64,000 nucleotides of DNA, from NCBI RefSeq assembly GCF_000423445.1, contig NZ_AUHZ01000012.1, positions 1 through 64,000 on the forward strand. Direction: 5' to 3'. The position numbers and the translations under genes were made by a program. The notes under the pieces were generated by a model that worked only from the letters and a program-made list of their open reading frames with translations, was not told the origin of the DNA and ran no database searches. Positions 1 to 64,000 of the stretch are shown piece by piece. The DNA comes from Acidipropionibacterium thoenii DSM 20276. GTDB lineage: Bacteria > Actinomycetota > Actinomycetes > Propionibacteriales > Propionibacteriaceae. Each line of letters opens with the position of its first letter. Positions within the stretch are counted from its first letter, which is position 1.

Positions 1-197
1 AGGGCCAGATCACACAGGATCTTGCCCGGGTCATGGACGGTCAACGGTGTGGCCCACCGGGCCAGGGCCCTGCTCAGTTCCCGGTCCAACCCGGAGGCGC
101 GGATCGTCTCGACCAGCAGCACCCCACCGGCCTGACCCGCTGCGGCCACGGGCGCGGCATCGACATGAACACGCGGATACGACCCGGTAGCCTTCAC
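1..197 (-). CDS. IS1380-family transposase, N-terminal fragment (cut by window edge)
   Basis: The minus strand reads from a GTG at 197 into a frame that is still open at base 1, giving about 65 residues. The text includes GSYPRVHVDAAPV, then GGVLLVETIRASGLD, and ends near HDPGKILCDLAL. This is how I recognise the start of IS1380-type DDE transposases, where two-digit helices precede a catalytic core lying outside this window. A GAGGAG ribosome site lies about 9 nt upstream of the GTG. Whether the element is intact cannot be judged because most of it is outside. The terminal repeat should lie to the right, between the start codon and the channel gene end at 388. A conserved-looking stretch around 290-330 is the best guess, but I could not prove a terminus without the other end. 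Confidence 0.7.
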   Translation of the reverse strand, partial: MKATGSYPRVHVDAAPVAAAGQAGGVLLVETIRASGLDRELSRALARWATPLTVHDPGKILCDLA

Positions 198-387
198 CTT
201 GGGAGTGCTCCTCGACCTTGACGGATTCGGACTCTAGACAAGCCCTATCCTGCCAAGTCAGGAGCACTTTCGCCTACCCGGCGACCACACCTCCGGCACT
301 CACCGATGAAACGCCGAGGCTAACAGGATCAGCAGGCACAGCAAGACACGAGACTGGAGGTCACGTAGAGGTCACAGATCTGGGTGA

Positions 388-1038
388 TCAGTCGCTCGGC
401 GGCTTGCTCTCGACCCGGGCGAGGATCGTCGCTGCGACGGTGGCTGTGACGGTCCCGATGAGCCCGATCCCGACGAGCATCAGAAGGATTGCGATGAAGC
501 GTCCCTGGAAGGTGACCGGATAGCGGTCTCCGTATCCAACGGTGGTGACTGTCTCGCAGGCCCACCAGACGGCGTCGCCGAAGCTGGTGATGTTGGCGCC
601 GTGTGCATCTCGCTCGGCCTGGAGGATGGCCAGCGAGCCCAGCCCGACGGCCGCGGATGCAGCCGACGCACGGTAGACGGCTGTCTTTCCGACCAGGGAC
701 GATGTGGCCGACCTGTCGAGGATGCGGAGCAGCGCGACCAGGCGAAGTAGTCGCAGTGGCCTCAGCATGGGTAGCACGACCAGGGCGACGTCGTACCAGT
801 GATGCAGCGCGTAGCTGAGCCTGTGGTCGGCCAGCCACAGCCGGACCGTGAGGTCCACGGCGAACGCGAGCCAGATGGTCCAGGTGGCCACGGACAGCGA
901 GCTTCGCAGGTCAGGGTCCATCCGCGGGTCGAGGATCGGCCATGCATAGGCCACCAGGAAGGCCAGGGCGAGCAACGACAGGGGTACCTCGGACTTCTTC
1001 TCCCACACCTCAACCCTCACGGCATGGGAGTATCCCAC
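388..1038 (-). CDS. Voltage-gated-type potassium channel family protein
   Basis: Predicted 216-residue inner-membrane ion channel. The selectivity-filter motif TVGYGD follows a pore helix (FGDAVWWACETVT), and the last transmembrane helix (ILLMLVGIGLIGTVTATVAATIL) follows it. This is the pore module of the VIC/Kch family. Upstream are hydrophobic segments matching S1-S5, including an Arg-rich stretch (RPLRLLRLVALLRIL) resembling an S4 voltage sensor with Arg every third or fourth residue. No cytoplasmic RCK/TrkA-N domain follows, so this is a short channel. The start is uncertain: GTG at 1038 or GTG at 1020. The gene is isolated, divergent from the next small gene, and lies beside an IS1380 fragment. 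Confidence 0.82.
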   Translation of the reverse strand: MGYSHAVRVEVWEKKSEVPLSLLALAFLVAYAWPILDPRMDPDLRSSLSVATWTIWLAFAVDLTVRLWLADHRLSYALHHWYDVALVVLPMLRPLRLLRLVALLRILDRSATSSLVGKTAVYRASAASAAVGLGSLAILQAERDAHGANITSFGDAVWWACETVTTVGYGDRYPVTFQGRFIAILLMLVGIGLIGTVTATVAATILARVESKPPSD

Positions 1039-1188
1039 TGAGATCGTGACGCACCAGGATGGCCGGCCTGGGTCCGGGGACCCAGGCGATGGCGGAATGT
1101 GACCTGTTCGGGTGACATCTCACCCCAAAGTGTGCTGACGTCAGGCTGCTTTGCGGTGCACAATGGCCCTACCAGTTGGGGGGTTGGC

Positions 1189-1431
1189 ATGGAGGCCGGG
1201 GGAGAGTTGGTCGAGACACTGACGGAGGTCGGTCTCGAGGCGTGCACGGTGCAGGGTGATGGTGGCGTAGCGATGCTGCGAGTCGACGTTGACAGCGATC
1301 GATACGCGATGGTTACGGCCCGTGGTTCGCACTACTGGATGGATGTGTACGAGAACGGCAGGCGCACGTCCACCGGGTCGGCGGCGACCGCCGAGGGGCT
1401 GGTTGCCATGATCATGAGCATTACGGGCTGA
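1189..1431 (+). CDS. Small conserved-type hypothetical protein
   Basis: An 80-residue protein starting at ATG 1189 behind a G-rich stretch. A longer in-frame start at 1099 exists but is less likely because it adds a low-complexity tail. The sequence is acidic with alternating beta-like segments (VAMLRVDVDSDRYAMVTAR, then SHYWMDVYENG) and a short helix at the end (AEGLVAMIMSIT). I do not recognise a family. Codon use is typical of the neighbourhood, which supports a real gene. It stands alone between the divergent channel gene and the interrupted membrane-protein gene. Confidence 0.5.
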   Translation: MEAGGELVETLTEVGLEACTVQGDGGVAMLRVDVDSDRYAMVTARGSHYWMDVYENGRRTSTGSAATAEGLVAMIMSITG

Positions 1432-1528
1432 GTATCCGCTTCCGGGGGCAGTGTGATTCCTGTCAATTCCTTAGGTGCATGATGTGGACAAGCGCCGATG
1501 TTGGTGCTTCCCCTCGAAGAGAAGGACG

Positions 1529-1838
1529 ATGGACGTGTCCCAGCAGCCCTGGCAGCACTCCCAACAGCCATCAGCACCCAAGTCGCCAAAGCCCCGGAGG
1601 TTCGGCCCGGCGGTCTGGGTGGGTCTTGGGATACTTGTCGTATTCGCGTTCATCGGTGTTGCGTCCGGAGGCATCGGCGGGGTGCTAGCGACGGTTGGCC
1701 TCTTCGTCGGAGGGACCGCGTTGTGGCATGTCATAGCAGGCCATTCATGGGCGAGCCCACTCATCCCGGTCGGCCGGGGCAAGGCGGCCATCGGGATCCC
1801 GGTGGCGTTCGGGGTCATGATGGCAGGCGCAGTTATCT
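1529..1838 (+). pseudogene. 5' half of a membrane-protein gene interrupted by the ISL3 element
   Basis: The reading frame starts at ATG 1529 with AGAAGG 5-10 nt upstream. It encodes a Gln/Pro/Lys-rich cytoplasmic lead (about 25 residues), a long hydrophobic hairpin (AVWVGLGILVVFAFIGVAS, then GVLATVGLFVGGTALWHVI) and a third hydrophobic segment (GIPVAFGVMMAGAVI). At 1838 the insertion sequence begins. Translation now continues 10 codons into the IS and stops at 1868-1870. Removing the IS and one target duplication joins base 1838 to 3313 in frame with the right-hand fragment at 3313-3866. The restored protein would have 287 residues. The left fragment may still be expressed as a truncated membrane protein of about 113 residues. 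Confidence 0.85.
1831..1838. repeat. Target-site duplication, left copy
   Basis: AGTTATCT lies immediately left of the IS terminus and is repeated exactly at 3305-3312 immediately right of it. Eight base pairs is the duplication length expected for ISL3-family transposition. Confidence 0.95.
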
Positions 1839-1860
1839 GGCTCTTCATACCTGCGGTGGG
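1839..1860. repeat. Left terminal inverted repeat of the ISL3 element
   Basis: Reads GGCTCTTCATACCTGCGG and on to position 1860. It pairs with 3283-3304 with two mismatches (positions 9 and 13 of the repeat). The last codons and the stop of the transposase lie inside this repeat. Confidence 0.93.
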
Positions 1861-3182
1861 TCCAGGGTGAGTCCGCCGCCGACGAGGAGCATGCGTAGCC
1901 GGTAGTTCTCTCGGTTCCGGAACCCTCGGGCGATGCGGCGGTGGAGCTCGATGAGCCCGTTGATTGCCTCGGTGCCGCCGTTGCTGGCGCGGTCGGTGTC
2001 GAAGTAGGCCAGGAACGCGTCTTTCCACTGTCTCAGGGTTCGGCCGAGGCGGGCGATCTCGGGGATGGGGCAGGACGGGAAGCCGTCGACGACCTGCTCG
2101 GCGAGCTGGCGGCCCTTGCTGGGGTCGGGGTGGGCGTAGGCGGCTCGGACGCGTTGGGCGCACTGCCAGGCGACGTGGACGGCGTCGTGGCGTTCATCGG
2201 CGGCGATCGCCGCGTCGAGGCGGGCCTGTTGCTTGCCGGTGAGCCGCTCGGCGGCGCAGCGGAGCACGTTCCGGATGCCGTAGAGCGGGTCGCCGGAGCG
2301 GCCGCGATGCCCGAGGGTCTCTTGCTGGACGCGGCGGCGGACCTCATCGACCGCGTGCCCGGCCAACGCCACGACGTGGAAGGCATCCAACACGGCGGTG
2401 GCATCGGCGAGCTTGTCATCGATCGCGTTCTTGTAGCCGCGGAACGGGTCCAGGGTCGCGACCTCCACATGCGCCTTGAACGCTTTGCCGCGTTGGTCGA
2501 GCCACGTCTTGTACACGGTCCCGGAGCGGCCGGGGACCAGGTCGAGCAGCCGGGCGTGGACGCGTCCGTCCTTGTCACGGTTCAGATCGACCATGCCGGT
2601 CAGCTCCTTCGGGCCGCGCTTGCGGGGACTCACGTGGTGCCACAGGTGCTCGTCCACCCCGAGGGTGGTCACGCCGGCGAACCGGGCCTCGTCATCGGCA
2701 GCGCCGGCAAGGATCGGCCGGATGCTGGTCCACACGGTCCGCCAGGTGGTGGCCAACTGCCGGGCCAGCCCGGCGATCGAGGCATGCTCGCGACGCAGCT
2801 GCTCCACCACCCAGCGGCACGCCCTCGTGGTGAGCATCGCCCGCGGCCGGGCGACCTGGTCGTCCTGCTCGGTGAACACCCCCACCGGACACGACGGTTC
2901 GACACACTCCCACGTCCGCTTCCGCCACAACACCACCGTCGGCGCCCCGAAGCACGGGGTGTCGACGAGGCGCACCGTCCGCCGACCGTGCGAGGCCGCG
3001 ATGACCCCGCACGAGCGGCAACCCCTCGCCGTCGGCGGCGACTCGACCGTCACCTGCACCCCTCCCGGGTCGCGTTCCACGCCGACCACATGGAGGCCGG
3101 GAAGCCCGACCAGCAGGTCGCAGCGGTCACAGTAGGCGTCGCGGGCAGGGCAGCACGTCGTGCAGGCCGTAGGCTCAGACAC
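1845..3182 (-). CDS. ISL3-family transposase
   Basis: A 445-residue transposase that cuts and joins the ends of its own element. The N-terminus carries cysteine pairs (CTTCC, CDRCD, then CRSCG and CVEPSCPVG), the zinc-ribbon/helix-turn-helix region typical of ISL3 enzymes. The DDE core follows: GVDEHLWHH (first Asp), LDAFHVVALA (second Asp) and GGTEAINGLIELHRRIARGFRN (Glu). The C-terminus ends inside the left inverted repeat. Full length for the family (about 400-450 residues), with no frameshift or internal stop. Starts at ATG 3182, about 100 bp inside the right end, where its promoter must lie. Confidence 0.95.
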   Translation of the reverse strand: MSEPTACTTCCPARDAYCDRCDLLVGLPGLHVVGVERDPGGVQVTVESPPTARGCRSCGVIAASHGRRTVRLVDTPCFGAPTVVLWRKRTWECVEPSCPVGVFTEQDDQVARPRAMLTTRACRWVVEQLRREHASIAGLARQLATTWRTVWTSIRPILAGAADDEARFAGVTTLGVDEHLWHHVSPRKRGPKELTGMVDLNRDKDGRVHARLLDLVPGRSGTVYKTWLDQRGKAFKAHVEVATLDPFRGYKNAIDDKLADATAVLDAFHVVALAGHAVDEVRRRVQQETLGHRGRSGDPLYGIRNVLRCAAERLTGKQQARLDAAIAADERHDAVHVAWQCAQRVRAAYAHPDPSKGRQLAEQVVDGFPSCPIPEIARLGRTLRQWKDAFLAYFDTDRASNGGTEAINGLIELHRRIARGFRNRENYRLRMLLVGGGLTLDPPQV

Positions 3183-3282
3183 AGTCGAGGTCCTCGTGGG
3201 CAGGGAGTGTGGTAACTCCTGATCCTGAGGGCCTCGACCCCTACCTCAGCCCACCCGCCTCACCCGGCGTGTCGCACCCACC

Positions 3283-3304
3283 CCCACCGCAAGTACGAAG
3301 AGCC
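3283..3304. repeat. Right terminal inverted repeat of the ISL3 element
   Basis: The reverse complement begins GGCTCTTCGTACTTGCGG, matching the left repeat at 20 of 22 positions. The right flank AGTTATCT (3305-3312) is the second copy of the target duplication. Confidence 0.93.
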
Positions 3305-3312
3305 AGTTATCT
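3305..3312. repeat. Target-site duplication, right copy
   Basis: Exact second copy of AGTTATCT at the right edge of the ISL3 element. Host coding sequence resumes directly after it in the frame left at 1838. Confidence 0.95.
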
Positions 3313-3866
3313 CGCCCACCCAACCGACCTCGGCACTACCGGCCGCAGACTCAGTGAGCGTCACTCAGGCGCCGAGCATCAGCGCCAGCACCCCGACTCC
3401 GACACCAGCGAACAGCCCGACGCCGAGCAGCACGCCAACTCCGTCCAAGGCATCGACGCCGTCAGCAACTCTGCCCCCGAGCACTGTCGGAACGATCGCA
3501 GCCTCCACGCCCAGGCCCACGGCACCAGCGCCCGCTCTCAGAGCTGTAGCTCCCACGACCAAAGCCACGGCAAGGAACGCAACTCCCACTCGCAAGACAA
3601 CCGCCACACGAGTCGCACCGACCCACAAGGTCACGTCCAAGAGGGCCGCGGCCGTTCCAAGGGCCACGGTCAAGAAGACAACGCCCACCCATAAGGCCAC
3701 GACGAAGAAGGCTGCCCCGACGCACAAGGCCACGAAGGCCCAGTCGCAGGGGACCGTGCACGGCGGATCCTTCTGCTCGTCGCAAGGAGCCACCGGGGTG
3801 ACCTCGGCCGGGACCACCCTGACATGCAAGGTGGCCAAGGATGGCAGGCTGAGGTGGAGGAAGTGA
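3313..3866 (+). pseudogene. 3' half of the IS-interrupted membrane protein: Thr/Pro/Lys-rich linker and C-terminal Cys domain
   Basis: Continues the frame broken at 1838. It encodes a long extracytoplasmic-looking linker rich in Ser, Thr and Pro (TPTPTPANSPTPSSTPTPS), then a basic repeat region with several THK-containing units (APTHKVTSK, TPTHKATTKK, APTHKATK). It ends in a compact domain with two cysteines (FCSSQGATGVTSAGTTLTC, then KDGRLRWRK). That last pattern (Cys, GATGVTSAGT, Cys, RLRWR) recurs at the C-terminus of many actinobacterial surface proteins as I recall them; its function is unknown to me. A GTG at 3354 could restart translation but would give a protein without its membrane anchor. 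Confidence 0.82.
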
Positions 3867-4010
3867 CGTCCCTGGGTCGATCGGCACCTCTGCTTCATAG
3901 GCGGATCTGGTGGTCTCCGATGGGACCGGAGGACACCACAGGATCCGGACTGCGGGAGGTTGGTAGCTGGAGTCGTGCCCGGCCCCGCAGCCGAGTGCAA
4001 GGATGGAGCC

Positions 4011-4583
4011 ATGATCCTGGCTGACCCGCCTCGCGCCGGTGAACTCCTCATCGCGACCTCGGCTGTCACCAGTGGTCTCTTCGCCCGTGCCGTCATCTAT
4101 CTCCTGGACGCCGACGAGCAGGGCAGTCTGGGGGTCATCCTCAACACCCCGGCGCCGATGGAGCTGGCCGATGTGCTGCCCGACTGGGTGCATCTCACCG
4201 CGCCCCCGCAGACCCTCTTCCAGGGAGGCCCGGTCTCTCCCAACGGAGCGGTCTGCCTGGCCCGCCTGCACCACCCCTCCGAGGAGCCGCCGGGCTGGCG
4301 CAGGGTGGCCGGCCCGGTGGGGCTGCTGCATCTGGACACCCCGGTGGAACTGGTCGAGGGGGCCTACTCCGACCTACGGATCTTCGCCGGATACTCGGGT
4401 TGGGAGCCGGGCCAGCTCGAGGGCGAGATCGTGCGGGGCGACTGGGTTCGGGCCCGCGCCCACGAGGAGGATCTGTTCGGCTCCGACCCCCAGACCCTGT
4501 GGCCCAGGGTGCTGCGCCGCCAGAACGGCCAGACCGCCATGATGGCCACGATGCCCGGTCAGCACGCCGAGCATGCCAATTGA
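4011..4583 (+). CDS. YqgE/AlgH family protein (UPF0301)
   Basis: A 190-residue cytosolic protein of the AlgH/YqgE fold. Family signatures seen are GELLIATSAVTSGLFARAVIYLL at the start, GSLGVILNTP, FQGGPVSPNGAVCL, and LRIFAGYSGWEPGQLEGEI near the end. The biochemical role of the family is not settled; in Pseudomonas AlgH was linked to alginate control. The start ATG 4011 was chosen over an upstream in-frame codon because conservation begins at MILADPPRAGELLIA and an AAGGATGGAG stretch precedes it. It sits just upstream of mtrA on the same strand with an 89-nt gap that contains a promoter-like TAGCAT. Confidence 0.88.
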   Translation: MILADPPRAGELLIATSAVTSGLFARAVIYLLDADEQGSLGVILNTPAPMELADVLPDWVHLTAPPQTLFQGGPVSPNGAVCLARLHHPSEEPPGWRRVAGPVGLLHLDTPVELVEGAYSDLRIFAGYSGWEPGQLEGEIVRGDWVRARAHEEDLFGSDPQTLWPRVLRRQNGQTAMMATMPGQHAEHAN

Positions 4584-4609
4584 TCCCCCGACCACTGGGA
4601 CCGCGGGGC

Positions 4610-4615
4610 TAGCAT
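4610..4615 (+). promoter_or_regulatory. Putative -10 element of the mtrAB-lpqB operon
   Basis: TAGCAT fits the actinobacterial TANNNT -10 consensus. It lies about 57 nt before the mtrA start, which has its own strong ribosome site (GGAGGAGGT). A convincing -35 is not visible. Confidence 0.4.
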
Positions 4616-4672
4616 GTATGGAGATCCCGGCTGGGGGCATCGAGAGTCGGTGACAATGGAGGAGGTCGAAGA

Positions 4673-5392
4673 GTGACCCAGGCCAACGCCGAGTCGTCTG
4701 GCCAGCGGATCCTTGTGGTCGACGATGACCCTGCCCTGGCCGAAATGCTCCAGCTCGTCCTGCACAAGGAGAGATTCGTCACCGACTGGTGCTCCAGCGG
4801 ATCCAGGGCCCTCGATGTCTTCGACAGGTTCAAGCCCGACCTCATCCTGCTGGACCTGATGCTTCCCGGACGCAACGGGGTCGACGTCTGCCGTGAGGTC
4901 CGCAGGGTCTCCGGGGTGCCGATCATCATGCTCACCGCCCGTTCCGACACCCACGACGTGGTCACGGGCCTGGAGGCCGGCGCCGACGACTACGTCTCCA
5001 AGCCTTTCAAGTCCAAGGAACTGGTGGCGCGGATCCGGACCCGGCTCAGGCAGCCTCTGGAGGCCGCCGATGCCGATCTGATGTCGATCGGCGAGGTCGA
5101 GATCGATGTGCGGGCCCACCAGGTGCGTCGGGCCGGCCAGGAGATCGCCCTCACCCCCCTGGAGTTCGACCTGTTGGTCGCCCTGGCACGGCGTCCCCAC
5201 GATGTGTTCAGCCGCGACTCCCTCCTGGAGGAGGTGTGGGGCTACCGGCATGCTGCCGACACCCGCCTGGTCAACGTCCACGTCCAGCGGCTGCGTTCCA
5301 AGATCGAGCGTGACCCGGAGCACCCGAGCATCGTGGTCACGGTGCGCGGAGTCGGCTATCGGGCCGGCATCGGCGACAAGGAGGAGAGCTGA
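4673..5392 (+). CDS. mtrA: Response regulator MtrA
   Basis: A 239-residue OmpR-class response regulator. The receiver domain (residues about 12-125) shows the acidic pocket VVDDDP (D18, D19), phosphoacceptor D61 in LILLDLMLPG, and the switch lysine K110 in SKPFKSKELVARIRTRLR. The C-terminal winged helix (about 140-232) has LTPLEFDLLVALARRPHDVFSRDSLLEEVWGY and ends with VTVRGVGYR. The alignment to mycobacterial MtrA and the following mtrB-lpqB order make the name secure. MtrA regulates cell division, cell-wall metabolism and osmotic responses in actinobacteria. The start is GTG 4673 behind GGAGGAGGT. Confidence 0.96.
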   Translation: MTQANAESSGQRILVVDDDPALAEMLQLVLHKERFVTDWCSSGSRALDVFDRFKPDLILLDLMLPGRNGVDVCREVRRVSGVPIIMLTARSDTHDVVTGLEAGADDYVSKPFKSKELVARIRTRLRQPLEAADADLMSIGEVEIDVRAHQVRRAGQEIALTPLEFDLLVALARRPHDVFSRDSLLEEVWGYRHAADTRLVNVHVQRLRSKIERDPEHPSIVVTVRGVGYRAGIGDKEES

Positions 5393-7041
5393 CCAGCCGG
5401 CGCCCCGGCTCCCGGCACTCCGCTGCGCCAGGCCGCGCGGACCGGCTGCTGAGGGCTCCGAGCCGGCTGTGGTGGTCCTCCCTGGGGCTGCGGGTGGTCA
5501 CCATCGCACTGACCGCGACCCTCGTCATTCTGCTGGTCTTCGGCTACCTCCTGGTGCACCAGATCGCCGACGGAATCCTGGAGTCCAAGCGCAGCGCCTC
5601 GGTCTCGGAGGCCACCACCTCGTTGACCCGCTTGCAGCAGCAGCTGCGCAGCACGGATCTGCGCGCCGGCTCCCTCTATGAGCGGCTCAACCAACTGGCT
5701 GACGACGCCGCCAGGCAGTCGGGCCAGTACCAGGTCATCATCGAGAGCCCGGTCTCCGGTCTGGTCTCCGGCGGCATCTCGGTGGAATCTGTGCCCCCCG
5801 AACTGGCTGCGAAGGTCGCCGCAGGGGAGGGCATCTGGACCCAGCCGACGACGGTTCTCTACGCGGATCCCGATCGCCCGCACACCCCGGGGATCGCGGT
5901 CGGATCGACACTGTGGGCGCCCGGCCAGAACCGTGGCTTCCCCATCTACTTCATCTTCCCGGAGTCCGACGAGGCAGCGACCCTGGCGATGGTGCAGCGG
6001 GTCGTCATCTCGCTCGGTGGCCTGATCCTGCTGGCGATGGGGCTGGCGATCTTCCTGTCGACCCGCCAGATGTCCCGGCCGATCCGGCGGGCCAGCATCG
6101 CCGCCTCCCGGCTGGCCGGCGGGCACCTCGACGAACGGATGCCGGTGCGCGGCACCGACGACCTGGCACGGCTGGCGACCTCGATGAACGGGATGGCGGC
6201 AGAACTGCAGAGGCAGATCAACGAGCTGGAGAATCTGTCGAGTCTGCAGCAGCAGTTCGTCTCCGATGTCTCCCACGAACTGCGCACCCCCCTCACCACG
6301 GTGCGGATGGCCGCCGACCTGCTCATCGACTCCCGCGATGACTCCGATCCGGACATGGTGCGCGCCGCCGAGCTGCTCCACGACGAACTGGGACGCTTCG
6401 AGACGCTGCTGTCGGACCTGTTGGAGATCTCCCGATTCGACGCCGGGGCGGCGGTGCTGGCACTGGACCCCTGCGACGTGTCGGCCCTGGTGGCCGACGA
6501 GGCCGAGGCCGCCCGACCCCTGGCCAACAGCCTCGAGACGCCATTGGTGGTCCGAGCCGAGACGGAGGCGATCGCCGATGTGGACGCCCGCAGGATCCGG
6601 CGGATCATCCGCAACCTAATCGCCAATGCACTGGAGCACGGCGAGTCCAGGCCAGTGGAGGTCACCGTGGCCGCCAATGACGAGGCGGTCGCCGTGACGG
6701 TGCGAGACCACGGGATCGGTTTCGAGCCATCTCAGGCCGAGATGGTCTTCGTGCGGTTCTGGCGTGCCGATCCCTCACGGGTCCGAAGCGTCGGCGGCAC
6801 CGGACTGGGGCTGGCGATCTCGCTGGAGGATGCCCACCTGCACCATGGTTGGCTGGAGGCCTGGGGACGGCCAGGACGCGGTGCCCAGTTCCGGCTCACC
6901 CTGCCGCGCCGGGCGGATCAGCCGCTCAGCCATTCCCCACTTCCCGGCTCGCCCGATGAGTCCGGCGTCGAGGTCACCACCTCCACCGGGGCCCGCAGGC
7001 TGCCGATCGTCGCCGCTGCGACCAGCCGGGAGAGCAGATGA
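5389..7041 (+). CDS. mtrB: Sensor histidine kinase MtrB (apparent CTG start)
   Basis: Membrane sensor kinase partner of MtrA. It has an Arg-rich cytoplasmic lead, TM1 (LRVVTIALTATLVILLVFGYLLV), a large extracytoplasmic domain, TM2 (VVISLGGLILLAMGLAIFL), HAMP (RQMSRPIRRASIAASRLAGG) and a HisKA domain with DVSHELRTPLTTVRMAADLL. The catalytic His is codon 6274-6276, residue 296 from CTG. A HATPase follows with NLIANALEHGE, DHGIGF and GGTGLGLAI. No ATG, GTG or TTG occurs in frame before GTG 5494, which lies inside TM1. CTG 5389 overlaps the mtrA stop as CTGA and has AAGGAGGA just upstream, so I take it as the start (550 residues, near the usual family length). Confidence 0.93.
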   Translation: MTSRRPGSRHSAAPGRADRLLRAPSRLWWSSLGLRVVTIALTATLVILLVFGYLLVHQIADGILESKRSASVSEATTSLTRLQQQLRSTDLRAGSLYERLNQLADDAARQSGQYQVIIESPVSGLVSGGISVESVPPELAAKVAAGEGIWTQPTTVLYADPDRPHTPGIAVGSTLWAPGQNRGFPIYFIFPESDEAATLAMVQRVVISLGGLILLAMGLAIFLSTRQMSRPIRRASIAASRLAGGHLDERMPVRGTDDLARLATSMNGMAAELQRQINELENLSSLQQQFVSDVSHELRTPLTTVRMAADLLIDSRDDSDPDMVRAAELLHDELGRFETLLSDLLEISRFDAGAAVLALDPCDVSALVADEAEAARPLANSLETPLVVRAETEAIADVDARRIRRIIRNLIANALEHGESRPVEVTVAANDEAVAVTVRDHGIGFEPSQAEMVFVRFWRADPSRVRSVGGTGLGLAISLEDAHLHHGWLEAWGRPGRGAQFRLTLPRRADQPLSHSPLPGSPDESGVEVTTSTGARRLPIVAAATSRESR

Positions 7042-8837
7042 TGAACCGCGAGCCCGCGATGGACATCAACCACCATGCGATGACGAGACGCCGGTTCCTC
7101 GGCCTCTCCGGTCTGACGGTGCTGGCCGGCTGCGCCCGGGTCCCGACCACCGGACCGGTGACGCAGGTCTCGGCCAGCGGCGACACCGGAGGGCGGCAGG
7201 GCATCGCGGTGGACCCTCAACCACCGCCCCGGGGGGCCTCGCCGGATCTGGTGGTGGCCGGGTTCCTGCAGTCGATGACCAGCCCCCAGGACGGATACCG
7301 GATCGCGCGGGAGTACCTCACCACTGATGCCGCCCGCACCTGGGACCCGGACTCGGGGGCTGTCATCTATGACGCCAGCACCGCCAGCCCGGTGGTCACC
7401 GGCACCTCGGCGGGACTGAAGGCACCCCTCATCGCGACCCTCGACCCTGCTGGGCTCTATCAGCCGGTGGCCGGTGCGAACCTCAGCCTCGACTTCGGCC
7501 TGACCAGGGAGGACGGCGAGCTGCGGATCTCCACGCCGCCCTCGGGCCTGGTGCTGTCGCAGTTCTCCTTCGAGAGAGCCTTCCACAGCGTGGCGCTGTA
7601 CTTCACCAGCCTCACCCGCAGTTATCTGGTGCCGGAGTTGGTGCACCTGCCGGCCGAGGCCTCGACCCCCACAACGGCGGTCAACGGCCTGCTCACCGGT
7701 CCCTCGCAGTGGCTGTCGGGGGCGGCGACCAACGTCTTCCCGACCGGCACGAAGCTGTCATCCGACGCCGTCCCGGTCGACTCCTCGGGGGTCGCCGTGG
7801 TGCCGCTGAGCCGGGAGGTCACCCGGCTCACCGACGCCCAGCGTCGCCAGATCGCCGGGCAGGTCACCTGGTCGCTGTCCACCTTCCCGGAGGTGTCCAG
7901 GGTGCGGTTCACGGTGGGGGGCACCGATGTGATGATTCCAGGGGCCGCCGAGGACGACACCGTCTCCACCGGGCTGTTCACCTCGATGTCCCCGCTGCTG
8001 TCGGCGGACCTTCCCAACATGATGGTGCTCAAGGAGGGTCGCCTCGGCCAGGTCGCCGACCAGAGCGGCGTCTTCAGCCCGTTGGCCGGGCTGCTGGGTT
8101 CTGGTACTGCGTCAACCGCCCCGGCTGGAATCGCAGTGGACCGCTCCGGAGCCTTCTGGGCGCTGGTCGACAAGCCCCGCAGGACCCTGCTGAGATGGCA
8201 GCAGGGGGCTCGCACCGCCACGCCGCTGGCCACCGGGGTCGGACTGCTGCGCCCTCAGGTGTGCACCGACGGCAGCTGCTGGACGATCTCCGTGCAGGCG
8301 AACTCCTCGCGATTCATCGTGGTGGGCCAGTCGGGGCAGCGGATCGAGGTCCGCGCCGATGAACTGGCCACCCGGCGGGTACTGGCATTCTCCGTCTCGC
8401 CGGACATGGCCCGGATCGCTCTGGTGGTGGCCGAGAATTCGGCCCGCCGGCTGGCGATGCTGCGAATCCGCCCGGTCACCGATCAGAGTACCGGGGTGAT
8501 CGCCGACGGGCTGACCGAGCTGCGCCTGGACACCACGGATACCAACATGGCTCTGCTGGACGACGTGGGATGGATCTCTGCCACCGATCTCATGGTGGTG
8601 GCCAGGGCCACCACCGATTCTCCCGGAGCCCCCTTCCAGATCGCCGTCGACGGATCCGGGGGGATCGCCGTGGGTCCGCTGAGTGGAGTGGACGTGGTGG
8701 CTGTGAGCACCCTCCCGCGCGCCGACGGGATCAACGCGCTGGCCCTGACCGGGGCCGGGCAGGTGCTGCGTTACGAGGACCGATACCGGTGGCGCACCAT
8801 CGCCACCGGGGCCACCGCGATGGGGATCTGCGTCTAG
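7038..8837 (+). CDS. lpqB: Lipoprotein LpqB
   Basis: A 599-residue secreted lipoprotein that works with MtrAB. In mycobacteria LpqB contacts the MtrB sensor domain. The start ATG 7038 overlaps the mtrB stop (ATGA). The signal peptide has twin Arg-like basic residues (TRRRFLGLSGLTVLAGC) with a lipobox ending at Cys about residue 31. A GerMN-like domain follows (YFTSLTRSYLVPELVHLPAEA; LLTGPSQWLSGAA), then a beta-propeller-like C-terminal half with repeated GIAVDRSGAFWALV and AFSVSPDMARIALV blocks. Order and spacing match the mtrA-mtrB-lpqB operon seen across actinobacteria. Confidence 0.94.
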   Translation: MMNREPAMDINHHAMTRRRFLGLSGLTVLAGCARVPTTGPVTQVSASGDTGGRQGIAVDPQPPPRGASPDLVVAGFLQSMTSPQDGYRIAREYLTTDAARTWDPDSGAVIYDASTASPVVTGTSAGLKAPLIATLDPAGLYQPVAGANLSLDFGLTREDGELRISTPPSGLVLSQFSFERAFHSVALYFTSLTRSYLVPELVHLPAEASTPTTAVNGLLTGPSQWLSGAATNVFPTGTKLSSDAVPVDSSGVAVVPLSREVTRLTDAQRRQIAGQVTWSLSTFPEVSRVRFTVGGTDVMIPGAAEDDTVSTGLFTSMSPLLSADLPNMMVLKEGRLGQVADQSGVFSPLAGLLGSGTASTAPAGIAVDRSGAFWALVDKPRRTLLRWQQGARTATPLATGVGLLRPQVCTDGSCWTISVQANSSRFIVVGQSGQRIEVRADELATRRVLAFSVSPDMARIALVVAENSARRLAMLRIRPVTDQSTGVIADGLTELRLDTTDTNMALLDDVGWISATDLMVVARATTDSPGAPFQIAVDGSGGIAVGPLSGVDVVAVSTLPRADGINALALTGAGQVLRYEDRYRWRTIATGATAMGICV

Positions 8838-8871
8838 GCCCCGATGCCAGGCCCGTCGCCCGGCCGGTCAC

Positions 8872-8877
8872 TATCAT
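8872..8877 (+). promoter_or_regulatory. Putative leaderless promoter -10 for the comF-like gene
   Basis: TATCAT lies 6 nt before ATG 8884 and no ribosome site is visible between them. This spacing would place the transcript start at the start codon. Confidence 0.45.
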
Positions 8878-8883
8878 GAGCCC

Positions 8884-9540
8884 ATGCTGGACCCGCTGGC
8901 CGATCTGCTGCTGGGCGCCTGTTGCCCAGGGTGCGGGCGACCCGGCAGTGGAGTGTGCGCCGACTGCCTGGCGGCGGTCCGACCGGCTCCCCGGATCATC
9001 GTCGACGGCCCACCGCCGGTGCTGGCATGCCTGCCGTACCGGGCCCCGCTGCCGGCCCTGGTGACCGCTCACAAGGACCGGGCCGCCAGCTGGCTGTGCG
9101 ACCAGCTGGGAGCCTGGCTGGCGGTGGGCCTGGAGCCGGTGCTGCAGGCTGCCGGAGGAACGGTCGTCCTGGTGCCGATGCCCTCGGACCGGGCAGCAGT
9201 CAGGCGCAGGGGTGCCGATCACTGCGCCGATCTGGCGCGCTCGGCCTCTCGAGGATGCCATCTGGAGCCCACCGGCGTCCGGCAGCTTCTCAGGCGCACC
9301 CGCCGGGTGCGCGACCAGCTCCAGCTCAGCCACGAGCAGCGTGAGGCCAACCAGGCCGGCTCGATGGCAGCCCAGCCGGTGCCGGCCGACCAGCGGCACC
9401 ATCCGGTGGTGCTGATCGACGACATCCGGACCACCGGAGCCAGCCTGGCCGAAGGGGTCCGGGCACTCCAGCGGGCCGGCCACCAGGTGCTGTGCTGCCT
9501 GGTGCTGGCCGACGCCGAGCATCCGGCCAGATGGGCCTGA
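8884..9540 (+). CDS. ComF family phosphoribosyltransferase-like protein
   Basis: A 218-residue protein with an N-terminal zinc-finger-like CCPGCGRPGSGVCADC. The C-terminal type I phosphoribosyltransferase domain shows VVLVPMPSDRAAVRRRGADH and the PRPP loop VVLIDDIRTTGASLAEGV. Homologues are called ComF or amidophosphoribosyltransferase-like. In competent bacteria ComF works in DNA uptake, but most actinobacterial copies have no proven function. Position between lpqB and hpf equals Rv3242c in M. tuberculosis. It is probably transcribed from its own promoter directly before the ATG. Confidence 0.88.
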   Translation: MLDPLADLLLGACCPGCGRPGSGVCADCLAAVRPAPRIIVDGPPPVLACLPYRAPLPALVTAHKDRAASWLCDQLGAWLAVGLEPVLQAAGGTVVLVPMPSDRAAVRRRGADHCADLARSASRGCHLEPTGVRQLLRRTRRVRDQLQLSHEQREANQAGSMAAQPVPADQRHHPVVLIDDIRTTGASLAEGVRALQRAGHQVLCCLVLADAEHPARWA

Positions 9541-9755
9541 CGCCGGGTCGCTCCCCGGCCCCGGAGCGGCAGGTCCGAATGGCGATGATGAGGCGAATCA
9601 GTGCCCTGGACGCTCCCGGTCGGGCCTGCAATCCGGTAGCGTTGCGGTATGGCACGACGACGGTGGTCCTCAGCTTGTGAAGCCGGGACGCCGTGTGATC
9701 GTGCCACTCGTATATCCGCCGGAACCCCATCCGGCACACACCACAGGAGGTCGAC

Positions 9756-10370
9756 ATGGACGTCATCGTTTCTGGCCGGCACTGCAAGATCAGTGACGAC
9801 ATCAGGAGCCAGGTCGAGGATCGAATCTCCAGCGTCGAGAAACTGAGAGACAGGGTCCAACGGGTGGAGGTCGTCTTCACCGTCCAGGACACCAAGGGCG
9901 CCAAGGACCAGGCCACCACCTGCGAGCTCACACTGCGCTCGCGGGGCCCGGTGGTCCGCTCGGTGGGCCAGGCGGCCGACAAGATGGTCGCCTTCGACAA
10001 GGCCTCTGAACGGATGCGCAGCCAGCTGGCCAAGGCGGCCGACCGGCGTCGCAGTCGCCGCGGCCTGAGGATGTCCCAGGTGCTCGACGTGCCTGCCGGC
10101 GAGATCACCGATGATGCCCGCGACATCATCGCCACCAAGAAGCTCGCAGGCGACGTCGAGGTCACCGGCGACGGCCCGCTGTACGTCAAGGAGAAGGTCT
10201 TCCCCGGCTCCCCGCTCACCCTGGCCCAGGCCCTCGACGAGATGGAGCTGGTCGGCCACGACTTCTTCCTCTACGTCGACGCCGAGACCCAGGCCCCCAG
10301 CGTGGTCTACCGACGCCGCAAGGGTTACAACTTCGGAGTCATCCACCTCGATCTGGAGAAGGTTCACTGA
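9756..10370 (+). CDS. hpf: Long-form ribosome hibernation promoting factor
   Basis: A 204-residue HPF/YfiA protein that dimerises 70S ribosomes into inactive 100S particles during slow growth. The N-terminal domain (about 1-105) begins MDVIVSGRHCKISDDIRSQV. The C-terminal dimerisation domain (about 145-204) has LTLAQALDEMELVGHDFFLY and YRRRKGYNFGVIHL, so it is the long form. A strong CAGGAGG site precedes ATG 9756. The 215-bp leader region upstream contains no other gene. In mycobacteria the orthologue Rv3241c has the same position between comF and secA. Confidence 0.94.
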   Translation: MDVIVSGRHCKISDDIRSQVEDRISSVEKLRDRVQRVEVVFTVQDTKGAKDQATTCELTLRSRGPVVRSVGQAADKMVAFDKASERMRSQLAKAADRRRSRRGLRMSQVLDVPAGEITDDARDIIATKKLAGDVEVTGDGPLYVKEKVFPGSPLTLAQALDEMELVGHDFFLYVDAETQAPSVVYRRRKGYNFGVIHLDLEKVH

Positions 10371-11590
10371 GTCCGCGCTCACTGACCGGCCGCCAGGCGG
10401 CCAGGCTCGCCCTGGCCGCCCAGGGGTTCGGCAGGCCGCACCCGGCCCGGGTCGACATGGCGGCGGTGCGGAAGGTCGTGGCGCGGCTGGGCCTGTTCCA
10501 GGTGGACTCGGTCAACGTCTTCGCCCGGGCCCATGAGATGCCGGTGTTCAGCCGGTGCGGACGTTACGACCCGGCCCTGCTGGAGCGGGCCGTGAGGGGC
10601 CCGGAGCCGATCCTTCATGAGACCTGGGCACACGTCGCCAGTCTGGTCGACGTGTCCCTGGAACCAGCCCTGCGGCACCGTCAGGCCAGCGCCTCCCAGG
10701 AGGCGTGGGGCTCGATGCTGCGCATCCAGGCTGAGCGTCCCGAGCTGATCGAGGAGGTCATCTCACGGCTGGACCAGGGCCCTGCCACCGCCCGGCAGAT
10801 CTCGGCGGGGGAGAGAGGCGACCCTCCCGAGTCCTGGGGGTGGAACTGGTCGGCGACCAAGACAGCCCTGGAATGGGGGTGGCGCAGCGGCAGGGTCGCG
10901 GTGGCCGGCCGCACGGCGTCGTTCGAGAAGATCTACGCCCGGCCCGACCGCGTTCTGCCGCCCTCGGTCCGGGCGATGCCGGCGCTGCCGGGACCCGAGG
11001 CCCACCGGGTCCTGGCCGATCGTGCCAGCCGGGCCCTCGGCGTGTTCACCATCTCCGATCTGGTCGACTACTTCCGCACCCGCCGAGGGCCCACCGAACA
11101 GGCACTGTCGGAGCTGGTGGCCGACGGTCTGGTGATACCGGCGACGGTGGCCGGGCAACCGGGATGGTGGATGAGAGCCGGGGCAGTGGTACCCCGCAGG
11201 ATGGCCGGCGCCGCCCTGATCTCACCTTTCGACCCGTTGATCTTCCACCGCCCCCGCGGCCTTCGGCTGTTCGGCCTGGACTATCGGATCGAGATCTACA
11301 CGCCTGCCAGCAAGCGGGTCCATGGCTACTACTGCCTGCCCTTCCTGCTGGGCCAGGATCTGGTCGCCAGGGTGGATCTGACCGCCAGACGGGCCGCCGG
11401 TCGCCTGGAGGTCGCTGCTGCCTGGCGCGAGCCCGGTGCCGAGGCCGGTCCCGACTTCCCGGGCTGGCCGCAGGTCGCAGGAGCCCTGGCCGAGCAGCTG
11501 GAGGAGGCCGCGCTCTGGCGCGGGCTGAACCTGGTCGCGGTGGTCGGTGGTGGAGATCTCGCCGCCGAGCTGTCGCGCGCGCTGGGCTGA
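10367..11590 (+). CDS. YcaQ-like winged-helix DNA repair protein (apparent CTG start)
   Basis: A 407-residue protein of the HTH_42/YcaQ family. E. coli YcaQ (AlkX) is a DNA glycosylase acting on interstrand cross-links and alkylated bases. Family text seen includes LGLFQVDSVNVFARAHEMPVFSR, HETWAHVASLV, SGRVAVAGRTASFEKIY, ISPFDPLIFHRPR and YTPASKRVHGYYCLPFLLG. The first ATG in frame (10457) lies inside the conserved region. Upstream in-frame residues LTGRQAARLALAAQGF match the usual N-terminus. The only start candidate there is CTG 10367, overlapping the hpf stop as CTGA, with GGAGAAGG just before it. Coupled to hpf. Confidence 0.85.
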   Translation: MSPRSLTGRQAARLALAAQGFGRPHPARVDMAAVRKVVARLGLFQVDSVNVFARAHEMPVFSRCGRYDPALLERAVRGPEPILHETWAHVASLVDVSLEPALRHRQASASQEAWGSMLRIQAERPELIEEVISRLDQGPATARQISAGERGDPPESWGWNWSATKTALEWGWRSGRVAVAGRTASFEKIYARPDRVLPPSVRAMPALPGPEAHRVLADRASRALGVFTISDLVDYFRTRRGPTEQALSELVADGLVIPATVAGQPGWWMRAGAVVPRRMAGAALISPFDPLIFHRPRGLRLFGLDYRIEIYTPASKRVHGYYCLPFLLGQDLVARVDLTARRAAGRLEVAAAWREPGAEAGPDFPGWPQVAGALAEQLEEAALWRGLNLVAVVGGGDLAAELSRALG

Positions 11591-11652
11591 TCGGATCCGG
11601 GGCTGATCGGGTCCATCGGCTGGTCCAGCTGGGTTGTGGGGTCGGCTGCGCT

Positions 11653-11658
11653 TAGGAT
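11653..11658 (+). promoter_or_regulatory. Putative secA promoter -10
   Basis: TAGGAT about 95 nt before the secA start fits the TANNNT consensus. A clear -35 is not visible. The leader in between carries a strong GGAGGAGG ribosome site. Confidence 0.35.
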
Positions 11659-11753
11659 GGAGGGCGGTCCGCAGCCTGCCATCGGGGCACGGGCCAGGTC
11701 GTCGGCGTCCGCGGCGCGAACGACTGATTCATCCTTGGAGGAGGACCATCCCT

Positions 11754-14516
<2,763 letters not shown>

Positions 14517-14532
14517 TTCCGGGCTGCTGCCC

Positions 14533-15117
14533 TCAGGGCCTGACGCCGACCAGATCGGCGAGCCCACGGGTGACCAGCAGCCGTGCGTCATCGACGAGCC
14601 ATCGTTGGTTGCGCCGGCGCAGGCACAGCGCCATCGCCAGTTGGCGGTCGGCCAGCTGCACCATCACCACGGAGTCCACCCGTTCGGCAGCCAGCCGCGT
14701 CTGGGGGACGCCGGTCACCTGCGCCCGCCGCCAGCCGGGTCCGCGGGGCCAGCACCGCACCTTCGCCAGAGCGTCATCGCTGCACATCTCGCGCAGCTGA
14801 GTCATCGGGCGCCTGCCCGAGAGACACTCCAGGAAGAGTCCGGCCACTGCGGTGGCAGCGGCCTCGGCACTGCCCAACGGCCGGGGACTGACGCCGGTCA
14901 GGCGGCCGTCGTGACCAATCGGGTCGTCGGTGGGGTCGCTGTCCGAGGGGTCTGAGGGATCGCCGAGGTCAATGGGCAGCGGCTGCTGGCCGGCCGATGG
15001 GACCAGCTCTTGGACGGGCCCGGCGGGAAGCCAGTCGGCAACCTGCTCGAGTACGACTCCTCCGACGGCCACCAGTACGCGCCCAACCGGCTCGGGGTCG
15101 GGAATGAGAGGGTTCAT
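14533..15117 (-). CDS. Rv3235-family protein (DUF6459)
   Basis: A 194-residue actinobacterial protein of unknown function. After an acidic, Asp/Pro/Ser-rich linker the C-terminal half carries the family pattern: AAATAVAGLFLECLSGRRPMTQL, then a middle strand region and DRQLAMALCLRRRNQRWLVDDARLL. The start ATG 15117 (MNPLIPDPEPVG) is preferred to an in-frame GTG or ATG 39 nt upstream. Relatives lie near secA in mycobacteria (Rv3235), in line with its place here. It is convergent with secA, with 16 bp between the stops. Confidence 0.72.
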   Translation of the reverse strand: MNPLIPDPEPVGRVLVAVGGVVLEQVADWLPAGPVQELVPSAGQQPLPIDLGDPSDPSDSDPTDDPIGHDGRLTGVSPRPLGSAEAAATAVAGLFLECLSGRRPMTQLREMCSDDALAKVRCWPRGPGWRRAQVTGVPQTRLAAERVDSVVMVQLADRQLAMALCLRRRNQRWLVDDARLLVTRGLADLVGVRP

Positions 15118-15298
15118 CGCCACAGTGCAGCTGAATTCTGCTGCGATTTCCAGCAACCGGACTCCGGCCTGTGGACAACTCGCCGTGACCCGGGGCCCAT
15201 CCCATCGTTCAGAATGCGGACAGAATCAGTCCGGGAGTCGGGATGGCAGGGATCGCGGGCTACCGTGGACGGGATCGAAGTTCCGGGAGGTTCCAGAT

Positions 15299-15814
15299 AT
15301 GACCGATTCCACCGCTGCTCGCAGCAGCCAGCTACTCGTCTTCCTGCCGACTGATGCGCGAGGAGCTCGCCGGCTGAGGGCCGAGGGAGGTAGCGGGCTC
15401 CAGGCCTTCACGGTCACCCCTCAGCTGCGCTCGGTCCTCGACCTGTCGGCAGGCGATGAGGAGCAGGCCGAGCGTGCGGCGATGGTGATCGGTTCGGTGT
15501 GGGGCCTCGCCCGGTTCGGGAGGCGTCTGGTGCTGGTCGCCGAGGTGCCCGCCAGCGTGGTGGGTGCCAATGACGAGGTCGACAACGGCGGCGTCACGCT
15601 GGCCCGGCTGGAGCCCTCGTGGATCACCGCATGGTTTGCCGATGATGACGACGAGGTGGCTGCCGAGGCGGCCGGCGCGGTCGCCGGCATGGTGATCGAC
15701 GATGCCTGGAACGACGTCACCGTGCAGAGTCTGCTGGCCCAGCACGAGCTGTCCTGGCATGACATCACCGAGGAGTTGCCGGCCGCTGACAGCGATCCGC
15801 GCGCGACGGTGTGA
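15299..15814 (+). CDS. DUF6912 family protein
   Basis: A 171-residue acidic protein recognisable from the conserved block AFTVTPQLRSVLDLSAGDEEQAERAAM followed by RRLVLVAEVPASVV. In actinobacteria this family is found near the Rv3235 family gene and secA; no function is known. The C-terminal third is a long acidic region (WFADDDDEVAAEAAGAVAGMVIDDA). ATG 15299 was taken as start because conservation (LLVFLPTDA) begins right after it. Divergent from the Rv3235-family gene and convergent with the next gene (18 bp apart). Confidence 0.7.
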   Translation: MTDSTAARSSQLLVFLPTDARGARRLRAEGGSGLQAFTVTPQLRSVLDLSAGDEEQAERAAMVIGSVWGLARFGRRLVLVAEVPASVVGANDEVDNGGVTLARLEPSWITAWFADDDDEVAAEAAGAVAGMVIDDAWNDVTVQSLLAQHELSWHDITEELPAADSDPRATV

Positions 15815-15832
15815 GCGGCCGGGGGCCCCGGG

Positions 15833-16312
15833 TCAGGCCGAGTGGGCGGCCAGGTAGTCGTTGCCGGCCGCCTGCTGCACCTCGAGGGCCTGTGTGATGT
15901 GAGGTCCGGCGGCCTTCTCGAGTTTGCGCCCGATGATCGGGATCGACATCGTGAACTCACCGATGTACGTGACGATGCTTCCAGGACCGCCCACTGCCAG
16001 GTCGGCATGGCCGATGGCCTTGGCGGGCATCCCGTTCGGCGTGATGGTCAGGGTTCCCTTGCGCGAGCCGTCGGCAGCGGCGGGTTCCCAGCGCAACGAC
16101 TGGCGGGCCGCCATCGTCTCCCCGACGAGCTTCTTGACCTGGTCCGGGGCCGGCAGTGCCAGATCCATGCTGATGCCATCGGGCTCGGTGGTGATGTTGC
16201 TGGCGGTCGCGCCGATCCTGCGGTAGACGTCCTGCCACCACTGCGGATCGAGCATCATTGCGGCGACGGTCTGTGGGTCAGCGGCGAACTGGGCCGTGGA
16301 ATTGATCTCCAT
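15833..16312 (-). CDS. SRPBCC-fold protein (DUF2505)
   Basis: A 159-residue protein, MEINSTAQFAADPQTVAAMMLDPQWWQDVYRRIG, typical of DUF2505, a START/Bet v 1-like ligand-binding fold with an N-terminal strand, an early helix and a long C-terminal helix (GRKLEKAAGPHITQALEVQQ). The ligand is unknown. ATG 16312 has GGGGAG 5 nt upstream; the longer frame to 16351 is not conserved. No operon partner. Confidence 0.75.
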   Translation of the reverse strand: MEINSTAQFAADPQTVAAMMLDPQWWQDVYRRIGATASNITTEPDGISMDLALPAPDQVKKLVGETMAARQSLRWEPAAADGSRKGTLTITPNGMPAKAIGHADLAVGGPGSIVTYIGEFTMSIPIIGRKLEKAAGPHITQALEVQQAAGNDYLAAHSA

Positions 16313-16452
16313 GGCTCCCCAGTCTGGCACGAGAAGGGGACCACCCGGCACCAGCGGGCGAGAGGATGCGTAGGCTGACAGCTGTGGCTCGCCATGGCGG
16401 CGGCCATCGGCAGCGCCGCCGGAGCGGCCACATCTGGTGAGGGAGGACCGTC

Positions 16453-17310
16453 ATGCGCATCGATCTGCACACCCATTCCGCCGTCTCGGACGGCACCGAC
16501 TCGCCGACCCGATTGGTGATGAAGGCCGCATCCGCCGGCCTGGCAGTGGTCGGCCTGACCGACCATGACACCTTCGACGGGCTGGCAGAGGCCCAGGCCG
16601 CGGGCGCCAGGTTCGGCGTCAGAGTACTTCCCGGGGTGGAGATCTCCTGCAACCAGGACGGTCACGAGGTGCACCTGCTGGGATATGGATGTCGGACCGA
16701 CGCCCCCGACCTGCTCGCCGAACTGGCCCGGCTGCGCAACTCCCGCAGCGGCCGGCTACTGAGAATGGTGCAGGCTCTCAACAAGGCCGGAATCGACATC
16801 ACGACCGACGATGTCCACGCGGTGGCCTCCTCGGCATCGAGTCTGGGGCGCCCCCACGTGGCCGATGCAATGATCGCCGAGGGCTATGTGGCCGACCGCG
16901 ACGAGGCCTTCCGTGACTGGCTGGACGTCGGACGTCCCGGATTCGTGCGTCGCTACTCCTGCGATCTGGCAACAGGAGTGGACCTGATCCACCGGTCCGG
17001 TGGCGCCGCCGTGCTGGCCCACCCCTGGGCCAGGGGAGCCGATGCCGTCCTCACCCCCGAGCGGATCGCCGCGCTGGTCCGTGACCACCAGCTGGATGGT
17101 CTGGAGGTCGACCACCAGGATCACACAGCCGCCCAGCGTGCCATGTTGTTCGACCTGGGTGGCCGGCTGGGTCTGGTGCGCACCGGTTCCAGCGACTACC
17201 ACGGCACCGGCAAGACGAACCATGAGCTGGGCTGCAACACCACCCGTGAGACCGCACACCGCGAGCTGTGCACCCGCATCCAACTGCGTGGCGGAGCCCT
17301 TCGTCGGTGA
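16453..17310 (+). CDS. PHP-domain metal-dependent phosphoesterase
   Basis: A 285-residue enzyme of the PHP superfamily. Metal-binding motifs appear in order: DLHTHSAVSDG, TDHDTFDG, PGVEISC, GRPHVADAM, AVLAHPWA and SSDYHGTGK. This arrangement matches small phosphoesterases such as 3',5'-nucleoside bisphosphate phosphatase/RNase AM-type YciV. The substrate cannot be fixed from sequence. A GGGAGGA site precedes ATG 16453. The gene lies just upstream of the trpS leader but is separated from it by a promoter-like element. Confidence 0.85.
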   Translation: MRIDLHTHSAVSDGTDSPTRLVMKAASAGLAVVGLTDHDTFDGLAEAQAAGARFGVRVLPGVEISCNQDGHEVHLLGYGCRTDAPDLLAELARLRNSRSGRLLRMVQALNKAGIDITTDDVHAVASSASSLGRPHVADAMIAEGYVADRDEAFRDWLDVGRPGFVRRYSCDLATGVDLIHRSGGAAVLAHPWARGADAVLTPERIAALVRDHQLDGLEVDHQDHTAAQRAMLFDLGGRLGLVRTGSSDYHGTGKTNHELGCNTTRETAHRELCTRIQLRGGALRR

Positions 17311-17372
17311 GCGGGGTGTGCGGACCCCTTGATCCGGGCCCGATGTCGTGCTGGCGGTCCCGACCGTCTTGG

Positions 17373-17378
17373 TAGAGT
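17373..17378 (+). promoter_or_regulatory. Putative -10 element for the trpS leader transcript
   Basis: TAGAGT lies 7 nt before the leader-peptide ATG (17386), so the leader peptide would be translated from a leaderless transcript. No strong -35 seen. Confidence 0.5.
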
Positions 17379-17385
17379 GACGCCC

Positions 17386-17442
17386 ATGGTTCCCGTGCCC
17401 GCGCCCCAGCTCTCCTGGTGGCGCCGCTGCACGCGGCCCTGA
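17386..17442 (+). CDS. Trp-containing leader peptide upstream of trpS (attenuator)
   Basis: An 18-residue open frame, MVPVPAPQLSWWRRCTRP, with two adjacent Trp codons (17416-17421) near its end. It is followed 18 nt after its stop by a GC-rich hairpin and then trpS. Adjacent codons for the amino acid that the downstream gene uses are the hallmark of ribosome-mediated attenuation. When charged tRNA-Trp is scarce the ribosome stalls at the WW pair and the terminator does not form. Trp attenuation of trpS or trp genes is documented in Streptomyces and other actinobacteria. Here the peptide and hairpin are seen directly; the switching is inferred. Confidence 0.78.
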   Translation: MVPVPAPQLSWWRRCTRP

Positions 17443-17460
17443 GGTTTTCCACCATCATTG

Positions 17461-17482
17461 ACGGCCGCCGGGTGGCGGCCGT
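17461..17482 (+). terminator. Attenuator hairpin before trpS
   Basis: ACGGCCGCC at 17461-17469 pairs perfectly with GGCGGCCGT at 17474-17482 around a GGGT loop (9 bp, extendable by one G-T pair). An earlier short stem (GCCGC at 17423-17427 with GCGGC at 17432-17436) overlaps the leader-peptide end and could be the competing 1:2 structure. The hairpin is followed by a GC-rich rather than a T-rich stretch, so it may work as a weak or factor-aided terminator. Confidence 0.62.
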
Positions 17483-17518
17483 TCGCGCGCCCACCCCCGG
17501 TGAGCGTGAAAGGACACC

Positions 17519-18631
17519 ATGACCGAGAACTCTGCCGAGCCCGCCTCTCCTGAGTCGGGCGAGGGCTCCAACGAGGCGACACTGGCCCGCTCGCAGGAGC
17601 GCAGCGACAAGGTCGAGGCCGATCTGGAGAAGCACCCGGGCAACTGGCGGCTGCTCACCGGCGATCGGCCCACCGGAAAGCTGCACATCGGTCACTACTT
17701 CGGCTCGTTGGCCAACCGGGTGAGGTTGCAGGAGATGGGCATCGAGTCCTTCCTGCTGATCGCCGATTACCAGGTGATCTACGACCGGGACGGGGTCGGC
17801 GACATCCAGGACAATGTGATGTCGGCAGTGGCCGACTACCTGGCCATCGGCATCGACCCGGCCCGAACCACGATCTTCACCCATTCCGCGCTACCCGGGC
17901 TCAACCAGTTGCTGCTGCCCTTCCTCTCCCTGGTGACAGACGCCGAGCTGCGCCGCAACCCCACGGTCAAGGACGAGTTGGCGTCTTCGGATCGGCCGAT
18001 GTCGGGGCTGATGCTCACCTTCCCGGTCCACCAGGCCGCCGACATCCTGTTCTGCAAGGCCAACCTGGTGCCGGTCGGCCAGGACCAACTGCCCCACATC
18101 GAACAGGCCCGGGTGATCGCCAGGCGGTTCGATGAGCGATACGGCCGTGTCGATCCCGAGCACCCGGTCTTCCCCGAGCCCGAGGCGCTGCTGTCGGCCA
18201 CTCCGCACGTGCTGGGCCTGGACGGCACGAAGATGAGCAAGTCTCGCGGTAACACCATCGAGATCGGGATGAGCGCCGACCAGACCGCCAGGCTCATCAA
18301 GAAGGCCAGGACCGACGCCGACCGCCACATCAGCTACGACCCGGTCAACCGGCCCGAGGTCTCCAACCTGGTGCTGCTGACCGCGCTGTGCGAGGGGGCC
18401 GATCCGTACCAGGTCGCCTCGGAGATCGGAGACGGCGGATCGGGGACCCTCAAGAAACGGCTCACCGCCTCGATGAATGACTTCTTCGAGCCGATCCGGG
18501 CCCGGCGTCAGGAGCTGGTCGCCGACCAGGGCCACCTTCGCCAGGTGCTGCGGAGCGGCAACCAGCGGGCCGGCGAGATCGCCGACCAGACTCTCGACGA
18601 GGTGCGTCATGCGATGCGGATGGTCTACTGA
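17519..18631 (+). CDS. trpS: Tryptophanyl-tRNA synthetase
   Basis: A 370-residue class I synthetase that charges tRNA-Trp. The HIGH-type motif is KLHIGHYFGSL and the KMSKS motif is GTKMSKSRGNTIEIG. Other family blocks are LLIADYQVIYDRD, LTFPVHQAADILFCKANLVPVGQDQ and YDPVNRPEVSNLVLLTALCEG. An N-terminal acidic tail of about 40 residues precedes the core, somewhat longer than in E. coli. GTGAAAGGACACC supplies the ribosome site for ATG 17519. Expression is probably set by the leader peptide and hairpin at 17386-17482. Confidence 0.95.
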   Translation: MTENSAEPASPESGEGSNEATLARSQERSDKVEADLEKHPGNWRLLTGDRPTGKLHIGHYFGSLANRVRLQEMGIESFLLIADYQVIYDRDGVGDIQDNVMSAVADYLAIGIDPARTTIFTHSALPGLNQLLLPFLSLVTDAELRRNPTVKDELASSDRPMSGLMLTFPVHQAADILFCKANLVPVGQDQLPHIEQARVIARRFDERYGRVDPEHPVFPEPEALLSATPHVLGLDGTKMSKSRGNTIEIGMSADQTARLIKKARTDADRHISYDPVNRPEVSNLVLLTALCEGADPYQVASEIGDGGSGTLKKRLTASMNDFFEPIRARRQELVADQGHLRQVLRSGNQRAGEIADQTLDEVRHAMRMVY

Positions 18632-18660
18632 GGCAGGTCGCCGCCCGGCGGGGCCTCAGT
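18627..18660. terminator. Bidirectional hairpin between trpS and the HTH gene
   Basis: ACTGAGGC at 18627-18634 pairs exactly with GCCTCAGT at 18653-18660, with further GC-rich pairing inside. The two arms contain the stop codons of the convergent genes trpS and the minus-strand HTH gene. Confidence 0.6.
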
Positions 18661-19219
18661 CCTCGTGGTCGTCTGCCTCGGACCACCACAGATTGTGAGC
18701 CTCGCAGGCCGCCTGGGCACGCAGCTTCACCATCAGGGTGCACCAGTTCTGCTCGCCCGCGGCCAACGGCCTCAGTTCGTGGTCACTGAGATTGAGGTAG
18801 TCGGCGATCCGACGATGAGGATGACCGGCCTGCCGCAGCGCCTGGATCCGGTTGACGGTCGCAGCGGCCGCGACCATCGTGTGCTCGGCCGACCAGACCG
18901 TCTCGGGAGTCAGGCGCAGCAGCCGCTGGGCATCCCGAGTGCGGATCCTGGCACGCGGCCGGCCCGGTGTCACCATGGTGGCCACAGTGGAACTGGGCAC
19001 TCCTGCCAGGTGGGCCAGCACCCGCCACGGGGTGCCGGTGGCGTCGGCGAGATGACGGACATGACGGCTCAGGTGGGATGCGAACACCCACCCGTGGCCG
19101 GCGTCCGACTGGCTGTCGGCGCCTGCATGCGGCGATGAGGCTGGCATGATGATCCCCCAGGGGCCTCGGAGCGATCGCTGGGCACCCCCACGTGCCGGGG
19201 TGTCCGTAGAGGATGCCAT
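18656..19219 (-). CDS. Putative helix-turn-helix DNA-binding protein
   Basis: A 187-residue protein of no family I can name. A middle segment (TPWRVLAHLAGVPSSTVATMVTP) looks like a helix-turn-helix with a G-V-P turn. A second one (HRRIADYLNLSDHELRPLAAGE) resembles a sigma-70/LuxR-type recognition unit. Other traits are a conserved-looking LRLTPETVWSAEHTMVAAA between them and three Trp near the C-terminus. Start ATG 19219 or the in-frame ATG 19148 (MPASSPH, with GGGGGA upstream). Standalone, convergent with trpS. The target is unknown; the two HTH-like segments suggest a role in transcription, as inference only. Confidence 0.5.
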   Translation of the reverse strand: MASSTDTPARGGAQRSLRGPWGIIMPASSPHAGADSQSDAGHGWVFASHLSRHVRHLADATGTPWRVLAHLAGVPSSTVATMVTPGRPRARIRTRDAQRLLRLTPETVWSAEHTMVAAAATVNRIQALRQAGHPHRRIADYLNLSDHELRPLAAGEQNWCTLMVKLRAQAACEAHNLWWSEADDHED

Positions 19220-19266
19220 GCCGATGGTCCGATGGGAAGACCGGATCCGATAAGAATTCGATCTCA

Positions 19267-19298
19267 GGTCGATCGTGGCGGGCCCGCCACGATCGACC
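19267..19298. terminator. 32-bp perfect palindrome, terminator of the DEAD-box helicase gene
   Basis: GGTCGATCGTGGCGGG and its exact reverse complement meet without a spacer, giving a stem of up to 14 bp with a 4-nt loop. It lies 16 bp past the stop of the minus-strand helicase gene and upstream of the HTH gene on the same strand, so it probably separates the two transcripts. Confidence 0.65.
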
Positions 19299-19313
19299 CC
19301 GGGAGGGACGGGA

Positions 19314-21020
19314 TCAGTCGGTGCGCGGCCTGCGGGTACGGCGCCGCCTGCGCTGGGAGGCCGTGGTGCCCCGCTGGTCGTCGGCGCCAGCCGTCGCGGC
19401 CGGGGCCGGCTCAGGGGCCCGCGCCGGCTCGGAGTGGGTCTTCGGCTCGGAGTGGGTCGTCGACTCGGGGCGGGTCTGCGGCTCGTTCACGGCGGCCTTG
19501 ACCTGCTCGGGGTGGGAGGCCTGGCCGAGCACCTCGCCGTTGCGGCGACGGGTGCGCTTGCGCTTCTGACGATCGGGGTGGCTCGACTTGTCCGCCTTGT
19601 CCTTGGACTTGGCGGCCTTGCGGGCCTCCTTCTTGTCGGTCTCCCTGGAGTCCTTCCTGCCGGAGTGACGGGACCTGGGGTTGTGGTCCTCACCGTGGCC
19701 GGGCCGGCCGTGCCGGTCATCGTCACGACGATGGCGGAGCTCATGACTGCCGGGTCCGAAGCCGGGCAGGTAGCCCAGGGTGCCCTCGGGGATGTCCAGG
19801 TCGGTGTACAGGTGGGGGGAGGTGGAGAAGGTGACCACCGGATCGTCGAAGCCCAGGTCCAAGGCCTTGTTGATCATCTTCCAGCGGGTCACGTCGGCCC
19901 AGTCGACCAGGGTCACCGCGACCCCCTTGGCTCCGGCACGCCCGGTGCGCCCGATGCGGTGAACATAGGTCTTCTCGTCATCGGGGCACTCGTGGTTGAT
20001 GACATGGGAGACGCCGGTGACGTCGATTCCGCGGGCGGCCACGTCGGTGGCCACCAGGATGTTCGACTCGCCTGCTCGGAACTTCTTGAGGGCCTTCTCG
20101 CGGGCCACCTGAGTGAGATCGCCGTGGATCGCGCGGGCCTTGAACCCGCGATCCTCCAGATCATCGGCCAGCCGCTGGCAGGCACGCCTGGTCCGGCAGA
20201 AGATCATCACCTTCTCGACGTCCCGGCACTGCAGGATCCGGGCGATGACCTCGATCTTGTCCATCGCGTGGGCCTGGTAGATGAACTGAGTGGTATCAGG
20301 GACGGTGGCCTGGGCATCGGCGCCCTCGGCGCGGATGTGCACCGGCTTGTTGAGGTGGGCCCGGGCCAGCGCCATGATGGCCGACGGCATGGTGGCGGAG
20401 AAGAGCATCGACTGACGCTTGGCCGGAGTCATCGCCAACAGCCTCTCGACATCGGGCAGGAAGCCCAGGTCGAGCATCTCGTCGGCCTCGTCGAGCACCG
20501 TGATGCGGGCGTGGGACAGGTCCAGGTCCTTGCGGTGGGCCAGGTCCAGCAGGCGTCCGGGAGTTCCGACCACGACATCGACGCCCGCCTTGAGAGCATC
20601 GATCTGAACGTCGTAACCCACACCGCCGTAGACCGTCAGCACCCGGGCCCCGCGCACGCTGGCAGCGGTCGCGATGTCGCGGGAGACCTGCAGGGCAAGT
20701 TCACGGGTGGGGCACATCACCAGCGCCTGAGGCTTGCCTTGAGCGGCGACGTCCTGCCAGCCGTCGTCACCGGGAAGGGTGATCCGCTGGAGGATGGTGA
20801 CACCGAAAGCCAGCGTCTTGCCGGTACCGGTGCGGGCCTGGCCGATCAGATCGGTGCCGCGGACCGCGATCGGGATGCACATCGCCTGGATCGGGAAGGG
20901 GGCGGTGATTCCGACCCCGGCCAGCGCCTGGCAGATGTCCTCGCGGACACCCAGTTCAGCGAAGCTGGTGGGCGCCTCGGCAGTGGTGGACTGCTCGGCG
21001 CCGGTGGAAGTGGAGTGCAC
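19314..21020 (-). CDS. DEAD-box ATP-dependent RNA helicase
   Basis: A 568-residue RNA helicase. The Q motif region is TSFAELGVREDICQALAGVGITAPFPIQ, motif I is ARTGTGKTLAFG, motif II is VLDEADEMLDLGF, motif III is FSATMP, and motif VI is HRIGRTGRAG. A long basic C-terminal tail rich in Arg, Lys and Gly (RHRRDDDRHGRPGHGEDH, ends RRRRRTRRPRTD) is the kind used for RNA binding. The orthologue in mycobacteria is RhlE (Rv3211), with the ferritin-like gene alongside as here. Start GTG 21020 is the only reasonable one. No strong ribosome site is visible. Confidence 0.93.
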   Translation of the reverse strand: MHSTSTGAEQSTTAEAPTSFAELGVREDICQALAGVGITAPFPIQAMCIPIAVRGTDLIGQARTGTGKTLAFGVTILQRITLPGDDGWQDVAAQGKPQALVMCPTRELALQVSRDIATAASVRGARVLTVYGGVGYDVQIDALKAGVDVVVGTPGRLLDLAHRKDLDLSHARITVLDEADEMLDLGFLPDVERLLAMTPAKRQSMLFSATMPSAIMALARAHLNKPVHIRAEGADAQATVPDTTQFIYQAHAMDKIEVIARILQCRDVEKVMIFCRTRRACQRLADDLEDRGFKARAIHGDLTQVAREKALKKFRAGESNILVATDVAARGIDVTGVSHVINHECPDDEKTYVHRIGRTGRAGAKGVAVTLVDWADVTRWKMINKALDLGFDDPVVTFSTSPHLYTDLDIPEGTLGYLPGFGPGSHELRHRRDDDRHGRPGHGEDHNPRSRHSGRKDSRETDKKEARKAAKSKDKADKSSHPDRQKRKRTRRRNGEVLGQASHPEQVKAAVNEPQTRPESTTHSEPKTHSEPARAPEPAPAATAGADDQRGTTASQRRRRRTRRPRTD

Positions 21021-21290
21021 AGGGGTGGAGATGTCAGCAGACAGGATCGTGGCCTCTTCGTGATAAGGGCCCGTCGAGGCCCGATGTCATGGACTTCGGC
21101 CCATCAGGGCTGCGGCTAGGCTGCCCATTCCCAGGCCAGGTGCGGAGCGATATCGACACACCGCAGGCCATTGTACCGCTATCCGCCGATACCCCGTCGA
21201 GGTGCGGCCCCGGCCGTCCCGGTCGGGGCCGGATCCGCCAGCGGTGAAGCGATGGTGCGTGTTCGGGCCCGCTGGGCGGTTCCGGGGTCC

Positions 21291-21296
21291 TAGGCT
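21291..21296 (+). promoter_or_regulatory. Putative leaderless promoter -10 for the ferritin-like gene
   Basis: TAGGCT lies 7 nt before GTG 21304 and no ribosome site lies between. The 283-bp divergent space from the helicase also has an imperfect 10-bp GC stem at 21206-21230 of unknown role. Confidence 0.45.
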
Positions 21297-21303
21297 TGGT
21301 GAC

Positions 21304-21987
21304 GTGAACAGCCAATCCACCCCGTCGATTCCCGGCGTCCCGTCCTCGCCGGCGGTGAACACCTTCTGGGCGGTGGTCAGCGCAGCCGCACTGCACAGCA
21401 TGAGCGCCACCATCGGTGGCATGCCGTTGGCTCCCGATGTGGCTCGCCGGCTGTTGCTGGCCGACCGGTCGGGGGAGTTCTCCGCCATCCTCGACGAGTC
21501 CCGCCAGCATCTCGACAGCCTGGCCGAGCTGAGTGAGGTGGAACCTCTCATCGGCAGCATCGGATCCTATGTTCCCAGCAGGTCCTGGCTCCAGGTGCTG
21601 CTGCGCGACTATCTCCTGGTGGGCCTGTGCAGCGACTTCATCGCCCAGGTGGAGGGCCATCTCGACGAGCAGCTCACCCCGGCCAGCGGATCCTACGGAC
21701 CCTGGCTGGGGCTGGGCACCGGAGTTCGGGTCCGATGGGACGAGGAGATGTACACCCAGCTGGCGGCGACCACCGACCTGTCGGCAGACTCCGCCTTCGC
21801 CCGGAAGCTGGTGGGAGAGGTGCTCAGCGTCGCCCAGCGGCTGGCCGCTGTTCACCAGGACCTGTGCTCGCTGCTCACCGGTGCCGGCGATGGTGACCTG
21901 GACGACCTGTCGGCGATCACCGAGGTGATGGCCGCAGTACTGTCCCTGCACGACGGGCGGGTAGCTGAACTGGGTCTGGAGCCCTGA
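21304..21987 (+). CDS. Ferritin-like-fold protein
   Basis: A 227-residue alpha-helical protein resembling the actinobacterial ferritin-like family (Rv3210c type), which is related to the MiaE tRNA hydroxylase fold. It sits next to a DEAD-box helicase in mycobacteria too. Recognisable blocks are AVNTFWAVVSAAALHSMSA, FSAILDESRQHLDSL, SRSWLQVLLRDYLLVGLCSDFIAQV and LVGEVLSVAQRLA. I cannot confirm a complete di-iron ligand set (Glu/His pattern), so catalysis is uncertain. Start GTG 21304 is supported by the TAGGCT element 7 nt upstream. Confidence 0.75.
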   Translation: MNSQSTPSIPGVPSSPAVNTFWAVVSAAALHSMSATIGGMPLAPDVARRLLLADRSGEFSAILDESRQHLDSLAELSEVEPLIGSIGSYVPSRSWLQVLLRDYLLVGLCSDFIAQVEGHLDEQLTPASGSYGPWLGLGTGVRVRWDEEMYTQLAATTDLSADSAFARKLVGEVLSVAQRLAAVHQDLCSLLTGAGDGDLDDLSAITEVMAAVLSLHDGRVAELGLEP

Positions 21988-22022
21988 GAACCCCGCCGGC
22001 GCAGACGACGGGGAGAGTCGGC

Positions 22023-22250
22023 TCAGGCCCTGCCGAAGCCGACCTGTCGCTGATTGGGCTGGCCCAGGTCCAGATAGCCCAGTGAACGGGTGGGCACCAG
22101 AACGGTACGCCCCTTGGCGTCGGTGACCTTGAACAGGCCGTCTGACTTCGACAGCGACTCGCGCAGGTCGGCCTCGATGACGTCGGCGTCCTCATCGGAC
22201 TCGATGGTCACCTCGCGGGGGATGTCGCTGATTCCGATCTTGATCTCCAT
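22023..22250 (-). CDS. DUF3107 family small protein
   Basis: A 75-residue protein beginning MEIKIGISDIPREVTIE with the conserved centre TDAKGRTVLVPTRSLGYLDLG. It matches the actinobacterial DUF3107 family (M. tuberculosis Rv3208A, TB9.4), which has no assigned function but is widely conserved. Likely leaderless, since TAGGTT lies 7 nt before the ATG on the minus strand. Usually near the RhlE-type helicase, as here. Confidence 0.86.
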   Translation of the reverse strand: MEIKIGISDIPREVTIESDEDADVIEADLRESLSKSDGLFKVTDAKGRTVLVPTRSLGYLDLGQPNQRQVGFGRA

Positions 22251-22257
22251 GAGCCCC

Positions 22258-22263
22258 AACCTA
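22258..22263 (-). promoter_or_regulatory. Putative leaderless promoter -10 for the DUF3107 gene
   Basis: Minus-strand TAGGTT with 7 nt to the ATG at 22250. Confidence 0.45.
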
Positions 22264-22279
22264 CTAGCAGAACGCGATC

Positions 22280-23170
22280 TCAGCTGGCCGGCGCGGGGTC
22301 GGGGATGGACTGCGGGTCGCCGGGAAGCCTGTCGAGACGCCACAGGCCGACGGTGACATTGTCGAAGCCACCGCAGGCATTGGCGTAGTCGACCAGAGCC
22401 TGGGCGACATGATCGGGGTCGGGTTCGCCGTCGCTGCCCACGGGGGCCTCGCCGACGACCTTCCAGAACATCGTTGCCAACTCCGCAGGATCTGGCAGGT
22501 GGTTCCACAGCCCGTCGCTGCACACCATCACCCAGCCCGGGATCCTGGGCCGGTAGGCATGCACCCGCGGGTCCAGATCGGTGGCCCGGGCCCCCAGCCA
22601 CTTGGTGATGGCATGGGCGCCGGCACCCGACTCGGCCTCCTGGCGGGACATTCCGAGATCGATCTGCGCCTGGGCGACCGAGTCGTCGACGGTCAGGCGT
22701 TGCTCGCGCCCCTCGGCGGGGAACCAGTAGGCGCGGGTGTCACCGATATTGGCCACCACGATCCGGTCGGCCGAGCAGATCGCAGTGACCAGGGTGCAGG
22801 CCCCGATCCCGCGGGGGCCGGGATGGTTCAGCACCGCCCGGTGGGCGTGGTGGACGGCATGGCCGAACAGTGAGACGACGGCGTCATCGGCGCTGGGAAG
22901 GCCCTGCGCCAGGCACCCGGTGAGGTAGCGGCAGGCCGAGCTCGCGGCGACCTCGGCGGCCTGCTCGGCGCCCTCGGTGGAGGAGACGCCATCGGCCACT
23001 ACGATCACGGTATGACTGACATCGGCATCGACGTCGACGGCCAGAAAGTCCTGGTTGGTGGGGTGCCGCAGGCCGACATTGGTGGCCGCTCCGATATGCG
23101 TCGCGGCCTGGGCGGCCCGGGAGATGAGGATGCGGGAGTGCTCGGGTGGACAGGACTCTGGTGAGGTCAT
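22280..23170 (-). CDS. PP2C-type serine/threonine protein phosphatase
   Basis: A 296-residue PPM/PP2C phosphatase. Metal-site motifs are NVGLRHPTNQDF, VVADGVSSTEGAE, ANIGDTRAYWF and VCSDGLWNHL, with CGGFDNVTVGLWRL at the C-terminus supplying the last Asp. There is no transmembrane or sensor domain, so it is probably cytosolic. A cognate kinase or anti-sigma antagonist is not in this window. It starts at ATG 23170 with GGAAAG upstream, downstream of the cold-shock gene and separated from it by a strong hairpin. Confidence 0.9.
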   Translation of the reverse strand: MTSPESCPPEHSRILISRAAQAATHIGAATNVGLRHPTNQDFLAVDVDADVSHTVIVVADGVSSTEGAEQAAEVAASSACRYLTGCLAQGLPSADDAVVSLFGHAVHHAHRAVLNHPGPRGIGACTLVTAICSADRIVVANIGDTRAYWFPAEGREQRLTVDDSVAQAQIDLGMSRQEAESGAGAHAITKWLGARATDLDPRVHAYRPRIPGWVMVCSDGLWNHLPDPAELATMFWKVVGEAPVGSDGEPDPDHVAQALVDYANACGGFDNVTVGLWRLDRLPGDPQSIPDPAPAS

Positions 23171-23195
23171 CGATGGTCTTTCCGTGGTACCGAGA

Positions 23196-23229
23196 ACCGT
23201 CCCGCACCTTCGAGAAGGTGCGGGACGGT
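23196..23229 (-). terminator. Terminator hairpin of the cold-shock gene
   Basis: ACCGTCCCGCACCTTC at 23196-23211 pairs perfectly with 23214-23229 (16 bp with a 2-nt centre). It lies between the cspA stop and the PP2C gene on the minus strand. A T-rich tract is poor on either side. Confidence 0.75.
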
Positions 23230-23253
23230 CATCATTCCGCCAGCCCTGATGAA

Positions 23254-23460
23254 TCAGGCGATGCGAACGTTCTCGGCCTGCTGGCCCTTGCGGCCCTCGG
23301 TGATGTCGAACTCCACCCGCTGGCCCTCGTCAAGGGTCTTGAACCCGTCGGTCTGAATGGACTTCCAGTGGACGAAGACGTCCTCGGAAGCGTTCCCGTC
23401 GACGGCGATGAAACCGTAACCCTTCTCAGGGCTGAACCACTTCACGGTTCCCTGTGCCAT
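23254..23460 (-). CDS. Cold-shock protein CspA family
   Basis: A 68-residue single cold-shock domain that binds single-stranded RNA/DNA. The RNP1 motif is KGYGFIAV and RNP2 is DVFVHWKSI. It ends with GQQAENVRI as usual. ATG 23460 with TTGTC/AAGGAG upstream is chosen over an ATG two codons earlier. Probably transcribed alone with its own terminator. An exact 10-bp inverted repeat (TTGGGGATAC, 5-nt spacer) lies 20-45 nt upstream of the start and may shape the 5' leader. Confidence 0.95.
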
Positions 23461-23480
23461 GTGCACTCCTTGTCAGCGCT

Positions 23481-23505
23481 TTGGGGATACACCTCGTATC
23501 CCCAA
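23481..23505 (-). promoter_or_regulatory. Inverted repeat in the cspA 5' region
   Basis: TTGGGGATAC (23481-23490), spacer ACCTC, GTATCCCCAA (23496-23505), perfect over 10 bp. It may be an operator or a leader hairpin of the cold-shock mRNA; the sequence does not decide. Confidence 0.45.
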
Positions 23506-23672
23506 TGCCGGTCCCAACCCCGGCGACGCCAGTGATGAGCCGCAGCCCAGGATGCACCGGTTCCTCCGGTGCCCCCATTCTGCGAGACGGCGGCACTAGC
23601 TTCTCACATATTGGCCACGGTGCGGATATCGGGTCGCAAAAAAGTGTCGGTGACCGGTGGTGTGATGAGGGT

Positions 23673-26600
23673 ATGAACCTGCAGGAACCCCACCCACCGG
23701 AGCAGACCGGACTGGATCGGGACGCCCGGCAGTCGGCAGCCCTGGCCGATCGGCACGACACCGTGCTGGTGCTCGGCGGTCCTGGCACCGGGCGCACCAC
23801 GGTGTGTCTGGAGCGGGTGGCCGGGTATCTGACCCGGGGCGGACGGCTGGACCGTGCGGTGCTGCTCACCCACAGCCGTGGAGCCGCCCAGGAGCTGCGC
23901 AATGAGCTGCTGGCACGGGTCGGGGGAGCCCATCTCGCTCCGCGGGTGATGACGGTCCACGCGATGGCCGCCCGGGTCATCGCGGAGCACTCCGGACGGG
24001 CCTCGACCCTGCTCACCGCCCCCGAGCAGGAGTTCAGGATTCGCGAGCTGCTGGCGGGCTCCGACCTGTCGGGGTGGCCCGAACAGCTGCGGGCCAGCGC
24101 CGGGACCGCCCGTTTCGCCTCCGATCTGCGGGTCCTGGCGGCCGCGGTGCGCCAGGAGGGGCGCGACCCCCTCGACCTGGCCGAGCTCGGGGATCGGTTC
24201 GGGATCGAGTCCTGGTCGGTGCTCGGGCCCTTCCTGGCGGAGTACCTCGATGTCCTGGATCTCGAGCAGACCCTTGACTACGCCGAGGCGGTGCACCGGG
24301 CCCGGATCCTGCTCGCCGACCCCGAGGTGCTGGCCGCGGTGGTCTCCACCATGGACCTGCTGGTGGTCGATGACTTCGGGGAGTCCGATCCCTCCCAGGC
24401 CGGATTGCTGGCCGCCCTGACATCCGGTGGAGTCCCCACCCTGCTGGCGGTGGATCCCGATCAGACCGCTTTCGAGTTCCGCGGGGCGGTGCCCGACCGT
24501 CTGGAGGAGCTGACCGGACTGTTCCCGGATCTGTCGGTGCATCATCTGGTCACCGATCACCGCGGCGCCCCGGCGATCCACCATGTCGTCGAGGAGATCC
24601 GGGGGCGGTTGCCGCTGGTGCCGGCCAGCCCGCTGCTGCGGCGTCAGCCCACTGCCGCCGGCCGCGCCGACCGCCCCGGCGATGGCGCCGGAGAGGTGGA
24701 CTGCATCCTGGCCCCCTCCGATGGCCGGGCGGTCCGGGAGCTCGCCGGCCGGCTGCGTCGGGCCCACCTGATCGACCACGTGGAGTGGTCCCAGATGGCG
24801 GTGGTCACCCGGCACGGCTCCGAGCTCGCGGCCCTGGCCGCGGTGCTGGCCAGTGAGGGGGTTCCGGTGCATCGCAGCAAGGAGGAGGTGACGCTGTCGG
24901 GGGTGCATGCGGTGCAGGTGCTGCTGACCGCGCTGAGCGCCTCGGCGAGCCTGGCCGATGGCCTTGATCCGCAGGCCGATGCCACCGTGGCCCTGCTGCG
25001 CGGGCCGATGTCGGGTCTGGACCAGGCCGTCTGGCATCGCATCGAACAGTGGTGCCGGGTGCAGCGGATCGGGCAGCTGGACTGGCCGGTCCTCACCGAG
25101 CGGCTGCTGGGGGCGGGAGTCGGGGCCGACTCCGGGCCCGTTCCAGCTCCGGGCCTGGCCCGTGCGGTGACACCGGCGCGGGATCTGGTGGCCCGGATCC
25201 GGCGGGCCGCAGACAGGCTCCGCACCGGGGCGGAGGTCCATGAGGCGCTGTGGGTGCTGTGGGGGGCGAGTGCCTGGGCGGCGCAGCTGAGGTCCCGGGC
25301 GCTCGCCGGTGACAGCACCGCCGACCGCGAGTTGGACGGACTGTGCTCGCTCTTCGACCTGGCCGAGCGCACTGCGACTCTCAACGGTGCAGCGGGGGCC
25401 AGACATCTGGTCGCGGCGGTCCGCCAGGAGACCATCCCCGCCGACCGCAGCCGCGAGTCCGACCGGGACCGGCTGGGGGTCAGTCTGCTCACTGCGCACC
25501 GTGCCAAGGGCCGCCAGTTCCAGGTGGTGGCTGTCACCGGACTTCAGGAGGGGAGCTGGCCGGCCCCCAACCACACCGGTTCGCTGGTGGCCGCCGACAG
25601 CTGGTCACCGCAGGGCCCGGTGCCGGCTCCCGGATGGCCCCAGACGGTTCGCGCAGAGCGCAGACTGTTGCTGCTGGCCTGTTCCCGGGCGCGCGATCTG
25701 CTGATCCTGGTCGCTGTCGAGGACTCCGAGAACGGCGTGCGGCCGTCGGCATTCCTCACCGAGATCGCCGCGGCGAGCACCGGTGGAGGGGAGGCGCAGC
25801 TGCTGGCCGGGGCCGGCTCGTCGAGCGCCGAGCTGCCTGCCCGATTCACCCGGATGTCGGATCTGGTGGGGCGGCTGCGCCGGGCTGCGACCTCACCGGC
25901 CAGCTCGGCGGCAGTGCGGGACCAGGCGGCCGAGATACTCGCCGAGCTCGCTTCCAAGGGGGCCGGACCGGCCCAGCCGGATCATTGGTGGGCCACCGGC
26001 TGGGACCCGGCGGTCACCGACCGCGACCAGGCCGGCATGGTGGCGCTCGGGAGCTCGGGATCTGCGGGGCAGGCCGGGGTCATCAGACTGGCGGCCTCCC
26101 ATGTGGGGGAACTGCTGAGCTGCCCTCGTCAGTGGTTCCTGACCCGCCGCGGCGAGGTCTCGGGAGCAGCCAGCCCGCGCGCCGCGGCGGGCAGTCTGGT
26201 CCACCAGGTCGCCGCTCGGACGATGGCCCAGGGCTGGTCATTGCAGGAGGCCCGGGACCGGCTGAGCCGTGACTGGGCGGATCTGGAGTTCCCGATCGGC
26301 TGGCAGTCCGGGGTGGAGGAGGAGGGCGCCCAGCTGGCGATGGGCCGGCTGGACCGCTGGCTCCAGGGTCGCCCGGCCACTCTGGTGGGTACCGAGGTGG
26401 GCTTCGACCACACCTTCCAGCTGCCCTGCGGACCGGTGCGTTTCAAGGGCAGCATCGACCGGCTGGAGAGGGACCAGACCGGTCGGCTGGTGGTGGTCGA
26501 CCTCAAGGCCGGCACCAGCACCTCCCCCCAGGTGGCGCGCTCGCATCTGTTGCAGGTCGGCGTCTACCAGGCGGTGGTGGCCGCCGGTGGCGTCCAGATG

Positions 26601-26939
26601 CTGCCGGATCGGCCGCCGGTGGCTGTCGGCGGGGCGGAACTGGTCTACCTGCGTCGTGGCGCGGGGCGCGGCGGGGCCGACCCGAAGGTGGTGCGCCAGC
26701 CCTCCCTGGCCGATGTGCCGTGGCCGCTGGGGGAGGACCGGCCGCTCGAGGACGGGATCCCCGACTGGATCCACGCCAGGATCGAGCAGGCCGCCCGGAT
26801 CGCACTGTCGGGTCAGCTGCGCGCGGTGCCGAATCCCGGCTGCCCGTTCTGCCCGGTGCGCACCGGCTGTCCGGCTCTCACTCCTCCTGAGGATCTGCCG
26901 GCCGAGGAACTCAACCGTCTGCCACAGGAGAGCCGATGA
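23673..26939 (+). CDS. adnA: AdnA subunit of the AdnAB helicase-nuclease
   Basis: A 1088-residue UvrD-like helicase with a C-terminal RecB-type nuclease, half of the AdnAB enzyme that resects double-strand ends in actinobacteria. The motor is degenerate: Walker A reads GGPGTGRTT (Arg41 where Lys is normal) and motif II reads VVDDFGESD, not DEFQD. The nuclease has GSIDRLERDQTGRLVVVDLKAG. It also has a four-Cys Fe-S clamp: CPRQW, then GCPFCPVRTGC near the end, as in AddB and mycobacterial AdnA. Start ATG 23673; the next gene overlaps by ATGA. In mycobacteria AdnA also has the vestigial motor, so this reads as lineage-conserved rather than new decay. Confidence 0.9.
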   Translation: MNLQEPHPPEQTGLDRDARQSAALADRHDTVLVLGGPGTGRTTVCLERVAGYLTRGGRLDRAVLLTHSRGAAQELRNELLARVGGAHLAPRVMTVHAMAARVIAEHSGRASTLLTAPEQEFRIRELLAGSDLSGWPEQLRASAGTARFASDLRVLAAAVRQEGRDPLDLAELGDRFGIESWSVLGPFLAEYLDVLDLEQTLDYAEAVHRARILLADPEVLAAVVSTMDLLVVDDFGESDPSQAGLLAALTSGGVPTLLAVDPDQTAFEFRGAVPDRLEELTGLFPDLSVHHLVTDHRGAPAIHHVVEEIRGRLPLVPASPLLRRQPTAAGRADRPGDGAGEVDCILAPSDGRAVRELAGRLRRAHLIDHVEWSQMAVVTRHGSELAALAAVLASEGVPVHRSKEEVTLSGVHAVQVLLTALSASASLADGLDPQADATVALLRGPMSGLDQAVWHRIEQWCRVQRIGQLDWPVLTERLLGAGVGADSGPVPAPGLARAVTPARDLVARIRRAADRLRTGAEVHEALWVLWGASAWAAQLRSRALAGDSTADRELDGLCSLFDLAERTATLNGAAGARHLVAAVRQETIPADRSRESDRDRLGVSLLTAHRAKGRQFQVVAVTGLQEGSWPAPNHTGSLVAADSWSPQGPVPAPGWPQTVRAERRLLLLACSRARDLLILVAVEDSENGVRPSAFLTEIAAASTGGGEAQLLAGAGSSSAELPARFTRMSDLVGRLRRAATSPASSAAVRDQAAEILAELASKGAGPAQPDHWWATGWDPAVTDRDQAGMVALGSSGSAGQAGVIRLAASHVGELLSCPRQWFLTRRGEVSGAASPRAAAGSLVHQVAARTMAQGWSLQEARDRLSRDWADLEFPIGWQSGVEEEGAQLAMGRLDRWLQGRPATLVGTEVGFDHTFQLPCGPVRFKGSIDRLERDQTGRLVVVDLKAGTSTSPQVARSHLLQVGVYQAVVAAGGVQMLPDRPPVAVGGAELVYLRRGAGRGGADPKVVRQPSLADVPWPLGEDRPLEDGIPDWIHARIEQAARIALSGQLRAVPNPGCPFCPVRTGCPALTPPEDLPAEELNRLPQESR

Positions 26940-29900
26940 GCACCACACAGACCGGTAGCCGCGTCCTGCTCACCGAGGTCTCACAGATCTGCGAGCTGCT
27001 GGACATCCCGTTCTCCGCCGAGCAGCTGGCGGTGATCGGAGCCCCGCTGGAGCCATCGGTGGTGATCGCCGGGGCCGGCACCGGGAAGACCACCGCGATG
27101 GCCGCCCGGGTGGTGTGGCTGGTGGCCTCCGGACAGCTGCGCGCCGATCAGGTGCTGGGCCTGACATTCACCCGCAAGGCCACCGCCGAACTGTCCGAGC
27201 GGATCGACGGGGCACTGCGACGTGCCGGGATCCTGGAGCCCGGGGATGCGCCGGCGACCGTGACGACCTATGACGGGTTCGCCGCCTCGCTGGTCGATGA
27301 GTACGGGGCGTGGACCGGGGTGGAGCCCGGCGCCCGGCTCATCACCCGGGCCCGCTGCCACCAGCTCGCCCTCGATGTGTTGGCCGGCCTGGAGGCCGCG
27401 CCGAGGATGGCGGGGCGACTGACGCCGGTCTCGATCGCCGGGGCGATGATCTCGCTGTCGGACCAGATGGCAGCTCACCTGGTCGATGTCGATCAGGTCC
27501 GCGACGCCGACCAGGCCTGGCTCCAGCAGCTGGACCGGGCTCCCACCGCGAGGGGAGGACGGACCTATGCCGACGTCTCCCACGCCATCGAGACGGTGAC
27601 AGAACGCGAGGAGCTGCTCGGGCTGGTCGGCAGGTACCAGCAGCTCAAGGCCGATCGCGGCCTGGTGGAGTACTCCGATCGGATGGCCCAGGCCGTCGAG
27701 CTGGCCCGGGGCGCCCGACAGGTCGGGAGGGATCTGCGCAGCCGGTTCAAGGTGGTCCTTCTCGATGAGTACCAGGACACCTCCTCGGCCCAGGCCCAGC
27801 TCCTGATGGACCTGTTCACCGGGCCGGATCCGGACACCGGGATGGGCCATCCGGTGACCGCGGTGGGAGACCCCTTGCAGGCCATCTACGGATGGCGGGG
27901 GGCTGCGGCCAGCAACATCCTCAGCTTCGCCCGCCAGTTCCCGGTACCCCTCGGCGGCGGTGGATCACGACCGGCCAGCCAGTTCACGCTGTTGACCAAC
28001 CGACGCTCCGGAACCCGGATCCTGGACTGCGCCAACGATCTGTCCGCCGACCTGAGGAGATCGGCGGCCGTGGCCGGTCGGGTCGGTGCGCTGAGAGCAC
28101 CACAGGGCACCCGGGAGGGCCGGGCGCTGTGTCACGGCCAGCTGTCCTGGTCCGCTGAGTGCGCGTGGGTGGCCGACACCCTGGTGGAGTCCAGAGCCAG
28201 GGGAGTCATCGAGGCCTGGTCCCAGGCCGCCGTGCTGGTGCGTCGCAACTCCGATGTCACCGACCTGTACGCCGCACTGGTGGGACGCCAGATCCCAGCA
28301 CTTGTCAGCAATCTGTCGGGCCTGCTCCAGGTACCCGAGGTGGCACTGGTGGTCGCCCATCTGAAGCTGTTGGCCGACCGGCGCGACAACCAGGCCTGGA
28401 CCACCCTGCTCTCGGGCCCGAGACTGGGGCTCGGCCCCGCCGACCTCGCCGCGGTGGGATCCAGAGCTCGCGAGCTGGCCGGGGCCAGGGCTCGCCAGGA
28501 CGGCCTGGCGGGCCGGGGCGGCCTTGAGGAGCGGCCGCAGCCCTACCTGGCCGATGCCGTCACCGACCCGGGTGAGCTGTCGCAGACTCCTCGGTTGGGT
28601 CCGGCGCTGGCCCGGCTGGCTGGGGAGTGCCGGGCGCTGGCGGCGCACGCCGTCGACGGTCCCGACGACCTCGTGCTGCGCATCCAGCAGGTCAGTGGTC
28701 TGACCGACGAGCTGGCCGCCGCTGAACCGGCCCGGAGGCACTCCGGCCAGGCCCATCTGGACTCCCTGTGGTCCGAGGTGCACGCCGCGATGCGTGACGA
28801 CCCCGACCTCACCCTGGCCGGCCTGATCTCCTGGCTGGACGCCGAGCAGGAGTTCGGCGACGGGCTGGCCCGCAGCGCTCCCCGCAACCAGGACGCCGTG
28901 GTGATCAGCACCGTGCACGGGGCCAAGGGACTGGAGTGGCCGATGGTCATCCTGCCGGACATGGATGCCGGGGTCTTCCCCTCCACCCTGGCCCCGGACA
29001 ATCACGTCACTCGCGCCTCGGTGCTGCCCTCGTCGATCCGGGGGGACGCCGGCTCGGTGGCCCAACCCGGTTCCGGCTCCCGCGAGGACCTCGCCCGCTA
29101 CAAGGAGGATCTGGCCGTCGAGGCGCGAGGTGCCGAGGACCGGCTGGGATATGTCGCCCTGACCCGTGCCAGGGACCAGCTGGTGCTCGGCTGGCATCGC
29201 TGGCGGCCACCGGCGGTGCGCCCCAGGCTCGCAAGCGACTACGCGCTGGCGGTGGCCGCCCGGATGTCCCAGTGGGGTCTGGAGGTCTGCGAGCCGCCGG
29301 AGGCCGAGGAGACCCCCGACCAGGTCGCCGCGCTCACCGGGATCCCCTGGCCGCAACCGGCCGATCCCGATCACGCCGAACGGGTCAGGGAGCTGGCCGA
29401 GAGGATCAAGCGGGGGCCGCAGCCGCCCGCCGCGAGTCATGACGGCGCCATTCGGCTGCCCGACGATCCGGCGGAGGCAGCGTTGGTGGCCGGCTGGCGG
29501 CGCGATGCCGAACTGCTGATGGCGGCCTCCGACTCGGATCATCGCCAGGACTCCGGTGTGGTGCTGCCGATCGGCCTGACCACCTCCCAGCTGGTCGCCC
29601 TGCACGCCGACCGGTCTGAGTTCCTGGATTCGTTGCGACGCCCGATGCCGCGTCGGGTGCTGCCCGGCGCCGACATCGGTACCCGCTTCCACGAGTGGGT
29701 CGCCCGATACCTCCAACCCGAGGACCAGCAGTACCTGGTGCCCGTCGACGAGGACGGCGAACCTCTCGATGCCGCTGCCGGCGGCCGGCTCGATCCGGAC
29801 CTGGAGGGGCTGCGGGCGGCCTTCCTGAGATCGCGGTGGGCCCGGGCCACGGCCATCGCGGTCGAGGAGCCTTTCGCCCTCACGGTGGCAGGACGAGTGA

Positions 29901-30160
29901 TCCGCGGTCGGTTGGACGCCGTCGTTGAGGATCCCGATGATCCCGGCCGTCAGGTGGTGGTCGACTGGAAGACCTCGGCCCCGCACACCGCCGACCCGCT
30001 CCAGCTGTCGGTCTACCGGCTGGCCTGGGCAGGCGCCACCGGAGTCGATCCGGACCGGGTCAGTGCCGTCTTCCACCATGTCGGTGCCAACCAGACGATC
30101 GCCGCCCAGCCGTTGATGAGCCTGGCGGAGCTGGCCGGCGTCCTAGAGTTGCGGGAGTGA
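26936..30160 (+). CDS. adnB: AdnB subunit of the AdnAB helicase-nuclease
   Basis: A 1074-residue motor-nuclease that pairs with AdnA. Motifs are intact: Walker A AGAGTGKTTAM (K51), motif II LLDEYQDTSSAQ, VISTVHGAKGLEWPMV (motif V region) and the arginine-finger region GYVALTRARDQLVLG. The C-terminal nuclease has GRLDAVVEDPDDPG then VVVDWKTS, with LSVYRLAWA following. There is no Fe-S cysteine set, as known for AdnB. ATG 26936 overlaps the adnA stop. AdnB is expected to be the only working motor of the pair. The last codons contain the likely nudC promoter. Confidence 0.93.
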   Translation: MSTTQTGSRVLLTEVSQICELLDIPFSAEQLAVIGAPLEPSVVIAGAGTGKTTAMAARVVWLVASGQLRADQVLGLTFTRKATAELSERIDGALRRAGILEPGDAPATVTTYDGFAASLVDEYGAWTGVEPGARLITRARCHQLALDVLAGLEAAPRMAGRLTPVSIAGAMISLSDQMAAHLVDVDQVRDADQAWLQQLDRAPTARGGRTYADVSHAIETVTEREELLGLVGRYQQLKADRGLVEYSDRMAQAVELARGARQVGRDLRSRFKVVLLDEYQDTSSAQAQLLMDLFTGPDPDTGMGHPVTAVGDPLQAIYGWRGAAASNILSFARQFPVPLGGGGSRPASQFTLLTNRRSGTRILDCANDLSADLRRSAAVAGRVGALRAPQGTREGRALCHGQLSWSAECAWVADTLVESRARGVIEAWSQAAVLVRRNSDVTDLYAALVGRQIPALVSNLSGLLQVPEVALVVAHLKLLADRRDNQAWTTLLSGPRLGLGPADLAAVGSRARELAGARARQDGLAGRGGLEERPQPYLADAVTDPGELSQTPRLGPALARLAGECRALAAHAVDGPDDLVLRIQQVSGLTDELAAAEPARRHSGQAHLDSLWSEVHAAMRDDPDLTLAGLISWLDAEQEFGDGLARSAPRNQDAVVISTVHGAKGLEWPMVILPDMDAGVFPSTLAPDNHVTRASVLPSSIRGDAGSVAQPGSGSREDLARYKEDLAVEARGAEDRLGYVALTRARDQLVLGWHRWRPPAVRPRLASDYALAVAARMSQWGLEVCEPPEAEETPDQVAALTGIPWPQPADPDHAERVRELAERIKRGPQPPAASHDGAIRLPDDPAEAALVAGWRRDAELLMAASDSDHRQDSGVVLPIGLTTSQLVALHADRSEFLDSLRRPMPRRVLPGADIGTRFHEWVARYLQPEDQQYLVPVDEDGEPLDAAAGGRLDPDLEGLRAAFLRSRWARATAIAVEEPFALTVAGRVIRGRLDAVVEDPDDPGRQVVVDWKTSAPHTADPLQLSVYRLAWAGATGVDPDRVSAVFHHVGANQTIAAQPLMSLAELAGVLELRE
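30144..30149 (+). promoter_or_regulatory. Putative internal leaderless promoter for nudC
   Basis: TAGAGT lies inside the end of adnB, 7 nt before the nudC GTG (30157). It would let nudC be made from its own transcript despite the GTGA overlap with adnB. Confidence 0.45.
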
Positions 30161-31125
30161 CCGCGACCTCCCTGCCTTTCATCGGTGAGCCCGTTATCAA
30201 CAGGTGCCATCTGGACCGTGACGACCCGGCGGCCAATGCCGCCCGGTGGGCCGATCCGTCAGCACTGCTGCTGACGGTCGGGGCGCACGACGAGGTGGTC
30301 GTCCAGCGCAGGCCGGTCGGGCCGGCTGCCGCGGCGGCCCGGTCGGCGCGCCGTGAACCCCCGGTCACGTTGGCTCCGGGGCCGACCGCAGGCGATCGCG
30401 ACGATCAGCGTCAGCTGTTCATCGGGGTGGTGTCGGGCAGGCCGTGGTTCATCACCCGGGGCCGGCCTGTGCCCGGCCCCGGACAGCAGCTGGCCGCGGT
30501 GCGCTCACTGAGTCTGGATCCGGTGGACCGGGAGATCGTCTGGTCTGGCCTGGCAGCACTGCACTGGGCGGAGTCGCAGCCGCTGTGCCCCAGGTGCCAC
30601 GGGTTGACCCGGGTCACCCCCGGCGGCCCGACCCGGATCTGCACCCGATGTGGCCGAGAGGTCTTCCCGCGCACCGATCCAGCGGTCATCTCAGCCGTCC
30701 TCGACCACGATGACCGGATCGTGCTGGGACGGCAGGCCCACTGGGAGCCAGGCCGGATGTCGGTGCTGGCGGGTTTCGTGGAGGCCGGTGAGGCCGCCGA
30801 GCACGCCCTGGTGCGTGAGGTCGCCGAGGAGACCGGGCTGCGGGTCGTCGCTGCCCGGTATCTCTCCTCCCAGCCCTGGCCCTTCCCACGGTCACTGATG
30901 CTGGGCTACGTGGCACGGGCCGAGGGGGTCATCGCGCTGGCCGACCACGAACTGGCCGAGGCCGACTTCTACTCCCGCGACCAGGTGCGCGAGCTGGTCG
31001 CTGCCGGCCGCCTCCAGCTGTCCACCCCGATGTCGATCGCCCGCTCACTGCAGGAGGCCTGGCTGGCCGACCGGCTGCCCGCCCCGGAATCGGGCACCGA
31101 CCTCAGCGTGCCGTTGACTCACTGA
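30157..31125 (+). CDS. nudC: NAD+ diphosphatase / RNA deNADding enzyme NudC
   Basis: A 322-residue Nudix hydrolase. The zinc ribbon is CPRCHGLTRVTPGGPTRICTRC, the Nudix box is GFVEAGEAAEHALVREVAEETGL, and the NudC signature SQPWPFPRSLMLGY follows directly. These enzymes split NAD(H) and remove NAD caps from RNA. The orthologue in M. tuberculosis (Rv3199c) also follows AdnAB. Start GTG 30157. Its 3' end overlaps the convergent recD by 23 bp. Confidence 0.94.
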   Translation: MTATSLPFIGEPVINRCHLDRDDPAANAARWADPSALLLTVGAHDEVVVQRRPVGPAAAAARSARREPPVTLAPGPTAGDRDDQRQLFIGVVSGRPWFITRGRPVPGPGQQLAAVRSLSLDPVDREIVWSGLAALHWAESQPLCPRCHGLTRVTPGGPTRICTRCGREVFPRTDPAVISAVLDHDDRIVLGRQAHWEPGRMSVLAGFVEAGEAAEHALVREVAEETGLRVVAARYLSSQPWPFPRSLMLGYVARAEGVIALADHELAEADFYSRDQVRELVAAGRLQLSTPMSIARSLQEAWLADRLPAPESGTDLSVPLTH

Positions 31126-32989
31126 TCCGCTGCCAGCGCCCGGCCAGGCCGGACTGGCGTCTGGAGGGCTGGGAGATGGCGCGGGCCACCGACTCGCCGG
31201 TGGCGACCAGCACCAGACGGCGTCTGGCCCTGGTGATGGCGGTGTACAGCAGTTCCCGGGTCAGCAACGGCGACTCCGGGGGAGGCAGCACCACCGTCAC
31301 CCTGGAGAACTGCGACCCCTGGGCCTTGTGCACCGTCAACGCCTCCAGGGGACGCAGTGAGGCCACCAGGGAGCAGGGCAGCCGGCGACTGGTGCCGCCG
31401 GGCCCGGGCAGCGCCACCATCGGCACCGGGTGCTCGGCGACCACCACCCCGCAATCGCCGTTGTTGACGTCGATCTGGCGGAGGTTCTGGTTGACGATCA
31501 CCGGTTGGCCCAGCGACCAGCCGGCCCGCGAGGCGGGCCGGGCGGCGCCGCCCACCAGCTGGGCACTGGCCGCCTCCGCCATCTGCTGGGACCATCTGGA
31601 GACGCCGTAGGGGCCCTGCCGGTGGGCGCACAACAGCCGGTGCTCATCGACCAGGGCCAGGGCCTCATCGTCCTCACCGGCCTGCGCCAGCTCGGTCATC
31701 CGAGCGGCCACCGAGGCGATCTCATCGGCGACGCCGGGAAGGTCCGGCAACCCCAGGGTCGCCGGATCGGCCTGGACGAAGCAGATCGACTCTTCGCCGG
31801 TGGCCAGCAGTGCCAGGGCCTCATCGGCCCGACCCCGTCGCACCAGCTCGGCCAGCCGGGCCAGCGCACCACCGGACCGGTGGTTGCGGGTCAGGGTGGT
31901 GACCGGTAGCACCCCGGGTCCCAGCCGGTCGGCCGAGCCCACCACATCGGCCAGCACCGATCCGGCGTCCACCGAGACCAGCTGACCCGGGTCCCCCACC
32001 AGCACCAGGCGGGTGCGCGGGCCGATCGCCTCCAGCAGCCGGGCGGTCATCGGCAGCGAGAGCATCGAGGACTCGTCGATCACCACCACTCCCGCGGCGA
32101 GCGGGTCGCGCCGGTCGTGTCGGAATCCCCTTCCCGGGCCCATCGAACCCAGCAGGGCGTGCACCGTGGTGGCCTCCAGGGGCCCTGGGATCAGCTGCCG
32201 GGGCAGCAGCGCAGCGACCTCGGCGACGGCATCTCGCAGTCGGGCCGCGGCCTTGCCACTGGGAGCAGCCAGGCTGATCGGGCCCAACTGCGGGTCGGCG
32301 GCCACCAGCACCGCCAGGATCGCGCAGACCGCGGTGGTCTTGCCGGTACCGGGTCCGCCGGCCAGCACTGACAGACGCCGCCCGCAGGCATTGCGGGCGG
32401 CCTGCGCCTGGGCCGGGTCCAGGGCGATGCCGGCCCGGTCCAGGGCGGTGGTCACCGCCGTCAGAGCGGCCTGGTCGGCGCCGGCCGCCAGCGGCGGCGG
32501 GTCCGAGGCGATCCGGGCCATCAGCAGGGCCACCTGCTGCTCGGCCTGCCAGTAGCGCTCCAGATAGACCAGCCGGTGGTCCAGACGCAGTGCTCTTCTG
32601 TTGACCGGGGTGCCGGGATCACGGGCATCGCCGGATCTGGCGATCGCCGGACTGGCCTCCAGGGTGGCCAGCCAGTCGGTGGGCTCGGGCCACTGCAGGG
32701 CGCGGAAGGCGTCGATGACGGCCAGCTCCTGGGGTCCGGCGGCCGCCACCACGGCAGGATCGAGGAGCTCCCGGCTGACCTGCTCCGCGATCGTCGTCGG
32801 GTCCATCTGCACCGAGCCGTGCCGTACCTGCCGGCAGGCCAGAGCAGCGGCCAGCTCGACGGTCTCATCGGACTCCCCGCAGGCCCGGCAGGCCAGTCGT
32901 GCCAGGTGGATGTCGGCGGCGTCCAGCACTCCGGCCCGGGCGAAGTCCAGCAGTAGGCCGGTGGCCGAGATCGCAACCAGGTCAGTCAT
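31103..32989 (-). CDS. recD: Exodeoxyribonuclease V alpha subunit RecD
   Basis: A 628-residue 5'-3' helicase, the fast motor of RecBCD. Walker A is GGPGTGKT at 211-218. Walker B is VVIDESSML. Later motifs are LVLVGDPGQLVSVDAG (motif III), EALTVHKAQGSQFSRVTV and LLYTAITRARRRLVLV (motif VI). An N-terminal alpha domain of about 190 residues interacts with RecC in the E. coli complex. ATG 32989 lies 8 bp inside the end of recB, so the two are coupled. Full family length. Confidence 0.94.
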   Translation of the reverse strand: MTDLVAISATGLLLDFARAGVLDAADIHLARLACRACGESDETVELAAALACRQVRHGSVQMDPTTIAEQVSRELLDPAVVAAAGPQELAVIDAFRALQWPEPTDWLATLEASPAIARSGDARDPGTPVNRRALRLDHRLVYLERYWQAEQQVALLMARIASDPPPLAAGADQAALTAVTTALDRAGIALDPAQAQAARNACGRRLSVLAGGPGTGKTTAVCAILAVLVAADPQLGPISLAAPSGKAAARLRDAVAEVAALLPRQLIPGPLEATTVHALLGSMGPGRGFRHDRRDPLAAGVVVIDESSMLSLPMTARLLEAIGPRTRLVLVGDPGQLVSVDAGSVLADVVGSADRLGPGVLPVTTLTRNHRSGGALARLAELVRRGRADEALALLATGEESICFVQADPATLGLPDLPGVADEIASVAARMTELAQAGEDDEALALVDEHRLLCAHRQGPYGVSRWSQQMAEAASAQLVGGAARPASRAGWSLGQPVIVNQNLRQIDVNNGDCGVVVAEHPVPMVALPGPGGTSRRLPCSLVASLRPLEALTVHKAQGSQFSRVTVVLPPPESPLLTRELLYTAITRARRRLVLVATGESVARAISQPSRRQSGLAGRWQRISESTAR

Positions 32990-35900
32990 CGCGGCGTCCC
33001 GTCAGCAGCTCGGAGACCCGCACGATGAGCTCGGGTCGCGGGTACCAGGCGAATATCCCGTGGCCCTGCTCGGGGGTCATGCCGCGCACGAAGAGGTAGC
33101 CGACCCCGCCCAGGTGGCGAGCAGGGTCGTATCCGGACAGCCGGGCTGCCAGGAACAGGTGAAGCGCGGCGCTGTAGAGAATTGCCTGGAGGGGGTAGTG
33201 CGAGCCGATCATCATCGCGGCCATAGCCGGCTGGTCGTAGCTGTCGGGGGTGAGGGCCGTACCCGGCGGCATCGGCACCCGGTTGGTCTTGTAGTCGATG
33301 ATGACGTGACGTCGATCCGGCAGTCGCAGCACGGCGTCCAAGGAGCCGGTGAGGAACCCGGCGAGCAGTCGATCGGCGGCCGGTGAGGCGGCCAGCACCG
33401 CTCCGTAAGTGGCCAGCGGGTCCTCGGGGGGTACCAGTCCCGGATCCGCCAGTGCGGCGGCGATACCGGCCAGCGAGGCGGCGCGCTCGGAACTGTCGGC
33501 CATCGCCAGTTCGAAGTTCAGCTCGGCGAGCCGATTGCCCGGGCCGATGTCGCACAGTCGCAGGTCCCCGGTGAGGGGCCCCAGCGGGGTCCGCATGACA
33601 TCGGTGAGCCCCTGGGCGAGCTGGGGCGCGGTGACCCCCTCCAGCGGGGTCTGCGCCAGCGCCTCGGCGGTGCGGGTGCCGACGTCCTCGGCCAGCCCCT
33701 CGGAGAGCGGCCGGACACGTTCCAGGATGGCGTGCACCAGGGTGCCGAAGGCGGTGCCACCGGGCATCGCGCACAGACCGGCCCCGGTCCCGTCGGCCGA
33801 CCCGGCGGTGTCCCCAGGCTGCGGGGCGGGGTCAGTGGCCTCCTCGGGTTCGTCCAGCCCACCGGTCTGGTCCTCACCCCGACCGTCCGGCGTCCGGCCG
33901 ACCGACGACTGGCCGTCCGCCAGGGGCTGGTCGGCAGCCAGCTGCCCGAGGTCGCTGTGCAGCCCCTCGGTGAGTCCCGAGTAGGAGGTGCGCCCCCAGT
34001 CCCGGTCTATCCGCCGGTCCAGGACACGAGCCGCGACGTCCGGTGCCCCGACGACCTGGGCGGCCCGCCGCAACAGCATCTGGCGGGGGACCTGGACGAC
34101 ATCGAGCAGGTCGGGATCCAGCCAGCCCAGCCGTGACGGGTCGATCTCGCCATCTCCTGGACCCGGCGTCCGGGCCGAGTGGTGGTCGAAGCACAGCAGC
34201 CGGTGCAGCGGCGAGCCGCGGTGCTGGCGGCGGTCAGGTGTCCACCACAGCCTGACCGCCGAGCGGGCCCGCGTCATCCCGACATACAGCGTGCGCAGGT
34301 CCTCGGCCCGCTGATCGGCCAGGTGGGACTGCCACACCTGGTCGCGGCCCGGGCCCTGGTCTCCCAGATCCAGCAGTCTGCGGCCATCGTGGTGCCAGAC
34401 CATCGGCTCCTGGTGGTCGCGGAGGGGCCAGCTGCGGGCGGCGTCGGGCAGCAGCACGACCGGGAATCCCAGGCCCTTGGCCTGATGGATGGTCATGATG
34501 GTCACTGCCCTGCGGTCGGTCTCCAGACGCCGCGGCGACTCCACCGAGGAGCTGCCGGCCCGGTCCCTCAACCACTCGGCGACGGTGGCCGGGGAGGCCG
34601 GTGTCCGGTTCAGCGAGTCGTCGGTCTGGGCGGCCTGGGCGATCTGCCGCAGGTCGGTGAGGTAGCGCTCGCCGCCCGCCCCCGCCAGCATCGTCGTCAT
34701 CACCCCCGGCCGCCGCAGCGCCTCGTCGACGACTCCCCAGACCCCCAGGTCCGGCCAGCGGCGGGCCCACGAGCCGATCGCCACGGCCAACTCCGGGCGG
34801 ACCCGGGATGCCGCCCTGACCAGTTCCTCGGGGCGTCCGCCCCCCAGTGGGCACAGCGCCAGCCTGGCCAGCACCGCTGGATCGATGAGGGTCAGGGCGT
34901 CCAACAGGTCGATCAGATCCGTCGCCGCGCTGGACCGCCAGACCGACTCGTCGCCACTGAAGACCGCCGGCTGGCCAGCCGCGGTGAGGGCCTCGCGGAT
35001 CTGGGAACCTCGCTTGCGGGTGCGCACCAGGATGGCGATGTCAGGGGCGGTCAGCGACCTCGCGGCGCCCCGCTCGTCGACCCAGGTCGACCCGCCGTCC
35101 AGCATCATGACGACCTGATTGGCCAGATCCTCGGCCACCAGACGGTCCGCGGTGAGGCTGTCCATCGTGCTGGTCCCCTCGGTGCGGATGCACCTGAGCT
35201 GGACCGGGTGGGACCAGTCGTAGTGGTGTGCGGCAGCGGTGTCGCCGGCCAGCCGGGAACCGGTGTGCCAGGCCCGCACCGGGGTCACCCGGATCCGCGG
35301 GTCGCCCAGCAGGGCCGGGCCGAAGAGATGGCCGATTCCGGCCACCACGGGCGCATCGGTGCGACGGTTGACATCCAGCGCGAGGACCCTGTCGACCCGG
35401 TCGGCGGCATCCAGGTAGGAGTGGATGTCGGCTCCTCGGAAGGCATAGATCGACTGCTTCGGGTCGCCGATCAGCCACAGGTCGACCCGACCGCGGAAGG
35501 CCCGGTCCAGGACCTGCCACTGCAGCGGGTCGGTGTCCTGGAACTCGTCGACCATCACCAGGGCGAACCGCCGGGCCAGGGTCGCCACCGCAGCCGGTCC
35601 GCGCAGCGGATCCGCCAGAGCGGCGGCCAGATCGGCGATCAGGTCGTCGAAGGTGTGCCAGCGCTCGGCATGGGCCCGCTGCCCGACCCGGTCCCTCAGC
35701 TGCCGGGCCAGTCTCATCCGCTGGACCGAGCGGGAGGTGCTGACCTGTTGGCCGAGCTCCACCTCGCGGTACTGCACGGCGACCTCGCGTGCCAGCCTGA
35801 GGGTTGCTGCCGGAGCGGGCGGATCGGTCTGGTCGAGGTGGCTGGCCAGGTACAGATCGGCGGCCACCTGATCGGCCAGCGGGCCGGCATCCGCCAGCAG

Positions 35901-36374
35901 CCGCGAGGACGGGTCGTGGTCGGCCAGCACCCCCAGCTCGGCGAGCATCCGGGAGGAGAACTCGTGGGTGGTGGTGATGGTGGCGTCCTCGAAGTGGTCT
36001 AGGGCCGCTGTCAGCCGGGCCGCCATCGTGGCACGGATCTGGCGCGGGGCGGCGACCAGCACGGTGTCGAGTTCATCCAGCTCGCGGTGGTCGGCGACCT
36101 GGTCGGCACCACTCAGCAGCCGGTGGGCCCTCACCAGCCGGGAGTGCACCCTGGAGCGCAGCTCACGAGCTGCTGAGCGGTTGAAGGTCACCAGCAACAA
36201 CTGGTCGGTCCGCACCTGCCCGGCGGCGATCGCTCGGGTCACTACTGCGGCGATCGCCCAGGTCTTGCCGGTACCGGCACTGGCCTCCAGCAAGGTGGTG
36301 CCGTGCGGCAACTCGGCGGTGATGTCGAATGCTGCGGGGAGCGCAGAGGTCGGCTGTGGAGTCGGATCGGTCAT
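32982..36374 (-). CDS. recB: Exodeoxyribonuclease V beta subunit RecB
   Basis: A 1130-residue 3'-5' helicase and nuclease. Walker A is ASAGTGKTWA (K37). Motif II is MVDEFQDTDPLQW. IMTIHQAKGLGFPVVLL and LYVGMTRARSAVRLWW complete the motor. The nuclease is at the C-terminus: GSLDAVLRLPDRRHVIIDYKTNR, with LQAILYSAALHLFL. The nuclease Asp, DYK and following Tyr are all present, so the enzyme should be active. The linker between motor and nuclease is Pro/Thr-rich. ATG 36374 overlaps the recC stop (ATGA). Confidence 0.95.
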   Translation of the reverse strand: MTDPTPQPTSALPAAFDITAELPHGTTLLEASAGTGKTWAIAAVVTRAIAAGQVRTDQLLLVTFNRSAARELRSRVHSRLVRAHRLLSGADQVADHRELDELDTVLVAAPRQIRATMAARLTAALDHFEDATITTTHEFSSRMLAELGVLADHDPSSRLLADAGPLADQVAADLYLASHLDQTDPPAPAATLRLAREVAVQYREVELGQQVSTSRSVQRMRLARQLRDRVGQRAHAERWHTFDDLIADLAAALADPLRGPAAVATLARRFALVMVDEFQDTDPLQWQVLDRAFRGRVDLWLIGDPKQSIYAFRGADIHSYLDAADRVDRVLALDVNRRTDAPVVAGIGHLFGPALLGDPRIRVTPVRAWHTGSRLAGDTAAAHHYDWSHPVQLRCIRTEGTSTMDSLTADRLVAEDLANQVVMMLDGGSTWVDERGAARSLTAPDIAILVRTRKRGSQIREALTAAGQPAVFSGDESVWRSSAATDLIDLLDALTLIDPAVLARLALCPLGGGRPEELVRAASRVRPELAVAIGSWARRWPDLGVWGVVDEALRRPGVMTTMLAGAGGERYLTDLRQIAQAAQTDDSLNRTPASPATVAEWLRDRAGSSSVESPRRLETDRRAVTIMTIHQAKGLGFPVVLLPDAARSWPLRDHQEPMVWHHDGRRLLDLGDQGPGRDQVWQSHLADQRAEDLRTLYVGMTRARSAVRLWWTPDRRQHRGSPLHRLLCFDHHSARTPGPGDGEIDPSRLGWLDPDLLDVVQVPRQMLLRRAAQVVGAPDVAARVLDRRIDRDWGRTSYSGLTEGLHSDLGQLAADQPLADGQSSVGRTPDGRGEDQTGGLDEPEEATDPAPQPGDTAGSADGTGAGLCAMPGGTAFGTLVHAILERVRPLSEGLAEDVGTRTAEALAQTPLEGVTAPQLAQGLTDVMRTPLGPLTGDLRLCDIGPGNRLAELNFELAMADSSERAASLAGIAAALADPGLVPPEDPLATYGAVLAASPAADRLLAGFLTGSLDAVLRLPDRRHVIIDYKTNRVPMPPGTALTPDSYDQPAMAAMMIGSHYPLQAILYSAALHLFLAARLSGYDPARHLGGVGYLFVRGMTPEQGHGIFAWYPRPELIVRVSELLTGRRDD

Positions 36375-39300
36375 CGGAACTCTCCAGCGCTCGGTGCCAC
36401 GGGCAGGCGCCCGGCAGCGGCGGCCACCGGCTCCAGGAACCAGCCGGCCAGATCCTCGGCCGAGCAGCCCAGGGCCTGGCAGCCGGCCTGCAGGCTGGCC
36501 TGGTCGTCGTCGAGGAAGACAGCCCAGTCGGCGTCGAACTCTCGGGCCCAGGCGACCCCGACTCCCGACCGCCCGGACCGCCAGTCGGGCCGGGGGGCGG
36601 GCAGCAGCCCCGACAAAGCGGCGAAGGTGCGAATCGCCAACGGGACCAGCTGCTGGCCCGACCACCAGGCGGCCCGGGCCAACCCGGACAGCAGATGCTG
36701 GGCCCGATCGGAGTCCGGGGCGACCAGCTGCCAGGGTGTGGAGTCGCACACCAGCACCCCTCGCCACGAGCCCGGCCAGCTCGCCGCCACGGCCAACAGC
36801 TCGATCCACAGGCTCAACAGGTCCCGGGCGGAGGCGCGGGAGGGGGAGGAGCGCACCACGGTGTCTCCCCAGACCCTCACCCGTCCCGCCAGGCGCAATG
36901 GTCGGGAGGGATCCATCAGCCGGCCCGGGGGCCACGACAGCGGGGGCAGGTCTCCGTCTGACAACTCGGCTGAGACGGCGACCAGACTCTCCGGACCGGT
37001 CCGGCGGGCTCGCCGGGTGGCGGCGAGAATGGCGCTGGCACGATCGAGCTGGGAGTTGAGGGCGCCCAGTCCGATATTTCCCGGCGGGGTCGAGCCGCGT
37101 AACCGTTCGGCAGTGCGCGCATCGGCGGGGGAGGCGCCCAGCTCAAGGTCATTGAGGAGCCTGGCCCGCACCCCGTAGCCCTCCAGCGGGCCGAGCTCCA
37201 GGGGCAGCTCGTCGGCCGGTTCCTGGTGCCAGCTGCGGGTCCCGGTGCCCAACCGGGAGCGCAGCAGAGCCCGCGCCGGATGGGCCAGCACCGCGGCCAG
37301 CTCCGCCGGGCTCCAGATCCCGGAGCCCACCGTCTCAGGGGCCGGCAGCAGCGGAGCGCCGTGGTGCCGGTCGAGTGGGTCGAGGGCGGGACCGGTGTCC
37401 GGCCGATGGGCGGCCCGGGCCGCGGCGGCACAGACCGGGTCGAAACTGCGCCAGCCATCGGCGGCGGCGAACTCGCTGGCCGAGAAGGGTTGAAGGCCGT
37501 GCCAGACGTGCACCGATGAGGGTTCGACTCCCAGATCGCTGAGCCGCTGGTCGAGAGCGGTGCTGAAGGGTCCCGGCAGCACCGGCTGGTTGGTCACCGG
37601 ATCGTAGGCCTGGCGCACCACGACCAGCCGGCGTCGCGCCATCGCCATCGTGTCGAACAGCATCTGGCGGGCCAGCAGTCCAGGATCGGCGTCCGTCTCG
37701 TCGTGGTCGCGGAGCCCGCTCAGCGGGTCGGGATCCAGGTCGCTGGAGTCGGGTTCGACGAGGATCACCACCTCATGGTCGATCGCGTCCAGATCGGCGG
37801 GCGAACAGATGTGGGTGCTGCCGTCGAACCAGATGGGCGAGCGGATCTCGGCCATCCGGTCGGCCAGGATGCCGGACACCTGACTGATCTCCAGCACCTC
37901 CTGGGGCCTGGTGGCCACCAGCTGGGACAGCGCGCCGACGGTGGCCGGGCCCTGCCAGGCCTGTCCTGGAGCGGGTTGGGTGAGCTCCCCGACGATCCGT
38001 GCCAGCCGCCGGGTCCACTGCTGGGCGGTGGCCGGTGCCTGACAGTCGGCGATCGCCCGGCGCAGCCTCGAGACCAGTTCGGCCAGCCGTCCGACCAGAT
38101 CGATGTCGGCGGACTCCACCCCGTCGATCGGGGTCACGGTGGCCAGCCATCCCGGTGGGACCGACGACATCGCAGCCGCCAGCAGCATTCTCTCCACCCC
38201 GGCCAGCCAGGTGGACTGCCGGGCGCCGGCCAGCCCGGCACGGGATCTGGCTGCGGCGTCGATCCCCCATCGGATCCCGGCATCGGTGACCAGTCGGGCG
38301 ATGTCGGCCAGATCATCGGCCGTGAAGGAGAACCGCCGCGCCACCGACGGCATCGAGGCCAGTTGCACCAGTTGTGAACCCCCGGCCCGCGAGGATCCCA
38401 GCCCGAGCACCTGGACGACGGCCTGGGCGACCGGGTTGCCGGCAGCCGATGCGGGTGCCTGGATCCGCAGCGAGCGAGCCGGGTGACCGCCTGCCAGGCC
38501 GGGATCGGCGGGAGACAGCAGAGCACCCAGCAGCACCTGATGGAGCCGGCGGTCCGGGCAGACGATGACGACGTCGCGGGGCTCCAGGCCGGGCAGTTCG
38601 GCATAGGCCTGGCACAGCACATCGCGCACCACCTCGACCTGCCGGTCGGCACCGTGGCAGGCGTGGACCGCCACAGTGCCATCGGCGACCAGCTTCGACC
38701 TGCCGGGGCCCTCGGCCGGTGTGCCGACAGGCCCCGGCAGTGCCGACAACAGGGTGACCGGCGGCCGGCCCCTCAGACTCTCGGGTACCTGCGCCGGCCG
38801 GGGCGGTGCCGACTGCACACGGGCGGCGAACTGCTGCTGCCAGCTCCTCAGTGAGGCCGACCGCACCTGGTTGAAGGCGGCCCAGGCCGGCGGCACGGCG
38901 TCGGGGCGGGGGTGGCCATGGTCCAGATGCACCACCCGGGTGGGCAACCGGGCCCCCAGTGCCAGGGCCAGCTCACGGATCGGTGCTCCGGTGCAGGGTC
39001 CGGCCAACCAGACGCACCGGGACCAGCCCAGATCCAGACTCGAATCGGCCAGCGCGGCCATCAGCCGGCGGTGCCTGGCGAGCGGGTCATCGATCTCCAG
39101 CCCCTCATCCAGCAGCGCCCTCCACAGCGGCGGCCACCAGGAGCGGGCGGGGTCCACCGGTTCGCCGTCGGCCCCCTGCGCACCGCCGGCCGCCCAGTCG
39201 GCCAGCAGCTGGGGCAGCTCGAGGGCCAGTCGGGCGAACACCGTGGCGGTGCGCCAGGCCGCCTGCCAGCCGGGGTTGATGGTCCCCTTGGCCGTCATCG

Positions 39301-39688
39301 CCTCCAGATGCTGCCGGACCGGTTGCGTCCACGGTTCCTCGCTGGTCTGGAGGATCTCCTGGATCCGTGCCGCCAGCGGTTGGGGTCGCCAGGGATCCGA
39401 ACCGGTGTCCAGACCGAGCAGTCGGGACTCCAGAATGCTGCGCAGCCGAGCCTCAGGCACACCCGACAGACCGACCGCCACACCCTCACGGCGAGCCAGC
39501 TGCTGCGCGATCGCCCGTGAGTGGGCTCGGGAAGGGACCACCAGCAAGGGCATCCGGAAGGGGTCCTGAGATACCCCGCGGGCATCGGTGAGGCCCGCCA
39601 GGACGGCAGCGACGGCATCGGACCAGCAGCCCACCAGGCTCAGGTCAGCCCGCTCGGCGGGCGGATCGAACTCCCGGTCATCTGACAT
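36371..39688 (-). CDS. recC: Exodeoxyribonuclease V gamma subunit RecC
   Basis: A 1105-residue RecC, the inactive SF1 helicase relative that recognises Chi in the E. coli complex. Seen are MPLLVVPSRAHSRAIAQQLARREG near the start, RDVVIVCPDRRLHQVLLGALL at a motif II-like place, and WSPAELAAVLAHPARALLRSRLG and EGYGVRARLLNDLELG in the C-terminal half. It has no Walker A and no catalytic nuclease triad, as expected. First gene of the recC-recB-recD operon with a GGAGG site before ATG 39688, divergent from uvrD2 with 108 bp between. Confidence 0.92.
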   Translation of the reverse strand: MSDDREFDPPAERADLSLVGCWSDAVAAVLAGLTDARGVSQDPFRMPLLVVPSRAHSRAIAQQLARREGVAVGLSGVPEARLRSILESRLLGLDTGSDPWRPQPLAARIQEILQTSEEPWTQPVRQHLEAMTAKGTINPGWQAAWRTATVFARLALELPQLLADWAAGGAQGADGEPVDPARSWWPPLWRALLDEGLEIDDPLARHRRLMAALADSSLDLGWSRCVWLAGPCTGAPIRELALALGARLPTRVVHLDHGHPRPDAVPPAWAAFNQVRSASLRSWQQQFAARVQSAPPRPAQVPESLRGRPPVTLLSALPGPVGTPAEGPGRSKLVADGTVAVHACHGADRQVEVVRDVLCQAYAELPGLEPRDVVIVCPDRRLHQVLLGALLSPADPGLAGGHPARSLRIQAPASAAGNPVAQAVVQVLGLGSSRAGGSQLVQLASMPSVARRFSFTADDLADIARLVTDAGIRWGIDAAARSRAGLAGARQSTWLAGVERMLLAAAMSSVPPGWLATVTPIDGVESADIDLVGRLAELVSRLRRAIADCQAPATAQQWTRRLARIVGELTQPAPGQAWQGPATVGALSQLVATRPQEVLEISQVSGILADRMAEIRSPIWFDGSTHICSPADLDAIDHEVVILVEPDSSDLDPDPLSGLRDHDETDADPGLLARQMLFDTMAMARRRLVVVRQAYDPVTNQPVLPGPFSTALDQRLSDLGVEPSSVHVWHGLQPFSASEFAAADGWRSFDPVCAAAARAAHRPDTGPALDPLDRHHGAPLLPAPETVGSGIWSPAELAAVLAHPARALLRSRLGTGTRSWHQEPADELPLELGPLEGYGVRARLLNDLELGASPADARTAERLRGSTPPGNIGLGALNSQLDRASAILAATRRARRTGPESLVAVSAELSDGDLPPLSWPPGRLMDPSRPLRLAGRVRVWGDTVVRSSPSRASARDLLSLWIELLAVAASWPGSWRGVLVCDSTPWQLVAPDSDRAQHLLSGLARAAWWSGQQLVPLAIRTFAALSGLLPAPRPDWRSGRSGVGVAWAREFDADWAVFLDDDQASLQAGCQALGCSAEDLAGWFLEPVAAAAGRLPVAPSAGEFR

Positions 39689-39784
39689 CTGGCCTCCTGC
39701 GGTGCTGTCCTGACCATATCGTCCGGGTGCCTGCGGCCGGGATGGCCGCGACGGCCTCGCAGCAGGACTGTCGGTCCCAGCGCC

Positions 39785-39790
39785 TAGGGT
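39785..39790 (+). promoter_or_regulatory. Putative leaderless promoter -10 for uvrD2
   Basis: TAGGGT is 6 nt before GTG 39797 with no ribosome site between. Confidence 0.45.
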
Positions 39791-39796
39791 TCACCC

Positions 39797-41872
39797 GTGA
39801 CATGTGATGCCCCGCCCGAACAGATCCTCACGGCCCTGGACCCTGAGCAGCGTCAGGTGGCCACCACCTTCGGCGCCCCGGTCTGCGTGGTTGCCGGGGC
39901 GGGTACCGGCAAGACCCGTGCCATCACCCACCGGATCGCCTACGCCGCCGCGACCGGACGGGCCGATCCACGCCGCACCCTTGCGGTCACCTTCACCACC
40001 CGGGCGGCCGGCACGATGCGATCCCGGCTGGCAGGCCTGGGGGTGGCCGGGGTCCAGGCCCGGACCATCCACTCGGCCGCGCTGCGCCAGATCCGGTACT
40101 TCTGGCCGAGGGCCTACGGCTGCGAACTGCCGCAGGTCTCCGAGGCCCGTTTCAAGATGGTGGCCGATGCCTCCCGCAGAACCGGGCTCAGCGTCGACAC
40201 CGCGTTGATCCGCGATCTGTCCGCGGAGCTGTCCTGGGCCAAGGTGAGCAATATCAGCGCCGACCAGTACCCGGCTCTCGCCAGGGCCGCCGGCAGAGTG
40301 GTCGGAGGGGTCTCGGCGACCACCGTGGGGCGGGTGCTGTCGGGCTATGAGGCAGTGAAGAGGGAGGCCGGGGTCATCGATCTGGACGACATCCTGCTGT
40401 GTGCTGTCGGCCTGCTCGACGACCGCCCGGAGATCGCCGCCGCGATTCACGACCAGTACCGCCACTTCGTCGTCGACGAGTACCAGGACGTCTCCCCGAT
40501 CCAGCACACCCTGCTGGAGCTGTGGTTCGGTGGCCGCGACGACGTCTGCGTGGTCGGGGACCCGCACCAGTCCATCCACGCCTTCGCAGGAGCCCGAGCC
40601 AGCTATCTCACCGGCTTCGTCGCGGAGCATCCCGGTGCGATCCGGCTCGAGCTGGTGCGCAACTACCGATCGACCCCGCAGATCGTCGACCTGGCGAATG
40701 CCGTCCTCGGCAGCCCGGCCGGCGCGCAGACTGCCGGGGGAGTCCGGCTGGTCTCCCAGGCCTCCGACGGCCCCGAGCCGCAGTTCGAGGTCTTCGCCGA
40801 TGAGACCGCCGAGGCGGCCGGGGTGGCCCGATGGCTGAACGACCTCCACGGACAGGGGGTGGGCTGGTCGGAACTGGCCGTGCTGCACCGGGTCAACTCC
40901 CAGGCCCCGGCGATCGAGAGCGCCCTGAGTGGGCTGGGGATTCCCTACCTGGTCAAGGGGGCCGAACGGTTCTATGACCGTCCGGAGGTGCGCCGAGGGC
41001 TTCGTCTGGTGGCGAGCAGGGTACAGCAGAGCCCGGGGGAGCCGGGGCTCGGGCTGGTGGACACCGAGGAACTGCTGAGATCGCTGGGATGGTCGGAGCA
41101 GGCCCCCGAGGGCCAGGGCAGCGTCAGGCAGCGCTGGGAGTCCCTCCAGGCACTGCACGATCTGGCCGAGAGGCTGATGTCGGAGCAGTCGCAGGCACGG
41201 CTGGCCGACGTCGACGCGGCCCTGCGCCAGGCAGCCCAGTTGCAGCAGGCCCCGGCGGTCGACGGGGTGACGATCTCGACGATGCACGCCGCGAAGGGGC
41301 TGGAGTGGCGTGGCGTGGCCCTGATCGGGGTCTCCGACGCGATGGTGCCCTTCATGATGGCCACCCGGACCGAGGAGCTCGCCGAGGAGCGGCGTCTGCT
41401 GCATGTCGCGGTGACCCGCGCCGGACGACATCTGTACATCAGCTATGCCCGCAACAGCACCGCCAAGGGCCGCCACGGGATCTCCCGCTACCTCAGGGGA
41501 CTGCCGGGCACCCCGCAACAGCCGGCCGAACGCCCTGCGGCCGCCAGACACCGCACCGTCAAGGTGGCCAACTGCCGGGTCTGCGGAGGACCGCTGACAG
41601 CCGCCGCCGACCGCAAGCTGGGTCATCACATGGCCTGCGAGGTCGACGTCGACCCGCAGGTGGTCGACAGGCTGCGCTCCTGGCGGCTGGACCGGGCCCG
41701 CCGCGACAAGGTCCCGGCATTCGTGGTGTTCACCGACGCCACCCTGCTGGCGATCGCCGAGCAGCTGCCTGCCGGGCCCCAGCAGCTCAGCCGGATCAGC
41801 GGTATCGGGCCGGCCAAGATGGAGCGTTACTGCGATGAACTGCTCGAGGTCCTCGACCAGTTGCGCAGCTGA
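39797..41872 (+). CDS. uvrD2: ATP-dependent DNA helicase UvrD2 with HRDC domain
   Basis: A 691-residue SF1 helicase. Walker A is AGAGTGKTRAI (K39), motif II is VVDEYQDVSPIQ, then VVGDPHQSIHAFAGA, TISTMHAAKGLEWRGVALIG and LHVAVTRAGRHLYISYAR. The C-terminus carries a metal-cluster-like segment CRVCGGPLTAAADRKLG then HHMAC, and an HRDC domain (FVVFTDATLLAIAEQLP to RISGIGPAKMERYCDELL). Mycobacterial UvrD2 has four cysteines at the first site; here the third is His, giving a C-C-H-C set. HRDC plus cluster is the UvrD2 signature. Its place next to nudC in mycobacteria is here interrupted by recDBC. Confidence 0.93.
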   Translation: MTCDAPPEQILTALDPEQRQVATTFGAPVCVVAGAGTGKTRAITHRIAYAAATGRADPRRTLAVTFTTRAAGTMRSRLAGLGVAGVQARTIHSAALRQIRYFWPRAYGCELPQVSEARFKMVADASRRTGLSVDTALIRDLSAELSWAKVSNISADQYPALARAAGRVVGGVSATTVGRVLSGYEAVKREAGVIDLDDILLCAVGLLDDRPEIAAAIHDQYRHFVVDEYQDVSPIQHTLLELWFGGRDDVCVVGDPHQSIHAFAGARASYLTGFVAEHPGAIRLELVRNYRSTPQIVDLANAVLGSPAGAQTAGGVRLVSQASDGPEPQFEVFADETAEAAGVARWLNDLHGQGVGWSELAVLHRVNSQAPAIESALSGLGIPYLVKGAERFYDRPEVRRGLRLVASRVQQSPGEPGLGLVDTEELLRSLGWSEQAPEGQGSVRQRWESLQALHDLAERLMSEQSQARLADVDAALRQAAQLQQAPAVDGVTISTMHAAKGLEWRGVALIGVSDAMVPFMMATRTEELAEERRLLHVAVTRAGRHLYISYARNSTAKGRHGISRYLRGLPGTPQQPAERPAAARHRTVKVANCRVCGGPLTAAADRKLGHHMACEVDVDPQVVDRLRSWRLDRARRDKVPAFVVFTDATLLAIAEQLPAGPQQLSRISGIGPAKMERYCDELLEVLDQLRS

Positions 41873-41892
41873 GCCGCGCCGGCATCGCCGCG

Positions 41893-42675
41893 TCACGCCG
41901 CCCGGTCCCGGCGATCTCGGCACCGCCGGCAGCCGGGCTCGGCATCCAACTGTGTGAAGCCGGCCTCGCGGACCGTCCAGGAGCCCCAGCTGGGCGACTG
42001 CCAACCCTGGCAGCCGGCTCCCTGATCGACCAGCCGGCGCAGGCTCTCCGCCAGCCATCGTCGCGGCGCCCAGCCGGGAGCCGAGCCGGTGAGGGCGACC
42101 GCGGTGTGAGGCCACAGCGGGTCGCGTCGAGCCATCGCGATGTCCAGGCAGTCCTGACAGCCCGGCCTTCCGGCCAGGCTCACCGGCCCCAGCCAGGCGC
42201 CGCAGGGGCCGGCCCATGCCAGTATCACCGGGATGGCACGGTCCTGGCACAGGTGCACCGGCTCGCGCAGTCCCAGCGGATCCCTGGGACAGACCACCAC
42301 CAGGTCGGGGCGCAGGCGTGAACCGGACTCGGCGAGAAGGGACCAGTGGCCGCCGGGACGGGACCGCCCCGGGCCGTCGCCCAGCTCCACCACCAGAGCT
42401 CCCGGCACCGCACGGATGGCCTGGCTGACGTCGGCGGCCAGCGGACCCGCACCCACCACCACGACACTGGCGGTCCGGGCGGGTCTCAGCACACCCAGCT
42501 GCGACATCACCTGGAGCACCTGCTCGGGCAGCGCCCCGCGGACCAGGGCCTCGCGGGGAATCCCACGTAGCAGGAAGGAACGGCCGTCGGGGCACAACAG
42601 GCGCAGCCCATGTGGCACCTCGGCGATCTCGCAGGCCAGGACGAGCCGGCGCGCAGTGAACTGGTTGACCGTCAT
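41893..42675 (-). CDS. ThiF/E1-like (ocin-ThiF type) protein
   Basis: A 260-residue protein related to E1-like ThiF enzymes used in thiazole/oxazole-modified microcin maturation. Seen are a Rossmann-type VVVVGAGPLAADVSQAIRAV, the segment GRPGCQDCLDIAMARRDPLWP, and a C-terminal zinc-like CRRCRD. The GxxCxxCLDxxxxxRDPxWP pattern is what I know from TOMM leader-binding proteins. A precursor peptide, YcaO or dehydrogenase is not adjacent, so it may have another role. Rv3196 has a comparable place near uvrD2. ATG 42675 chosen over an upstream in-frame start because homology begins after it. Convergent with uvrD2, 20 bp apart. Confidence 0.62.
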   Translation of the reverse strand: MTVNQFTARRLVLACEIAEVPHGLRLLCPDGRSFLLRGIPREALVRGALPEQVLQVMSQLGVLRPARTASVVVVGAGPLAADVSQAIRAVPGALVVELGDGPGRSRPGGHWSLLAESGSRLRPDLVVVCPRDPLGLREPVHLCQDRAIPVILAWAGPCGAWLGPVSLAGRPGCQDCLDIAMARRDPLWPHTAVALTGSAPGWAPRRWLAESLRRLVDQGAGCQGWQSPSWGSWTVREAGFTQLDAEPGCRRCRDRRDRAA

Positions 42676-42739
42676 GGCCGGATCCTGCCGGGGCCGGGTG
42701 GCGGCCCGCCAGAGCCGGCCGGCGATGGGATACACCCTG

Positions 42740-42789
42740 GACCACACCGACAACACATCGCAGGGTCCGGACAACACCTGTGACAACAC
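42740..42789. repeat. Direct GACAACAC repeats in the divergent promoter region
   Basis: GACAACAC occurs at 42749-42756, 42770-42777 and 42782-42789, with a degenerate GACCACAC at 42740-42747. The repeats lie in the 315-bp space between the minus-strand ThiF-like gene (start 42675) and the plus-strand metallopeptidase (start 42991). Repeated short sites in a promoter region suggest a regulator binding cooperatively. The regulator is unknown. Confidence 0.5.
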
Positions 42790-42842
42790 CGCCGCAGAGC
42801 AGCTGCCCGGCGTCCGGGTGGAGTGAACCCCCGGCGTCGTGG

Positions 42843-42864
42843 TGTGTGCCTTCCCCTGCACACA
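42843..42864. promoter_or_regulatory. Inverted repeat TGTGTGC-N8-GCACACA
   Basis: An exact 7-bp inverted repeat spaced by 8 nt, about 130 nt before the metallopeptidase gene. Shape and size fit an operator for a dimeric regulator (CRP/GlxR-like sites are TGTGA-N6-TCACA, so it is related but not identical). Confidence 0.4.
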
Positions 42865-42990
42865 TCTCGCCACCGGGGGTCTGCCCACACACTAGAGCTG
42901 AACCGCCGTCCGGTCAACGCGGGCCGCGCCGTGCCGGGAGCAGCGCCGCGGGAGCAGAGAAGTGTCGGTCCCAACGGTCATGATGGAGTC

Positions 42991-43572
42991 ATGACCGAGC
43001 AGCCCAGGGTTGTCATCCGACGCAGCCAACGCCGCCGACGCACCATCTCCGCCAGGCGTGAGGGGGACGCGATCCTGGTGATGGTGCCGGCCGGGATGGA
43101 TCCCGGCACCGAGCAGCACCAGGTCGATGCCCTGGTCGACAAGGTGCTCAGGAAGGAGGCCCGCAGCCGAGTGGCGGCGGATCCCGTCGAGCTGACCGCA
43201 CGCGCGGGACTGCTGGCGGCCCGCTACATCGAACCAGTGATCGGCTCGCGGCTCAGTCCTCGACGGGTGCGCTGGGTCTCCAACCAGGATCACCGGTGGG
43301 CCTCCTGCACCCCGGACACTGGCGAGATCCGACTGTCCGATCGGATGGCCGGTTTCCCCTCCTGGGTCGTCGATCACGTGCTCATCCATGAGCTGTGCCA
43401 CTTGGTCCACCCCGACCACAGCCCCCAGTTCAGGGCCCTGGCGATGGCTCATCCCAGGGCCGAGGAGGCGGAGGGTTTCCTGGCGGGGTGGTCGTGGGCG
43501 ACCCACCGGCCGATTTCTGAGCACCCCGCTCTCAACGACGATCTGGCCCTCGGCGACCCGGCCCGCAGCTGA
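42991..43572 (+). CDS. YgjP-type (M48/WLM-like) zinc metallopeptidase
   Basis: A 193-residue protein with the zinc motif HELCHLVHPDHS (HExxH plus downstream His/Asp) after the hallmark NQDHRWASCTPDTGEIRLSDRM. This is the DUF45/YgjP-like family. It has no signal peptide, so it is cytosolic. The biological substrate is not known. CATGAT is 6 nt before ATG 42991, possibly a leaderless -10. Convergent with the DUF2342 gene (10 bp). Confidence 0.85.
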   Translation: MTEQPRVVIRRSQRRRRTISARREGDAILVMVPAGMDPGTEQHQVDALVDKVLRKEARSRVAADPVELTARAGLLAARYIEPVIGSRLSPRRVRWVSNQDHRWASCTPDTGEIRLSDRMAGFPSWVVDHVLIHELCHLVHPDHSPQFRALAMAHPRAEEAEGFLAGWSWATHRPISEHPALNDDLALGDPARS

Positions 43573-43582
43573 CCGGCCGGAA

Positions 43583-45022
43583 TCAGCCCTGCGGCTGGGC
43601 TCCGCCCTCCGGGTCCCCGCCACCCTCGGAGCGCAGCAACTCCTCCAGTTCGGCGTCCAGGTTCGCGGTCACCTCATCGTCAGGATGGGTCGACTCCCCG
43701 GAGACGTAGCCCAATGGGTCGTCGAGATCGGTGGTCGTCGGCATCATGTCGGGATGGTGCCACACGGCGTCACGCCCGACGGTCCCGCGGGCATCGCGCA
43801 GTGCCGCCCACAGGTTGGCGGCGTCGCGGACCCGCCGCGGGCTCAGCTCCAACCCGAGAAGGGATGAGAAGAAGGCCTCGGCGGGCCCGGAGGTCGCCCG
43901 GCGGCGCCGCACCGCCTCCTCGAGCTGGGCGTGCTGGGGCATCCACAGACCCGCCACCTGGCTGGTCACCTCGTCGACCCAGCCCTCGATGAGGGCCAGC
44001 AGGGTCTCCAGGCGCGAGAGCACGCCCTCCTGCTCGGGGGTGCGGGTCGGCTCGAAGAGCCGACCCTGGAGGCGCTGGGACAGTTCCTGGATCTTGTCGG
44101 GGGTCAACTGGGCCAGGTCCTCCACGTCGACGGCGTCCTCGATCGCCGAGGAGTCGATCCTGATGCCGCGGGCGTAGTGCTCGACCAGGGCCAGCAGCTG
44201 GGGTCCCAGCCAGCCCACCGCGTTGAACAACCGCTGGCGGGCCGCCTCGCGCAGCACCAGGTAGATCTCGATGTCGCGAGGATCCAGATCCAGATCATTC
44301 CAGGCCGCTGCGATGTTGGAGGGAAGCAGCACCACCTGGGCCCTCGGCAGCACCTGAAGGCCGACCTCGGTGCCGCTCACGGTGGTCACCGCCAGCCCGG
44401 CCAGACCCTCCGCCAGTTGGGAACCGTAGAGCATCGAGGCCATCTGCTTGAGCACCGGGCCCATCATGGCGCCCAATGCCATCATCGGATCGGTGGCATC
44501 CGGGGTCTCCGGGGAGTCGGGGGCCAGTAGACCGGTCATCGCCTCGGTCAGCGACGTCAACACCGGTTCGACCACCTTCTGCCAGGCTCCGAAGGTGTTC
44601 TCGATCCAGTCGGCCCGGCTCCATGCCTCGGGCTGGGCGGAGACCTGGGCGAACTCGCATGCCTGGTCCAGCCAGCTCTCCACCAGCCGGGAGGCGTCCA
44701 GCAGCGGAGCCCGGTCGCCGCGTCCCGGGGTGGGGTCGGGGCCCTTGGTGGCCGCCACGTGGCGGGCCAGGTCCTTGATCCGGTTCCAGTCCACCGAGTT
44801 CGCGGCGCCGGGTTGCTGGCCCGGTGCCTGGAATCCCACCGGGGCAGCGGTGCCGGGTCCCGACAGCCCCTGCAGCATCTGGGCGAGCTGGGCCATGAAG
44901 GTGCTGGGATCGCCCTGCATCCCGATCCCCAACTGCTGCATCATCCGGCGGAACTGCTCGGCCATGTCATCGGGATCGGGCTGACCCGCATTGGGGGTCG
45001 AGTCGTGCGGACCGTCGTTCAT
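43583..45022 (-). CDS. DUF2342 family protein (putative zinc-dependent metalloprotease-like)
   Basis: A 479-residue actinobacterial protein of the Rv3195-type DUF2342 family, often called zinc-dependent metalloprotease. Conserved centre: VLREAARQRLFNAVGWLGPQLLALVEHYARGI. In the relatives I remember the first part reads REAAHxRLF; here Arg sits where that His is expected, so the metal site may be altered. An acidic, Gln/Gly-rich first 80 residues and an acidic tail flank the core. ATG 45022 chosen, 6 nt after AGGAG; an ATG 2 codons earlier would touch that site. Divergent from ylbL. Confidence 0.75.
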   Translation of the reverse strand: MNDGPHDSTPNAGQPDPDDMAEQFRRMMQQLGIGMQGDPSTFMAQLAQMLQGLSGPGTAAPVGFQAPGQQPGAANSVDWNRIKDLARHVAATKGPDPTPGRGDRAPLLDASRLVESWLDQACEFAQVSAQPEAWSRADWIENTFGAWQKVVEPVLTSLTEAMTGLLAPDSPETPDATDPMMALGAMMGPVLKQMASMLYGSQLAEGLAGLAVTTVSGTEVGLQVLPRAQVVLLPSNIAAAWNDLDLDPRDIEIYLVLREAARQRLFNAVGWLGPQLLALVEHYARGIRIDSSAIEDAVDVEDLAQLTPDKIQELSQRLQGRLFEPTRTPEQEGVLSRLETLLALIEGWVDEVTSQVAGLWMPQHAQLEEAVRRRRATSGPAEAFFSSLLGLELSPRRVRDAANLWAALRDARGTVGRDAVWHHPDMMPTTTDLDDPLGYVSGESTHPDDEVTANLDAELEELLRSEGGGDPEGGAQPQG

Positions 45023-45172
45023 GCCCATCTCCTGAAGTCTGATTCCTCTGGGGTTCACCCAGTCTAGAGAGCAGGTGACAGGACCCATAGTGGTCCCCGG
45101 GGCCGAACCTCTCCGCCTGCCGCTGATCGAACCGTCCGATGCCGGGCCGATCCGGCCGGTGATCCCCGCGGG

Positions 45173-45178
45173 TAGCAT
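45173..45178 (+). promoter_or_regulatory. Putative leaderless promoter -10 for ylbL
   Basis: TAGCAT is 7 nt before the ATG at 45186. It overlaps an earlier in-frame ATG (45177), making 45186 the better start. Confidence 0.45.
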
Positions 45179-45185
45179 GTCGGCC

Positions 45186-46340
45186 ATGTCCGCTCCCGAT
45201 CGCGCAGCCGCTGCCGGCAGTACCCGTCGGCCCTCGGAGCGGCAGTGGCCACGGAGCCTCGGCTCCCAGCACTCGATGCCCGAGCCCGATTCGGGCGGCT
45301 ACCGGATGACCGCCCTGATCAGCGCGCTGGTGGTGCTGCTGCTGGTGATCGCGATGGCATTCGTGCCGGTGCCCTTCGTCAGCTGGGCTCCCGGGCGTAC
45401 TGTCGACGTGCTCGCGCAGACCGACCAGGGCAGGCCGATCATCCAGGTCTCCGGGCTGACCACCCGCAGCAGCCGCGCCGACCTGCGGATGACCACTGTC
45501 TCGGTGACCACTGTGGACGGTCGGTTGAGTCTGTTCGAGGCACTGGCCTCCTACTGGCTGCCGAACCGCGATGTCCTCCAGCGCGAGGCGATCTATCCCT
45601 CCGGGCAGTCCCCCGACGAGGTGCGCGCTGCCGAGGTCCAGTCCATGGACACCTCCCAGCGCGATGCGGTGGTGGCAGCACTTCGGGCAGCCGGCCAGCC
45701 CGTCACGGAGATGCCGATGATCGAGGCGGTGACGGTCGGCGGCCCGGCTTACAACACCTTGGTGCCGGGCGATCTGGTGCAGTCGGTGGACGGTACCGAT
45801 GTGCAATCGGTGGCCGATGTCCAGCGGGCGATCCGCAAGCACCGTGCCGGGGATGCCGTGGCGATGGTGGTGCTGCGCAACGGCGCCACCAAGAACGTCC
45901 AGGTGGTCACCTCGGCGTCCCGCACCGACCCGAAGATCCCGATGGTCGGCGTCAGCCTGGCCACCGGCTACCGGTACTCCCCGACAGTGACCTTCGGGGT
46001 GCCCCCCAGCATCACCGGGCCCAGTGCCGGACTGGTGCTGTCACTGGGGGTCTACGAGACCATCGCCAGCACCGATCTGCTCGGGGACCTCAATGTCGCC
46101 GGCACCGGGGAGATCTCCCCCGACGGCACCGTCGGGGCCATCGGCGGCATCCACCAGAAGGTCGCCGGGGCCCAGCGCGACGGGGCGAGGATCTTCCTGG
46201 TCCCGGCCGCCAACTGCCAGGACCTGTCGGGGGTGTCGACCCGGATGACACTGGTCAAGGTGTCCACTCTCAAGGACGCCATCTCGGCTCTGCAGAAGCT
46301 TCGCCAGGGCACCGACGCCAAGGAGATCCCGCATTGCTAG
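45186..46340 (+). CDS. YlbL-type Lon-like PDZ serine protease
   Basis: A 384-residue membrane protease. A short cytosolic lead, one transmembrane helix (LISALVVLLLVIAMAFVPVPF), a PDZ domain (PAYNTLVPGDLVQSVDGTDV), then a Lon-type S16 peptidase domain with catalytic Ser280 in ITGPSAGLVLSLG and Lys325 in GAIGGIHQKVAGA. The dyad faces the outside. Homologues in Bacillus (YlbL) and mycobacteria (Rv3194c) have the same build. It precedes the PPA1309 and UPF0182 genes, so the three may act together at the membrane. Confidence 0.9.
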   Translation: MSAPDRAAAAGSTRRPSERQWPRSLGSQHSMPEPDSGGYRMTALISALVVLLLVIAMAFVPVPFVSWAPGRTVDVLAQTDQGRPIIQVSGLTTRSSRADLRMTTVSVTTVDGRLSLFEALASYWLPNRDVLQREAIYPSGQSPDEVRAAEVQSMDTSQRDAVVAALRAAGQPVTEMPMIEAVTVGGPAYNTLVPGDLVQSVDGTDVQSVADVQRAIRKHRAGDAVAMVVLRNGATKNVQVVTSASRTDPKIPMVGVSLATGYRYSPTVTFGVPPSITGPSAGLVLSLGVYETIASTDLLGDLNVAGTGEISPDGTVGAIGGIHQKVAGAQRDGARIFLVPAANCQDLSGVSTRMTLVKVSTLKDAISALQKLRQGTDAKEIPHC

Positions 46341-46945
46341 ACACGACTCCCCGCTGCCCGGAGGGGACACCCGCCGGCTCCACCCCCGACGACAGCGTGC
46401 TGGTCGCCGCCCTCACCGAGATCGACCGGTTCCTGGGTACCGAGGCCTGGGGCCAGCCGGCTCGGCTGTTCGCCCTGGTGCCGACCTGTGAGCTGGTGGC
46501 CGCCGAGCCCTCGCTGGCCGGCCAGCTGGCGGCGGGATCACCCGACTCGCTGTCCAGCATCGAGCAGGAGGGATTCGTCGCCGGGGACCACCTGGAGCAG
46601 GCGCTGGCCTCGATCGCCTGGCCGGCCACCGTGCACGGCGCGGCGATCAGTGTGGAACGCACCTTCCTGCCGGCCCAGGAGGAGGCGGGGATCCCCGAGG
46701 ACCCCGAGCAGGCTGCCGCCTATGTGGCCGCCCACCCACGTCGGCAGGATCTGCGACTGGTCTGTGGGGCGATGCGCAACGGTGTGCACTACGGGGTGGC
46801 GAGGGTGCTGGATCATCCCGACGACCTGCTCGGCGGCTCAGACCTGGCACCCTCCCTGGAGGCCGCGCTGCTGGCCACCTTGAACGATGAGGGACCGACC
46901 GGCGATCGCCCCGGCACGGACACGACGGAAGGCGGACCACAGTGA
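46334..46945 (+). CDS. PPA1309 family protein (TTG start)
   Basis: A 203-residue cytosolic protein of a family named after Propionibacterium acnes PPA1309, function unknown. Recognisable text is DSVLVAALTEIDRFLGTEAWGQPARLFALVPT and IAWPATVHGAAISVERTFLPA, with RRQDLRLVCGAMRNGVHYGVARVL. TTG 46334 overlaps the ylbL stop by 7 bp and is 8 nt after AGGAG. Overlaps UPF0182 by GTGA. Conserved between ylbL and UPF0182 in many actinobacteria. Confidence 0.85.
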   Translation: MLDTTPRCPEGTPAGSTPDDSVLVAALTEIDRFLGTEAWGQPARLFALVPTCELVAAEPSLAGQLAAGSPDSLSSIEQEGFVAGDHLEQALASIAWPATVHGAAISVERTFLPAQEEAGIPEDPEQAAAYVAAHPRRQDLRLVCGAMRNGVHYGVARVLDHPDDLLGGSDLAPSLEAALLATLNDEGPTGDRPGTDTTEGGPQ

Positions 46946-49845
46946 GCGCGTCCAGACCCTTCCCCCGCCGGGTACCACCCAGACTGCCCTCCAGACCCCG
47001 GCGCGGTGTGCTCATCGCGATCGTGGTGGTGATCGGCCTGGTCATCGTCTGGTCGATCGCCTCGACCATCACCACCGATCTGCTGTGGTTCACCGCCATC
47101 GGATATCGCCGCGTCTACCTGATCCGGCTGCTGGCCGGGGTGGCGCTCTTCCTGGCAGGAATGCTGCTGGTCGGTGGCGGAGTCGCCGTCAACATGATGA
47201 TCGCGCTGCGGCTGGCCGGCGGCGCCAGGGCCGACCGGAAGGTCGGCTCGGTGAGCTACCAGGGTTTCATGGTCTCCCACCGGCGTGCCGTGATCCTGAC
47301 TCCAGCGTTCTTCGTGGGGCTGCTGGGCGGTAGTTCCTGCGCCGCCCAGGCCGCCACCATGCTCGCCTGGTGGAACCGCACGCCGACCGGCACCAAGGAC
47401 CCCTACTTCGGACTTGACACCTCGTTCTACCTGTTCAGCTATCCGTGGCTGCACTTCCTGACGAATCTGCTGATCTCGGTGGTGGTGCTCAGCCTGCTGA
47501 GCGCCCTGGCGGTTCACCTCGCGGTGGGTGCGGTGACCGTCACCGTTCCCGCCGTGCTCACCCCCGGCGGGACGGCGCGAGCCCGTCGGCAACGGTCTCG
47601 ACTGCTCACCGCCGGGGCCAGGGCTCATCTGTCGGTGCTGGTGGCCATCGGTCTGGTGCTGGTGGGGTTGTCGAGCCTGTTGGGCCGCTACGGGCTGTCA
47701 GTGGCCCAGAGCCCGCTGTTCACCGGAATCGGTTACACCGCCGACCACTACCGGACCACCGCCAAGATCATCGTGGCGGTCATCTCCTTCCTGGTCGCGC
47801 TGCTGTTCCTGGCCAACGCGAGGCTTCGTCACTGGGGGGTGCCGAGTGTCGGGATCGTGCTGATGCTCATCGCCACGGTGATCGTCCAGGGCATCTATCC
47901 GGCCTTCATGCAGCGCTTCTCGGTGACCCCGGACGCTCCTGACAAGGAGCGTCCCTACATCGCCAACAACATCGCGGCCACCCGATCGGCCTTCGGCATC
48001 GCCGGCACCACCGTCTCCGACTACGCGGCGAGCACCACCGCCAGCGCCGGCCAGCTGAAGTCCGATGCCGAGGCCGTGCCATCCATCCGACTGATGGATC
48101 CGGCGGTCATCGGGCCCACCTTCGAACAGCTCCAGCAGGTGCGTGGTTTCTACTCCTTCCCCAGCACCCTCGACGTCGACCGCTACCGGATCGACGGCTC
48201 GATGACCGATGCCGTGGTGGCGGCCCGCGAGATCGACCTCAGCGGTCTGACCGACAAGAGCTGGAACAATGTGCACACCGTGTACACCCACGGCTACGGG
48301 CTGGTCGCCGCCTACGGCAACCGGCGGCAGGCGTCCGGGGAGCCGGAGTGGCTGGCCCGCGACCTTCCCACGGTGGGAAAGCTCACCGCCACCCAGTCGC
48401 GCATCTACTTCGGGGAACGTGCCTCGCAGTATGTCGTGGTGGGTTCGGCTCCGGGAACCGCGCCGGTCGAGCTCGACACTCCCGGTGGCGGCAAGGCCGA
48501 CTCCGGGGGGGAGAGCAAGACCACCTACAGCGGCAAGGGCGGGGTGTCGATCGGCAACTTCCTGGTGCGCGCCATGTACGCCACCAAGTTCGCCGACATC
48601 AACCTGATGCTCTCGGACCGGGTCAGTGCGCAGTCGAAGATCCTTTACGACCGCACCCCCCTGGAGCGGGTCACCGAGGTCGCCCCCTGGCTGAAGGTGG
48701 ACAGCGACCCGCTGCCGACCCTGGTCGACGGGAGGCTGGTGTGGATCGTCGACGGGTACACCACCTCCAGCAATTACCCCAACTCGACCCGGGTGGACCT
48801 GCGCCAGGCGAGCAACGACTCCACATCCCAGCAGCGGCAGAGCCAGCCCGACCAGCAGATCAACTACATCCGGAACTCGGTCAAGGCGGTTGTCGACGCT
48901 TATGACGGCACCGTTCAGCTGTATGCCTGGGACTCCTCCGACCCGATCCTGAAGACCTGGCAGAAGGTCTACCCGGGCACCGTCAAGCCCCGCTCGGCGA
49001 TGTCGGCCGAGCTGCTGGCCCATGTCCGGTACCCCCAGGACATGTTCAAGGTCCAGCGTCAGATCCTGGGCCGGTACCACACCACCGATCCCGACACCTG
49101 GTACCAGCGCAACGACCTGTGGCAGACCCCCGCCGATCCGGTCCGCGCCAGCGCGGGCAGCCAGCCGCCCTACTACCTCACGATCCGCTGGCCCAACGAG
49201 ACCAACCCGGTGTTCCGCATCACGACGGTGATGGTGCCCTACAAACGGGAGAATCTTGCCGCGTACATCTCGGTCGGCTCGGACGCCACCAAGTCCGACT
49301 ACGGCAGGATCCGGGTACTGCGGATGTCCAGCTCGACCCAGATCGACGGGCCGAACCAGACCGCCAGCGCCATCACCTCAGACACCACCGTCTCGGCCAA
49401 GCTGCTGCCCTACCAGAACAAGGGGTCGGCGAGCGCCAGCCTCGGCAATCTGCTCACCCTGCCGGTCGGCGGGGGACTGCTGTACGTCCAGCCGATCTAC
49501 GCCCAGCGGCAGACCGGTTCGGGCGGCTACCCGGTGCTGAGATTCGTGGCGGTCCGGTTCGGAACCCATGTCGGTATCGGCAGCACCCTCCAGGAGTCCC
49601 TCGACCAGGTCTTCGGGGGAGACGCCGGTGCGCAGACCGCCGAGACCCAGGACTCCAACGGGTCCGGCCAGTCGCAGGGCTCGACGGCCGCCACCACCAG
49701 GCAGGCCAGGGAACTGCTGAGCCAGGCCCAGAGTGCCTTCACCGCCGCCGACAAGGCACTGCAGAATGGCGACCTCGCGGAGTACCAGAAGCAGGTCGAC
49801 AGGGCCCAGGACCTGGTCTCCCAGGCCCTGAAACAGGTGAGATGA
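46942..49845 (+). CDS. UPF0182 multi-pass membrane protein
   Basis: A 967-residue integral membrane protein (M. tuberculosis Rv3193c/Rv0064 type). About seven transmembrane helices lie in the first 340 residues, beginning VLIAIVVVIGLVIVWSIAS. A large extracytoplasmic domain of roughly 600 residues follows, ending in a Gln/Ala-rich coiled tail (AADKALQNGDLAEYQKQVDRA). The family is ubiquitous in actinobacteria and some cyanobacteria; no function is proven. GTG 46942 overlaps the PPA1309 stop. The conserved motif DEFGFDTSFYLFSYPW-like (here GLDTSFYLFSYPWLHFL) supports the assignment. Confidence 0.92.
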   Translation: MSASRPFPRRVPPRLPSRPRRGVLIAIVVVIGLVIVWSIASTITTDLLWFTAIGYRRVYLIRLLAGVALFLAGMLLVGGGVAVNMMIALRLAGGARADRKVGSVSYQGFMVSHRRAVILTPAFFVGLLGGSSCAAQAATMLAWWNRTPTGTKDPYFGLDTSFYLFSYPWLHFLTNLLISVVVLSLLSALAVHLAVGAVTVTVPAVLTPGGTARARRQRSRLLTAGARAHLSVLVAIGLVLVGLSSLLGRYGLSVAQSPLFTGIGYTADHYRTTAKIIVAVISFLVALLFLANARLRHWGVPSVGIVLMLIATVIVQGIYPAFMQRFSVTPDAPDKERPYIANNIAATRSAFGIAGTTVSDYAASTTASAGQLKSDAEAVPSIRLMDPAVIGPTFEQLQQVRGFYSFPSTLDVDRYRIDGSMTDAVVAAREIDLSGLTDKSWNNVHTVYTHGYGLVAAYGNRRQASGEPEWLARDLPTVGKLTATQSRIYFGERASQYVVVGSAPGTAPVELDTPGGGKADSGGESKTTYSGKGGVSIGNFLVRAMYATKFADINLMLSDRVSAQSKILYDRTPLERVTEVAPWLKVDSDPLPTLVDGRLVWIVDGYTTSSNYPNSTRVDLRQASNDSTSQQRQSQPDQQINYIRNSVKAVVDAYDGTVQLYAWDSSDPILKTWQKVYPGTVKPRSAMSAELLAHVRYPQDMFKVQRQILGRYHTTDPDTWYQRNDLWQTPADPVRASAGSQPPYYLTIRWPNETNPVFRITTVMVPYKRENLAAYISVGSDATKSDYGRIRVLRMSSSTQIDGPNQTASAITSDTTVSAKLLPYQNKGSASASLGNLLTLPVGGGLLYVQPIYAQRQTGSGGYPVLRFVAVRFGTHVGIGSTLQESLDQVFGGDAGAQTAETQDSNGSGQSQGSTAATTRQARELLSQAQSAFTAADKALQNGDLAEYQKQVDRAQDLVSQALKQVR

Positions 49846-49874
49846 GTCTCCCGCCGGGTGGTGGCCCTCGCGCA

Positions 49875-49880
49875 TAGGGT
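49875..49880 (+). promoter_or_regulatory. Putative leaderless promoter -10 for the GH3 gene
   Basis: TAGGGT with 6 nt to ATG 49887, and no ribosome site in between. Confidence 0.45.
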
Positions 49881-49886
49881 GGGTCC

Positions 49887-52295
49887 ATGACACCCGGTGA
49901 TGTGCACGAGATCCCACTGACCGACCAGATCCGGCTGCTCTCGGGCGCCGACGACTGGCACACCGAGTCGGTTCCCCGGATCGGCCTGCGGGCCCTGAGG
50001 CTCTCCGATGGTCCCAGTGGGCTGCGGGTGCCCGACGACCACGGCGGATCGCTGCCGGCCACCTGCTTCCCCGGAGCCGCAGTGCTGGGTTCCAGCTGGG
50101 ACCGTGAACTGCTCGGCGAGGTCGGCGGGGCGCTGGCGGCCGAGGCCGGTGTGCAGGGGGTCGATGTGATCCTCGGGCCGGGGATCAACATCAAACGTCA
50201 TCCTTTCGGCGGCCGGAACTTCGAGTACCTGTCTGAGGATCCGCTGGTCTCAGGAGAACTCGCGGCAGCGGTGATCAACGGAATCCAGGGTCGGGGGGTC
50301 GGCGCCTGCGTCAAGCACTTCGCCGTCAACAACCAGGAGACCCTGAGGCTGTGCGTCGACGCGGTGGTCGACGAGCGGACTCTTCACGAGATCTACCTGG
50401 CCGCCTTCGAGACGGTCGTCGCCAAGTCCCATCCGGCGGCGGTGATGGTCTCGTACAACCAGATCAACGGCGTCGCCGCCACGACCAATGCCGCCCTGAT
50501 CGGCTCCCTGCTGCGCGGACGGTGGGGATACCGCGGTCTGGTGATGAGCGACTGGTGCGCGATCTGGGACCGGGTCGCCTCGCTGGATGCCGGGGTCGAC
50601 CTGGAGATGCCGTCGAGCCACGGCGCCTTCGACCGATCGGTGGCTGCTGCGGTGCGCGGCGGGCGGCTGTCGGCCGATGCAGTGGCCAGCTCGGCCGCTC
50701 GGGTGGCGGCACTGGCCGATCGGATCAGCCCGCCGCCGGTCCACGAACTGCCGGTCGCCGAGCATGACGCACTGGCTCGTCGGGCAGCCGCCGCGGGCAC
50801 CGTGCTGGCCGCCAATGACGGCGTCCTGCCGCTGGCCGCCGGCTCCAGGGTGGCCGTCATCGGTGCCTTCGCGGTCCGCCCGCGATTCCAGGGATCCGGC
50901 TCCTCCCAGGTCAACCCGACCCAGGTCAGTGGACTGCTCGAGGCGCTGGCCGGCAAGGAGGTCGAGGTGCGGTACGCCCGCGGCTACGATCCCGAGGACC
51001 ACCGCACCGACGCCGTGCTGGTCGCCGAGGCCGCCGAGAGGGCGGCCGAGGCCGATGCCGCGGTGGTGATCGTCGGCCTTCCGGAGGAGATGGAATCGGA
51101 GGGATACGACCGCACCGCCCTCCAGCTGCCCGCCCAGCACGACGCGGTGGTCAGAGCCGTGCTGGCTGCCAACCCGCACACCGTGGTGGTGGTCTGCTCG
51201 GGCTCGCCGGTGGCACTGCCGTGGGCCGACAGGGCGGCGGCAGTGCTGCTGGCCGGGCTGGGCGGCCAGGCCGGCGGGGCCGCGCTGGCCGACATCCTGG
51301 TGGGGGACGCCGAGCCCGCGGGACGCCTCGCCGAGACCTGGCCGCATGACCTGAGCGAGGTGGCCTCCGATCCGTACTTCCCCGGTACCGGCTCGATGGT
51401 GCAGTACCGGGAGGGCGCGGCGGTCGGTTACCGGCACACCACCACCGAGGCGATCACTCCGGCGTTCTGCTTCGGTCACGGGCTGTCCTACACCAGCTTC
51501 GAGTGGTCCCGGATGGCTCTGGATGCCACCGATATCGGCGCCGGAGAGGGGTTCTCGGTCACCCTCACGGTGGCCAACACCGGGACACGGGCCGGTTCCG
51601 ACGTCGTCCAGGTCTATCTGGCAGACCGCACCGGGGTGACATCGCGACCGCGTCGCTGGCTGGCCGGGTTCGCCAAGGTGAGGCTGGAACCAGGGCAGTC
51701 GCGCCGGGTCGAGGTCGAGGTGTCATCCCGCGAGCTGGCTTTCTGGGACACCGAGGAGCACGACTGGCGTGTTCCCTCCGGGGCATTCAGCGTGGAGGTG
51801 GCACGCTCCTGCCAGGAGATCGTCGAGGTGATGGAGCTGCGGGTGGCCGACGGAGTCGACCATGCCCCCGAACGTGCCTGGACGCCCTTGGTGGCTGCCT
51901 CCGACGAGTCCTTCGCCGCGCGGCTCGGCCGGCCGGTGCCGAGCGTTCCGCCGGCCCGCCCGTTCACCGCGGCCTCGGTGCTCGGTCAGACCAGGGCTCA
52001 CCCGGTGGGAGCGGCGGTGCACGCTGTGATGGTCCATCGCTGTGTGGACGCCCAGGCCGATCCGCGACTGCGCCGGATGATGCAGCGCTCCGTCGACGAG
52101 CTGCCGCTGCGCAACCTGCCCTCGATGTCGGGAGGGCTGGTTCCGGTGGAGGCCGTTCCGCTGCTGGTCGACGTCCTCAACGGCGCTCCGGACGCCATTC
52201 TGCGACGGTCCCTGGGCGGCGTCGGCGATCTCGGCAGGGGGTTGTTCGAGAGGGCCAGGTCGATCCTCACACGGTGGGGCGGACCCCAGGACTAG
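49887..52295 (+). CDS. Glycoside hydrolase family 3 beta-glucosidase-like enzyme
   Basis: An 802-residue cytosolic GH3 enzyme. The N-terminal TIM-barrel domain has GPGINIKRHPFGGRNFEYLSEDP (substrate loop), KHFAVNN, and the nucleophile region GLVMSDWCAIWD with Asp222. The second alpha/beta domain holds GSGSSQVNP. A fibronectin III-like C-terminal domain (SVTLTVANTGTRAGSDVVQVYL) is followed by an extra about 130-residue tail with repeated Ala/Leu helices. No signal peptide. It should release glucose or another sugar from beta-glycosides; specificity cannot be told. No sugar transporter or regulator is adjacent. Confidence 0.92.
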   Translation: MTPGDVHEIPLTDQIRLLSGADDWHTESVPRIGLRALRLSDGPSGLRVPDDHGGSLPATCFPGAAVLGSSWDRELLGEVGGALAAEAGVQGVDVILGPGINIKRHPFGGRNFEYLSEDPLVSGELAAAVINGIQGRGVGACVKHFAVNNQETLRLCVDAVVDERTLHEIYLAAFETVVAKSHPAAVMVSYNQINGVAATTNAALIGSLLRGRWGYRGLVMSDWCAIWDRVASLDAGVDLEMPSSHGAFDRSVAAAVRGGRLSADAVASSAARVAALADRISPPPVHELPVAEHDALARRAAAAGTVLAANDGVLPLAAGSRVAVIGAFAVRPRFQGSGSSQVNPTQVSGLLEALAGKEVEVRYARGYDPEDHRTDAVLVAEAAERAAEADAAVVIVGLPEEMESEGYDRTALQLPAQHDAVVRAVLAANPHTVVVVCSGSPVALPWADRAAAVLLAGLGGQAGGAALADILVGDAEPAGRLAETWPHDLSEVASDPYFPGTGSMVQYREGAAVGYRHTTTEAITPAFCFGHGLSYTSFEWSRMALDATDIGAGEGFSVTLTVANTGTRAGSDVVQVYLADRTGVTSRPRRWLAGFAKVRLEPGQSRRVEVEVSSRELAFWDTEEHDWRVPSGAFSVEVARSCQEIVEVMELRVADGVDHAPERAWTPLVAASDESFAARLGRPVPSVPPARPFTAASVLGQTRAHPVGAAVHAVMVHRCVDAQADPRLRRMMQRSVDELPLRNLPSMSGGLVPVEAVPLLVDVLNGAPDAILRRSLGGVGDLGRGLFERARSILTRWGGPQD

Positions 52296-52320
52296 GCCAC
52301 TGTGCTGCAGACAGGAAGAA

Positions 52321-52349
52321 GGTCCCGGCTCCATGAGGAGCCGGGGACC
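52321..52349 (-). terminator. Terminator of the first tRNA-fMet unit
   Basis: GGTCCCGGCTCC (52321-52332) pairs with GGAGCCGGGGACC (52337-52349) with one bulged base. On the minus strand it is followed by TTCTTCC, a T-rich exit. Confidence 0.75.
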
Positions 52350-52355
52350 AACCTG

Positions 52356-52432
52356 TGGTAGCGGGGACAGGATTTGAACCTGTGACCTCTGGGTTATGAG
52401 CCCAGCGAGCTACCGAGCTGCTCCACCCCGCG
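52356..52432 (-). tRNA. Initiator tRNA-fMet (CAU), copy 1
   Basis: 77 nt with encoded CCA. Anticodon CAU is in the loop CTCATAA between three consecutive G-C pairs of the anticodon stem (GGG/CCC). The acceptor starts CGCGGGG and ends CCCCGCT, leaving an unpaired C1-U72. The unpaired 1:72 and the three G-C pairs are the initiator traits. The neighbouring copy 2 appears identical. Confidence 0.93.
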
Positions 52433-52479
52433 TCGGCCTTGTCGACCATACCCGGCGACCCGGGCCAGGACAAGAAGAA

Positions 52480-52507
52480 GGTCCCGGCTCCTCGAGGAGC
52501 CGGGACC
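52480..52507 (-). terminator. Terminator of the second tRNA-fMet unit
   Basis: GGTCCCGGCTCC, loop TCGA, then its exact complement (52496-52507), 12 bp, followed on the minus strand by TTCTTCTTG. Confidence 0.8.
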
Positions 52508-52513
52508 AACCTG

Positions 52514-52590
52514 TGGTAGCGGGGACAGGATTTGAACCTGTGACCTCTGGGTTATGAGCCCAGCGAGCTACCGAGCTGCTCCACCCCGCG
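52514..52590 (-). tRNA. Initiator tRNA-fMet (CAU), copy 2
   Basis: Same 77-nt sequence as copy 1, 158 bp away, with its own downstream terminator and upstream promoter at 52603-52631. The pair forms a tandem duplication of about 119 bp that includes the terminator. Confidence 0.93.
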
Positions 52591-52602
52591 TCGCAAGAGA
52601 AA

Positions 52603-52631
52603 ACACTACCTGAGTGGTCATTCACAAGCAA
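52603..52631 (-). promoter_or_regulatory. Promoter of the tRNA-fMet copy 2
   Basis: On the minus strand -35 TTGCTT (52631-52626) and -10 TAGTGT (52608-52603) are 17 nt apart, an ideal spacing, and the tRNA 5' end begins 13 nt past the -10. Confidence 0.6.
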
Positions 52632-52719
52632 ATCTGCGGAGGACGCGGCCCTCGGCGCGACGGCGCATACCACCGGCGGCAGAGGTTCCCATCGTGTGAG
52701 ACGACCCCTGCGGGCTCCC

Positions 52720-52725
52720 TAGACT
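52720..52725 (+). promoter_or_regulatory. Putative leaderless promoter -10 for serA
   Basis: TAGACT, 8 nt before ATG 52734, with no ribosome site between. Confidence 0.45.
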
Positions 52726-52733
52726 TGGGCGCC

Positions 52734-53924
52734 ATGAAGGCACTCCTGCTCGAGAACATCCATGACGAGGCCGTCAGGACTCTACGATCCCAGGGTTACG
52801 ATGTGGAGCGCCTCAGCAAGGCGCTGGGCGAGGACGAACTCATCGAGGCCCTCGACGGTGTCGACCTGCTGGGGATCCGCTCGCGCACCGGAGTCACCAG
52901 GAAGGTCATCGAGGCCCGCGGTCAGTCCCTCACCGCGGTCGGCGCGTTCTGCATCGGCACCAACCAGATGGATCTGCCCGCGCTGGCGGAGGCCGGCGTC
53001 GCAGCCTTCAACGCCCCGTACTCCAACACCCGCTCGGTGGTGGAGCTGGTGATCGGTGAGATCATCGCACTGGCCCGACGACTGGGGGACCGCAACACCC
53101 AGATGCACAACGGGGTGTGGCGCAAGTCGGCGGTCGGATCCCACGAGATCCGCGGCCGCAAGCTCGGCATCGTCGGTTACGGCAATATCGGCTCCCAGTT
53201 GTCGGTGCTGGCCGAGGCGATGGGCATGCGGGTCTGGTTCTACGACAAGGCCGACAAGCTTCCGCTGGGCAATGCCCAGAAGTGCGACTCCCTGGAGGAG
53301 CTGCTGCAGACCGTGGAGACGGTCAGCATCCATGTCGACGGGCGCAAGGACAACATCGCGCTGTTCGGTCCCGCTGAGTTCGAGATGATGCGGCCGCGTT
53401 CGCTGCTGATCAACTGCTCGCGCGGCAGGATCGTCGACATCGACGCCCTGGTGGAGAATCTGCGTACCGGCCACATCGCCGGAGCCGCGCTCGACGTCTT
53501 CCCCTCCGAGCCCAGGTCCGGCGACGAACCCTTCATCTCCCCGCTCACCACTCTCGACAATGTCATCCTCACCCCCCATGTCGGCGGCTCCACCCAGGAG
53601 GCCCAGGTCGATATCGGTCGCTACGTGGCCAACAAGCTCATCGACTACACCGAGAACGCCTCGACCAGCATGAGCGTCAACCTGCCCGACATCACGCCGG
53701 CCCCGGTAGTGGGCACCCGGATCGGGCACCTGCACCGCAACATTCCCGGTGTGATGGCCCACCTCAACCGGTTGGTCGCAGACCACGGCGGCAATGTCGT
53801 CTACCAGGCACTGGCCACCCGCGGGGAGTACGGGTACACGGTGCTCGACATCGCCGAGACCGATCGTGGCCTGCTGTCGGATGTCGCCCACCTGGAAGGG
53901 ACCATCCGCGCCCGGGTGCTGTGA
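52734..53924 (+). CDS. serA: D-3-phosphoglycerate dehydrogenase
   Basis: A 396-residue NAD-dependent enzyme opening serine biosynthesis: 3-phosphoglycerate to 3-phosphohydroxypyruvate. Nucleotide-binding GIVGYGNIGSQLSVLAEAMGM, catalytic NCSRGRIVD (Arg), Glu in FPSEP, and His in LTPHVGGSTQEAQ. The C-terminus carries a short ACT-type domain (RIGHLHRNIPGVMAHLNRLV, then GNVVYQALAT) for serine feedback. This is the short SerA type (about 400 residues) like E. coli, unlike the 528-residue mycobacterial enzyme with an extra intervening domain. Convergent with hisN. Confidence 0.94.
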   Translation: MKALLLENIHDEAVRTLRSQGYDVERLSKALGEDELIEALDGVDLLGIRSRTGVTRKVIEARGQSLTAVGAFCIGTNQMDLPALAEAGVAAFNAPYSNTRSVVELVIGEIIALARRLGDRNTQMHNGVWRKSAVGSHEIRGRKLGIVGYGNIGSQLSVLAEAMGMRVWFYDKADKLPLGNAQKCDSLEELLQTVETVSIHVDGRKDNIALFGPAEFEMMRPRSLLINCSRGRIVDIDALVENLRTGHIAGAALDVFPSEPRSGDEPFISPLTTLDNVILTPHVGGSTQEAQVDIGRYVANKLIDYTENASTSMSVNLPDITPAPVVGTRIGHLHRNIPGVMAHLNRLVADHGGNVVYQALATRGEYGYTVLDIAETDRGLLSDVAHLEGTIRARVL

Positions 53925-53940
53925 GCCGTCTGCGGCACGC

Positions 53941-54726
53941 TCAGCTGGGACGTACCGCCTCGAGGGCCCGGTCGTGCAGCAGACCGTTGCTCGCCATCGC
54001 ATTGGGGCCCCAGGGCCCGTCGGCGCCGTCCAGGGAGGTGAACCGGCCCCCGGCCTCCCTCACGATGACATCCAGAGCGGCCATGTCGTGCAGGTTGAGG
54101 TCTGGCTCGCAGGCCAGATCGACGACCCCCTCGGCAACCAGCATGTAGGACCAGAAGTCCCCGAAGGCCCGGGTCCGCCACACGGTGCGCATCAGTTCGC
54201 CGAAGCCGTGACCGCGGCCGGCCGCCACCCAGCCGCCCAGCGAGGAGTAGGACAGGAAGGCGTCCTCCAACCGCGATACCCCCGAGACGTGGATCGGGCG
54301 GGCCTTCAGCAGTGAGCTGCCGGTCCAGGCCCCCGACCCCTCGGCCGCCCACCAGCGCCGCCGCAGCGCCGGAGCCGAGACCACCGAGGCCACCACGTGG
54401 TCCTCGACCGCCAGTCCGATCAACGTCGCCCAGACCGGCACCCCGCGCACATAGTTGGCGGTGCCATCGATCGGGTCGACGATCCAGCGGCGAGGGCCAT
54501 GCCCCGAATCGGGCCTCTCCTCACCGTGCACGGCGTCCCGGGAACGGCTCTTGGACAATGTGCGACGCACCGAGTCCTCGACTGCCAGGTCGGCGTCGCT
54601 GACCTCGGTGTGATCGGGTTTGGAGGAGACGTGCAGATCAGCGGCCTGGAAACGTGCCATCGTGATGGAGTCGGCGTCGTCGGCCATCACATGGGCCAGT
54701 CGGAGATCATCGGTGTAGTCGGTCAT
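53941..54726 (-). CDS. hisN: Inositol monophosphatase-family histidinol-phosphatase
   Basis: A 261-residue Mg-dependent phosphatase of the IMPase fold. Motifs are GEERPDS-like (VHGEERPDSG), DPIDGTANYVRGVPVWATLIGL (metal site) and CEPDLNLHDMAALDVIVREAGG at the C-terminus. In Corynebacterium and mycobacteria the HisN subgroup makes L-histidinol from its phosphate, and it lies near aroA/rsgA as here. Substrate choice against inositol phosphate is inference from context. Probable leaderless promoter (TAGCGT, 6 nt before ATG). Confidence 0.8.
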   Translation of the reverse strand: MTDYTDDLRLAHVMADDADSITMARFQAADLHVSSKPDHTEVSDADLAVEDSVRRTLSKSRSRDAVHGEERPDSGHGPRRWIVDPIDGTANYVRGVPVWATLIGLAVEDHVVASVVSAPALRRRWWAAEGSGAWTGSSLLKARPIHVSGVSRLEDAFLSYSSLGGWVAAGRGHGFGELMRTVWRTRAFGDFWSYMLVAEGVVDLACEPDLNLHDMAALDVIVREAGGRFTSLDGADGPWGPNAMASNGLLHDRALEAVRPS

Positions 54727-54732
54727 GGTCCC

Positions 54733-54738
54733 ACGCTA
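54733..54738 (-). promoter_or_regulatory. Putative leaderless promoter -10 for hisN
   Basis: Minus-strand TAGCGT with 6 nt to the ATG at 54726. Confidence 0.45.
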
Positions 54739-54841
54739 GTGACTTGAGGCAGACCATGGCCCTGGTGTCCACGACTCACCCCGTGGGGCCGGGCGGTGCC
54801 CGCACCGGCCGGTTCGCCTCCCGCCGGATTCGCGGCGGGGC

Positions 54842-55837
54842 TCAGCGGGTGGTGCGAGCGGCATCCAGCCTGCGGAAGGAGTCCAGCCGTATCGGTGAGA
54901 TCTCGGATCGTGCCAGTGCCTCGTCGAGTCCGCAGTCCTGCGCACCGGCGGTGTGCGGGCAGCCGCGAGGGCAGTCGGCGGTGAACCGGTCCAGATCCGG
55001 GAAGGCCGCCAGCACGTCCTCGGAGGTGACATGGGACAGCCCGAAGGATCGCACCCCGGGGGTGTCGATGATCCAGCCCCCGCCGGGGAGCTCGAGGGCC
55101 ACCGCCGAGGTGGAGGTGTGGCGTCCCCTCCCCGTCACCTCGTTGACCTGGCCGGTGCGCCGGTCCACGCCGGGCACCAGAGCGTTGATGAGGGTGGACT
55201 TGCCCACCCCGGAGTGGCCCACCAGCACGGTGGTCCGATCGGCCAGCAGTTCGCCTACCGGCGCCAGGTCGGAGCCGGGGGAGCGGGTCACCACCGGAAC
55301 CCCCAGCGGCCGGTACATCGCGATGAGGTCATCGGCGGGAGCGAGATCGGCCTTGGTGAGGCAGAGCACCGGATCGACCCCTGCCTCATAGGCGGCCACC
55401 AGGATCCGGTCGATCATTCCCACCCGGGGTGGCGGATCGGCCAGCGCGGTGACGATGAAGATCTGGTCGGCATTGGCGACGATGGGACGTTCATAGGGGT
55501 CGGTGTCATCGGCGGTGCGGCGCAGCACAGTGGCCCGCGGCTCGGTCTCAGCGATCCTGGCAAGACTGCCCTGGGTGCCGCTGACGTCCCCGTCGAGGCG
55601 CACCCGGTCCCCGACGATGACGGCCTTGCGCCCCAGCCGGCGGGCCTTGGCGGCGTTGACATCGCGTCCCTCCAGCCTCACCCGGCAGCGTCCCCGGTCG
55701 ATCGCCAGCACGGCACCAACCGGCAGTTCGGAGTAGTCGGGACGGTTCTTGGTTCTGGGCCGGGTGCGCCGAGGCCGTCCGAAGGCCTCCTCGTCGTTGG
55801 TGTCGACCCCTGAGGAGGCCAGTCGGCGTGGGCTCAT
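54842..55837 (-). CDS. rsgA: Ribosome small subunit-dependent GTPase RsgA
   Basis: A 331-residue circularly permuted GTPase for late 30S maturation. OB fold (VLAIDRGRCRVRLEGRDV), G4 LTKAD, G1 GHSGVGKST, G3 IDTPGVRSF. The zinc knuckle DCPRGCPHTAGAQDC is near the end. ATG 55837 overlaps the aroA stop (ATGA), so it is translated with aroA. N-terminal tail Arg-rich as common in actinobacteria. Confidence 0.94.
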   Translation of the reverse strand: MSPRRLASSGVDTNDEEAFGRPRRTRPRTKNRPDYSELPVGAVLAIDRGRCRVRLEGRDVNAAKARRLGRKAVIVGDRVRLDGDVSGTQGSLARIAETEPRATVLRRTADDTDPYERPIVANADQIFIVTALADPPPRVGMIDRILVAAYEAGVDPVLCLTKADLAPADDLIAMYRPLGVPVVTRSPGSDLAPVGELLADRTTVLVGHSGVGKSTLINALVPGVDRRTGQVNEVTGRGRHTSTSAVALELPGGGWIIDTPGVRSFGLSHVTSEDVLAAFPDLDRFTADCPRGCPHTAGAQDCGLDEALARSEISPIRLDSFRRLDAARTTR

Positions 55838-57132
55838 CGGGGGTCTACCAGCCCGAGCCACATCGCCGGAAACCGCGGCATCGTCTTGGAGGTGCAGGAG
55901 ATGTCGTCGAGGAGGACGCCGTCGGCCACCAGGCCGATCAACGCCTCGGCGTGGGCCATCCGGTGATCGGCATGACAGCACACCACCCCACCGTGCAGCT
56001 CTCCCGGTCCGTGTCCCTCGATGACCAGGCCGTCGGCGATCTGGCGGATATCCGCTCCCAGAGCCGACAGCTCGGTCTCCAGGGCGGCGAGCCGGTCGGT
56101 CTCGTGGCCACGGATGTGAGCGACGCCGTGGATCTCGGTGCGGCCCTCGGCCAGCACCGCCAGGGCGGCCACCACCGGGGTGAGCTCGGAGGCCTCGTGC
56201 AGGTCGATGTCGGCGCCGTTCAGCCGCCGGGGCCCGGTGACGGTGACCGTCTGTTCGCTGAGGTCGACAGCGGCCCCCATCAGCTGGGCGATGTCGAGGA
56301 AATCCGCCCCGGGCTGGGTGGTCCGGACGGGCCACCCGGGCACGCTCACCGATCCGCCGGTGGCCATCGCGGCCGCCAGGAACACTGCGGCATTGGTGAG
56401 ATCGGGTTCCACGGTGGCATCCAGGGCCGCGACGGGTCCCGGGGCGATCAGCCAGTGATCGGCCTCGGGGGTGTCGACGTGGACGCCGCGTTCGGCCAGC
56501 ATCTGGCAGGTCATCTGGATGTGGGGGGCCGAGGGGATCGAGGGGCCGACATGGCGTAGGTCCAGACCTCCGGGGTAGCGAGCACCCGAGAGCAGTAGAG
56601 CTGAGATGAACTGGCTGGATCCCGAGGAGTCGATGGTCACCCGGCGGCCCGTCAGCCTCTGGGGCACATCGAGGCGGAACGGCAGCTGATCGGCGTCCGC
56701 CCTGACCCCGAGCTGGCGCAGGGCATCCAGCACGGGAGCGACCGGCCGGGCCGAGGCGGCCGGATCGCCGATGAAACGGGTCGATCCAGGCGCCAGAGCG
56801 GCAGCCGCCGGCAGGAATCTCATCACCGTCCCGGCCAGGCCGCAATCGATGGCTGAGGTCGCAGCATGCAACTGATGGGGTGGCAGCACCCTGACCCGAC
56901 CCGGCGCCAGATCCTGGAAGCCGACACCCAGACCGGCCAGGCCGGCCCTCATCAGCTCGGTGTCCCGGCTGTCGAGCACCCCGTCCAGGTCACTGGGGCT
57001 CTGGGCCAGGCCGGCCAGCAGCAGGGCTCGATTCGTCTGGGACTTCGAACCGGGTACCACCACACGGCCGCTCACCGGGCCACCGGCCCGCGCGGCCGAC
57101 CAACCGGTGGCAGTCGAGGAGGGCTCAGGCAC
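55834..57132 (-). CDS. aroA: 3-phosphoshikimate 1-carboxyvinyltransferase (EPSP synthase)
   Basis: A 432-residue enzyme of the shikimate pathway. Signature blocks are VPGSKSQTNRALLLAGLA, GLAGTVMRFLPAAAALA, DSSGSSQFISALLLSG, EPDLTNAAVFLAAAMATGG and HADHRMAHAEALIGLVADGV. The start is GTG 57132, overlapping the DoxX gene stop by 8 bp. A longer frame adds an Arg-rich, unconserved extension. It lies in the order DoxX-aroA-rsgA-hisN. A GSKSQTNR active site and GLAGTVMR suggest a normal class I enzyme. Confidence 0.93.
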   Translation of the reverse strand: MPEPSSTATGWSAARAGGPVSGRVVVPGSKSQTNRALLLAGLAQSPSDLDGVLDSRDTELMRAGLAGLGVGFQDLAPGRVRVLPPHQLHAATSAIDCGLAGTVMRFLPAAAALAPGSTRFIGDPAASARPVAPVLDALRQLGVRADADQLPFRLDVPQRLTGRRVTIDSSGSSQFISALLLSGARYPGGLDLRHVGPSIPSAPHIQMTCQMLAERGVHVDTPEADHWLIAPGPVAALDATVEPDLTNAAVFLAAAMATGGSVSVPGWPVRTTQPGADFLDIAQLMGAAVDLSEQTVTVTGPRRLNGADIDLHEASELTPVVAALAVLAEGRTEIHGVAHIRGHETDRLAALETELSALGADIRQIADGLVIEGHGPGELHGGVVCCHADHRMAHAEALIGLVADGVLLDDISCTSKTMPRFPAMWLGLVDPR

Positions 57133-57709
57133 CGATCTGCTTCCGCACCTCTTTGGTCGCCTTGGTGGCCTTCTTCTGCAGCTTCTTCTGGGCCTTCTGC
57201 GCCTTCTTGGAGGCCTTCCCGCCCAGGTCGCGGGCGTCATCGGCGATCGCCTGGCGACGCTGCTCGGCACGCCACCCCAGACTGGGATGTCCGGCGGTGT
57301 CGCGGGAGGCCATCATAGCCGCTCCCAGCAGGGCCACGTTGCGCAGCAGGACACGGCGCTGAGCGGCGCGGTCCTGCTTGGGCAGGGTCTTGTCGGGAAG
57401 CGAGGCGAGCACGTGAGGAACCATCGTGAGGGCAACCGATGCCGCACCGACCCGGCGCAGCAGTCCGGTGGCCATCCCGACGCCGCCGACCAGCTGGGCA
57501 GCGCCGGTGAGGCGGACCAGGGACTTGGTGTCCTCGGGAAGCCTGGAACTCACCGCCGCCGGCAGGGAGCGCTGCAGCAGCGGGAGCAGCCGGTCGGCAA
57601 CCGGCTCGGCATCGGCGACGAAGGAGTCCGGCTTCAGCGCCGAATTGGCTCCATTGACGATGAAGTAGCTTGCGAACAGGGTTCGGCCCAGACCACGAAT
57701 GATGCTCAT
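57125..57709 (-). CDS. DoxX family membrane protein
   Basis: A 194-residue DoxX/SURF4-like protein. It has an N-terminal GLGRTLFASYFIVNGANSAL and about four membrane segments (LTGAAQLVGGVGMATGLLRRVGAAS, LLRNVALLGAAMM). A long Lys/Ala-rich C-terminal helix (SKKAQKAQKKLQKKATKAT) follows, likely cytosolic and possibly coiled. DoxX proteins link to thiol or redox stress in actinobacteria, consistent with sigH nearby (divergent, 234 bp). ATG 57709. Confidence 0.85.
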   Translation of the reverse strand: MSIIRGLGRTLFASYFIVNGANSALKPDSFVADAEPVADRLLPLLQRSLPAAVSSRLPEDTKSLVRLTGAAQLVGGVGMATGLLRRVGAASVALTMVPHVLASLPDKTLPKQDRAAQRRVLLRNVALLGAAMMASRDTAGHPSLGWRAEQRRQAIADDARDLGGKASKKAQKAQKKLQKKATKATKEVRKQIGA

Positions 57710-57797
57710 GACTCCATTAGTACCGTCTGAGGGGCACCGGCGGAAGCAGATCCGGTCAATCCATGGACTTCTCTGCCTGCATCGCGGGCAGTGCCGG

Positions 57798-57823
57798 GGG
57801 AATACTGGGACCCCGGCGGTGTT
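57798..57823 (+). promoter_or_regulatory. SigH/SigR-type promoter for sigH
   Basis: GGGAATA (57798-57804), 16-nt spacer, GTT (57821-57823), matching the SigH/SigR consensus GGGAAYA-N16-17-GTT. It lies about 120 nt before the sigH ATG. Autoregulation of SigH from such a promoter is established in mycobacteria and Streptomyces. Confidence 0.65.
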
Positions 57824-57929
57824 CCAGATGGTATGGCTACTGCGATCGTGACCGGCCCGGCCCGGGCGAGGACGGCGGGCACCTGCCCGCCTCGCGAGCT
57901 CGCGCGAGTGCGCGGGCTGCGGCGTGGAC

Positions 57930-57935
57930 TACGCT
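57930..57935 (+). promoter_or_regulatory. Putative second, housekeeping -10 for sigH
   Basis: TACGCT, 8 nt before ATG 57944, would give a leaderless transcript in addition to the SigH-dependent one. Confidence 0.4.
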
Positions 57936-57943
57936 TGCAGCCG

Positions 57944-58609
57944 ATGACCCTCCCAGATACTCCGGCGCAGGCCGAGACTCTCCCGGATCTGGCCGAGGAG
58001 ACCGATGAGCAGCGTGTGGAACGTTTCGAGCGCGATGCCATGGGCTACCTCGACCAGCTCTATGGTGCTGCCCTGAGGATGACGCGTAATCCCGCCGACG
58101 CCGAGGACGTCGTGCAGGAGAGTTACGCCAAGGCCTTCTCGTCCTTCAAGCAGTTCAAGCCGGGGACCAATCTCAAGGCGTGGCTGTTCCGAATCCTCAC
58201 CAACACCTACATCAACACCTATCGCAAGGCGCAGCGGCGTCCACAGACCTCCGATGACGAGAATGTCGAGGACTGGCAGATCGCCCGGGCAGCCTCCCAC
58301 CAGGCCACCGGCCTGCGCTCGGCCGAGGTCGAGGCGCTGGACGCGATGCCCGACACACAGGTGCTGGATGCTCTGGAGGGGCTCTCCGACGACTTCCGCC
58401 AGGTGGTCCTGCTGGCCGACGTCGAGGGATTCTCATACAAGGAGATCGCACAGATCATGGGCACTCCGATCGGCACGGTGATGTCCCGGCTGAACCGGGC
58501 CCGCAAGCAGCTTCGCGCGCAGCTGGTCGATGTGGCCGGTGCTCGCGGCATCGGCCCGCTGGCCGGCAAGGTCGATGAGGAGACGCTCGGTCAGGAGGTG
58601 CACTCATGA
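57944..58609 (+). CDS. sigH: ECF sigma factor SigH (SigR-type)
   Basis: A 221-residue ECF sigma factor of the SigH/SigR redox group. Region 2 is [31 protein letters not shown] with [19 protein letters not shown]. Region 4 is [44 protein letters not shown]. The next gene is a zinc anti-sigma overlapping by ATGA. SigH drives thioredoxin and proteolysis genes under disulfide stress. A SigH-type promoter lies 120 nt upstream. The long N-terminal acidic lead (about 25 residues) is usual. Confidence 0.94.
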
Positions 58610-58866
58610 CGAATGACCCGGACCCGGCGTACTGCCCCGAGGATGCCTGCGACTGGGCACTGGAGCATCTCCAGGCCTTTCTGCACGGTGAACTGGACGA
58701 GGAGCAGGCCGATGCCTTCCGCCGCCACATCGCCGCCTGCGAGTCCTGTCTGGACGAGGCTGATCTGGAGGCGGCGGTGAGCCGGGCGCTGCAACGCTGC
58801 AACCGCAGTGCCAGGGCCAACTCCTCGCTGCGGCTCAAGATTGTGCGAATGCACATCGAAGGCTGA
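58606..58866 (+). CDS. rshA: Zinc-containing anti-sigma factor RshA/RsrA
   Basis: An 86-residue ZAS-type anti-sigma factor. The redox-zinc motif HxxxCxxC is HIAACESC, with an upstream Cys in the CPEDAC region that completes the ligand set. Oxidation releases zinc and frees SigH. ATG 58606 overlaps sigH (ATGA). The C-terminal codons are duplicated just after the stop (58873-58890). Confidence 0.92.
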
Positions 58867-58890
58867 GCGCGGTGCACATCGAGGGCTGAG
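58850..58890 (+). repeat. Imperfect duplication of the rshA 3' end
   Basis: TGCACATCGAAGGCTGAG at 58850-58867 is repeated at 58873-58890 with one change, spaced 23 bp. The second copy lies after the stop codon. Confidence 0.7.
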
Positions 58891-58910
58891 AGCGATGCCC
58901 CAGACGAACA

Positions 58911-58936
58911 GGGCTCCCGTCATCAGACGGGAGCCC
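58911..58936. terminator. Bidirectional terminator between rshA and bL37
   Basis: GGGCTCCCGTC, loop ATCA, then the exact complement, 11 bp. It ends the sigH-rshA transcript and probably the minus-strand bL37 transcript too. Confidence 0.75.
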
Positions 58937-58988
58937 TGGTGCACCCGGTCACGGGCCGGGTGGAGCGCACCGGTGCGGTGCGCCGGGA

Positions 58989-59063
58989 TCAAGCGTTGGG
59001 ACGCTTGCCGTGATTGGCGTTCTTCTTGCGACGCGCGCGACGCTTGCGGCCTGTCTTGCCCAT
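58989..59063 (-). CDS. Ribosomal protein bL37 (24 residues)
   Basis: A tiny gene, ATG 59063 behind GAGGAGAG. The 24-residue product is almost all Lys/Arg (MGKTGRKRRARRKKNA) and ends with NHGKRPNA. This matches bL37, the small actinobacterial 50S protein first seen in the mycobacterial ribosome structure. Its conserved tail NHGKRPN is the best evidence. It would be missed by length filters. Sits between rshA and pdtaS on the other strand. Confidence 0.85.
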   Translation of the reverse strand: MGKTGRKRRARRKKNANHGKRPNA

Positions 59064-59245
59064 GGCGCTCTCCTCAACTCGGTGCACCCTCCGACGGAGG
59101 GGCCGCGTGATGCGCGGCAACGACCATCCATTGTGCCGCAGAGCGCTGGCTCAGCCAAATGACGCCTGTCGGTCGGCCTCCGGCAGCCTCCTGCCACCAC
59201 CGCGATGGCTGCTGGCCCGCTGCGACCAGGAGTGTGCAGGGGCCA

Positions 59246-59251
59246 TAGAGT
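59246..59251 (+). promoter_or_regulatory. Putative leaderless promoter -10 for pdtaS
   Basis: TAGAGT, 6 nt before ATG 59258, with no ribosome site in between. Confidence 0.5.
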
Positions 59252-59257
59252 GGGGCC

Positions 59258-60748
59258 ATGCCTTCCCTGGACCGGTTCATGGTTGCCCGAAGCCAGCTCG
59301 ACCAGGACGACGTGGCCTGGCTGGGCGCCGTGGTCGAGGAGTGGCAGATCCTGGCCGACATGTCCTTCTCCGACCTCATCCTGTGGGTACCCGATGAGAA
59401 CCCGTCGATCTACTGGGCGGCCGCTCAGGTGCGGCCCGACACCGGTCCCACCGCACTGGAGGACGACGTGGTGGGGGAGTCGGTGGCCTTCGACGACGAG
59501 AACCTGGTCACCGAGGCCTTCATGAGCGGTCAGATGTGCGAGACCAGCGACAACAAGCTGTCGGCCGGCATCCCGGTCGATGTGTGGGCGATCCCGGTGA
59601 TCCGCCACGACGAGGTCATCGCGGTCGTGGAGAGGCACACCAACCAGATGGGGGTGCGAGCCCCCGGGTCCACCGAGGACAATTACCTGGAGATCGCCGG
59701 GATCCTCTCCGAGATGCTCCACCACGGCCAGTTCCCATTGTTCCCAGGCCACGATCGGGCGCTGGCGCCCGGAGTGACCGATGGGGTGCTGCGGGTGGCC
59801 ACCACCGGAATGGTGACCTATGCCAGTCCCAATGCTCTGTCGGCCTTCCGCAAGCTGGGGCTGTCGGGGGACCTTGACGGCGAGTACCTCATCCCGGTGG
59901 TACGTGAGCTGTGTCCCAACCTTCAGGATGTCGGCCAGACGGTCGGGCTGGACCTGGAGGGCCGCTCGCTGCGCGAGACCGACATCGACAACTCCGAGGC
60001 GACGCTGCGTGCCCGGGTGATCCCGCTACGCACCTGGCTCGACGACTTGGAGGTGCCGGCGGGCACCCTGATCCTGGTTCGCGATCTCACCGAGTTGCGC
60101 ACCAGGGACCGCCAGTTGGTCACCAAGGACGCCACCATCCGCGAGATCCACCACCGGGTCAAGAACAACCTCCAGACGGTGGCCGCGCTACTGCGGCTGC
60201 AATCGCGTCGGATGACCAATGTCGATGCGAAGCTCGCCCTCAAGCAGGCGATGGCGCGGGTCGCAGCCATTGCTGTGGTCCATGAGATCCTCTCCCAGAA
60301 CTTCGACGATGAGGTGGAGTTCGACGAGGTCGTCGACCGGATCCTGCGGATGGTGGGTGACGTTGCCGCCTCCTCGGGCAGGGTGATCGCCCGACGGGAG
60401 GGAAGTTTCGGCAAGGTGCGCGCTGATATCGCCACGCCTCTGTCGTTGGCCACCACGGAGTTGTGCCAGAACGCCATCGAGCACAGTCTGGCCTCCTCCT
60501 CGGGGGAGGTGGTGGTCCACCCCTACCGCGAGCAGGGCCACCTCATCGTGGAGATCAGGAACGACGGCAAGCCGCTGCCCGAAGGATTCTCGCTGTCGGA
60601 TCACCGCAAGTCCCTGGGACTGTCGATCGTCAGCACCCTGGTTCAGGATCTTGGCGGCACCTTCACCCTCCAGAACAACCCGGAGGGCAAGGGCACCTGC
60701 GCCACGATCAGCGCCAGGCTCGATCAGCCCGGCGCCACGGCCGAGTGA
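59258..60748 (+). CDS. pdtaS: Sensor histidine kinase PdtaS
   Basis: A 496-residue soluble sensor kinase. GAF-like domain (about 1-155), PAS domain (about 165-290), HisKA_2 dimerisation domain with the HWE-like box EIHHRVKNNLQTVAALLRLQS (His about residue 303), then a HATPase with ELCQNAIEHS and SLGLSIVSTLV. No transmembrane helix. In mycobacteria PdtaS signals to the RNA-binding regulator PdtaR and responds to metals and nitric oxide. The order sigH-rshA-pdtaS-whiB1 is conserved. PdtaR is not in this window. Confidence 0.92.
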   Translation: MPSLDRFMVARSQLDQDDVAWLGAVVEEWQILADMSFSDLILWVPDENPSIYWAAAQVRPDTGPTALEDDVVGESVAFDDENLVTEAFMSGQMCETSDNKLSAGIPVDVWAIPVIRHDEVIAVVERHTNQMGVRAPGSTEDNYLEIAGILSEMLHHGQFPLFPGHDRALAPGVTDGVLRVATTGMVTYASPNALSAFRKLGLSGDLDGEYLIPVVRELCPNLQDVGQTVGLDLEGRSLRETDIDNSEATLRARVIPLRTWLDDLEVPAGTLILVRDLTELRTRDRQLVTKDATIREIHHRVKNNLQTVAALLRLQSRRMTNVDAKLALKQAMARVAAIAVVHEILSQNFDDEVEFDEVVDRILRMVGDVAASSGRVIARREGSFGKVRADIATPLSLATTELCQNAIEHSLASSSGEVVVHPYREQGHLIVEIRNDGKPLPEGFSLSDHRKSLGLSIVSTLVQDLGGTFTLQNNPEGKGTCATISARLDQPGATAE

Positions 60749-60754
60749 TCCAGG

Positions 60755-61006
60755 TCAGGACCGACGGACCCGGGAGCGGGACTGACGGCGCTTGATGGCT
60801 CGACGCTCATCCTCGCTCATTCCCCCCCACACGCCGTGATCCTGGCCGGCCTCCAGAGCCCATGTCAGACACTCGGTGCGAACCTCGCATCGAGCGCAGA
60901 CCCTCTTGGCGGCCGAGATCTGGGCCAGAGCGGGACCGGTGTTGCCGATCGGGAAGAACAGCTCCGGATCCTCGTCCAGGCAGGCAGCCTTGTGGCGCCA
61001 GTCCAT
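60755..61006 (-). CDS. whiB1: WhiB1-type iron-sulfur transcription factor
   Basis: An 83-residue WhiB protein. Four cysteines bind a 4Fe-4S cluster: Cys9, Cys37, Cys40 and Cys46 (CARCEVRTEC). The GVWGG turn is at 58-62, followed by a basic DNA-binding tail (RRAIKRRQSRSRVRRS). Length and position next to pdtaS match WhiB1, an essential NO-sensitive regulator that contacts the principal sigma factor. AAGGAG lies upstream of ATG 61006. A possible minus-strand -35 TTGTCA (61172-61167) is at suitable spacing from a weak CAGTAT, low confidence. Convergent with pdtaS. Confidence 0.93.
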   Translation of the reverse strand: MDWRHKAACLDEDPELFFPIGNTGPALAQISAAKRVCARCEVRTECLTWALEAGQDHGVWGGMSEDERRAIKRRQSRSRVRRS

Positions 61007-61312
61007 GCGTATGTCACTCCTTCAGGGCCCACGTGGCGTGGGTATAAGCACAAGTTCTCGTGCAGCCCGCCGGTCGGGCTGTCGTCCGATCCAGCGATGG
61101 GATCACCGTCGCAGATGACGCACAGTTCTGGTCGGACCAATAAATACTGGCAACTAGTTGGGCTCTTGACAAGACCCATTCCGGTTGTGCAGGCGATCGA
61201 CCGTCAATTGTGCGCAGGTGTGCACCGGTTCGCAGATCCGCTGGAGGCGGAGCACCGCCCCTATGATATGCGGGAGGCCGCAGTTGCGGAAGGATTTCGG
61301 GAAGGACCTTGA
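61007..61312. other. Divergent intergenic region, whiB1 and a membrane protein
   Basis: About 306 bp with no coding frame I trust. It contains a TTGACA on the plus strand (61166-61171) without a matching -10, TATGAT at 61263-61268 about 45 nt before the membrane-protein start, and the whiB1 promoter on the minus strand. It is unusually A/T-rich around 61140-61160 for this genome. Confidence 0.4.
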
Positions 61313-61711
61313 GTGAGGGATGTGCCGAAGTCCGGTGCCGGGCCCGAGGGGCTGAGCGCGCGGCGGGCAGGTTGGCGATGGCTGGCCAGTTCTGCCACCT
61401 GGCTGTCAGCCCTGGTGATTGCCGGGGTGGCAGTCGGTTCGGTGGCAGGAGGCCATGGTCGGTTCGCCCTCGGGGTCGCGGCCATGCTGCTGGTCTACGC
61501 CGTCCTGCTGGGTCTGATCGGGTGGGCCGCGCATCGCGCCAGGAGCTGGGCGGACGGCCTGCTGATCGGTAGTGCATTGCTGCACATCGCGGTCCTGGTC
61601 AGCCTGCTGGGCTCAGGTGCGCCCCGCTGGTTCTGGTCCATCCTGCTGATCCCCGGCGCCGTCCTGGTGGCTGCTGTGATGCTCTCACTGGGACGACGCC
61701 GGGCGATCTGA
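61313..61711 (+). CDS. Small four-helix membrane protein of unknown function
   Basis: 132 residues from GTG 61313, 7 nt after GAAGGA. A short basic lead, then four hydrophobic helices (WLSALVIAGVAVGSVAG, ALGVAAMLLVYAVLLGLIGWAA, LLIGSALLHIAVLVSLLG, WSILLIPGAVLVAAVMLSL). No motif tells its function. It is convergent with the 2-oxoglutarate decarboxylase gene with 18 bp between. Confidence 0.65.
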   Translation: MRDVPKSGAGPEGLSARRAGWRWLASSATWLSALVIAGVAVGSVAGGHGRFALGVAAMLLVYAVLLGLIGWAAHRARSWADGLLIGSALLHIAVLVSLLGSGAPRWFWSILLIPGAVLVAAVMLSLGRRRAI

Positions 61712-61729
61712 GATGCCGGCCCAGCTGGC

Positions 61730-64000
61730 CTACTGCGTGAAGGCGGCCTCCAGAAGGGCCTCCTGTTCAGCCATGTGGACGCTGTGCTGGCCCACCGAAG
61801 CTGCTGCCGAGGAGGGCCGGGCGGTTACCGTCATGGCGTCCAGCAGGCCAGGTCGGATGGCGGAGACCGCCTGGCCGAGGTGAGCTCGCATGAAGGGCCA
61901 GGGACCCTGGTTCACCGGCTCCTCCTGGACCCAGCGGATGTCGGTGAGCTGGCCATAACCCTCCAGCGCCTCCACCAGCTGCCTGGCGGGAAGTGGATAG
62001 AGCCGCTCCAGGGTGACGATCGCCACCTCATCGTCAAGATGCTCCTGGGCACGGCGTCGCAGCAGCTCCCAGCGGACCTTTCCCGAGCACAGGATCAGGC
62101 GATGCACTCGCGAGGGGTCGCTGATCGATTCATCGCCGATCACCTGACGCCACCGGCCCTGGGTGAAATCCTCCACGGTCGAGGCCGCAGCCTTGTTGCG
62201 CAGCATCGACTTGGGGGTGGCAATCACCACCGGGCGGTGCAGGTTGACGTAGGCGTGGTAACGCAGCAGGTGGAAATAGCTCGCGGCGCTGGAGGGCTGG
62301 CAGACCGCCATCGCCTCCTCGGCGCACAGCGACAGGAACCTCTCCAGTCGGGCCGAGGAGTGGTCGGGGCCCTGACCCTCGTAACCGTGCGGCAGCAGCA
62401 GCACCACTCCGGACTTCTGCCCCCACTTGGCACCTGCCGAGGCGATGAACTCGTCGATGATCGGCTGGGCGACATTGGCGAAGTCGCCGAACTGGGCCTC
62501 CCACAGCACCAGGGAGTTGGGTCGGGCCACCGAGTAGCCGTACTCGAAGCCCAGCGAGGCGTACTCGTTGAGCGGGGAGTCGTAGATGTCCAGGCCCCCC
62601 TTGATCCCCTCGATGTGGTTGATCGGGACATAGTGCTTGTTGGTGACCCGGTCGACAATGGTGCCGAAGCGCTGGGAGAAGGTCCCTCGACGGGAGTCCT
62701 GGCCCGTCAGCCGGACGTGCAGTCCCTCGGCCACCAGCGATCCCAGCGCCAGCATCTCCGCCGAGGCCCAGTCGATCGGTCCCTCGCCGCGCAGCGCCTT
62801 GGCGCGGCGGGCCAGCTGGGGGGAGACCTTCGGGTGGGGGGTGAACGAGGCCGGCAGCTCGGCCTGGGCGGCGGCCACCTTGTCCATCAGCTCCGCGCTG
62901 ATGGCGCTGGGCTGGGTTCTGGGCCTCTTGACCGGGTAGTCCGGCACCGAGTCGTAGGGCTGGGGCCGGGAGTTGGCATCCCGGACCTGCTCGAAGGCGG
63001 TCTCCAGCTTCTTGCGGAAGCTGGTCATGGCGGCATCGGCGTCCTCCAGGGTGATGTCGCCGCGGCCGATGAGGTTCTCGGTGTACACCTTGCGGATCGA
63101 CCTCTTGTGGGTGATGAGGTCATACATGTGCGGCTGGGTGAAGCTCGGGTCATCGCCCTCGTTGTGTCCCCTGCGCCGGTAGCAGACCAGGTCGACCACC
63201 ACATCGCGGTGGAAGGTCTGCCGGTAGGAGAAGGCGATGTTGGCGGCCCGGGCCACCGCCGCCGGATCGTCGCCGTTGACGTGGATCACCGGGGCCGCGA
63301 TGGACTTGGCCACGCCGGTGGCGTACTGGGAGCTGCGACCGTCGCCGGGGGCGGTGGTGAACCCCACCTGATTGTTGACCACCAGGTGGATGGTCCCGCC
63401 GGTGCGGTAGCCGCGCAGCTGGCTCATCTGCAGAGTCTCGAAGACCACTCCCTGGCCGGCGAAGGCGGCGTCGCCGTGCATCAGGATCGGCAGCACCGGG
63501 AAGTCGGTGGAGTTGTCGAGAACGTCGAGCTTGGCCCGGCAGATTCCCTCCAGCACCGGATCGACGGCCTCCAGGTGGCTCGGATTGGCGGCCACCGAGG
63601 CCTTGATGGTGTGGCCCGAGTGGGCGGTGAACATCCCCTCGTCTCCCAGGTGATACTTGACATCACCGGAGCCCTGGGCGTTGGAGGGTTCGGCGTTGCC
63701 CTCGAACTCGCGGAAGATCTGACCGTAGGACTTGCCGATGATGTTGGCCAGGACATTGAGCCGGCCCCGGTGCGGCATCCCGATGCAGACCTCCTCCAGA
63801 CCCTGGTCGGCGGCCTGGGCGCAGATCGCCGCCAGCAGCACGATCGCCGACTCGCTGCCTTCCAGGCTGAACCGCTTCTGGCCGACGTACTTGGTCTGCA
63901 GGAAGGTCTCGAAGACCTCGGCATCGGTGAGCTGGTCGAGGATCTGCAGGTAGATGTCGCGTGACAGTGGCGTGTGGGCGCGCTCGAAGCGGTCCTGGAA
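61730..64000 (-). CDS. kgd: 2-oxoglutarate decarboxylase/dehydrogenase E1 component, C-terminal part (runs off the window)
   Basis: The frame is open from 64000 to the stop at 61730, about 756 residues. The E1 thiamine-diphosphate core is seen: [80 protein letters not shown]-like (here [16 protein letters not shown]) and the transketolase-type C-domain with [24 protein letters not shown]. The N-terminal segment in view includes [16 protein letters not shown]. In actinobacteria this gene makes a large protein with an acyltransferase domain at the N-terminus, outside here. TCA-cycle enzyme. Confidence 0.93.
   Translation of the reverse strand, partial: [756 protein letters not shown]

Follow-up and report, generated by a model that had tools for sequence, protein, structure and literature searches.

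An ISL3-family insertion sequence that has very probably split a gene for a membrane-anchored linker-module protein in Acidipropionibacterium thoenii

Introduction

Insertion sequences of the ISL3 family are characterized by imperfect terminal inverted repeats and by an 8-bp duplication of the target DNA. Acidipropionibacterium thoenii, the host of the element described here, belongs to the dairy acidipropionibacteria and is a cheese-related bacterium. Related dairy bacteria harbour mobile ISL3 elements, as illustrated by Propionibacterium freudenreichii, for which the accessible part of PMC5644110 reports ISL3 transposases that vary between genome versions of single strains, one of them disrupting CitT.

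The gene interrupted in A. thoenii is compared below with proteins that carry a GmrSD_C domain and, in many cases, a C-terminal Excalibur domain. The latter is presented in the accessible part of PMC5137146 as an extracellular calcium-binding domain with one disulfide. Among the papers listed on GmrSD, Excalibur, exported nucleases and ISL3, no description was found of exported GmrSD_C proteins, nor of the small two-cysteine module reported here. Within its accessible part, the GmrSD paper PMC4619093 does not contain the words secreted, extracellular, signal peptide, transmembrane, Actinobacteria or excalibur, and the accessible parts of PMC6920887, PMC5644110, PMC5137146 and PMC4619093 hold no description of the module.

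The DNA analysed in the present work, hereafter called the window, is a stretch of 64,000 nucleotides of A. thoenii DSM 20276 (contig NZ_AUHZ01000012.1, positions 1 to 64,000). An initial annotation had proposed that a recent ISL3 insertion interrupts a single membrane-protein gene near the beginning of this stretch. The features concerned are the following.

1529 to 1838, plus strand: 5' half of the putative split gene, an N-terminal tail followed by a membrane anchor of three helices (codons 1-103 plus the first base of codon 104; assigned from homologues and a profile match)
1831 to 1838, no strand: left copy of the 8-bp target duplication AGTTATCT, exact
1839 to 3304, minus strand: ISL3-family insertion sequence of 1466 bp, ends matched at 20 of 22 positions
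1845 to 3182, minus strand: intact ISL3 transposase of 445 residues (ORF, NCBIfam and Pfam matches)
3305 to 3312, no strand: right copy of the 8-bp target duplication AGTTATCT, exact
3313 to 3755, plus strand: 3' half of the putative split gene, linker, first Ser/Thr/Pro-rich (Lys+Arg fraction 0.03), then Lys-rich (0.23)
3756 to 3863, plus strand: C-terminal 36-residue two-cysteine module, followed by the stop codon at 3864-3866

Results

The insertion element and its copies

The ends matched at 20 of 22 positions, the full transposase and the exact duplication AGTTATCT that the initial annotation had attributed to an ISL3 element at 1839-3304 were all confirmed. When compared with family models, the transposase scored 270.5 bits (2.3e-80) against NCBIfam transpos_ISL3 (NF033550, cut-off 180) and 182.1 bits (2e-53) against Pfam DDE_Tnp_ISL3 (PF01610, cut-off 23). 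The ISL3 helix-turn-helix (PF13542) was recognized with 31.2 bits for a cut-off of 27.4, and the ISL3 zinc ribbon (PF14690) reached 15.7 bits, below its cut-off of 25.5. The element shares with the family the matched ends, which start with GGCTCTTC, the 8-bp target duplications and the ISL3 DDE transposase, and nothing of note distinguishes it from other members. The intact transposase, the exact duplication and the two gene halves, both of which are still open, fit with a recent insertion. Such an insertion is an ordinary, everyday change in a bacterial genome.

In the 2.94-Mb genome of A. thoenii (45 contigs), the window element is the sole full-length copy at 100% identity, the next full-length copy being 84% identical. 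Exact 8-bp duplications, each copy having its own, were observed for 8 of the 12 copies inspected, or 7 of 11 when the window is not counted; of the remaining copies, L073 and L077 are partial matches, L079 is without duplication, and for L080 the right flank lies outside the data. Since other copies possess exact 8-bp duplications of their own, the boundaries of the element and the length of its duplication are correct. Outside the host genome, the nearest full-length copy is 86% identical (G156; 195 family genomes, best two places per genome), and the element matched 73 plasmid records, every one at 60-80% identity. Furthermore, a stretch of 367 nt in G160, a genome of another genus (contig 1, 97662-98028), is 98% identical to the left end of the element. 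Taken with full-length relatives that do not exceed 86% identity (best two places per genome), this stretch points to a recent exchange of the element lineage.

The joined reading frame and its membrane anchor

Joining position 1838 to position 3313 yielded 864 nt, i.e. 287 codons and a stop codon, without internal stop, exactly as had been annotated. The anchor, the Thr/Pro/Lys linker with THK repeats (three were counted) and the Cys-containing C-terminus claimed for the joined protein are all present. In the present sequence, the two halves are separate ORFs of 131 residues (from GTG 1475) and 170 residues (from GTG 3354), and with the element in place the anchor frame gains 10 residues from the junction and the element and then stops. 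Unjoined, the locus would be annotated as two meaningless small ORFs, in line with the earlier remark that the fragments resemble unrelated small genes. Promoters and terminators were scanned for and none were found.

By itself, the open joined frame proves little in a GC-rich region where long antisense frames also occur. For this reason, homology was sought. Homology at both sides of the junction, together with an anchor profile that aligns across it, is the stronger evidence for the joined reading.

Searches with the 5' half gave matches in 11 of the 293 genomes of the order, that of A. thoenii included, and in five of the ten other genomes the same type of protein was found (L154, L155, L156, L157 and L161). 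The best relative, L154, is 42% identical over 80 residues (E 3.5e-16), and the E values of the four others range from 2e-11 to 3.9e-4. Each of the five is one ORF of 458-490 residues (stop to stop) that encodes, in this order, a multi-helix anchor, a low-complexity linker, GmrSD_C, another linker and a short C-terminal part; according to Pfam, all five have GmrSD_C, and all but L157 have Excalibur. L158, L159, L160 and L162, which matched the 5' half weakly, are other membrane proteins of unrelated architecture, and the tenth genome (L163) gave no ORF match. In the host genome, L010 (E 5.4e-4 to the anchor) is a different small membrane protein and was set aside.

A profile was built from the anchors of L154-L157, the window being left out. 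With this profile, the joined frame obtained 58.0 bits (3e-19), compared with 50.9 bits for the interrupted frame, and its alignment crossed the junction and reached the first, Pro-containing part of the linker; the profile is not fully independent, since its source proteins were found by using the window sequence. At 1e-3, it recognized neither L161 nor L013, a protein in which a multi-helix anchor, a GmrSD_C between two linkers and the module are contained in one ORF. Similarity between the window anchor and other anchors was also compared with that of 500 block-shuffled sequences, and was reached by 421 of them for L036 (multi-helix anchor, linker and module in one ORF), 312 for L049, 126 for L037, 21 for L038 and 2 for L013, the sole one to stand out. 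By these controls, similarity to the L036 anchor is absent, and that to the L013 anchor is only suggestive.

These data bear on whether two adjacent genes, one for a three-helix membrane protein and one for a linker-module protein, were present here, the element lying in the interval or at the end of the former and the joined frame being due to chance. Each half is an ORF today, long chance frames are common in the region, and a single homologue significantly similar to both halves was not found in the searches. However, the anchor relatives continue into a linker, the profile gains 7.1 bits in crossing the junction, and the right frame would be obtained by chance only one time in three. In addition, the 3' half is devoid of export signal, whereas 33 of the 36 other left-closed module ORFs have a hydrophobic segment. 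Two separate genes are thus highly improbable in our opinion, and the interpretation of one split gene is supported. The homologues to which the joined protein was to be aligned according to the initial annotation sustain it for the anchor, whose relatives run into the linker in one frame, and not for the full length, as a whole-length homologue of the joined protein was not found; no close relative of the 3' half was found in the genome contigs.

The linker and the GmrSD_C architecture

The window linker, of about 147 residues, was divided at its middle, a position of our own choice. The first 73 residues are rich in Ser, Thr and Pro and have a Lys+Arg fraction of 0.03, against 0.23 in the other half (74 residues). 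In 13 relatives, this fraction is 0.04-0.13 in linker 1 and 0.01-0.33 in linker 2, linker 2 being richer in nine of them, equal in three (L161, L195 and L196) and poorer in one (L155).

Our own profile detected no remnant of GmrSD_C, either in the joined frame or in any of the six frames of 1400-4100 (best E 0.62). Pfam GmrSD_C matched neither half of the split gene, and in the 3' half Pfam, searched up to E 1, returned no match to any family, Excalibur (PF05901) included. As GmrSD_C is missing between the linkers, the window protein looks like a nuclease-less sibling, and the broken gene like a nuclease-less member of the membrane-anchored GmrSD_C (HNH-type) architecture. With L154, L155, L156 and L161, membrane-anchored proteins having GmrSD_C (PF07510) and an Excalibur tail, it shares the multi-helix anchor, the linker directly after the last helix and a small two-cysteine C-terminal domain; it differs from them by the absence of GmrSD_C and by its tail, which is another module and not Excalibur. 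GmrSD_C proteins of this kind are presumably nucleases. The A. thoenii genome has one GmrSD_C gene at another place (L194, contig 8); its product starts with a hydrophobic segment that is lipobox-like by eye, continues with a Lys/Ala-rich linker and ends in an Excalibur domain recognized by Pfam, and proteins similar to it were observed in same-genus genomes (L195, L196, L198 and L199).

The missing domain may also be read as a deletion: the gene would have lost its nuclease domain and decayed before the arrival of the element, which would then have hit a dead gene. The five anchor relatives indeed all have GmrSD_C, which is lacking here, where two linker types are joined directly; the host genome encodes, in L194, a separate GmrSD_C protein that has a hydrophobic segment at its N-terminus, and four same-genus genomes are without the gene. 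On the other hand, the frame, the anchor and all nine invariant residues of the module are intact, and anchor- or signal-linker-module proteins without GmrSD_C exist in four other genera (L012; L035, L044, L045 and L048; L036; L039). Among these, L036, L012 and L039 share with the window protein an N-terminal hydrophobic segment, a low-complexity linker and the module at the stop; the N-terminal segment of L012 and L039 is lipobox-like by eye, and the anchor of L036 has no detectable sequence relation to that of the window. A gene that was already dead is therefore considered unlikely, and the reading of an insertion into a nuclease-less linker-module gene is preferred.

The C-terminal two-cysteine module

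In an alignment of 15 module sequences chosen from the search matches, nine positions are invariant (Val, four Gly, Cys, two Arg and Trp) and the second cysteine is kept in 14 sequences. The module was found in 16 of the 198 family genomes with a single-sequence search (E ≤ 0.01) and, with a profile (E ≤ 0.001), in at least 33 of the 394 class genomes, the host being counted in both cases; the second number is a lower bound since at most the best 19 candidates per genome were scored. Its distribution is scattered across the Actinomycetes, in several families. In the host genome it occurs once with confidence, two more matches being at E 0.14 and 0.88.

When the 15 sequences were compared with Pfam, one gave a weak match (E 0.091) and the other 14 none, and no solved structure matched the module with any weight (best E 0.9). 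When the terminal 41 residues were folded from the single sequence, the model consisted of strands only, with a mean pLDDT of 80.6 and a pTM of 0.52. As Foldseek gave no match to this fold in the PDB at E ≤ 1e-3, no fold is claimed for the module.

The position of the module was followed in 45 unique ORFs, of which 33 end at most five residues after it. The 12 others comprise eight kinase-like ORFs with 55-69 residues after the module and four with 8, 14, 29 and 170 residues. This census is exclusive of L029 (57 residues, for a limit of 60), of L014 and L030 (loci without an ORF reaching 1e-3) and of four of the 34 profile-matched places, to which no locus corresponds; the kinase L062 exceeded the domain cut-off, and with it the ORFs number 46. 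Homologues starting at the linker without the membrane part, which according to the initial annotation would speak against a split gene, were sought: a hydrophobic segment precedes the module in 33 of the 37 module ORFs whose 5' side is closed (our own hydropathy rule, stop-to-stop ORFs), the exceptions being the window's own 3' half, L017, L024 and L052. In L017, the module lies on an ORF of 73 residues upstream of which no nuclease domain or export signal was seen, and this locus is probably a remnant.

Our own GmrSD_C-type profile matched 61 ORFs, of which 11 have the module, 16 have Excalibur (own profile) and 34 have neither; this sample is biased, because many loci were chosen for holding the module and only part of the GmrSD_C places was taken. 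By analogy of position, not of sequence, the job of the module may be similar to that of Excalibur, and it would probably consist in holding or binding something at the wall.

A module-like stretch was also observed after a hydrophobic segment in nine kinase-like proteins (L051, L053, L055, L056 and L058-L062). Pfam Pkinase was confirmed in L051 and L056, the seven others being kinase-like by the kinase motif alone. These proteins share with the window protein a Cys-Gly-Gly-Cys-Trp pattern outside the membrane, but their stretch is not C-terminal, is attached to a kinase and matches weakly (E 2e-7 to 2e-4).

As a speculative extension, of which we are rather doubtful, the module could be an unnamed extracytoplasmic binding domain that replaces Excalibur on exported GmrSD_C-type nucleases and is used by other wall-spanning proteins and also by kinase ectodomains. 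The split gene would then encode a nuclease-less presenter, acting as scaffold or competitor for the binding site of the nuclease and silenced by ISL3 in this strain.

The locus in the genus

Just downstream of the split gene, the YqgE/AlgH gene is 92% identical to its copy in Acidipropionibacterium jensenii DSM 20535, and the DNA similarity of the same-genus genomes to the window begins at 3995-4000. In the four genomes of the same genus, the stretch compared just upstream of YqgE (about 3.1 kb in G004 and 7.6-7.9 kb in the other three) contains nothing that corresponds to window positions 388-3863, a weak 45-residue transposase match (L082, E 0.002) aside. Neither gene half was detected in these four genomes at E ≤ 1e-3 (in one search, among the best 60 of 94-126 candidates per genome), and the module alone was likewise absent. 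Given the lack of counterpart and of gene halves, an empty site could not be seen in the four genomes, and none was found. The region without counterpart includes, besides the split gene, 1099-1431 and an ion-channel gene at 388-1038 on the minus strand (Pfam Ion_trans_2, 6.1e-17).

The flanks of the element, when read as an empty site, leave a whole frame, which would also suit a reversible switch by which the element moves in and out and only part of the population displays the module. The variation of ISL3 transposases among co-existing P. freudenreichii genome versions, one of them in CitT, goes in the same direction (accessible part of PMC5644110). Nevertheless, none of the present data demonstrate the precise excision of an ISL3 element, and only one copy at 100% identity exists in the genome. 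A switch of this kind seems to us extremely improbable.

Discussion

The best explanation of the locus, which we hold with good confidence, is that an ISL3 element has split one gene for a membrane-anchored linker-module protein, a nuclease-less relative of the GmrSD_C proteins, whose display would thereby be lost. In the intact protein, three membrane helices would hold the linker of about 147 residues, Ser/Thr/Pro- and then Lys-rich, which would span the wall and display the small two-cysteine module at its tip. An ISL3-family element would have transposed into this single gene, producing the usual 8-bp duplication, and its cut would fall where the third membrane helix ends, immediately ahead of the extracytoplasmic linker. 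With the element present, the anchor would end 10 residues further on, and the linker and module would be left without export signal. For these two reasons, surface display of the module is most likely abolished by the insertion.

Joining the flanks of the element thus reveals one membrane-anchored protein and a recurring architecture. Beyond the split-gene reading, this architecture is apparently of the GmrSD_C type without the nuclease, and carries an unnamed module at its tip. Neither a Pfam model nor a solved relative was found for this module, which mostly occupies the outer end of exported-looking proteins of Actinomycetes and stands in the place of Excalibur in some GmrSD_C proteins. 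The nuclease-less architecture and the unnamed module, rather than the insertion, are the noteworthy part of the locus, and we consider them modestly interesting.
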